Positions 1 to 26,021 of a stretch of 26,021 bases of DNA are shown here, one piece after another. This DNA is from a virus. Below the pieces are notes generated by a model. The model ran no database searches, had not been told where the DNA came from, and saw only the letters and a list, made by a program, of their open reading frames with translations. The stretch lies in the IMG/VR virus record IMGVR_UViG_3300025601_000102, positions 1-26,021 of that record. One strand, given 5' to 3'. A program made the translations under genes and the position numbers. Numbering within the stretch: the stretch's first letter is position 1; the number at the start of each line of letters is the position of its first letter.

Positions 1-264
1 ACATAGTCCGAGTAGTTCTAGTTTCTTATTACGTGTTCTTTTAAGGTATTGTTCTTCTGATAACTCGACACCATTGATATACCAACGTTTACCACCATTA
101 CTATGTTCAATGGCAGGTCCATCAGTACGATGTAATAGGCCACCGAAATACCAACGTTTACCACCATTTTCAAATTCAACGGCAGGTCCATCAGTACGGT
201 GTAATTGGTTATTTAGGTACCAACGTTTAGTACCATAAATATCTATGTCCAAACCATCTTTCAT
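1..264 (-). CDS. WYxNG/HRTDGPA repeat protein, 3' end outside window
   Basis: This frame starts at ATG 264 and stays open for 88 codons to the window edge, so the C-terminus is missing. It encodes tandem 23-residue units with the core KRWYxNGxLHRTDGPAVE, followed by a tail reading SEEQYLKRTRNKKLELLGL. Proteins with such Trp-Tyr/Asn-Gly/His-Arg-x-Asp-Gly-Pro-Ala units are common as uncharacterised proteins in large phages and giant viruses; I know of no proven function. The start overlaps the stop of the upstream small gene as ATGA, which suggests translational coupling within a minus-strand operon. Confidence 0.8.
   Translation of the reverse strand, partial: MKDGLDIDIYGTKRWYLNNQLHRTDGPAVEFENGGKRWYFGGLLHRTDGPAIEHSNGGKRWYINGVELSEEQYLKRTRNKKLELLGLC
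80..236 (-). repeat. 69-bp tandem coding repeat
   Basis: The sequence TACCAACGTTTA recurs at about 80, 149 and 218, a period of 69 bases, with the stretch around GCAGGTCCATCAGTACG also repeated. The period equals 23 codons and matches the protein repeat in the gene above. Copies are imperfect, so this is an old in-frame expansion rather than a recent duplication. Confidence 0.8.
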
Positions 265-386
265 AAATCGAGTTGTTCTAGTTTATTCTTACGCCTTTCT
301 TTGTTGTATTTATCTTCTGTGTAATGCACACCATTGAGATACCATTGTTTAGTACCATGTCTATCCGTTGTTAAACCATCTTTCAT
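261..386 (-). CDS. small WYxNG-repeat protein (41 aa)
   Basis: ATG at 386, TGA at 261-263. The product has one repeat unit (GTKQWYLNGVHYTEDKYNKE) and a basic C-terminal tail ending in KLEQLDL, closely like the neighbouring gene's KLELLGL tail. It begins MKDG like that gene, so the two are tandem paralogues of different repeat number. Both its own start and the next gene's start lie in ATGA overlaps. Function is unknown. It is short, but the similarity to its neighbour at protein level makes it convincing. Confidence 0.65.
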   Translation of the reverse strand: MKDGLTTDRHGTKQWYLNGVHYTEDKYNKERRKNKLEQLDL

Positions 387-449
387 AGTCCCATTAGTTT
401 CAGTTTGATGTTAACGTGTTGATTGAAGGTACCAAACTTTAGTATCACT
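383..449 (-). pseudogene. frameshifted WYxNG-repeat remnant
   Basis: Reading the minus strand, SDTKVWYL appears in one frame and then NxxxxNIKLKLMGL-stop in another. Comparison with the intact neighbour (TGGTATCTCAAT versus TGGTACCTTCAAT) points to one inserted base at about 428-432. The end again overlaps the next ATG as ATGA. No start codon is seen. It looks like a third tandem copy that has decayed. Confidence 0.45.
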
Positions 450-467
450 CTTATTACCAGCTCGTTA

Positions 468-935
468 TTATGTTGAAGCTTTTGTGTTGTCTATCCCCGA
501 AGAAGAATGTGGTCTGGAATACCCCTTACGTTTATTGTAGTGTGATCCACTAATTTGGAATATACTACCAATTGTTATACTGACACCACCTCCAATAAAT
601 AAACCCTTTAGTAAATCAGGATTTGTTTCTGTAGTTGTATGAGTCAATATAAACCCAGTTGTTAAAGATGCGGCACCAATAAGATTGAGTATTGACCCGA
701 ATTTTGTTCTCTTAAATCCCTTACTTCCATTGGTTCTTTTGAGAGTAAATTTCATCTGTGTTATATCCTCACCATGTGATTTCAAGGTTTCATCAGAACT
801 CAATTTTTCTACAACACTTTCCAGTTCATCCAATCTCAATTGTAATTCTTCTGTAGTGACAGACGATGTATCAGATTCCTGTGAGTAGACACCCGTACTC
901 ATCAATAACATTAACGATAGTAATAAATTTTTCAT
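468..935 (-). CDS. exported protein with C-terminal hydrophobic hairpin (155 aa)
   Basis: The chosen start is ATG 935, which begins a clean signal peptide (MKNLLLSLMLLMSTGVYSQ) cut after Ser-Gln in the Bacteroidetes style; a longer in-frame extension upstream would overlap the preceding gene. After the signal come an acidic heptad-like stretch (about residues 26-55), a basic linker, and two hydrophobic segments (about residues 83-97 and 108-127) ending in ISGSHYNKR. The C-terminal half is paralogous to the next gene upstream, sharing GFILxTxxxTNxxLxxGL and IxGSHxN. The likely place is the inner membrane with an exported N-terminal part. Function is unknown; an envelope or lysis role is possible but unproven. 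Confidence 0.75.
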   Translation of the reverse strand: MKNLLLSLMLLMSTGVYSQESDTSSVTTEELQLRLDELESVVEKLSSDETLKSHGEDITQMKFTLKRTNGSKGFKRTKFGSILNLIGAASLTTGFILTHTTTETNPDLLKGLFIGGGVSITIGSIFQISGSHYNKRKGYSRPHSSSGIDNTKAST

Positions 936-951
936 TATTTTTATTTGTTGA

Positions 952-1494
952 TTATTTTGAATGTTTCTGATTGAAATGTGATCCACTAATAATAAATGCA
1001 CCTGCTAGCGATAAGTTAAGTGAACCCACTATCATCAATCCAGATATTAGTTCTATATTTGTATTTGGCTGAGTGGAAAGTATTAAACCAGTAGCCAATG
1101 TAGAACCAGCTAATATTAAGAAAAAACCACCAGCTTTAATACGGTTGTTTCCTCTATTATAATATCTATCATATTTAGAATTCCGAGCCTTTAGTAAGTT
1201 AGAATATTCAACATCTATTCGATTTTCAAAAAATCGAATAGATTCACTCATTAAATATGTTTGATTAAATACAACACCATCCCAATTAACACTATCGAGA
1301 TCAATTATCAGAATTTTACGAACAGTCTGATAATTGGGTAGTTTGTAATAATAAAGTTGACTATCACCGGCATCCGATACATCACACTTTATAATATTAC
1401 ATTTAACGATATCACCGGTTGATGTGAATATTAAATTCTGTGAGTAGACACCAGTGCTCAATAACACTAATAGTAGAAGTACGTATTTTTTCAT
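952..1494 (-). CDS. exported membrane protein, paralogue of downstream gene (180 aa)
   Basis: It begins MKKYVLLLLVLLSTGVYSQ, a signal peptide nearly the same as the downstream paralogue's. The mature part starts with a small beta-rich section (NLIFTSTGDIVKCNIIKCDV, then YYYKLPNYQTVRKILIIDLDSV) typical of short Bacteroidetes secreted proteins. Two hydrophobic segments follow near residues 123-140 and 150-171, ending ISGSHFNQKHSK. The gap to the next gene is 16 bases, so the two are probably co-transcribed. A TAnnTTTG box lies 23 bases upstream of the ATG. Function is unknown. Confidence 0.8.
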   Translation of the reverse strand: MKKYVLLLLVLLSTGVYSQNLIFTSTGDIVKCNIIKCDVSDAGDSQLYYYKLPNYQTVRKILIIDLDSVNWDGVVFNQTYLMSESIRFFENRIDVEYSNLLKARNSKYDRYYNRGNNRIKAGGFFLILAGSTLATGLILSTQPNTNIELISGLMIVGSLNLSLAGAFIISGSHFNQKHSK

Positions 1495-1516
1495 GATTTT
1501 ATCTTAATATATATGA

Positions 1517-1524
1517 CAAATGTA
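1517..1524 (-). promoter_or_regulatory. Bacteroidetes-type -7 box candidate
   Basis: The minus strand reads TACATTTG, a match to the Bacteroidetes -7 consensus TAnnTTTG, 23 bases before the start at 1494. The expected upstream TTG is not clear (TTTA about 17 bases upstream). A TATATATTAAG stretch lies between box and gene. This is suggestive only. Confidence 0.3.
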
Positions 1525-1607
1525 CGACTTTATAATTAAAGTAAATCATTAAAAAATATTATAATATTATGGGAAATATTAAAGGAAATAGACTCGAATC
1601 GATTATG

Positions 1608-1949
1608 AAGTTCGAAAAGTTCTACCAATTCGATGTTAAGTACGAGAAGAAAAGAAAGAAGATGATATCAGATGAGGAAAAAAGAAAGCTAGCTGAGAAG
1701 AAGAAAACCGAAGCTAAGGAGAAGAAAGAGAAGAAGGCTGAGAAGAAAGAGAAATCTGAAAAGAAGAATGAATCTTCTATTAAGAAGTTCGAAGCTTGGT
1801 CGAAAGAAGATTCTGTATCAGAAGCAAAGAAGTCTGATTGTAAATGTAAAGATTGTGATTGTAAAGATTGTAAATGTGACAAGAAATGTGAGGAAGGTAA
1901 GTGTAAATGTGTTTGTAAGAAGGTAAATGAGGCTAAATCGTGTAAGTGA
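1608..1949 (+). CDS. Lys-rich protein with metallothionein-like Cys cluster
   Basis: From ATG 1608 the product is 113 aa: a leader MKFEKFYQFDVKYEKK, a very Lys/Glu-rich helical middle, and a C-terminal region (about bases 1831-1920) with ten Cys in 28 residues, mostly as Lys-Cys-Lys, Asp-Cys and Cys-x-Cys pairs, plus one more Cys near the end. This resembles metallothioneins, but no family can be assigned. An in-frame ATG at 1569 would add 13 residues; I prefer 1608 because its leader fits the Met-Lys-x-x-x-x-Phe pattern shared by many genes here. The basic middle would suit DNA binding or packing in a head. Function is unknown. Confidence 0.65.
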   Translation, partial: KFEKFYQFDVKYEKKRKKMISDEEKRKLAEKKKTEAKEKKEKKAEKKEKSEKKNESSIKKFEAWSKEDSVSEAKKSDCKCKDCDCKDCKCDKKCEEGKCKCVCKKVNEAKSCK

Positions 1950-1983
1950 ACTGTAAGTGTTGAAAAAAATATTGTAAATAATT

Positions 1984-2337
1984 ATGAATTATATTAAAGG
2001 ATTTAAAGAAAGTTATGTAGATGATGATTATATCACCGAAAATGATATAAATAATATCTGGAATATACACATAACCCCGATAAAAACAACAATACATAAA
2101 TCCGATGAGGAATCTCTATCATTCGAATTAGAAATGTCAAATGGTGATAAGATATCGGTTGATTCATTCTTACATACAGGACCACCTGGTATGAGTAAAG
2201 ATTATCTACATATGAAATTAAATGGATTAACTATACTAAACTTAGACAAAGAGGAGACAGCTGGTATAGATGAAACTGTTTATGAATACGCATTTAATAA
2301 ATACAGAGAACTAATATTACCAAAAAAAGTTAATTAA
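1984..2337 (+). CDS. hypothetical protein with CTS-like leader (117 aa)
   Basis: It begins MNYIKGFKESYVDDD, one of the shared leaders in this window (compare MKYLKFFERF and MKNIKTINEY), followed by a small soluble alpha/beta protein with the segments SLSFELEMSNGDKISVDSF and FLHTGPPGMSKDY. No catalytic motif or known family is recognised. It lies 34 bases after the Cys-rich gene and 6 bases before the interrupted gene at 2344, so the three are likely one plus-strand unit. Confidence 0.7.
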   Translation: MNYIKGFKESYVDDDYITENDINNIWNIHITPIKTTIHKSDEESLSFELEMSNGDKISVDSFLHTGPPGMSKDYLHMKLNGLTILNLDKEETAGIDETVYEYAFNKYRELILPKKVN

Positions 2338-2343
2338 TAAGAT

Positions 2344-2706
2344 ATGAAGTACATTAAAATATTTTAAGAATTTGATAATAGTGTAGAAGATATTGAAGGA
2401 GTTAAGGGTTTACCCGGATTCAAATCACTATATCTAGATGGTCTTAAAGACATGTATGGTATAAGTGCTGATACAAATCCCGAATATGGTGATAACCGAA
2501 CAGTTGCTGATTTCGTTGATTATGTAGAATTGTTCGCCATTAACCCTGATGATGAACGAGTAATGTCTGGTGAATTCGATGATGCTATGACATTAATAGA
2601 TAATTTAATCATCGAAGCCGATCCGAATATCAATAGAGGAGAAGCTAGAATGTTAATCGACACTGTAAAGAATATGATCGATGGTAGTTTTAATCCCGAT
2701 GAATAA
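2344..2706 (+). pseudogene. leader gene with in-frame TAA at codon 8
   Basis: ATG 2344 begins MKYIKIF, then TAA at 2365-2367, then the same frame continues EFDNSVEDIEG and stays open for 112 codons to TAA at 2704. The first ATG after the stop is at 2452 (MYGISADTNPEYGDN), which would give 84 aa. The expected leader would be MKYIKIFEEF, so GAA to TAA is the simplest change. The same leader with the same TAA occurs in the gene at 4312-4782. It may be a true nonsense pseudogene, a readthrough gene, or a restart from 2452. The C-terminal part is acidic (FDDAMTLIDNLIIEADPN) with no recognised domain. Confidence 0.6.
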
Positions 2707-2712
2707 AATTAA

Positions 2713-3138
2713 CTAATCAAACATCTTCTTATATTCATTAGGAGCATCTTCCAATTTCAAAACTTTAGCCTTTATCGTATCAATTTCATTATTGATGGCC
2801 TTTTGTAATCGGTGATTACCATCCAGTACCTTATAATACTCACCACCTTTACTAGTTATTATTATAGGATACCTTAAATCAGACTTCTGAACCCTATCCA
2901 ATGTTTTTTTATCTTTTTTATCTTTGTTAATAGACAAACTAGCTATATCCTTAACTTTAATTCTAACAACATCCACATCTTTTAAATACTCCTCGACATC
3001 TGATATTGTTATAGTAATTTTCTCACCATCAATTTTTGCAGACCAACCGGTATCTTTATAATGGTCAATATCGTTTGCTGTATAAGATTTTACACCATCT
3101 TCTGATTCGTTAAATTTTTTCCATGTATCTATTTTCAT
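2713..3138 (-). CDS. ParB/sulfiredoxin-fold-like protein (141 aa)
   Basis: The C-terminal half carries a ParB-like signature: YPIIITSKGGEYYKVLDGNH followed by RLQKAINNEIDTIKAKVL, with the DGNHR loop (about residues 108-112) in the place of the DGxHR motif of ParB-type nuclease or sulfiredoxin folds. In such proteins this loop binds a nucleotide. No helix-turn-helix partition domain follows, so this is not a plasmid-type ParB; the target is unknown. The N-terminus (MKIDTWKKFNESEDG) fits the leader family. It lies 5 bases after the gene ending at 3144. A second ParB-like protein is at 16896-17339. Confidence 0.65.
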   Translation of the reverse strand: MKIDTWKKFNESEDGVKSYTANDIDHYKDTGWSAKIDGEKITITISDVEEYLKDVDVVRIKVKDIASLSINKDKKDKKTLDRVQKSDLRYPIIITSKGGEYYKVLDGNHRLQKAINNEIDTIKAKVLKLEDAPNEYKKMFD

Positions 3139-3143
3139 AATAA

Positions 3144-3827
3144 TTAGTTTTTTTTATATATTAACCTAGGATATCTGTTTTTGGACAAGTTGACGTTCTC
3201 CCACTTCATTACTGATTTTAATGTATCAGGAGATGGGAAATAACCAACATCACTCACTTTATTCTTAACAGAATTGAAAAGGTTCGTATATAATCCATCA
3301 TAGTCAGTGAATATAAAGTTGTTATCACCATCAACATGTTTAATTGATCTACGACTCTCGATAAAGTCTTTAATATCACCTTCGTTGAATCGGGAACAAA
3401 CACCACCAATCACAGAATTTTTACTATAAAAATCAGCCATCTTGAATGGTACATCAGTGAATATATTTAATTCCGTATTTATACTCAATAGTTCATTGAA
3501 AATTATGTCTGTTATTTTCTCATCATCCATAAAAATTCCCGATAAATTTTCTAGATGTTGTTCATCAAACCCGAATGGTAATTTCCATTTCTTAGATATT
3601 CCTGACGATCCAGCCTTTTCTTCCAGTTCTTGTGAGGGAAAACTAGTCCGGAAATACACATCTTCTTCAGGTATGTTATTTGAATTTTCTCTCATCTCAT
3701 CAAGAGATTTAATAACCAGAACATAATCACCATTCAAGAAATCTCTCTCCATCTGTTCGACATCAGTGTGGAATTTAACAGGAACTTGATCTTCTCGAAA
3801 CCTCTCGAAAAATTTTAGATATTTCAT
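3144..3827 (-). CDS. hypothetical protein with CTS-like leader (227 aa)
   Basis: It begins MKYLKFFERFREDQ, a clear member of the leader family. The rest is a soluble, mixed alpha/beta protein with no catalytic motif I recognise; notable segments are YVLVIKSLDEMRENSNNIPE and KWKLPFGFDEQHLENLSGIF. Its ATG overlaps the TGA of a 26-codon frame upstream (ATGA at 3824-3827), and the ParB-like gene follows after 5 bases, so a minus-strand operon is likely. Function is unknown. Confidence 0.7.
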   Translation of the reverse strand: MKYLKFFERFREDQVPVKFHTDVEQMERDFLNGDYVLVIKSLDEMRENSNNIPEEDVYFRTSFPSQELEEKAGSSGISKKWKLPFGFDEQHLENLSGIFMDDEKITDIIFNELLSINTELNIFTDVPFKMADFYSKNSVIGGVCSRFNEGDIKDFIESRRSIKHVDGDNNFIFTDYDGLYTNLFNSVKNKVSDVGYFPSPDTLKSVMKWENVNLSKNRYPRLIYKKN

Positions 3828-3904
3828 GAGACATCTCTATTTGTTTTTAGGTAATCAAGTGTTTTTTTAATGGAGTTAATATCTCCGGTGCCGGATTCAT
3901 TCAT
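3824..3904 (-). CDS. possible tiny upstream gene (26 aa)
   Basis: ATG 3904 to TGA 3824 encodes MNESGTGDINSIKKTLDYLK plus six more residues. It is too short to judge by composition, but its stop overlaps the next start as ATGA, the coupling seen elsewhere in the window, and an AATATATAGA stretch lies just upstream, as before many starts here. It could be a real small protein or a leader peptide controlling the next gene. Confidence 0.4.
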   Translation of the reverse strand: MNESGTGDINSIKKTLDYLKTNRDVS

Positions 3905-3939
3905 AGTCTATATATTTAATATAGATTTAGTAAAATGTA

Positions 3940-4254
3940 CTATCTACTTAAAGATAATTCATTATTCCACTCCTGATAAGATTCGTGGTAGTAATCATAA
4001 TCCTCCCATAACATAAAAGAAGATATCTCATCGTTTATTTTATCGACATCAGATTCACGATAAAATATATTGTGTTTACAATAATTAAGACAGTTTATAG
4101 AATACAGGTGATTATCCTCTCTATCACTTTCCTCATAACTCATGTGATACATCTCATCTAGTGAAAACTCATATCCATATTTCTCAAAGATAACCATATC
4201 ATACCCAACTGGGTTAGTATCTATACCTTGAATTATTTCTCGATTTCTTTTCAA
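3940..4254 (-). CDS. hypothetical acidic, Tyr-rich protein (TTG start?)
   Basis: The frame is open from just after the TAG of the mini-kinase gene (4312) down to TAG 3940. No ATG lies near its head: the first usable starts are TTG 4254 (104 aa) or ATG 4194 (84 aa). The product is rich in Tyr, Asp, Glu and Ser (YGYEFSLDEMYHMSYEESDR; WEDYDYYHESYQEWNNE) with no known domain. A TAnnTTTG box (TATCTTTG, 4281-4288) lies 27 bases before the TTG. Because it shares the frame of the upstream gene, a readthrough product is formally possible, but the kinase-like family normally ends at that point. Confidence 0.5.
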   Translation of the reverse strand: MKRNREIIQGIDTNPVGYDMVIFEKYGYEFSLDEMYHMSYEESDREDNHLYSINCLNYCKHNIFYRESDVDKINDEISSFMLWEDYDYYHESYQEWNNELSLSR

Positions 4255-4311
4255 ATAGATGTTTGTTTTAATTACGTCTACAAAGATAGGAATAATTATT
4301 GAATGGCCCGT

Positions 4312-4782
4312 CTAAAATATATCTATTTGTTTATATTCATCCGTTTTCGGATCATACATTAGGTTATGAAATCCCATATCCATATACCCAAGATATTCAT
4401 TTGCTGAAATAATGGCATCTATCATCCTTTGAACCTCCATATCAGTGGATTTTAAATTCATAATATTAGATACATCATCCTGACTATTCCACAATATATC
4501 TCGGACTCTATCAAATTCTTCTAAATCAGATACTTTATCCATCGGTATCTCCTCTAATCTTTCCATCCTAATTATCAACATATTATCCTCATCCACCCAA
4601 ACATCATAGATATTTACAACATGTGGGTGATTTTTACCAACATATTTCTTAATATTTTCAATATCTCCCACATTATCCTGTTGTACATATTTATAAGCAT
4701 AATCAACATCTACGTACACTTCACCCTCGGTTCCTTCACCCGAAAATTCTATAAATTCTTAAAATATTTTAATATACTTCAC
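4312..4782 (-). CDS. mini protein kinase-like gene with in-frame TAA at codon 8
   Basis: From GTG 4782 the frame reads VKYIKIF, TAA (4759-4761), then EFIEFSGEGTEGEVYVDVDY and on to TAG 4312. The GEGTEGEV stretch is a Gly-rich loop; AYKYV supplies the VAIK-type Lys; HPHVVNIYDVWVDEDNMLII matches the hinge region; YMDMGFHNLMYD matches the catalytic loop (Asp and Asn kept) and QIDIF the end at DFG. It is a reduced kinase fold ending at DFG, a type I recall from environmental phages. The first start after the TAA, GTG 4719, would cut off the Gly-rich loop, so the real product must begin upstream. Either the TAA is read through, a non-standard start is used, or the gene is dead. Confidence 0.6.
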
Positions 4783-4858
4783 AGTCTCTATATATTAAAC
4801 AATCCAAGGAAGAATTTCTATAAACATATATATGATATACAAAAAATAATTACTATGT

Positions 4859-5812
4859 ATGACACAGAGCCAAAATAAACCCGAAGAAATTTCAGAGGAT
4901 GATTATCTAAAAAGACACATAAACGAGAAAGAAAAAAATACAACGATAAATAACCTCAAATCTTATGAAAATGAAGAGAAAAAACAAATTAGTGGATCAA
5001 GAACAGAGGATTTACAATACCTATCATTCGATATAAATGAATTACCGTGTGGTAGATTCTATCCGGCTGGTACAGTATTAGGTGTAAGAGCCGCACAGGT
5101 CAGAGAAATTCAATCATATTCAATGGTTGATGATAAGAATTTCTATGATGTTGTTGAGAAGATGAATGATATGTTATCATCATGCGTGAGGTTAAAAAAT
5201 CCAGACGATACAATGAGTTCATACTTAAACATTAAAGACCAAGATAGATTATATCTAATCTTTTTAATCCGAGAACTTACTTTTCAAAAGGGTAATTCAC
5301 TAGAAATTAAAGCTAAATGTACATGTAGTGAGGAAATTGCAATCGAGCTAAAACGAGTAAATTTCAGATTTCACGAAGTTGATCCAGTACTAACACAGTA
5401 CCTAAACAATCAAGTAAATGGATTCATATTCGAAGTTGTTAATGGACAAGAATTTGAAATGACACCACCTACAATCGGTGTACAAAAGGCATTTACAGAT
5501 TACATCATAGAAGAAAATAATCAAAAAAGAAAGCCTAATCTTTCATTCTTAAAAATTATTCCTTTCATGTTAGGTGGTAGAAATTCAATAACCACTGAGG
5601 GCATTAGGTCCAAACTAACTGAGTATCAAAAACTAGATGAGGACTCATTTCAATTCTTGAATGCAGCAGTTGGTAAAATGACATTTGGTATTAAAGAATT
5701 AAAAAAATCTTGTACGTGTGGTTTGGAGGTACACACAGATATGTCATTTCCCAACGGAGCGTCAGGTATTTTCGTTATTCATAATGCCTTTGAGAAGTTT
5801 ATTAAAAAATAA
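4859..5812 (+). CDS. T4 gp26-like baseplate hub/assembly protein (317 aa)
   Basis: The core (about residues 60-165) reads LPCGRFYPAGTVLGVRAAQV, a run of helix, then DRLYLIFLIRELTF and a KAKCTCSEEI segment. This fits the T4 gp26-type baseplate family, whose members begin with LPSxGxFYP..xVxVRP and carry a small zinc-type Cys pair. Two CxC pairs (C154/C156 and C285/C287) could bind one metal. The N-terminal 50 residues are polar and probably disordered. It acts in baseplate assembly, in the cytoplasm of the infected cell. The next small gene lies just after it in the +1 frame. Assignment rests on remembered family pattern, not on a search. Confidence 0.55.
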   Translation: MTQSQNKPEEISEDDYLKRHINEKEKNTTINNLKSYENEEKKQISGSRTEDLQYLSFDINELPCGRFYPAGTVLGVRAAQVREIQSYSMVDDKNFYDVVEKMNDMLSSCVRLKNPDDTMSSYLNIKDQDRLYLIFLIRELTFQKGNSLEIKAKCTCSEEIAIELKRVNFRFHEVDPVLTQYLNNQVNGFIFEVVNGQEFEMTPPTIGVQKAFTDYIIEENNQKRKPNLSFLKIIPFMLGGRNSITTEGIRSKLTEYQKLDEDSFQFLNAAVGKMTFGIKELKKSCTCGLEVHTDMSFPNGASGIFVIHNAFEKFIKK

Positions 5813-5846
5813 GTTACAGATACAGAAACACAACAACGTCAATGAA

Positions 5847-6029
5847 ATGGCCATGGACACATGGCCATTTTGGATGTTGGAGGAAAACATATCCATCATT
5901 AATGAATTGGTCGAAGATGAAGAAAAGGCACAGAAGAATCAACAAAGTGATCAGGAACAATCTATGCCAAACTTCAATCCAAGCCAATACATGAATCAGA
6001 TGAGTAGTATGTCAAATAAATTTAAATAA
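5847..6029 (+). CDS. small protein following baseplate gene (60 aa)
   Basis: From ATG 5847: MAMDTWPFWMLEENISIINE, then a charged and Gln/Met-rich tail. The frame is open upstream to before 5718, overlapping the end of the gp26-like gene in the +1 frame, so a frameshifted fusion is possible: the first gene ends ATT AAA AAA TAA, and a +1 slip on AAA at the stop would join the frames. Aromatic WPFWMLEE segments followed by a helix are also seen in the second part of phage tail-assembly chaperones. The simple reading is a separate small gene 34 bases downstream. Function is inferred only from position. Confidence 0.6.
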   Translation: MAMDTWPFWMLEENISIINELVEDEEKAQKNQQSDQEQSMPNFNPSQYMNQMSSMSNKFK

Positions 6030-6079
6030 TAATCTATGAGAAGTCTATTAAAGATTAAACACATTTCAATATATAATGT

Positions 6080-7732
6080 ATGATATTAACAAAAGAATTA
6101 ATAATTAAAACATCACATAATAAAAAATTAAAACATTATAAAAGTCTAGGTTATGATATATCGATGGAATATATCAGTATTAATATAGAACATGCCCCAA
6201 AATATATAGGGAATGTGATAAAAGTTAAATGTGATTATTGTCTATCAATACATGACCGGAAAGTAGTTGATTACAATCGAATAGTTGATAAGAATATTGA
6301 TAAGAAATATGCCTGTTCAAGGAAATGTGGGGTTATTAAATCTACGGAAACAATAAATAAAACTGAGAAAAAACCACACCCAAACCTTGGTAAGAAGATA
6401 GAAATACATAAATCTAAGAAAATTAACAACAAAAGAAAAAATACCAATTTGTTGAAATATGGGGTTGAGCATGTATTACAGAACAAATTAATTCAAGATA
6501 AATTCAAAGAAACACACACAAATAAATATGGAGTTGATAACTATTCAAAAACGGAAGAATTTTTAACTAAACAAAAACTAAACAACCTACAAAAGTACGG
6601 AATTGAGCATATATCACAGATAAAAAGTGTGCGAGAAAAAACCACACAAACAAATTTAAAACGGTATGGTGTCAAATCCACACTAAACTCAGACATATCC
6701 AATAAAAGGCGAAGAGAAAAATTCCAAACAGAAGAACATAGAGGAAATTATGAAATTTCGAACCACGAAAATTATTTAAATTACATAGGTAATAGCGTAT
6801 CTCTTTTCATATGTGATTGTGATTGTGATCATACTTTTGAAATAAAATATGATAATTTCCAAAGTAGATTGAAATTTAACATACCATTATGTACCACATG
6901 CCACCCCATTGGGAATTCAACATCTATAAAGGAACAAGAATTATTCAATCTCATCTCCGAGCTCTATAAAGGAAATATTATACAATCATATCGAGATGGT
7001 TTAGAAATTGATATATATTTACCGGAACTAAAAATTGGATTTGAATTTAATGGTGTGTGGTGGCATTCAAATGTATACAAAAATAAAAATTACCATATAA
7101 ACAAACTAAACCATTTCAAAGACAAAGGAATTAAAATAATATATGTGTGGGAGGATGATTGGATACACAAAAATGATATTATAAAATCACAAATAGGGTA
7201 TTTACTCAAAACATCCAAAACCATAGGAGCAAGGAAATGTATTGTGAGAGAAATAATAGACACTAAAACATATAAAGATTTCCTAATAAAAAACCACGTA
7301 CAAGGATATGTAAAATCAAAAATAAAATTAGGACTTTATTACAATAATACATTAGTATCTCTAATGACATTTGATCACTCAGAAGGTCGAAAAAAAATGA
7401 TAGACTCAGAATGGAATCTATCAAGGTTCTGTAACGCCATAGACATGAGTGTAGTTGGTGGAGCCTCAAAACTATTAAAATACTTCATAGACATTTTTCA
7501 CCCAACTAGGATAATATCATATGGTGACAGTGACTGGTCTAGGGGGAATCTTTACTATAAATTGGGATTTTCAAAATTACATGATACAAAACCAGACTAC
7601 AAATACCTAGTAAATAACACCAGAATACACAAATCTAGATTTAGAAAATCATATACTGGTATATCTGAATCAAGTCTAGATTTACCAAAAGTATGGGACT
7701 GTGGGAAGATAAAGTTCGAAAAGAAATTATAA
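6080..7732 (+). CDS. free-standing homing endonuclease, Vsr-like with GNAT/Mom-like C-domain (550 aa)
   Basis: Order of parts: Zn-ribbon-like pairs (C51/C54, C79/C83); four KYGV-type repeats near residues 126-198 (LLKYGVEH, NKYGVDN, QKYGIEH, KRYGVKS), likely DNA-binding; another Cys-rich knuckle (245-274); a Vsr/EDxHD-type nuclease core (EIDIYLPELKIGFEFNGVWW, H329, then IIYVWEDDW); and a C-terminal acyltransferase-like domain (LGLYYNNTLVSLMTFD, RFCN, GGASKLLKYF, GDSDWSRGNLYYKLGF). This architecture is well known among mobile endonucleases of T4-like phages. It sits between the baseplate genes and the sheath gene and cuts alleles lacking it, to spread itself. No sign of decay. Confidence 0.85.
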   Translation: MILTKELIIKTSHNKKLKHYKSLGYDISMEYISINIEHAPKYIGNVIKVKCDYCLSIHDRKVVDYNRIVDKNIDKKYACSRKCGVIKSTETINKTEKKPHPNLGKKIEIHKSKKINNKRKNTNLLKYGVEHVLQNKLIQDKFKETHTNKYGVDNYSKTEEFLTKQKLNNLQKYGIEHISQIKSVREKTTQTNLKRYGVKSTLNSDISNKRRREKFQTEEHRGNYEISNHENYLNYIGNSVSLFICDCDCDHTFEIKYDNFQSRLKFNIPLCTTCHPIGNSTSIKEQELFNLISELYKGNIIQSYRDGLEIDIYLPELKIGFEFNGVWWHSNVYKNKNYHINKLNHFKDKGIKIIYVWEDDWIHKNDIIKSQIGYLLKTSKTIGARKCIVREIIDTKTYKDFLIKNHVQGYVKSKIKLGLYYNNTLVSLMTFDHSEGRKKMIDSEWNLSRFCNAIDMSVVGGASKLLKYFIDIFHPTRIISYGDSDWSRGNLYYKLGFSKLHDTKPDYKYLVNNTRIHKSRFRKSYTGISESSLDLPKVWDCGKIKFEKKL

Positions 7733-7740
7733 GGCATAAA

Positions 7741-7770
7741 AAAAAGTGAAGAAATTAATCTTCACTTTTT
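7741..7770. terminator. bidirectional terminator
   Basis: A perfect 12-bp stem, AAAAAGTGAAGA with TCTTCACTTTTT, around the 6-base loop AATTAA, has A-runs before and T-runs after on both strands. It lies between two convergent genes, the homing endonuclease and the tail sheath, and should stop transcription from both. Confidence 0.85.
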
Positions 7771-7785
7771 TAAAACTTATTCTAA

Positions 7786-10700
7786 TTATGATTGAATAAA
7801 CCCACCTGACTGAATTGCTCCAGACCCAAGTACATTTACGTTATTCACAATAATACCCATACCCATGATTGGCTCAACATATGTATCAAGAACTCCAATT
7901 TGATTCTGAATAATCTGATCATTGTTGTTCTCATCATCACACTTATTGAAGTATTCATAAAGACCACCCTTAGACTTATATGATTCACAGATTGTATCTG
8001 CTCTCAATTTAATCTCGGCTCTAACCTCAGGTGTGTTAAACTTCCATTGGAAAGTCAATAACATATCAGCAAGTTCTCGTTCAAGTTCAATAAGAACTTC
8101 TCTTACGTGTATGAAAGATAAAGATGATAATAATAATGTTTGAGCTGTGTTCTCAGTCTCGATTACATATCCTCTGTTTCTTTTAAATACGATTGGATTC
8201 ATCATAGCACCGTTCAAGTTTCCAATATCTTCTGGATTGAAATCTTGTTCAAGTCCAGCAATATTTGTAATTCGACCATTACTGATACCGGCAGCAATTG
8301 TCCACGGAACAATGTTAGTTACTGTTGATGTTTGCTTTCTCATATAAGTAAGTCCAACATATGCTGATGGTGGAACACTCGTAGGTCGACCATTATCATT
8401 TACAGTTACGTATGGTCCAAAATATCCAACAGATGATACACCAACTCCATCACCGAAAGAGTAAAGGAATGCTGGAGAACTATTAGGATCTCCACCACTA
8501 GCTATAAAATCTGTTTGTAGAACACCATCAGTATTAACAAATGATGGAGAACTTGAATTCTTAAATGATTTCATAGAAGGCATATTCAATATACCCAAGA
8601 TGTCTAATCTCTCACCACAGATATCAACTAACTGTTGTTTTGAACGTTCAGCCAAACCAAGTCCAAATGCATCGATTAAGTATCTGAAATCAAATGCTTC
8701 TTTATTAGTAACTGATTTGAATAACGGTGTTCCTTTTGCAACCAAATTAAGAATATCATCTTGTTTAGATTCAGTACCATCTGGTAATGAATCTTGTCTT
8801 ATACGGAAACCTTTAAGACTAATAGCCTTGTAAGTTGACGTATAATCATCAATATTAGTGTATCGGAAAGTTTGTTTATCACCATCACCGAAATCTCTTA
8901 TCTTTATTTCATCATCACACGTTATTTCAACAAGTGTTGTGTCGTTAGCCCATAGTCTCTTAGAAAGAACTCTTGTGAGTTTTCTAGGTACCTCATCAGA
9001 CATAAGTGATGTAGTAGAAAATGATGCTTCAAGGTAATCTCCAATTTTAACCTCCGTATATCTACTTGCTCTCACTAGTATCTTGTTAGCTACAGAAGTG
9101 TAACCAGCTGGTTCTTCAATCTCAACAGATTGTTTATAGGTTGAATCGAACGAATTTATATAGAAATTATTATTCGAAAGTAGTGAATTTGAATCAGGAT
9201 CAGAAACACCTAATGTACCAAAACTTTCAATTGTTTGAAGTGTTGGGTTTTCGAATGTTATTTTCATATTAAGTTCATTATCAATATACATATCAAGGTG
9301 TAATGGTCTATCTTCACCCATCTCACTAAAAGCATATAAGTTATTAACACTCAATATCTCTTCTGTCACATTTTCAGATATTTCATATGCGTAATAACTG
9401 TACGTAGCTGACGAAGACGCAAATACACCACCACTCAATGTTGAGAGTTGTATTGCTCTATTCAGTGCCGATGCCGGTACTGAATATCCGTTAGTAGGAT
9501 TCAGACCTTCATCCGATTGAACAGTGAATACACCATTATTATTAATACCACCAAACATGAATTGATATCCGGATCCTGATTGACTTACATCAGCCGAAGC
9601 TAAGAAATCTTTATTTAAATCAATGTTAGTATCACCAGTACCAGACAAAGATGATAAATCAACACCATATGGGTCTGTTTCTAATAGATTAACACCAAGT
9701 ACTAAATAATTATACCCGGCAAGTGAAGCTGCTACCGATGCACCCGGTACGAACTGAGCTACTAGTGTAGAGTAATTTGTTTTTTGGTAGATAACATCAG
9801 TTGAGTTGATAAGACCTTGTTCATACTTTCCATATAAATCAGAATATCTACCAACAACACCCATTGTTAATCCAGCAGGTTCAGATTTTGTCTCTGCACC
9901 ATCCAAACCTAATATCAATTCATCATCCAACTTGTAAAAAACAAGTGGTGATCCGTTAGTTGCAATCGCAACAGCGTCTGCGATACTAGCAAAGTAATTA
10001 TCTACATAATCATCCTCAACAACAGAGTTACTAGATGGGCTAGCCACGGGGTAACTGAAGTTCAATACAAATGACCTATTTAGGGTATTTGTATTATTAA
10101 TATCTGTCACATCTACAAAAACTAATGATGATTTTTGTGGGTCACCAGTTAATCCAAGTGGATCCAACAACAAAGAACCTTGATTCGATGATGAAGAGTT
10201 AGCATACGCCAATAAATTATTGAAATATTTCAAACTTCTATATTCGTCATAATTTCTCGTAGTAATAGATTGGTTCGTATTATCAAATACAACTCTAAAA
10301 GAAGAAGATCCAATACTATCATAATAATAATCCTGACCAACACCATAAGATAATGGTTTGAAGTTAGTATCACCAGATCCAACAGATCCATGATTTAAAG
10401 ATACATCATTCATATTCAATGATGTTAGTATGAAACTACCAGTAATACTGACTGAGAATGTAGCGTAACCGAGAACAATATCAGATGCTGATACTAACGG
10501 ATTTGAGTCCGGTGTCGTTGTCTGATATACTCTAACCGTACCCGTTGAATCAACAACAGTTGTAGCTACATACGATTGAGTTGATGTCGATACTGGATAG
10601 TATGATGAATTTATTTCAAAACTAGCACCTGATACTGTAACAGCATCACCACCGATAACAGCGTAACCATTATCAGAAATTGTATCAACACTATAATCCA

Positions 10701-12021
10701 TCGATATAGTTGCTCCCGATACTAGTGAATAAGTTGCACTTAAATCATTAACATATCCTTCGGAGAACCACCATGTTCTATTCGAAGGATTGTGTACTGA
10801 TCCTGATATGATACCACCAACTCTTTCATCACTACTATAAAAGTCTCCTCTATATGCGTGATCACCGGCAACGCTAGGTATAGAGTTTGTATCGTATAAT
10901 GCCATAACGTTTCCTGGTCTATCAAGTACTGTCTGTTTCAAACTGATACTCTCAGTAATAGTTTCCTTATATGATAAGAAATCTATATTAACTTGACCAT
11001 CAGCAGTACCATCATTTGAATCAAGGCTACTATAATTAGTAGAACCATTCGTTGGTGGATTTGCTTGTAGACTATCACTAACCATATTATTACCGATGAG
11101 ATCGACAAGACCTTTTGGATAATCAGATTCAAATAAATCGATGTTAAATGCACAGAACACACCATGTTGGTCAGTTCCTCTATTTATAACAGTTTCGATA
11201 AATATATTTCTACCACTTCGGTCTCTGAAATACGGAATCATAGAAACACCATCAGCATAAGTAAGTGTGGTAATGTTTCTATCGGTCGTAAAGTTTCTAA
11301 CTTGATTCTTTCTAAGTCCCGTTGGTGAGAAATATTGTGAGAATCTAGCATCCACTGATAAATTTGAATAATTTGAATAATCTCCAGCTACAACAATAAC
11401 ATCAACAAGATAATCGGAAACCAAATCTTTGTTATTAACATATGGTGGAATATCTTCCTGTGATCCATACCAGTCTAACATAGGTACATCAAATCCGGGT
11501 CTCTGTGATTTTATCACGAAAATAGTAACATACTTATCTGATAGATTTGTAAAGTTCAATAACCTACCTTCATAACCAACATTATCACTAGCTACGTTTA
11601 AGAAAGATTCCGTATCTCTCTTCCAAAATCCAGTTGTATCGAAAAACCTTCTATAAGGTCCCAATCGCTCAACATCGTTTTGTAGAGTAGTTGCACATGA
11701 AAGTGATTGATATTCTATCTGGTCAAGAACATCATCTGTCATTAATAAGTTAATTGCGTATACAGGAGATGCCTCTAACATTTTAGTAATAGTTCTGTGG
11801 AAAAATGAACCCCTTCGTTCTAACTGACGATCAAGAGGACCAAAAGTTGATTCGAATGTGTTTAAGTTGTCTACAAGGATTGGTGTATTCACCGGACCCT
11901 TTTTAGACACACCTATAACCGTGTTACTTATTCCTGTAATAGTAGGACTAGATGTAACCGCCTGAGAACTTTCTTCAAGGAAAATTCCTGGTCTTCCGTA
12001 GTTTCCGATTTGGATTGCCAT
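7786..12021 (-). CDS. giant tail sheath protein (1411 aa)
   Basis: The N-terminus (MAIQIGNYGRPGIFLEESSQ) has the conserved Gly-Arg-Pro-Gly-Ile/Val-Phe sheath opening, and the last ~330 residues contain the sheath C-domain: PWTIAAGISNGRI, RGYVIETENTAQTLLLSSLS, FIHVREVLIELERELADMLL and an end region with YVEPIMGMGIIVNNVNVL. This subunit forms the contractile outer tube that drives the inner tube through the host envelope. T4 gp18 has 659 residues, so this protein is about twice the usual size. The extra sequence is a Ser/Thr/Asn-rich, beta-like region of about 750 residues (roughly 320-1070), presumably displayed on the outside of the tail. An ATATATA stretch lies about 30-40 bases upstream of the ATG. 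Confidence 0.9.
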   Translation of the reverse strand: MAIQIGNYGRPGIFLEESSQAVTSSPTITGISNTVIGVSKKGPVNTPILVDNLNTFESTFGPLDRQLERRGSFFHRTITKMLEASPVYAINLLMTDDVLDQIEYQSLSCATTLQNDVERLGPYRRFFDTTGFWKRDTESFLNVASDNVGYEGRLLNFTNLSDKYVTIFVIKSQRPGFDVPMLDWYGSQEDIPPYVNNKDLVSDYLVDVIVVAGDYSNYSNLSVDARFSQYFSPTGLRKNQVRNFTTDRNITTLTYADGVSMIPYFRDRSGRNIFIETVINRGTDQHGVFCAFNIDLFESDYPKGLVDLIGNNMVSDSLQANPPTNGSTNYSSLDSNDGTADGQVNIDFLSYKETITESISLKQTVLDRPGNVMALYDTNSIPSVAGDHAYRGDFYSSDERVGGIISGSVHNPSNRTWWFSEGYVNDLSATYSLVSGATISMDYSVDTISDNGYAVIGGDAVTVSGASFEINSSYYPVSTSTQSYVATTVVDSTGTVRVYQTTTPDSNPLVSASDIVLGYATFSVSITGSFILTSLNMNDVSLNHGSVGSGDTNFKPLSYGVGQDYYYDSIGSSSFRVVFDNTNQSITTRNYDEYRSLKYFNNLLAYANSSSSNQGSLLLDPLGLTGDPQKSSLVFVDVTDINNTNTLNRSFVLNFSYPVASPSSNSVVEDDYVDNYFASIADAVAIATNGSPLVFYKLDDELILGLDGAETKSEPAGLTMGVVGRYSDLYGKYEQGLINSTDVIYQKTNYSTLVAQFVPGASVAASLAGYNYLVLGVNLLETDPYGVDLSSLSGTGDTNIDLNKDFLASADVSQSGSGYQFMFGGINNNGVFTVQSDEGLNPTNGYSVPASALNRAIQLSTLSGGVFASSSATYSYYAYEISENVTEEILSVNNLYAFSEMGEDRPLHLDMYIDNELNMKITFENPTLQTIESFGTLGVSDPDSNSLLSNNNFYINSFDSTYKQSVEIEEPAGYTSVANKILVRASRYTEVKIGDYLEASFSTTSLMSDEVPRKLTRVLSKRLWANDTTLVEITCDDEIKIRDFGDGDKQTFRYTNIDDYTSTYKAISLKGFRIRQDSLPDGTESKQDDILNLVAKGTPLFKSVTNKEAFDFRYLIDAFGLGLAERSKQQLVDICGERLDILGILNMPSMKSFKNSSSPSFVNTDGVLQTDFIASGGDPNSSPAFLYSFGDGVGVSSVGYFGPYVTVNDNGRPTSVPPSAYVGLTYMRKQTSTVTNIVPWTIAAGISNGRITNIAGLEQDFNPEDIGNLNGAMMNPIVFKRNRGYVIETENTAQTLLLSSLSFIHVREVLIELERELADMLLTFQWKFNTPEVRAEIKLRADTICESYKSKGGLYEYFNKCDDENNNDQIIQNQIGVLDTYVEPIMGMGIIVNNVNVLGSGAIQSGGFIQS

Positions 12022-12140
12022 ATTAATTTAAATTATTTTTTATCAATTACAGGTATATATAAAATAAAAATTATCAACTTTTTCTATTTCTATGTGAAAT
12101 GTAAATGTTTAAAAATGTGGCCTAAAATGTTATTTATTTA

Positions 12141-14366
12141 TTAATTTCTTAGTTTTTTCAACAAATTTATAGCCGATGTAGATGTGAAATCACCTTTACC
12201 AATATTTGAACGAGATACTACTTTTAATTTCGTAAATAACTTACCCTCTAAATCAACTAAGACCTCAACCGAATCGACTGAAATATTATCAATTTCTTGT
12301 GAGCTATCACCATCAACATTTATGAACCTCATTTTTTTACCACCTTCATAGAATAGACTAATACTTAATTTAGAACGTTCGAATTTTTCTTTAATATCGA
12401 TGTTCTCCATATTAAATCCAAATCTAGATAGGTAATAAAAATACGTAGCCTCTTTTTCCTGATGTGCTAATAAGAAGTATAACCATTTATCACCACTCTT
12501 TAATCTAAAAGATAAACCCTTCATTAAACCATCCTTTGACTCTGATTTCTTTTTAGAAATCCATTCAAATAAATTATCACCACCAAATGCCTTAATGTTA
12601 CGTTGATCAACAAACTTCACCTTTGTTTTTAAAATTTTATCAACCACTTTACCATTAACATCATTATCAGATTTTCCACCAGCACCAGTCATTGCGGTAT
12701 CGGCTAAATTAACAGATAGTCCAAAATACTCTTTTAGAAATGTTGGTAATGCTCCACTACCACTATACATTTTAGAATCGGCCAATAATTTTGTTATAAA
12801 GTTTAAAAGAATTTTACCCAATTTCTTATCAGAATCAACAGTAACACCTTCCGAACCGAATGAGAATTTACAATCATCAGAAAATATAGTTGTTTTGTAT
12901 TTACTATCAGCAAGTATATCAAGTACAGCATCTTCCCACTCATCATATAGTTTTATGTTTCTCCACGGACCTCCACCTGGTGCCTCAGGTGATCCACCAC
13001 CACCAGATCCAAGATGCTCATATTCTCTAAAAACACTATTAGATACCTTCCCAGCAGTTCTACCGGATTGTATAACAGATGTTGTATGTATTCGCCAAGC
13101 TCTTTTAAACAACCTCACAATTTCAATTATGTGGTCGGGATTCTTCATAATTAATTTAGTTGATTTCTCATATTTTTTTAATTCAGTTGCCTTTTCTTGT
13201 GTTATCGTGAATTCAGCAATTATATCCTCCGTGAATACTTCTTCAAATTTAGCAGTCATTTCCTTAGTAGTTATCTTCAATTTAGATTTATTTTCGGAAA
13301 AATTTTTATAATGTGATAAATAAGTATAATTCTCATTACTCTCAACTTCCTGACCGGTACCTAATTGTTTTGGACGTTTATCATCTTCATTCTTTTTATT
13401 CTGCTCCTCCAACTTATTTAAGGCACTCTCATATTCTTTCAATTTCTCATGACCTTCTAATAATTTCTGCACAATTTTCCAAATAGACTGCAATCCATCC
13501 ATATCGTGAATCTCATTAGCATTATTTACTTTCTGTGAAAGTTCCTTAGCTGTTTTCTCATCAATACCCAGTAATCGCTCGGCCCTATCTGGATGGACGA
13601 GTTTTAACATATCACGATAAAGTTTCTTAATATCTTTCATCATTTGAGGATCAACTTCTCTCTCTTTCATAGTCTTTCTCCTCTTACTATCACTACTTCT
13701 ATCTCTAATTTTATAAATGTCCTTAGATGAAGATATATTTTTCTTTTTCAATATTTCAATTTCCGATTTATATCTCTCAATATATTTTGGTATAATATCA
13801 CTTTCCAAGTCAGGCAATGGTAATGAAAGCGGGAACTCAATTTCACCTAATTCTTTAACCTTATCATCATCAGTTTCTGGGATTCCCGTACCAAGTGATT
13901 TAACATCTTCTTTATCAATTTCCACTCCAGATCCTTCTAATAGAAATGTTTTATATTCTCCTAATTTCTGGAAAATAACACCAACACCTTCAACTTCTTT
14001 AATATTCTTTAATGCTTCTTCGGCCTCAATAACCATACTAACTACCTTCTCAGAGGACGAACCTGATACAATCTTACTAGATATAGATTGTAATCGAACT
14101 GATACGTGTATAGTTACTTTCTCTTTTGATGGGAGTTCGGATAATTGAACATCATCATGCATTGTTTCGAACCTATTCTTTAATAAAGAAATTATGTTTT
14201 TCATTTTCATAAGGTTATAACCGATTTCGGCTTTCCTCATAAGTGAGTTTATCATTCGACCTACAAGTGAATCTCCCCAATTTACCTCATTCTCAATCAT
14301 TTCATTAACTGAATAATGTTTCTTATATTGTCCGAGGTATTGTTCTCGTGTAAGTATTCTCTTCAT
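12141..14366 (-). CDS. large J-domain virion-associated protein candidate (741 aa)
   Basis: The start is ATG 14366 (a TTG just upstream is in frame). It begins MKRILTREQYLGQYKKHYSV, like the leader family, then WGDSLVGRMINSLMRKAEIG, a segment I recall from uncharacterised proteins of similar phages. A J-domain lies near residues 243-300 (IKKLYRDMLKLVHPDRAERL, HPD at 258-260, then helix NNANEIHDMDGLQSIWKIVQ), which normally recruits an Hsp70 (DnaK). A charged coiled stretch follows, then a Gly-rich linker (GSGGGGSPEAPGGGPW) and a C-terminal alpha/beta half with no known domain. Role inferred: an internal virion protein or an assembly factor using the host chaperone. Confidence 0.7.
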   Translation of the reverse strand: MKRILTREQYLGQYKKHYSVNEMIENEVNWGDSLVGRMINSLMRKAEIGYNLMKMKNIISLLKNRFETMHDDVQLSELPSKEKVTIHVSVRLQSISSKIVSGSSSEKVVSMVIEAEEALKNIKEVEGVGVIFQKLGEYKTFLLEGSGVEIDKEDVKSLGTGIPETDDDKVKELGEIEFPLSLPLPDLESDIIPKYIERYKSEIEILKKKNISSSKDIYKIRDRSSDSKRRKTMKEREVDPQMMKDIKKLYRDMLKLVHPDRAERLLGIDEKTAKELSQKVNNANEIHDMDGLQSIWKIVQKLLEGHEKLKEYESALNKLEEQNKKNEDDKRPKQLGTGQEVESNENYTYLSHYKNFSENKSKLKITTKEMTAKFEEVFTEDIIAEFTITQEKATELKKYEKSTKLIMKNPDHIIEIVRLFKRAWRIHTTSVIQSGRTAGKVSNSVFREYEHLGSGGGGSPEAPGGGPWRNIKLYDEWEDAVLDILADSKYKTTIFSDDCKFSFGSEGVTVDSDKKLGKILLNFITKLLADSKMYSGSGALPTFLKEYFGLSVNLADTAMTGAGGKSDNDVNGKVVDKILKTKVKFVDQRNIKAFGGDNLFEWISKKKSESKDGLMKGLSFRLKSGDKWLYFLLAHQEKEATYFYYLSRFGFNMENIDIKEKFERSKLSISLFYEGGKKMRFINVDGDSSQEIDNISVDSVEVLVDLEGKLFTKLKVVSRSNIGKGDFTSTSAINLLKKLRN

Positions 14367-14380
14367 CAAAATAGAGTATT

Positions 14381-14398
14381 TTTTAATATATATTAAAA
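14381..14398. promoter_or_regulatory. palindromic AT box between divergent genes
   Basis: TTTTAATATATATTAAAA is an 18-base perfect palindrome lying 14 bases before the ATG of the J-domain gene and 60 bases before the divergent gene at 14459. TATATA stretches of this type precede many starts in the window at 5-40 bases and may be the phage's late-promoter element, comparable to T4's TATAAATA. Confidence 0.35.
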
Positions 14399-14458
14399 TA
14401 AATAGCCCGATTTTGTTTATTTATCCGTATATTTACTAAACAAACACAAATAAAAAAC

Positions 14459-14839
14459 ATGGACAACTTCAATATTATATCAGTAGACATATCAGAGCTA
14501 AACCCAGAAGATTTTGGTAAAGCTCTCATTGATAATGGAGTAGATTCATTAAAAAGAGAAGACATTGATAAAATAATGGTGTTGTTTAGAGAAAATCACA
14601 CTAAAATTTTTCTTGACAAAATAACACACAAAGTTGTTGGATATATTAATAGTTCATCAGGGTCAGTTGAATTTACGAAAGGATTCATGGAAAATCTTAA
14701 ATGGATGCCAACTATCAAACCAGAGCCTGTAATCATTTATAATATGGATGTAATTCTCGAAAAGATTAAGAGTCAGGGCATGGATAGCCTTTATGATAAA
14801 GAAAGACAATTCCTCAAAAGCCAATCAAAAAAAATGTAA
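14459..14839 (+). CDS. small protein with SLxxExxFLxxxSKK C-terminus (126 aa)
   Basis: The body (MDNFNIISVDISELNPEDFG onward) has no recognised domain. The last 30 residues, MDVILEKIKSQGMDSLYDKE followed by RQFLKSQSKKM, resemble the short C-terminal module (I-x-x-x-G-x-x-SLT-x-x-E-x-x-FL-x-x-x-SKK) found at the end of many Bacteroidetes proteins, including rhomboid proteases. That supports a Bacteroidetes host. The gene is divergent from the J-domain gene and 3 bases ahead of a small membrane gene. Function is unknown. Confidence 0.65.
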   Translation: MDNFNIISVDISELNPEDFGKALIDNGVDSLKREDIDKIMVLFRENHTKIFLDKITHKVVGYINSSSGSVEFTKGFMENLKWMPTIKPEPVIIYNMDVILEKIKSQGMDSLYDKERQFLKSQSKKM

Positions 14840-14842
14840 TTC

Positions 14843-15040
14843 ATGACAACTAAAACATTCACACGACTACAAACACTATTATTTCTATTAGTAATATCTG
14901 GATTTTACTTACTCAGCATCTTAAATCCCGATCCAATTTGGTGGGTTATATCATTTATATCCTATCTCGTTGCTGATGAAATAATCAAACAAAATTATAA
15001 ACTATACAAAAAGGAATTATTAACGAATGTCGTATTTTAA
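14843..15040 (+). CDS. small membrane protein (65 aa)
   Basis: Two hydrophobic segments, LQTLLFLLVISGFYLLSIL (about residues 9-27) and IWWVISFISYLVADEII (about 32-48), are separated by a short NPDP turn, with a basic tail (KQNYKLYKKELL). This is a typical helical hairpin of the inner membrane. It follows the preceding gene after 3 bases, so they are translated from one message. Possible roles (holin-like, envelope modification, exclusion) cannot be told apart from sequence. Confidence 0.65.
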   Translation: MTTKTFTRLQTLLFLLVISGFYLLSILNPDPIWWVISFISYLVADEIIKQNYKLYKKELLTNVVF

Positions 15041-15153
15041 AAACTTTAATACTTTTGTGTTGGAGTTTCTTTATTTTCACAAAAAATCCATGTTTTTAAA
15101 ATCTGATCTTTAGAAAGAATATATAAAATATAAGAAATCATCAAACAATTAAG

Positions 15154-15438
15154 ATGAGGTATAAACAATTAAAATACGGTGATAAGAATATCACCAACAA
15201 CAAAAAGATAGACAGTGTTCTTACAAAAGAAGAACTGAGATGGCTCATTGACTGTGAGATTGAAGACGCTGACATCGAAATAAAAAACAAGACACTTATC
15301 TGGAACTCTGGTAAATTCATTACCGGAAATTGGGAATATGGTATATTCAAAGACGGAACTTTTCACGGAACATTTAAAAATGGTATATTCGAGAACGGTA
15401 ATATGAGAGGAAACTTTATCAGTGGTATTAAAAAATAA
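15154..15438 (+). CDS. MORN-like/Gly-Phe repeat protein (94 aa)
   Basis: The C-terminal half consists of short aromatic-Gly repeats: IWNSGKFITGNWEYGIFKDG, TFHGTFKNGIFENG, NMRGNFISGIKK, in a 7-8-residue beta-strand rhythm like MORN or similar phage repeats. The N-terminal half (LTKEELRWLIDCEIEDADIE) is helical and acidic. It may form a small beta-sheet ladder. The 113-base gap upstream contains a TACTTTTG box (15050-15057) and an ATATATAAAATATAAG stretch near the start, so it may have its own promoter. Function is unknown. Confidence 0.65.
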   Translation: MRYKQLKYGDKNITNNKKIDSVLTKEELRWLIDCEIEDADIEIKNKTLIWNSGKFITGNWEYGIFKDGTFHGTFKNGIFENGNMRGNFISGIKK

Positions 15439-15465
15439 CTGACCAAAATCAAATGAAAAAAATTA

Positions 15466-15921
15466 ATGAGGAAGAAGAAAGTAACCACACTAAGACCACC
15501 CAACTTAGTGAACACCAGAGAAATAAAAATATCCAAATATCAAGGCGAAGAATACTTTTTTGAAATTGGTAATAATATAACACAGGATATAATTGAGGGT
15601 GTAGTATTTATGATGAGAGAAAATGTCGAACTCACAAACATATCATGGAATACCGAAATTAAAGATATAAATACATATGAAATAGATCCACGGAAATCAT
15701 TATACTGGCTAACTGGAGGTGATGATGAATGGATGTCTAAAAATAATAATTATAAATATAAATGGTATGAATGTGTCAATGAATTCACAGATGCTTTCGG
15801 AGAAGACGTAATCGATATAGTCGAAAAGTCGAAAACTCTACTAGATGTTCGTAAACAAATAATGAATAGATTGAATTTACCCATCTTATTTGAATTTGCT
15901 CTAGAAAAGAAAATCGCTTAA
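15466..15921 (+). CDS. hypothetical protein (151 aa)
   Basis: Soluble protein of no recognised family. It starts at ATG 15466 (MRKKKVTTLRPPNLVNTREI); an ATG at 15453 is in another, short frame. Segments include FFEIGNNITQDIIEGVVFMM and a C-terminal helix VIDIVEKSKTLLDVRKQIMN. It follows the repeat protein after 27 bases and is closed by a strong hairpin, so it is the last gene of its unit. Confidence 0.65.
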   Translation: MRKKKVTTLRPPNLVNTREIKISKYQGEEYFFEIGNNITQDIIEGVVFMMRENVELTNISWNTEIKDINTYEIDPRKSLYWLTGGDDEWMSKNNNYKYKWYECVNEFTDAFGEDVIDIVEKSKTLLDVRKQIMNRLNLPILFEFALEKKIA

Positions 15922-15959
15922 TTAATAAACCCGGTCAAATATTGACCGGGTTTATTAAT
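15921..15959 (+). terminator. 18-bp perfect hairpin terminator
   Basis: The arms ATTAATAAACCCGGTCAA (15921-15938) and its exact complement (15942-15959) surround a 3-base ATA loop. The CCCGGTCAA/TTGACCGGG core is unusually GC-rich for this genome and is followed on the plus strand by TTTATTAATATA. It starts at the last base of the stop codon before it and ends 10 bases before the next ATG, so it probably ends one message while the next gene starts within or just after it. Confidence 0.75.
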
Positions 15960-15969
15960 ATATAGGACC

Positions 15970-16815
15970 ATGAACGCACATTTCATAGACATAGAACTGG
16001 TATTATCAGATAATGCCAAGGCATGGGTTATCTCAAAGGACAAGCCAGGAAAACCAATAATGAAGATAAGTAAATACGAATTCAATCTATTTACCTCAGG
16101 AATTTACAAAAGACACAGTAATAAAATCGATTTTAATGGTAAGTCGTTTCATCTCGATGAGAAAACAATGCAGAAACTCAAACGGAAATGTAAAGAGCAT
16201 AAGTGTGATATAACAAATCTTGGTATATCGATGCAAGAATTCCTGAATAAAGACATCATTGATGAAATGGATGTTGAAATAAAAACTGACGTATTAAAAC
16301 CTCTTATAAATTCACCAGACCACATATACATAATATGTCCGAAGAAAACCAAGAAAAATTATGAGAAACACATCGAAAAACTAGAAAAAGAAATGACTAA
16401 GGTTGGACTCAGGATAGAAGATTTTTACTTCTTAACAGAAACGTTTTATAATAGAAACAAATACGAAACAGCCTTCTTTAAGATGAAACTACTTTTACAA
16501 CACCTAATAGGTCTTAAAATCGAAGAAGGATCATTTATCAATGAGGAAGTTATGAGGTATGATCACGTATCTCTACACGATGGTTCATTCAAGGCTATCG
16601 AACTAGCCAATGATATAAACAAAATATTCGAAAAATTCTTAGAAAAAAGTGAGAAAGGTGTTAAACTTAAAGTTAAGTCACTTATGAAGAAATATGATAA
16701 TGTTCTAATAACAAACAAATGGACCTACAATAAGATTAATCTAGTTGAGAGAAAAATAATACCCTTGATATACTCGAATGTGATAAAGGCATTTGAGAAT
16801 TATAAGTGGAGATAG
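15970..16815 (+). CDS. hypothetical phage protein, possibly HAD/repair-like (281 aa)
   Basis: Two halves can be seen. The N-terminal half has beta-type segments (HFIDIELVLSDNAKAWVISK; FNGKSFHLDEKTMQKLKRKC). The C-terminal half has a conserved-looking run HIYIICPKKTKKNYEKHIEK, DFYFLTETFYNR, LLLQHLIGLK and YDHVSLHDGSFKAIELANDI. I recall similar uncharacterised proteins in environmental T4-like phages; the last motif resembles a HAD-type Asp motif but lacks a clear DxD nucleophile. Function is unknown. An ATATATAGGA stretch just precedes the ATG, with AGGA serving as a possible ribosome site. Confidence 0.65.
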   Translation: MNAHFIDIELVLSDNAKAWVISKDKPGKPIMKISKYEFNLFTSGIYKRHSNKIDFNGKSFHLDEKTMQKLKRKCKEHKCDITNLGISMQEFLNKDIIDEMDVEIKTDVLKPLINSPDHIYIICPKKTKKNYEKHIEKLEKEMTKVGLRIEDFYFLTETFYNRNKYETAFFKMKLLLQHLIGLKIEEGSFINEEVMRYDHVSLHDGSFKAIELANDINKIFEKFLEKSEKGVKLKVKSLMKKYDNVLITNKWTYNKINLVERKIIPLIYSNVIKAFENYKWR

Positions 16816-16895
16816 ATAAGATTACTTTTCATATTTACGAACGTTATGATACATGACTTAGTTCAGTTTTTCGATTTATGTTTAATGGTGAAAGT

Positions 16896-17339
16896 CTATG
16901 ATTTTAACGAATCCAATATTTTAGTAGAAATAATATTTTCTAAACCGTTATATTTTTGGCTAATATCAACCAAAAATATATTATCACCTTTTGGTTCAGC
17001 ATAATAATCAGAATAACCTTCACCTGAAATAATGACATTATGTGATAGGTTATTATTCAATAAAAAATCAAAAACTCTATGATAACCATCAACTAAAAAA
17101 AACTTATTATTATCGTTTTTCCAAACCATTAACGGTTTATTATTACTTTGACTTTTTTTATTATCAATGAAATTATTAAGTACCCCCAATAAACTTCTTT
17201 TACTTAATGTTAAGTCAGATATGTTAATATTAAATAAATCATAATACTCATCATCATCATCATCATAATATTTATTCTCATTCACAAACTGCTTAAAGTT
17301 CTTAACTTTATCAATCATTTTTCTCATATCTTCACTCAT
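16896..17339 (-). CDS. ParB-like protein with acidic N-terminus (147 aa)
   Basis: The central segment KPLMVWKNDNNKFFLVDGYH, then RVFDFLLNNNL, has the DGYHR motif of ParB/sulfiredoxin-type folds (compare DGNHR in the gene at 2713-3138). Later parts (GDNIFLVDISQKYNGLENII) are not conserved in that other copy. The N-terminus contains the leader-like MIDKVKNFKQFVNENKYYDD, so the true start may be ATG 17318 rather than 17339. A TATATAAAG stretch lies about 10 bases upstream of the first ATG. Nucleotide binding or hydrolysis is possible; the substrate is unknown. Confidence 0.6.
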   Translation of the reverse strand: MSEDMRKMIDKVKNFKQFVNENKYYDDDDDEYYDLFNINISDLTLSKRSLLGVLNNFIDNKKSQSNNKPLMVWKNDNNKFFLVDGYHRVFDFLLNNNLSHNVIISGEGYSDYYAEPKGDNIFLVDISQKYNGLENIISTKILDSLKS

Positions 17340-17350
17340 AGTATCTTTAT

Positions 17351-17390
17351 ATATGAACTACAACAAACTAAAGATTTGTGTTTCAACGTT
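17351..17390. repeat. dispersed hairpin repeat, copy A
   Basis: This 40-base element begins ATATGAACTAC, holds ACAAA-CTAAAGA-TTTGT as a short stem-loop, and ends TTCAACGTT. A second copy is at 25945-25987, identical except for 3 extra bases that lengthen the stem. It lies between two minus-strand genes, just upstream of the ParB-like start. Function is unknown. Confidence 0.6.
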
Positions 17391-17430
17391 CCGTCATATA
17401 AATACACGGAAACATTTACAAATTCACAAA

Positions 17431-18057
17431 TCAATCCTCCTCTTGGTTCGATCCGTCTTTTTTCTTTGATAACGTTTCATTGATAATATCATTCAATTTA
17501 GATGGATCAATTATCTGACCATCAGAATCATCTTTCTCAACACCACCAGTTTTCATACTACCAACTACTTCAGTTAAATCCTTTCTAAAATCTCTATATG
17601 ATTTTTCAATCTCAGTTCTTTGTTTGGAAACAAATTTAGAGTTTTCTCTAATCTCTTTAATAGTCTGATTAACAACTTCATGCATTCGTGCCGAATTATC
17701 ACCATTATCAACCTGTCTTAATTGAACAAGGAAATTTTTCCGTGTCATTTTTTGTAAAAATAATGTCTCAGCATACACCATAGCATCTTCATTCGATTTC
17801 TGTTGTATATAAGGATGATCCTTTAACGTGGGAAAGTCAGATAAATATAAATCTACCAGTGATTCCATCAAATCGATACCCTTCAATGAAACCGTTTGTA
17901 AGTCGGCATCATAATCATATAAAGAAATATCACCCAATTCTGGTAAATCATCAAGAGTAGCTAAATGAGAACTTATATCAAAATCCTCACCATGTTCTTG
18001 TATCAAATCGAATTCTTCCGAAAGTTTTTCAGACTTACTCTGTTTTTTAGCACCCAT
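17431..18057 (-). CDS. conserved virion or packaging candidate next to terminase (208 aa)
   Basis: ATG 18057 (MGAKKQSKSEKLSEEFDLIQ) is preferred; an in-frame GTG at 18063 is possible. The protein is helical and charged, with DLPELGDISLYDYDADL, a helix MESLVDLYLSDFPTLKDHPY, QKMTRKNFLVQLRQVDNGDN and a coiled region IKEIRENSKFVSKQRTEIEK. I recall this sequence type in T4-like environmental phages but not a proven role. It is divergent from the terminase locus, so a small terminase or head-completion role is a reasonable guess only. Confidence 0.65.
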   Translation of the reverse strand: MGAKKQSKSEKLSEEFDLIQEHGEDFDISSHLATLDDLPELGDISLYDYDADLQTVSLKGIDLMESLVDLYLSDFPTLKDHPYIQQKSNEDAMVYAETLFLQKMTRKNFLVQLRQVDNGDNSARMHEVVNQTIKEIRENSKFVSKQRTEIEKSYRDFRKDLTEVVGSMKTGGVEKDDSDGQIIDPSKLNDIINETLSKKKDGSNQEED

Positions 18058-18136
18058 AGTCACATAATTTCATTTCTGTATATATACGAATATAAAAGTA
18101 GAAAAAATACCATTTTTACATTCATATATATACAAC

Positions 18137-18313
18137 ATGGCACGACCAAAAGGACAAACGAAACAGAAAGTAGGTTTCTCTATTGATATTACTACCGTCA
18201 AAGAACTAGATAATTTCTGTGATTCCAAAGATATAAATAGGTCCAAGTTGGTAAATATGATAGTCAAAGACTACTTAGAAAATCCAAGAAACTCAGAATG
18301 GCAAGACAGATAG
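18137..18313 (+). CDS. ribbon-helix-helix DNA-binding protein (58 aa)
   Basis: From ATG 18137: MARPKGQTKQKVGFSIDITT, then VKELDNFCDSKDINRSKLVN and MIVKDYLEN. A short strand (KVGFSIDI) followed by two helices with an NRSKLVNMIV turn is the RHH pattern of Arc/CopG/MetJ-type dimers. The gene overlaps the start of the terminase N-part by 16 bases in another frame, so the two are surely co-expressed. It may repress the divergent promoter between 18057 and 18137, or work as a DNA-recognition partner of the terminase. A TATATATACAAC stretch lies directly before the ATG. Confidence 0.75.
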   Translation: MARPKGQTKQKVGFSIDITTVKELDNFCDSKDINRSKLVNMIVKDYLENPRNSEWQDR

Positions 18314-18795
18314 TATGGACAACAAAAATGGTTGATGAAGCAGCCGACCAGTTAAATAACGGTTTTCTTCTATCAAGAGCTGATAATCCGTTTCACGAAG
18401 GAACGATTGGGCTCAGAAAAGATAAAATTACTTTTCGAATATCTCCGACCGAATTACAGGAATATATTAAATGCAAAACTGACGTACATCACTTTGCCGA
18501 AAATTACTGTTGGGTAAAGGGTGATAAAGGAGAACCAGTACGACTTAAACTAAGAGATTATCAAAAAGATATTCTCGATAAATTTCACAATAATAGATTT
18601 AATATACTAATGGCAAGCCGCCAAGTGGGAAAGTGTTTTGAGTATAACACAACTCTACTTATATATGACAAAAAGTTAGAAGTTTATAGAGATATTAAGT
18701 TTTTCCAATTATTATTTGAATTAAAAACTGATAAAAACATATATGATTATATAAAAAATACACTATATACACTTTTAAACATAATAAGTGATTGA
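18298..18795 (+). CDS. terL: large terminase N-part fused to N-intein (165 aa)
   Basis: Residues 1-112 are the start of a T4-type terminase: adenine-side motif region LRDYQKDILDKF (85-96) and the P-loop MASRQVGK (105-112). At Cys113 the sequence changes to intein: CFEYNTTLLIYDKKLEVYRD, splicing block A, then 33 more residues to TGA 18795. The break falls between Gly-Lys and the Thr that would complete Walker A; that Thr starts the extein in the gene at 19908. The product alone cannot bind ATP properly; trans-splicing must join both parts to make the DNA-packaging motor subunit. The intein tail after about residue 140 is low-complexity and hydrophobic-helical. Confidence 0.9.
   Translation: MARQIVWTTKMVDEAADQLNNGFLLSRADNPFHEGTIGLRKDKITFRISPTELQEYIKCKTDVHHFAENYCWVKGDKGEPVRLKLRDYQKDILDKFHNNRFNILMASRQVGKCFEYNTTLLIYDKKLEVYRDIKFFQLLFELKTDKNIYDYIKNTLYTLLNIISD
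18634..18792 (+). other. split intein, N-fragment (53 aa)
   Basis: Starts with the catalytic Cys (TGT 18634) in CFEYNTTLLI, the block A pattern Cys-x-x-x-(D/N)-T-x-(V/I). No block B is present in this fragment; block B-like sequence is found in the C-fragment. The fragment is therefore shorter than in canonical split inteins (around 100 aa) and resembles the atypical split described for TerL inteins such as AceL-TerL. Confidence 0.8.
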
Positions 18796-18861
18796 TGTGT
18801 CGGTATGGGTACACGGTAGATAGGGAAGGGTTTTTATTCTAATATATACATGTAAATAAAT

Positions 18862-19878
18862 ATGTATATGGAAAGTATAATCAAAGAATATAATCTCAAA
18901 ATAAGTGAAAATATCAACATTAATGATAATGATGAAACGGTAACCTGTAGGATATGTGGTGAACAATGTAAACGAGTGTATGGTAGACACTTAAAACATT
19001 CACATAATAATATATCAACCAAGGAATATAAAGAACTGTTTCCTGGATCACCAATAACAGCACTGGGTGATAAGAAGAATACATCAAAGAATAGTGGTCA
19101 ACACATGAAGTCGGATAAATATAAGAAAATGTTTTCTGAGAAGTTTTCCGGTGAAAATAATCCAATGCATAAATCCAAAACCACCGAGAAATTTAGAAAA
19201 AGTGTCTCACCATTCAGTAAAGAATTTTATAAATTAAGATATCCAGATATGACAGAAAAAGAAATAACGGAGAAAATATCAAATCTTGCAATCGAAATAT
19301 CCAAGGACCGATTACTACCCTCAAATAAAGAGTATTGGATAGAGAAAGGGTTTTCTGAAAAAGATTCCATTAAAAAAGTATCAGATTCTCAAACGACATT
19401 CTCAAAGGAAATTTGTATTAAAAAATATGGTGAGGAAAGGGGTGTTGAAATATGGTTGGAACGACAAGCAAAGTGGCATAAAAACTTCAAGAAATCTAAT
19501 TTCAGCAAGATAAGCCAAGAATTGTTTCAATCTATTTGGGTATTAATTAAATCATCAATTAATAAGGAACATATTTATTTTGCCTCACTAAATGAGAATA
19601 AGGAAATAGTCGAATCCACACGAAATTATGAATATCGTTTAAAATTGAACGGATCATTTATATTACCGGACTTTTTTATGATAGATATTAATAAAATAAT
19701 TGAATTTGACGGTACATATTATCATCGAAACACACCTGAGAATAAAAGAAGGGAGGATGAAAGAGATGAGAATATCCAAAAAAGTGGATATGAAGTTCTA
19801 CACATATCAGAGAAGGAATATAAAAGTGATAAAGAGCAAACCATACAGAAATGTATCAATTTCCTACTTGATAAATAA
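18862..19878 (+). CDS. homing endonuclease inside the fractured terminase (338 aa)
   Basis: N-terminal zinc finger C29/C32...H43/H48 (TCRICGEQCKRVYGRHLKHS) of the MucR/Ros-like kind with the usual ISTKEYKELFPGSPI follow-up; a NUMOD3-like SGENNPMHKSK (96-106); a middle DNA-binding part with KKYGEERGVEIWLERQAKWH (188-206); and a C-terminal nuclease with LPDFFMIDINKIIEFDGTYYHR (D270, E281, D283, H288) and YEVLHISEKEY, of Vsr/PD-(D/E)xK type. It has its own frame and an AATATATACATG stretch upstream. It sits between the two intein halves, 66 and 29 bases from them, and probably cuts the uninterrupted terminase gene so the whole arrangement spreads by repair. Confidence 0.85.
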   Translation: MYMESIIKEYNLKISENININDNDETVTCRICGEQCKRVYGRHLKHSHNNISTKEYKELFPGSPITALGDKKNTSKNSGQHMKSDKYKKMFSEKFSGENNPMHKSKTTEKFRKSVSPFSKEFYKLRYPDMTEKEITEKISNLAIEISKDRLLPSNKEYWIEKGFSEKDSIKKVSDSQTTFSKEICIKKYGEERGVEIWLERQAKWHKNFKKSNFSKISQELFQSIWVLIKSSINKEHIYFASLNENKEIVESTRNYEYRLKLNGSFILPDFFMIDINKIIEFDGTYYHRNTPENKRREDERDENIQKSGYEVLHISEKEYKSDKEQTIQKCINFLLDK

Positions 19879-19907
19879 TATAATATACCGATTTTACTAT
19901 ATAATAT

Positions 19908-20345
19908 ATGAGGAACCTATTAAAATTGATAATATACAAGTTAATTGAATTCGTTGAATATATCGAATATCGTAATATGAATCTAGATGAGTGTGATATA
20001 TCTAAGAAGTTTATAGATGAGTTACACACAGATAGATATCAAGTATTATCAGATACGGGTTATGTGGATATATCATCATTGAGCATCACACAACCATATA
20101 CACATTATGAGGTTTTATTGAATAATGGTCTTAATATAACATGTGCTGATACACATATGTTATTTGATGAAAATATGAAAATAAAATTTGTGGAGGATAT
20201 TATTTTGGGTGATTTAATACAAACAAAGTATGGGTTGTCCAAAGTATCAAAATTAGAAAAGAAAAGACATCGTACCTCAATGGGTGATTTATCGGTCATG
20301 GATTCTAATATGAGATATTACACTAATGGTATATTATCACACAAC
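19908..20345 (+). other. split intein, C-fragment (up to 146 aa)
   Basis: Holds everything downstream of block A: the CADTHML block B-like segment (residues 79-85), strand regions, block F and the C-terminal His-Asn (AAC 20343-20345), with Thr as the +1 nucleophile. The His-Asn-Thr end is standard for active inteins. No endonuclease domain is embedded, because the endonuclease is a separate gene upstream. Confidence 0.8.
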
Positions 20346-22103
20346 ACTATCTGTTCATCAATAATGCTACTCCACTTCGTTCTATTCAATAATAATAAGA
20401 ACGCTCTAGTAACAGCAAATAAATTAGATACTGCCGTTGAAGTACTGGATAAAATACGTGAAATATACCAAAGACTACCATTCTTTTTACAATCAGGGAT
20501 TGTCAATTGGAGTATGAAGACAATTGTTTTTGAAAATAAAAGCCGAATTAAAGGTTTTGCCACAACCAAAACAGCATCAATTGGTCAGGCTGCCGATTTC
20601 TTATACTTAGATGAGTTTGCATACTTACCAGATACGATTGCCGAGAAGTTTTATAAATCTGTATTTCCGACAGTTTCCTCAATGGAGAACTCTAAGATTA
20701 TAATAACATCAACACCAAACGGATATAATCTATTTCATAAACTTTTAATGGATGCTGAGAAACCAGAGGGTGAGAAATCTAACTACATGCCTAATAGAGT
20801 CTATTGGTGGCAAGTGGAAAAGAGACACGTTACTTATATAAGACTCAATAAATCCAAATTATCCGATTCTGGGATTACTAAAGAAGAAGTTCTGGAGTTC
20901 ATGGTAAATAAATATACAGATACAAAGTGTGAATTGGCCTGGAATGATGAAATAAGTAAATGGGTTGTACATGTATTGAATAAGCCGTCCTGCACCGAGG
21001 AGATGATATTGAATGATGTTATAAAGGGTATAAAAGTACCAGTGTTGGGTGATGTAACAACTTGGAAAAAAGAAACCATCAAAGATATTGGGGGAGAAGA
21101 AGCTTTTAACCAAGAATTTGACCTTAGATTCATAAACACATCAAGATCATTGTTAGACGAAACTCTTATAAGAGACTTACGAGAAAATGCCGAAGAATAT
21201 ACATACCAACCAATCGATGAGATTGAGGAGAGATTGAGGTTCGATTTATCTGATTTGGTTTGGAACATCAATCCAAAGACTTACGAGCATGAAAAACGGA
21301 AGAAATACAAGATTATAATATCTGTTGATATTTCCGAAGGGTTAGGACAGGATTCATCAATCATAAATATGTTCAAAGTTGCACCCAAACCAGTTGAATT
21401 AATAAATAGAGATGGGTTCAAATATAAAAGTATAGGCGATTTTTACCAATTAGAACAGATTGGATTATTTAAAAATAACCTAGTATCTGTTAGTGAATTA
21501 TCCGAATTACTCTACCTAATATGTTTTGAACACTTCGACCCGGACAATGTTAAAGTTGTAGTTGAATTAAACAACTATGGTAATGAGTTGTTGGCTCACA
21601 TGCCTCACCTTTTTGATGGACATAACAATTATGGATCTTCTATATTCTTCCGTTACAAACACAGAATAGATTCTCATGATGAGAAACTTGGTTTAAAGGT
21701 GGGTGCTAATAAGAATTTATTGGTAAAAGATTACCAAGAAAGAATGGCTTCTCGTAGTATCAAAGTAACTAACCTCGAAACTATTACGGAAATGACAACA
21801 TTCATAAAACACACAACAAATGCCGGTAATATTGTTTATCGAGCCGATGGATCACAACACGATGATCAAGTTATGACAATTGTAAACATGTCTAGTGTAT
21901 TTGAGAAGACCGAGTTTAAACAAATAATCGAAGACTACCATTACGAAGACACACCAACAGATATTAAACGTGTTATCGATGAGGTTATGGATAAGATTGA
22001 ATACAATGATCCAGTAGATTATACACAACTTTTAGATGTCAGAAGACGTAAGATGGGTATAGGTAATAAATCCAAAATGGCCCGTAAAGAGTGGGGGTTA
22101 TAA
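19908..22103 (+). CDS. terL: C-intein fused to large terminase C-part (731 aa)
   Basis: Residues up to Asn146 are intein (block B-like NITCADTHMLF, block F DLSVMDSNMRYYTNG, block G GILSHN); Thr147 begins the extein TICSSIMLLHFVLFNNNKNA, the rest of Walker A. Terminase motifs follow: Walker B LYLDE (232-236), coupling motif STPNG (268-272), then the RNase H-like nuclease with Asp474 (IISVDISEGLGQD), Glu553 (VVVELNNYG) and Asp652/653 (GSQHDDQVM). All key residues are present. Extein total with the N-part is 697 aa, near the family size (T4 gp17, 610). The start is ATG 19908; ATG 19977 is an alternative that shortens only the intein head. Confidence 0.9.
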   Translation: MRNLLKLIIYKLIEFVEYIEYRNMNLDECDISKKFIDELHTDRYQVLSDTGYVDISSLSITQPYTHYEVLLNNGLNITCADTHMLFDENMKIKFVEDIILGDLIQTKYGLSKVSKLEKKRHRTSMGDLSVMDSNMRYYTNGILSHNTICSSIMLLHFVLFNNNKNALVTANKLDTAVEVLDKIREIYQRLPFFLQSGIVNWSMKTIVFENKSRIKGFATTKTASIGQAADFLYLDEFAYLPDTIAEKFYKSVFPTVSSMENSKIIITSTPNGYNLFHKLLMDAEKPEGEKSNYMPNRVYWWQVEKRHVTYIRLNKSKLSDSGITKEEVLEFMVNKYTDTKCELAWNDEISKWVVHVLNKPSCTEEMILNDVIKGIKVPVLGDVTTWKKETIKDIGGEEAFNQEFDLRFINTSRSLLDETLIRDLRENAEEYTYQPIDEIEERLRFDLSDLVWNINPKTYEHEKRKKYKIIISVDISEGLGQDSSIINMFKVAPKPVELINRDGFKYKSIGDFYQLEQIGLFKNNLVSVSELSELLYLICFEHFDPDNVKVVVELNNYGNELLAHMPHLFDGHNNYGSSIFFRYKHRIDSHDEKLGLKVGANKNLLVKDYQERMASRSIKVTNLETITEMTTFIKHTTNAGNIVYRADGSQHDDQVMTIVNMSSVFEKTEFKQIIEDYHYEDTPTDIKRVIDEVMDKIEYNDPVDYTQLLDVRRRKMGIGNKSKMARKEWGL

Positions 22104-22173
22104 TAATACACTCAATGTGATATCCCTTTTTTGCCTTTAAAGTAAGATTTGAGTTGGATATATGTGATTATAC

Positions 22174-22198
22174 CCAGTGCCATAACATATGGCACTGG
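22174..22198. repeat. GC-rich inverted repeat between convergent genes
   Basis: CCAGTGCCAT and ATGGCACTGG form a perfect 10-bp stem around AACAT. There is no T-run on the plus side (CAAAAAG follows) and none on the minus side, so it is not a classic intrinsic terminator, but it lies in the 172-base gap between the terminase and the convergent clpS gene and may still stop transcription or protect 3' ends. Confidence 0.55.
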
Positions 22199-22275
22199 CA
22201 AAAAGTTAAAATTTATAAAGGGTGGTAAAGAATACTACGACACCCAAGAAATTTCAATAGGTATTTAAAGAAACA

Positions 22276-22551
22276 CTAACTCGGCTCGATGGTGATGGAG
22301 AGTCCAGCCCCCTGAAGTTTATCCTTCATATCAGATAATTTTTCATAATCACCATACATAACATCACATTCACCCTTATAATGAACTTGGTGAGCACATT
22401 GGTTAGCCTGTTCAGCTTGATGATTACAAACCTTTACAAGACATTCAATAACCCAATCAAATGAATTATGATCATCATTATGTAGTGTTAATTTATATGG
22501 CTGTGATAGAATTTCATCAACCTGAGATTTCTTTTTTGTTTTAGTTGGCAT
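22276..22551 (-). CDS. clpS: ClpS, adaptor of the Clp protease (91 aa)
   Basis: A full-length ClpS: YKLTLHNDDHNSFDWVIECL, VKVCNHQAEQANQCAHQVHY, KGECDVMYGDYEKLSDMKDK, LQGAGLSITIE. The Asn-Asp-Asp (25-27) that grips the N-terminal amino group of substrates and His57 of the pocket are kept. ClpS hands proteins with N-terminal degradation signals to ClpA/ClpC-ClpP. The wording VCNHxxEQAxQCAxxVHYKG matches Bacteroidetes ClpS. It is 9 bases downstream of the HAD gene and co-directional. As a phage gene it probably redirects or blocks host N-degron proteolysis. Confidence 0.88.
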   Translation of the reverse strand: MPTKTKKKSQVDEILSQPYKLTLHNDDHNSFDWVIECLVKVCNHQAEQANQCAHQVHYKGECDVMYGDYEKLSDMKDKLQGAGLSITIEPS

Positions 22552-22560
22552 ATTTACTTT

Positions 22561-23124
22561 TTATTTATTTACTATTATAGGTGTTTTATCTGTTTTTGTC
22601 ACATCGATGATTTCAACTCGACAATCCATATCCTCAGCCCACATCGGGAATTCCTTAAGGTGTTCTTGTCTATCATCATACATAACAAATACTTCTGGGT
22701 TATATAGTTGTATAAGCTCAGAGTAGAGTTTTGTTTTAAATAGGAATGTATCACCAATACCAGTAGATAGATATGTATGATTTCCAAAATCGATATTATG
22801 ACTTCTGAGAATTGCCATTACTTCCTTTCTAAGTGACAATCTACCCGGTTTTTCTCCGTTCCATGTCTTATCAATCCTCCCAGTTGCCATAATCGGTAGA
22901 GTACCATCTTCGGCACAAGATTCGAGATATCTCTGATAAACCCATGGATTAACTGGAATATCAAAAATTTCCAAATCAAGTGATTCAGGTTTCGACCACC
23001 AACCATCATGTGGGAATTTCAAACCTGTAAATTTCTCCCATGCCATTTTACCAGGTATCTCTTTTGGAGAGTATACAAGTGTATCATCAAAGTCAAAACT
23101 CACTATTTTCCTAATTTTTTCCAT
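22561..23124 (-). CDS. HAD-superfamily phosphatase-like protein (187 aa)
   Basis: HAD motifs in order: motif I SFDFDDTLV (9-17, two nucleophile/acid Asp), motif II MATGR (79-83), Lys of motif III near LFKTKL (128-133), and motif IV YDDRQEHL (149-156). The spacing and the YDDRQEHL ending fit the HAD domains often linked to phage nucleic-acid end repair ('Swiss army knife' RNA-repair-like) rather than metabolic phosphatases. It could remove phosphates from nucleic acid ends or nucleotides. It leads a two-gene minus-strand unit with clpS. Confidence 0.8.
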   Translation of the reverse strand: MEKIRKIVSFDFDDTLVYSPKEIPGKMAWEKFTGLKFPHDGWWSKPESLDLEIFDIPVNPWVYQRYLESCAEDGTLPIMATGRIDKTWNGEKPGRLSLRKEVMAILRSHNIDFGNHTYLSTGIGDTFLFKTKLYSELIQLYNPEVFVMYDDRQEHLKEFPMWAEDMDCRVEIIDVTKTDKTPIIVNK

Positions 23125-23186
23125 TTTTCGTCTAATTTTTCACACAGAGGGTAATAATAAGATATATATATATTAATTATATCACA

Positions 23187-23194
23187 CAAATATA
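23187..23194 (-). promoter_or_regulatory. Bacteroidetes-type -7 box candidate
   Basis: The minus strand reads TATATTTG, matching TAnnTTTG, 63 bases before the HAD gene start; the region up to the gene also contains an ATATATATATA run. No clear -33 TTG is seen. It lies in the 91-base divergent gap with the small membrane gene at 23216. Confidence 0.3.
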
Positions 23195-23215
23195 AGAAAA
23201 ATATTCGAATTAACT

Positions 23216-23329
23216 ATGTGGAATACAATATTACAGATAATAAGTAAGATAGATGTGAAGACGATGCTAATTATCGGACTTCTATCAGTTCTCTTTCTTC
23301 TATTTCAAACCCATGTTCTCAGGAGATGA
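23216..23329 (+). CDS. single-span membrane peptide (37 aa)
   Basis: ATG 23216: MWNTILQIISKIDVKTMLII, then GLLSVLFLLFQTHVLRR, TGA 23327. One strong hydrophobic segment (about residues 17-30) followed by His and Arg fits a small inner-membrane protein. It overlaps the next gene by 17 bases in the +1 frame, at AGG AGA TGA, so either the two are translationally coupled or a +1 slip joins the membrane anchor to the coiled coil that follows. Possible lysis (i-spanin-like) part. Confidence 0.55.
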   Translation: MWNTILQIISKIDVKTMLIIGLLSVLFLLFQTHVLRR

Positions 23330-23654
23330 TAATCTAGATGATCGAGAACGATTAGAGAAAAACAACAAAGAATTAGTTGAAGAGAGAAAAGTCTTGGAAA
23401 ACGCTTACGTTTTAATACAGAAAGATTTTAAAAGAGATTCTACCCAAAACGTAAAACTGAAGAAAGAAATTAAATTACTCGAAGCTGTCTTAGCTAATAA
23501 GGATGATCAAATCAGAAAAGCCAAAGCAGAACTTGATAAAGCAAAAGAAATATCTGATATAACTCGTAAACAAATAAAAAAGTTAGAAGAAAATCCTATA
23601 AAACTACCAATGGAGGATTTACTTCCCGCCATAAATGAAAAAACAACTAATTAA
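23313..23654 (+). CDS. coiled-coil protein (113 aa)
   Basis: Almost entirely charged heptad helix: ERLEKNNKELVEERKVLENA, KLKKEIKLLEAVLANKDDQI, KAKAELDKAKEISDITRKQI, then a Pro-containing tail. It has no signal or membrane segment of its own; the preceding overlapping frame supplies one. Together the two resemble an inner-membrane-anchored coiled coil such as an i-spanin or a tail/envelope-linked rod. The next gene starts one base after its stop. Confidence 0.65.
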   Translation: MFSGDDNLDDRERLEKNNKELVEERKVLENAYVLIQKDFKRDSTQNVKLKKEIKLLEAVLANKDDQIRKAKAELDKAKEISDITRKQIKKLEENPIKLPMEDLLPAINEKTTN

Positions 23655-23655
23655 A

Positions 23656-24258
23656 ATGAAGAAATTAACTATACTGTTATTCACATTATTACTATCAACA
23701 CAGGTCTTTTCACAAGAGAAAGAGTTCTATCAATTATATACGGATAATTTAGTAGAATCCTTAGTAGATACCGATTGTGTTGAAATAGATACTAATTTGA
23801 TAGATAATTATGTATTCACACCACCAGAATATTACGTTATTGATGGTGATACAGTTGGTATAACATTAACAATAGAACAAGTTCAACATATTAATTCCGA
23901 GTTAGAAATGTTGAAATTGTTTAAAGTATTGGATAGTCAAACACAGGATGTTGATCAATTCTATATAGATGTTATAAATAATCAAAACGAAAAAATGTCT
24001 GTTTTACAAACAACACTTACTAAAATAAGAGAATCAGGTACGAAACAAGATGATATTATAATCAAATTGAAAAGGCAATTGAAAATAAGGACTGCACAAT
24101 ATGAATCATCGGGAGAACAGATTTCCAATGATGAAATTATAATTGAGGGATTGAAGAAAGATGTTACAAAACAGAAGGCACAAAAAATAGGTGCTTTTAT
24201 TGGAGCTGGTACTGGTGGTGCCGGGGTAATAGTTCTTCTCATTCTAATGTTGAGGTAA
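23656..24258 (+). CDS. exported coiled-coil protein with C-terminal membrane anchor (200 aa)
   Basis: ATG 23656 begins MKKLTILLFTLLLSTQVFSQ, a signal peptide cut after Ser-Gln; an earlier in-frame ATG at 23635 overlaps the gene before. The mature part has an acidic domain, then a coiled coil (EKMSVLQTTLTKIRES; IIKLKRQLKIRTAQYESSGE), and ends in a hydrophobic span GAFIGAGTGGAGVIVLLILM with a final Arg. The topology is periplasmic with a C-terminal anchor. It follows the coiled-coil gene after one base, so the three genes act as one cassette, possibly for lysis or envelope fusion. No lipobox Cys is present. Confidence 0.7.
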   Translation: MKKLTILLFTLLLSTQVFSQEKEFYQLYTDNLVESLVDTDCVEIDTNLIDNYVFTPPEYYVIDGDTVGITLTIEQVQHINSELEMLKLFKVLDSQTQDVDQFYIDVINNQNEKMSVLQTTLTKIRESGTKQDDIIIKLKRQLKIRTAQYESSGEQISNDEIIIEGLKKDVTKQKAQKIGAFIGAGTGGAGVIVLLILMLR

Positions 24259-24314
24259 TGTGAGAAAAACGGGTTTCTAAACTAAATATATAACATATAA
24301 AAATATTTAACAAA

Positions 24315-24956
24315 ATGAGCTATACTAAAAAATTTGAAAATTTTCAAAAAAGTAAAAAGACTAAGGATATAACTCCGAAATCAAAAGAACAAGATGAACT
24401 TAATGAAGGTGCAAATGAGGTAGGTAACATGTACAAAGTTGTAACTACTATTGACGTACCAACATCTTTGATAAATGCGTACACTAAGAAAGTGAAGGAT
24501 ACTTTTGATAAAGATATCAACTCAACTTGGGGTAAAGAAAGTATAGCAGAAGAATTAGTTAAGTTTGTCAATATGACATATCTTAATATAGACACTATTC
24601 ACGCTGGAGCATTAACAGGAGATCCTGATCCAGCTGCACAAACACAAGCACAACCGTTATCAATGGCTCAGGTTCAACCACAAGCTCAGGCTCAGGCACA
24701 AGGTCAGGCACAAGGTCAGGTACAAATTGATCCACAAGCTCAGGCACAAGGTCAGGTACAAGTTGACCCACAAGCTCAGGCACAAGGTCAGGTACAAGTT
24801 GACCCACAAGCTCAGGCACAAGGTCAGGTACAAGTTAATCCACAAGCTCAGGCTCAGGCACAAGCACAAATACCACCAACATCTGATGAGTTTGGAGAAA
24901 TTCAAGATGATGAGGAAGTTCAAGATGATGAGGATGATGAAACTCTTCCTATTTAA
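24315..24956 (+). CDS. leader protein with Gln/Ala-rich repeats (213 aa)
   Basis: [20 protein letters not shown] is leader-like. A small helical domain follows ([40 protein letters not shown]), then a low-complexity region of repeated [12 protein letters not shown] units and a very acidic tail ([13 protein letters not shown]). The repeat part is surely disordered. No enzymatic motif is seen. A strong terminator follows. The combination of leader, spacer and acidic tail would fit a head-internal or scaffold-type protein, but this is inference. Confidence 0.7.
24729..24869 (+). repeat. 36-bp tandem repeats (12-aa [12 protein letters not shown])
   Basis: Three full units start at 24729, 24765 and 24801, plus a partial fourth at 24837 that turns into AQAQAQ. 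Units differ by only a few bases (GATCCA, GACCCA, AATCCA), so the expansion is recent and in frame. Copy number probably varies between relatives. Confidence 0.9.
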
Positions 24957-24976
24957 GGAATTTTCAAATAAAAACT

Positions 24977-25009
24977 AAAAAGGGAGGATTTTTATCCTCC
25001 CTTTTTTTT
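24977..25009 (+). terminator. intrinsic terminator
   Basis: AAAAAGGGAGGAT pairs with ATCCTCCCTTTTT around a TTTT loop (13-bp perfect stem), followed by a T-run to 25009. It closes the Gln/Ala-repeat gene, 20 bases after its stop. The A-run on the other side would also allow minus-strand termination. Confidence 0.9.
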
Positions 25010-25032
25010 ATATATAATAAAAGAAGGAAATT

Positions 25033-25293
25033 ATGAAAAATATCAAAACAATAAACGAATACTATGATGATAATGAATCAGTTGCACAGATGGGTGTATC
25101 TGGTGATAATCACGGACACGAAGGAGAAAACGATGAAGAATCATTTGATGATGGAATATTTGATGATATAGAAGCTGATCTCGACACTATGCCAACAGAC
25201 GAGGCAGCCGATTTCGTAAATAAAATATCTAGGTGGTGTAAAATTAAGTTTGAGAAATTCGGAAAAGCCGAAGATGGAGAAGAAGAAGAATAA
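25033..25293 (+). CDS. small acidic protein with CTS-like leader (86 aa)
   Basis: MKNIKTINEYYDDNESVAQM carries the shared leader; the rest is strongly acidic (FDDGIFDDIEADLDTMPTDE) with a short helical end (ADFVNKISRWCKIKFEKFGK) and a Glu-rich tail. An AGAAGGA ribosome site lies 5-6 bases before the ATG, one of the few clear ones here. One base separates its stop from the next start. Function is unknown; the acidic nature with a leader recalls small internal head proteins. Confidence 0.7.
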   Translation: MKNIKTINEYYDDNESVAQMGVSGDNHGHEGENDEESFDDGIFDDIEADLDTMPTDEAADFVNKISRWCKIKFEKFGKAEDGEEEE

Positions 25294-25294
25294 C

Positions 25295-25903
25295 ATGAAG
25301 TATATTAGGGAATATAATAACTATAATAATGATTTGATTATAGTAGATGTACAAAAATCTTTCAAAGAGTTTTTTACAGAAACATATTTAGAGAAAATTA
25401 AAGAACACTGTAAATTATTTCAAAATGTGTATCAAATATGGGACAATCACTCCGAGGAACAAAAACCCGATAGTGATTACCTATATGATTATAATCCTGA
25501 TATCCCAGTACATCAAGATTTATATCAATTTCCCAACCAAAGAAAACTCATTGAGAAGAGGTATAATTATAATGTTGATGCCGATTACTATAAAAGAATA
25601 TTAACGGAAGAGACACACTCCAAAATAAGTGAGATGGAGGATAATAAAACCATAAAGAGAGGTGATATGTTCTCAACGAAAGAAGGAACTGTAATTACCT
25701 ACATTGATAATTCACATAAATGGTTCCACTGTCCAAAAAAGCTATACAATCTATTAAATGACCACAAAGGTAAATCGGTGGAAATTATCGGTGGGGCAGA
25801 TGGTGAGTGTTTAGACGATGTTTTCATACTTGCTGAGAAAATGGGTGTTCGTGTTGTTCGAAATCATCAATTTATCTATTCAGCCACACATTGCCCAATA
25901 TAA
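25295..25903 (+). CDS. isochorismatase-like cysteine hydrolase family protein (202 aa)
   Basis: ATG 25295 starts MKYIREYNNYNNDLIIVDVQ: a leader joined directly to IVDVQKSFKEFF, the first strand with the catalytic Asp of cysteine hydrolases. Near the end, GGADGECLDDVFILAEKMGV has Cys in the nucleophile place, followed by RVVRNHQFIYSATHCPI. The middle is family-specific (WDNHSEEQKPDSDYLYDYNP; EKRYNYNVDADYYKR). The family cleaves C-N or vinyl-ether bonds in small molecules; the substrate here is unknown. An in-frame start at 25250 would overlap the preceding gene and is rejected. It is the only leader gene in the window with a good enzymatic assignment apart from the mini-kinase. Confidence 0.75.
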   Translation: MKYIREYNNYNNDLIIVDVQKSFKEFFTETYLEKIKEHCKLFQNVYQIWDNHSEEQKPDSDYLYDYNPDIPVHQDLYQFPNQRKLIEKRYNYNVDADYYKRILTEETHSKISEMEDNKTIKRGDMFSTKEGTVITYIDNSHKWFHCPKKLYNLLNDHKGKSVEIIGGADGECLDDVFILAEKMGVRVVRNHQFIYSATHCPI

Positions 25904-25904
25904 A

Positions 25905-25932
25905 AAGGGTGTATGAATTAACACACACCCTT
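25905..25932 (+). terminator. weak hairpin terminator
   Basis: AAGGGTGT (25905-25912) pairs with ACACCCTT (25925-25932) around a 12-base loop, directly after the stop of the hydrolase gene. There is only TTAATAAAC behind it, so it is weaker than the other terminators. Confidence 0.5.
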
Positions 25933-25944
25933 AATAAACAATCA

Positions 25945-25987
25945 ATATGAACTACACACAAACTAAAGATTTGTGTGTTTCAACGTT
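25945..25987. repeat. dispersed hairpin repeat, copy B
   Basis: Matches copy A at 17351-17390 from ATATGAACTAC to TTCAACGTT, with an extra C on the left arm and an extra GT on the right arm, giving a 9-bp stem ACACACAAA/TTTGTGTGT around the same CTAAAGA loop. The last 34 bases of the window after it (relatively GC-rich, CTCCAACGAGAACGCC) show no gene that can be supported. Confidence 0.6.
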
Positions 25988-26021
25988 TCATAGACTTCTC
26001 CAACGAGAACGCCTCACCGCC

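Follow-up and report, generated by a model that had tools for sequence, protein, structure and literature searches.

Among the described systems closest to the locus reported here is the capsid-targeting sequence (CTS) of the phage T4 proteins IPI, IPII, and IPIII, whose N-termini read MKTFKEF (IPI) and MKTYQEFIAEA (IPII and IPIII), with no stop codon in the wild-type tags. Residues 4 and 7 of the T4 CTS matter for targeting (PMC9026906). In giant phages such as SPN3US, dozens of proteins are packaged with the genome and ejected (PMC10052503, PMC7411985). In-frame stop codons within genes have been described for stop-codon recoded phages, for example, those reading TAG as Gln (PMC9523058), and bypassing has been described for T4 gene 60 (PMC11194080). 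UAA is regarded as the tightest stop codon (PMC5289835).

We analyzed 26,021 nucleotides of DNA from a huge phage (IMG/VR record IMGVR_UViG_3300025601_000102), referred to as the window. Two genes in the window, one of them kinase-like, open with the same short tag, and codon 8 of the tag is an in-frame TAA in both (Table 1). Similar to the T4 CTS, the tag is short and N-terminal, begins with M-K, has a hydrophobic residue at position 4 and F at position 7, and is carried by unrelated proteins. Its motif is longer, however, including K5, F10, and E12, and T4 IPI-III scored only -7.2 to 0.3 on the tag profile described below. If packaged, the tagged proteins would resemble SPN3US-type ejection proteins in their large number. 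The window differs from recoded phages in that each of the two genes has one TAA, at one codon, and TAA ends 21 of the 29 window genes. It differs from T4 gene 60 in that the gap is only a few codons and a hairpin is not predicted in both RNAs.

Table 1. Coordinates of the two stop-bearing genes and of intact-tag genes in the window
Feature	Position	Strand	Remark
Kinase-like gene, tag codons 1-7, V/M-K-Y-I-K-I-F, GTG start	4762..4782	-	profile score 18.7
In-frame TAA, tag codon 8	4759..4761	-	also in the second contig, L001/L003
Tag remainder 3' of the stop, E-F-I-E-F	4744..4758	-	F10 and E12 match the profile
Glycine-rich loop GEGTEGEV (GxGxxGxV)	4717..4740	-	last codon is GTG 4719-4717
Kinase-like open frame, 148 codons after the TAA	4312..4758	-	ends at TAG 4314-4312
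Kinase-like motifs	Lys 4692-4690; YMDMGFHN 4386-4363; IDIF 4326-4315	-	within the kinase-like frame
TATATA element, about 12 bases 5' of GTG 4782	4789..4794	-	pattern only
Second gene, tag M-K-Y-I-K-I-F, ATG start	2344..2364	+	26/27 bases as in the kinase tag
In-frame TAA, codon 8 of the second tag	2365..2367	+	also in the second contig, L003/L100
Open frame, 112 codons after the TAA, unrelated to the kinase	2368..2706	+	
Intact-tag gene for comparison, MKYLKFFERFRED	3144..3827	-	L004 and L082 orthologues tagged
Intact-tag gene for comparison	24315..24956	+	

The tag profile was derived from contigs related to the window via the neighboring gene at 4859-5812, and in the best 80 of the 200 loci, many unrelated ORFs start with MK[YH][IL]K-[FY]--F. 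The profile was built from 54 distinct N-termini; because the selection pattern fixed positions 2, 7, and 10, its independent weight lies at positions 3, 4, 5, and 12. Two sister huge-phage genomes, LR745206 (634,780 bases; neighboring gene 62.5% identical) and LR756502 (642,428 bases; 61.9% identical), were not in the training set. At a profile threshold of 11, raw matches numbered 82 and 106, respectively, and six rows were dropped from each set (three because a stop interrupts the tag, three for being under 60 codons). The tag thus opens 76 ORFs in LR745206 and 100 in LR756502 of at least 60 codons, and the bodies of those in LR745206 fall into 67 clusters, so that, as for the T4 CTS, one peptide is common to unrelated proteins of one phage. 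Four matches were obtained in 160,000 bases of Markov-shuffled LR745206, so that, prior to length filtering, about 16 chance matches are expected in each genome. By analogy with T4, this tag of about 13 residues, which opens about a hundred proteins that are mostly unrelated, is probably a capsid-targeting signal.

The tag is kept in orthologues of the intact-tag gene at 3144, which starts with MKYLKFFERF in the window, MRYLKLFEKF in L004, and MVYIKLFEKF in L082. The window genes at 2713-3138 and 3144-3827 on the minus strand, one ParB-like and one tagged, correspond to a single fused protein of 333 amino acid residues in L004 (7514-8515, minus strand), and a TnpB-like gene (8534-9811) occupies the position of the window kinase in that locus. 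In many tagged proteins, the tag is followed by a short DIxxELxDDG-like stretch (LR745206 L123-L154 and LR756502 L157-L189). The tagged protein encoded at 25295-25903 on the plus strand contains a cysteine-hydrolase-like stretch, LIIVDVQKSF; it has relatives in both sister genomes, and the one in LR756502 is tagged (L167:7650). Elsewhere in the window, the large terminase gene is, by eye, seemingly split into two parts (18298-18795 and 19908-22103, plus strand), with an endonuclease-like gene (18862-19878) between them. Also by eye, GKCFEYNTTLLIYD at the end of the first part resembles the start of an intein, and GILSHNT within the second part resembles an intein end; the arrangement has the appearance of a split intein enclosing a free-standing endonuclease.

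On the minus strand, GTG 4782 opens VKYIKIF-stop-EFIEF. This tag scored 18.7 bits and ranked second among the 2671 window start codons, and none of 40 Markov shuffles reached that score (best, 15.4). From position 4782, the strand reads GTG AAG TAT ATT AAA ATA TTT TAA GAA TTT ATA and continues GAA TTT TCG GGT GAA GGA ACC GAG GGT GAA GTG, open to TAG 4314-4312; six codons, GAA TTT ATA GAA TTT TCG, thus lie between the TAA and the loop. No in-frame ATG, GTG, or TTG occurs between the TAA and GTG 4719, at which the ORF list opens the kinase-like gene as a protein of 135 amino acid residues. The sequence-only reading was therefore right that the glycine-rich loop lies in frame downstream of the TAA and ahead of the first usable start (4740-4717, minus strand), and that a product starting at GTG 4719 would be without it, since this GTG encodes the final Val, the sole residue of the loop to be retained. 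The TATATA element, which likewise precedes the starts at 15970 (plus strand) and 3904 (minus strand), suggests that transcription of the kinase-like gene may begin at or near GTG 4782. The start of the gene is likely to be GTG 4782, upstream of the TAA, not downstream.

In both genes, the reading frame stays open beyond the stop and looks coding there. The 13 codons from the TAA to GTG 4719 scored 7.2 bits for coding-type usage in frame and -0.2 to -5.8 in the other five frames, whereas 1.5% of 921 open non-coding 13-codon pieces reached 5 bits by chance; the 135 codons from GTG 4719 scored 41.4 bits. In the second gene, the first in-frame ATG is at 2452, and the 28 codons between the stop and this ATG scored 15.8 bits, with the other frames at most 1.5. 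No further lesion was found in the 148- or 112-codon frames, their codon usage equals that of working genes, and the conserved tag positions are retained both upstream and downstream of the stop. In neither gene do the seven codons that precede the stop have coding-type usage (-1.3 and -0.2), which speaks against our reading. A scan of the window yielded 14 coding segments with a first start six or more codons past a stop, and only these two genes combine a coding-type stretch ahead of that start with a start codon upstream of the stop, at a distance of seven codons in both. Extension of the kinase-like gene across TAG 4314 into the frame at 3940 was rejected, as the 19 intervening codons scored -6.8. 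That frame (3940-4254, minus strand) consists of 104 codons with coding-type usage and is in the same frame as the kinase beyond its TAG; neither ATG nor GTG occurs close to where it opens, the best candidate start being TTG 4254, and it has no homologue among the related loci.

In the second gene, ATG 2344 on the plus strand opens MKYIKIF-stop-EFDNS, which scored 17.4 bits and ranked third among the window start codons. Over codons 2-10, 26 of 27 bases are identical between the two stop-bearing tags, and the single mismatch is synonymous (TAT/TAC); over codons 11-13, two of nine bases are identical. The bodies that follow are unrelated by eye and have no common match. Because an unrelated gene has the same tag and the same TAA, the stop appears to be a property of the tag and not of the kinase. 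No homologue of the second body was found in the searches run; L122 was rejected as a candidate, as the likeness covers 23 residues, it had been chosen via a shared 8-mer, and it reads deoxyribosyltransferase-like.

These observations bear on how translation past the TAA had been interpreted before. The sequence-only reading had judged plain restart less likely than readthrough or a non-AUG start, and the doubt about restart at GTG 4719 held: plain restart there is unlikely as a design because the stretch after the TAA looks coding and adds to the kinase score. Its alternative of a start at ATA 4752 was not supported, as the tag spans the TAA from GTG 4782 and the second gene has GAT at the matching codon. 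That the region after the TAA looks protein-coding is supported by its coding-type codon usage and by a kinase-family score of 17.1 bits, compared to 13.5 bits when the stretch ahead of GTG 4719 is left out. The claim of direct evidence for selection was overstated, in contrast, since no kinase homologue was found in the collections searched. The sequence-only reading had overlooked the tag, the identical stop in a second gene, and the simplest alternative, namely that a nonsense change reduces or silences the gene.

The stop-bearing tag is rare. Both TAAs are also carried by the second contig from this phage, IMGVR_UViG_3300023245_000143, which differs from the window by one mismatch in 14,887 bases, located in another gene. 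This sole difference, at window position 1609, turns Lys into Met at residue 2 of a tag-like MKFEKFYQF. Among the 176 tagged ORFs retained from LR745206 and LR756502, from which stop-bearing rows had been dropped beforehand, none is interrupted by a stop within the tag. Six matches in these genomes do bear a stop; they are followed by 0, 5, 103, 4, 2, and 2 open codons and were judged to be chance matches, one of them maybe a remnant. The match with 103 open codons, LIYIKK-stop-KSFNNS in LR745206 (TTG start, score 11.8), was among those judged to be chance. MKYLRNFKNF-stop-GS in LR756502 (L161:17992, plus strand; score 17.0, four open codons) is possibly a remnant or dead tag. When IMG/VR was scanned for tags whose codon 8 is TAA, 26 matches in 25 loci were obtained. 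The matches from the phage studied here, in its second contig, are its two genes and alone have a long frame behind the stop; the other 24 loci, with 0-49 open codons past the stop, were judged to be chance matches. The pattern with other stops gave one chance match only, and no stop-bearing tag was found in GTDB or in seven phage genomes; LR756501, LR756500, LR756504, PAU, and Lak-C1 were covered by the pattern search alone. The closest sister tag, MKHIKIFEEF in LR745206, is alike in 24 of 27 bases, and its codon 8 is a sense codon.

Reassignment of TAA is ruled out by its use as the terminator of 21 of the 29 window genes, including those for the sheath and the terminase, and the UAAG context also ends three ordinary window genes. 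The search for tRNAs gave none in the window or L003, and no suppressor was present among the ARAGORN-named tRNAs of LR745206. Frameshifting was rejected, as both alternative frames close within a few codons past the stop in both genes. The predicted RNA fold of a 65-nt piece of the kinase-like gene gave a z score of -2.6, with four of 200 shuffles as good, and that of a 67-nt piece of the second gene gave -0.4; no clear structure common to both stop sites was predicted. The stop-bearing tag includes TTAAAATATTTTAA, a perfect palindrome of 14 bases, which in the kinase RNA is predicted to fold into a weak A-U hairpin with the stop inside it; this hairpin is absent from the predicted fold of the second RNA. 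This palindrome occurs in the window only twice, once per gene, and the longest palindrome arm in the LR745206 tags is 5; palindromes of at least 14 bases number seven in the window, compared to 3.9 expected. Because palindromes of this type are prone to template-switch mutation, such a mutation possibly created the stop, either once with subsequent copying or twice, and the palindrome may also be incidental.

The body of the kinase-like gene is probably a minimal protein-kinase-like domain, as indicated by a sub-threshold Pfam match, motif order, and a weak predicted fold. The match of PF00069 to the 148 codons after the TAA covers most of their length, with an E value of 0.0039 and the score given above, which lies below the cut-off of 31.7; PF16870, an unrelated family, scores the body similarly (E 0.0047). 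By eye, the body contains GxGxxGxV, a Lys (AYKY), HPHVVNIYDVW, YMDMGFHN, and a terminal IDIF. It shares with Hanks-type kinases the GxGxxGxV, the Lys, HPxVVxxYDV, D..N, and an ID near the end, and differs from them in its sub-cut-off score and in having no C-lobe. YMDMGFHN stands where kinases have HRDxKxxN, and the body ends two residues past what is presumably the DFG-like Asp, the HRD His and Lys being absent. An AF2 fold predicted from the single sequence was of poor confidence (mean pLDDT 56.6). With this low-confidence model, Foldseek returned a best E value of 0.044, kinases ranking first and making up most of the top 50 and none having E of 0.001 or less; VIA-align gave Z of at most 4.6, mostly for unrelated small alpha/beta domains; and a BFVD search gave no match at E of 0.001 or less.

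Homologues of the kinase-like body were searched for in several collections. With tblastn, none was found in phages at E 1, and four chance-level rows appeared at E 10. IMG/VR and 32 virus records yielded only the phage itself, and none of 54 candidate stretches in GTDB contigs was a homologue. PF00069 matched only the kinase-like gene itself in the 32 virus records; in seven phage genomes, it matched one larger, different kinase and one sequence full of stops. A match in Lak-C1, among the seven phage genomes searched (E 0.005, 39 residues), was rejected because its frame reads homing endonuclease-like, and a match in L033 was rejected because it sits within a different long protein. Two DNA-pattern searches for the kinase with an intact tag gave no match in one case and one chance match in the other.

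The explanation we favor, and to which we assign about an even chance, is that a nonsense-bearing tag common to the two genes was copied between them and that both genes are strongly reduced or silenced. The kinase-like gene would span GTG 4782 to TAG 4312 and comprise the tag and the kinase-like domain, and the stop-bearing tag would have been transferred from one gene to the other. Ribosomes would initiate at 4782 or 2344, add seven residues, and terminate; full-length protein would be made only via rare readthrough, and both genes would be largely silent. The anatomy, the frame, the coding signal after both stops, their presence in two contigs, and their absence from the sister tags are observed, whereas the role of the tag in the capsid, the transfer, and the reduced expression are the parts of this explanation that we infer. 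In its favor are the tag in frame before and after the stop, the nearly identical stop-bearing tag in an unrelated gene, the stop-free sister tags, the sense codon of the closest of them, and the palindrome; in addition, the two stop sites share no clear stimulatory RNA structure and UAA is the usual terminator here. On the other hand, both frames are otherwise intact, and the tag pair seems older than the strains, since the tags differ by a synonymous change whereas the contigs differ by one base in 14,887; there would thus have been time for decay, and none is seen. The transfer of a dead tag also needs a recombination event without obvious advantage. Instead of copying, two independent nonsense changes may have hit similar tags at a hot spot by quasi-palindrome correction, again with silencing as the effect. 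The stop completes the perfect 14-base palindrome in both genes, and codon 8 is one step from a stop in 61 of the 76 LR745206 tags; we nevertheless regard this origin as improbable, as the excess of palindromes over expectation is such that this one may be incidental, 7-base arms without a loop make weak hairpins, and a near-palindrome sister tag stayed unaltered.

The identical stop could instead be a shared control element of two unrelated genes, with UAA at codon 8 decoded by some ribosomes to give two tagged proteins in small fixed amounts. Such programmed readthrough agrees with the identity of the stop, codon position, and flanking bases in the two genes, the tag in frame on both sides, the coding signal directly after both stops, the lack of any other lesion, and the stability of both stops in two contigs. 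We consider it rather unlikely, though the serious rival to silencing, as the stop is absent from the 176 sister tags and other IMG/VR contigs, no clear common RNA structure was predicted, UAA is a tight stop (PMC5289835) and UAAG stands at three ordinary gene ends, no suppressor tRNA was found in the window, L003, or LR745206, and the abstracts of the literature searched contained no precedent. The proposal that the codon-8 UAA is a recoding site on more than one gene, by which selected tagged proteins, one of them kinase-like, would be packaged in a few copies per virion, is likewise doubtful and is offered tentatively. Restart or a non-AUG start, which would reduce the tag to a seven-codon leader and produce the kinase from GTG 4719 or ATA 4752 and the second protein from ATG 2452, has a low probability. 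GTG 4719 and ATG 2452 are in frame, and short upstream frames permit reinitiation in principle in a eukaryotic system (PMC4648390), but restart would discard the glycine loop or 28 coding-type codons, the distances are unequal (13 and 28 codons), the second gene has nothing to match the ATA, and the tag spelled by the upstream piece together with the codons after the stop would be left unexplained. A ribosome hop in the manner of T4 gene 60, from the TTT before the stop to the TTT two codons beyond it, is very improbable. In T4 gene 60, the stop follows a take-off codon that matches the landing codon, and here TTT TAA GAA TTT is identical in both genes and the kinase RNA is predicted to contain a weak A-U hairpin. 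Matching codons are expected anyway, however, since F7 and F10 both belong to the tag; one conserved Phe would be lost, and the second RNA is predicted to fold without the hairpin. An assembly or sequencing artefact might come to mind given the metagenomic origin of the sequence, but it is hardly credible with both stops present in two contigs.

If the stops are recoded, UAA readthrough would gate phage internal proteins and set their copy number in the virion, and to our knowledge there has been no earlier sign of such gating. The tagged ORFs of the sister genomes (76 and 100) provide a sequence handle on the candidate packaged or co-localized proteome of huge phages. If the two genes are silenced, as we favor, address tags would move between genes as small units and could bring a stop along, and delivered proteins would be switched off in pairs.

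What the first reader, a model, noticed from the sequence alone, without database searches (positions are those of the whole stretch)
18298..22103. Large terminase fractured by a split intein with a free-standing homing endonuclease between the halves
The sequence shows extein MASRQVGK then Cys-type intein start, stop, a complete endonuclease gene, and a second gene ending its intein with HN before Thr, continuing TICSS. The break is inside Walker A, so neither half can work as an ATPase. Fractured genes of this layout were described from marine metagenomes, with related endonucleases. Here the packaging motor itself depends on trans-splicing, so head filling could be timed by assembly of the two halves.
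Basis: partly seen in the sequence, partly recalled or inferred. Interest (0 to 1): 0.93.

Follow-up and report, generated by a model that had tools for sequence, protein, structure and literature searches.

The report
Phage packaging motor split by intein
In this virus of bacteria the gene for the DNA-packaging motor is broken in two at its ATP-binding site by a mobile element (a split intein with its own DNA-cutting enzyme), so the motor can only work after the two protein halves find each other and splice together; the element type is known, but this insertion site, its extra helices and its wide spread in giant phages are newly documented here.

Summary
Window 18298-22103 encodes a T4-type large terminase (TerL) split between Lys and Thr of its Walker A motif (SRQVGK|TICSS). 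The N-half ends in a 53-aa N-intein. A free-standing endonuclease gene follows. The C-half starts with a 146-aa C-intein ending HN. Spliced, they give 697 aa. A second contig (99.98% identical) and an empty-site relative (L003) support contiguity and exact junctions. The split lies between intein blocks A and B ('atypical'), as in AceL-TerL and GOS-TerL. The endonuclease's best fold match is I-Bth0305I (EDxHD/VSR-like), so this is a 'fractured gene' cassette. Among 39 relatives, 21 carry this endonuclease, 3 an unrelated one, 3 a relic, 7 none and 2 an unsplit intein. In three more-separated cases the halves lie 9 kb or 12.4 kb apart (the latter in the 735-kb phage), or on opposite strands about 22 kb apart. 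Between two phages the cassette is 98.8% identical while the flanking exteins are 89-90% identical, which indicates recent homing. Trans-splicing and homing explain everything seen; timed head filling has no support. It is a new variant of a known kind. Splicing and cleavage remain untested at the bench.

The parts
18298..18633 (+). TerL N-extein (112 aa), ending in Walker A ..ASRQVGK
   Evidence: PHROG terminase match; aligns with intact TerLs up to K112
18616..18633 (+). Walker A half SRQVGK; the partner TICSS starts at 20346
   Evidence: sequence; spliced motif SRQVGKTICSS at residue 107
18634..18795 (+). N-intein (53 aa, Cys1, block A) plus stop codon
   Evidence: profile match E 2e-16 for the identical L002; Cys1 in 39/39
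18736..18792 (+). extra helix at the end of the N-intein (NIYDYIKNTLYTLLNIISD)
   Evidence: conserved in relatives; corresponds to the first part of a 42-residue predicted helix in the unsplit intein of L104
18862..19878 (+). free-standing EDxHD/VSR-like homing endonuclease (338 aa)
   Evidence: Foldseek top hit 3r3p I-Bth0305I, prob 1.00, TMt 0.72; 19 homologs aligned
18946..19005 (+). probable zinc-binding motif C..CG..CKR.YG.HLK
   Evidence: invariant or near-invariant C29, C32, G33, Y40, G41, H43
19606..19875 (+). endonuclease catalytic domain (PDFF..IIEFDGTYYH..RDENI)
   Evidence: invariant D270, E281, H288; fold match
19908..20345 (+). C-intein (146 aa) ending GILSHN
   Evidence: PDB profile hits VidaL 1.9e-10, gp41-1, Cat; Intein_splicing weak
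19908..19973 (+). extra helix at the start of the C-intein (MRNLLKLIIYKLIEFVEYIEYR)
   Evidence: conserved across relatives; C-terminal part of the 42-residue helix in unsplit L104
20139..20156 (+). intein block B (TCADTH)
   Evidence: invariant A80, D81, H83
20277..20345 (+). intein blocks F and G (SMGDLSVMDSNMRYYTNGILSHN)
20346..22103 (+). TerL C-extein (585 aa; +1 Thr) plus stop; Walker B YLDEFA, C-motif ITSTPNG, nuclease D residues
   Evidence: 79% identical to intact L003

Best explanation
This is a mobile fractured-gene cassette in the large terminase gene. The N-half (112-aa extein + 53-aa N-intein) and the C-half (146-aa C-intein + 585-aa extein) are made as separate proteins, associate through the intein (probably helped by the paired helices at the split site), and trans-splice by the standard Cys1/Asn/+1 Thr chemistry into a 697-aa TerL with a restored Walker A motif. 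The EDxHD/VSR-like endonuclease between them cuts intein-free terL alleles of co-infecting phages at or near the Walker A codons, and repair copies the whole cassette into them. After spread the endonuclease can be lost or replaced, or the halves moved apart, while the gene stays split. Shown from sequence: the anatomy, exact junctions, fold assignments, purifying selection, and horizontal transfer of the cassette. Inferred: splicing, cleavage and its site, docking role of the helices.
For: Junctions exact against intact TerLs. C-intein homologous to VidaL, gp41-1 and Cat inteins; model of an unsplit relative has VidaL as top hit and Cat at rank 4. Catalytic residues kept: Cys1 39/39; C-terminal HN 33, LN 4, SN 1, SQ 1. 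Endonuclease fold = I-Bth0305I with conserved D/E/H motif. dN/dS below 0.5: N-intein 0.02-0.47, C-intein 0.10-0.38, endonuclease 0.05-0.41. L004 versus L005: cassette 98.8% identical (1592/1611), N-extein 89.0%, C-extein 90.3% (Fisher p 3e-33), drop at the intein edges; dS 0, 0 and 0.04 inside versus 0.5-0.6 outside. Occupied and empty alleles interleave on the TerL tree. Halves on opposite strands in L036's contig and 12.4 kb apart in LR756501 with no intact spare TerL. No Rfam intron.
Against: No biochemical evidence of splicing or of DNA cleavage. The A/B split needs threading of the N-intein into a near-complete C-intein, which some engineered pairs fail at (PMC11766414). The role of the helices rests on one predicted model of an unsplit relative with 24 sequences. 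In the window the block F His is replaced (..SNMRYY), a departure from many inteins, though L007 has the same residues. The window contig is only 26 kb, so a second terL elsewhere in this phage cannot be excluded.
Confidence: 0.92

Rival explanations
1. The interruption is removed at RNA level: an intron (group I or II) holding the endonuclease lies inside an intein gene, so the protein is made in one piece.
For: Phage terL genes split by group I introns with endonucleases are common (PMC12363816, PMC10448857). The endonuclease gene lies between the halves.
Against: No Rfam match at gathering threshold in the window, and no intron at a permissive threshold in 17800-22400. In relatives the endonuclease is absent and the gap is 18-82 nt, too short for an intron. 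In L036's contig the halves are on opposite strands about 22 kb apart. Both halves have conserved own starts.
Confidence: 0.02
2. The terL gene is dead (pseudogene) and another terminase does the work.
For: In the window contig a second terL cannot be excluded (26 kb). LR756501 has a second TerL-like ATPase ORF.
Against: Low dN/dS in exteins and intein parts. The paralog in LR756501 is ATPase-only and has SRQMGIT, without the Walker A Lys. No second full-length TerL in the other searched records.
Confidence: 0.03
3. The two halves work as a non-covalent two-subunit motor without splicing.
For: Each half is a stable conserved ORF; halves can be encoded far apart.
Against: The break is inside the P-loop, where Lys and Thr must be adjacent; splicing residues Cys1 and Asn are kept over deep divergence, which a docking-only domain would not need.
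Confidence: 0.02
4. The split intein has been co-opted as a switch that times or conditions packaging.
For: Many lineages keep the split after losing the endonuclease, so it persists without drive. Other inteins have been proposed as environmental sensors (PMC5050341).
Against: No sequence evidence of regulation. Very close relatives lack the intein (L003, L009-L012). Persistence is equally explained by difficulty of precise loss. Recent homing is documented.
Confidence: 0.06

Closest known systems
AceL-TerL, GOS-TerL and Cat-TerL atypically split inteins
   Same: Split inteins in a phage large terminase, with a short N-intein and a long C-intein (PMC11766414); Cat is among the closest solved relatives.
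   Different: Those have +1 Cys and N-inteins of 25, 37 and 30 aa (table in PMC11766414). Here +1 is Thr, at the Walker A K|T site, and the N-intein is 53 aa (54-62 in most relatives) because of an added helix matched by one on the C-intein.
Fractured genes with split inteins and EDxHD/VSR-like endonucleases (Dassa et al. 2009; paper not held, cited through PMC11766414, PMC10448857 and PMC12350094)
   Same: Same layout: N-half, free-standing endonuclease of the I-Bth0305I fold, C-half.
   Different: Host gene and site here are TerL Walker A (original set from memory: helicase, RNR, IMPDH, DNA polymerase). The same slot also holds an unrelated endonuclease, a relic or nothing in relatives.
Contiguous P-loop inteins, e.g. 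mycobacteriophage TerL1-a
   Different: Those are single-chain; here two genes.
Phage MIJ3 PolB split intein with HNH endonuclease
   Same: Split intein plus free-standing endonuclease in an isolated jumbo phage (PMC6892783).
   Different: Different gene and endonuclease family.
Ackermannviridae TerL inteins (Salmonella phages Vi01, Maynard)
   Same: C-intein 41% identical to the window's over residues 34-146.
   Different: Annotated as contiguous in Maynard and others; the leading C-helix is not covered by the match.

Membership tests
Split intein | N-part with Cys/Ser1 (block A) and C-part with blocks B, F, G ending in Asn/Gln, on separate ORFs | tested here: met
Split intein | HINT fold | tested here: met
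   PDB profile hits; model of unsplit relative L104, top hit VidaL prob 1.00
Split intein | trans-splicing activity | not testable with these tools
   needs co-expression
Atypically split intein (AceL-TerL type) | break between block A and block B | tested here: met
   block B TCADTH lies in the C-half at 20139-20156
Atypically split intein (AceL-TerL type) | same insertion site / +1 Cys as AceL-TerL and GOS-TerL | tested here: not met
   +1 Thr in the window and nearly all relatives versus +1 Cys in PMC11766414; site is Walker A
EDxHD/VSR-like homing endonuclease (I-Bth0305I) | catalytic-domain fold | tested here: met
   Foldseek 3r3p rank 1, prob 1.00, TMt 0.72, E 8e-3
EDxHD/VSR-like homing endonuclease (I-Bth0305I) | conserved acidic and His residues of the E-D-x-H-D motif | tested here: inconclusive
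   D270, E281, H288 invariant in 19 homologs; residue-by-residue equivalence to I-Bth0305I was not checked
EDxHD/VSR-like homing endonuclease (I-Bth0305I) | site-specific cleavage of the empty allele | not testable with these tools
   lateral transfer of the cassette is indirect support
T4-type TerL | Walker A, Walker B, C-motif and nuclease domain in the joined protein | tested here: met

The most novel reading that the evidence does not exclude
In this huge-phage lineage the fracture has become permanent and independent of its selfish origin. The matched helices on the two intein halves are a dedicated docking module that keeps the two-gene terminase efficient even when the halves are far apart or on opposite strands, so an essential motor is now obligatorily assembled by protein trans-splicing across whole clades, including the 735-kb phage.
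Probability: 0.35. Interest if true: 0.72.

Novelty: new variant of a known kind. Interest (0 to 1): 0.55.

Why it matters
TerL is the universal marker and essential motor of tailed phages. This family shows, in living relatives, the steps of a fractured gene: empty site, unsplit mini-intein, split with endonuclease, endonuclease replaced, relic or lost, and halves dispersed to opposite strands. That makes it a natural series for testing why split genes persist after the selfish enzyme is gone. It also warns that TerL-based phage trees and completeness calls can miss or truncate terL in huge phages, and it offers many new natural split-intein pairs (Thr+1, helix-extended) for protein engineering.

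Tried and rejected
Rfam intron search: nothing relevant. Assembly artefact: rejected by an independent contig and by the same layout in many unrelated contigs. Chance ORF: rejected by intact relatives. Endonuclease tail in L006 as a relic: not counted, because those bases also encode the conserved C-intein start in another frame; only L007, L086 and L112 relics (profile E 8e-5 to 2e-11) and, less firmly, the L037 tail were used. Alignment A4 with N- and C-halves together misaligned the N rows, so the model used the unsplit L104 with C rows. Helix amphipathicity in the window: N-helix stronger than shuffles (0.1%), C-helix not (19%), so no strong claim. PDB sequence search of the endonuclease gave nothing, although the fold search did. 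The Dassa 2009 and GOS-TerL papers are not held.

Full report
OBSERVATION. The first ends ..NILMASRQVGK and runs on into CFEYNTTLLIYDKK.., a class-1 intein start, before a stop after 53 intein residues. The third begins with 146 residues ending GILSHN and continues TICSSIMLLHF... PHROG and Pfam assign both exteins to T4-type large terminases. Joined, they give 697 aa with Walker A SRQVGKTICSS, Walker B YLDEFA, ITSTPNG and the acidic nuclease motifs. A second contig from another IMG/VR record (L002) is identical over 17846-25904 except for one gap, so the order is not an artefact of one assembly.

EMPTY SITES. A scan of viral contigs for the C-half gave 23 relatives. Fifteen have an uninterrupted TerL whose reading frame passes straight from K to T (or S), among them L003, 85% and 79% identical to the two exteins; its DNA alignment to the window breaks at 18632 and resumes at 20343.

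A LARGE FAMILY. A profile of the C-inteins found 322 loci in IMG/VR; 80 were kept, and those classified have the intein in TerL, nearly all at this same K|T (or K|S) site. For 39 non-redundant loci with both intein parts found, window included, the layouts are: 21 with the same endonuclease in the gap (870-2173 nt); 3 with an unrelated phrog_3339 endonuclease (on the opposite strand in two); 3 with only a relic of the endonuclease (55, 32 and 23 residues); 7 with a short gap and no endonuclease; 2 with other or unrecognised content; 2 with an unsplit intein in one ORF (L070, L104); and 1 with the halves 12.4 kb apart. The set was gathered by a pattern at the C-intein end and is therefore not a random sample. 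The 12.4-kb case is LR756501, the 735-kb genome described as the largest phage genome at the time (PMC7162821); some fifteen ORFs lie between its halves. Two further contigs extend this: in L077's contig the halves are about 9 kb apart, and in L036's contig the N-half is on the + strand at 1797-2300 and the C-half on the - strand at about 24507-26753. An RNA-level join in cis or a frameshift cannot bridge such cases. No second intact full-length TerL was found in these records; the TerL-like paralog in LR756501 lacks the nuclease domain and has SRQMGIT in place of a Walker A Lys.

INTEIN ANATOMY. Cys1 is present in 39 of 39, and the last two residues are HN in 33, LN in 4, SN in 1 and SQ in L028. 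Block B (TCADTH) lies in the C-half, so the break is between blocks A and B, the atypical arrangement with a short N-part known from AceL-TerL and GOS-TerL (PMC11766414). PDB profile hits of the C-inteins are VidaL (1.9e-10), gp41-1 and the consensus atypical intein Cat. Unlike the published TerL pairs, the N-intein continues into a helix (..RKLTILEKIKIKIYDLIYLLDK in relatives; NIYDYIKNTLYTLLNIISD here) and the C-intein begins with another (MFKFFKSVTIKLLYSLIQFIEKIEYR; MRNLLKLIIYKLIEFVEYIEYR here). In the unsplit L104 intein the same stretch is predicted as one 42-residue helix on a HINT fold (pLDDT 80, pTM 0.66). The gene is thus broken inside this helix; that the two helices pair again in the split form is inference.

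ENDONUCLEASE. Sequence search gives only weak DUF559/MTES_1575 hits. The model (mean pLDDT 79.5, pTM 0.40) has as its best PDB match the catalytic domain of I-Bth0305I (prob 1.00, TM 0.72 on the target, E 8e-3), the EDxHD/VSR-like homing family (PMC3943268). D270, E281 and H288 are invariant in 19 homologs and an N-terminal C..CG...YG.H motif suggests a zinc-binding DNA contact.

MOBILITY. On a TerL tree, empty, endonuclease-bearing and endonuclease-free alleles interleave (31 changes, least possible 6). The clearest case is L004 against L005: the cassette is 98.8% identical, the N-extein 89.0%, the C-extein 90.3% and the upstream 2 kb 83.1% (Fisher p 3e-33), with the steps at the intein edges. 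Synonymous divergence is 0, 0 and 0.04 for N-intein, C-intein and endonuclease but 0.61 and 0.53 for the exteins. That is the signature of recent homing of the whole split cassette. Pairs with measurable divergence show dN/dS below 0.5 in both intein parts and the endonuclease.

MECHANISM. Best supported: two polypeptides associate through the intein, splice and restore the P-loop (inferred from anatomy and conservation); the endonuclease cuts empty alleles and the cassette is copied in (transfer shown, cutting inferred). Loss of the endonuclease with retention of the split is shown by relics and short gaps. Rivals (intron, pseudogene, non-covalent motor, timing switch) are weighed in the rival section; only the switch remains open, without positive evidence.

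NOVELTY. Split inteins in TerL, P-loop TerL inteins (PMC5050341) and fractured genes with this endonuclease family are all known separately. The combination at the Walker A K|T site with Thr+1, the helix-extended atypical split, the exchange or loss of the endonuclease, and the dispersed halves in huge phages were not found in the papers that could be read; key older papers were not held, so this is a limited claim. I file it as a new variant of a known kind.

Noticed in passing
window 6080-7732 (+): Second homing endonuclease (phrog_3339, 8e-99), between an ORF of phrog_36717 and the tail-sheath gene; 45% identical to the endonuclease that sits in the TerL slot of L062.
   Followed up: partly
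L059, L065, L071, L100 (TerL C-half ORF of about 1121 aa): These terminases carry the split intein at Walker A and also a second, contiguous intein with LAGLIDADG-like motifs ending GIVVHN|C, placed before the VMTIVNA segment of the nuclease domain.
   Followed up: partly
L032 (Vibrio phage Va1, MK387337): terL is split by an intein at another site (..NFE|CNFLGSS), and the endonuclease, related to the window's, is fused in frame to the C-intein; annotated only as 'putative terminase' genes.
   Followed up: partly
L124 (LR756501 699400-701600): ATPase-only TerL paralog of 390 aa with a broken Walker A (SRQMGIT) in the 735-kb phage.
   Followed up: partly
L028 (LR756500): C-intein ends SQ rather than HN, next to a phrog_3339-like endonuclease gene and a second TerL-like fragment.
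   Followed up: no
window 24669-24864: Imperfect 36-nt direct repeats coding for [12 protein letters not shown] units in the ORF 24315-24956.
   Followed up: no
window 7786-12021 (-): Unusually long (1411 aa) tail sheath protein; sheath homology only in the C-terminal part.
   Followed up: no
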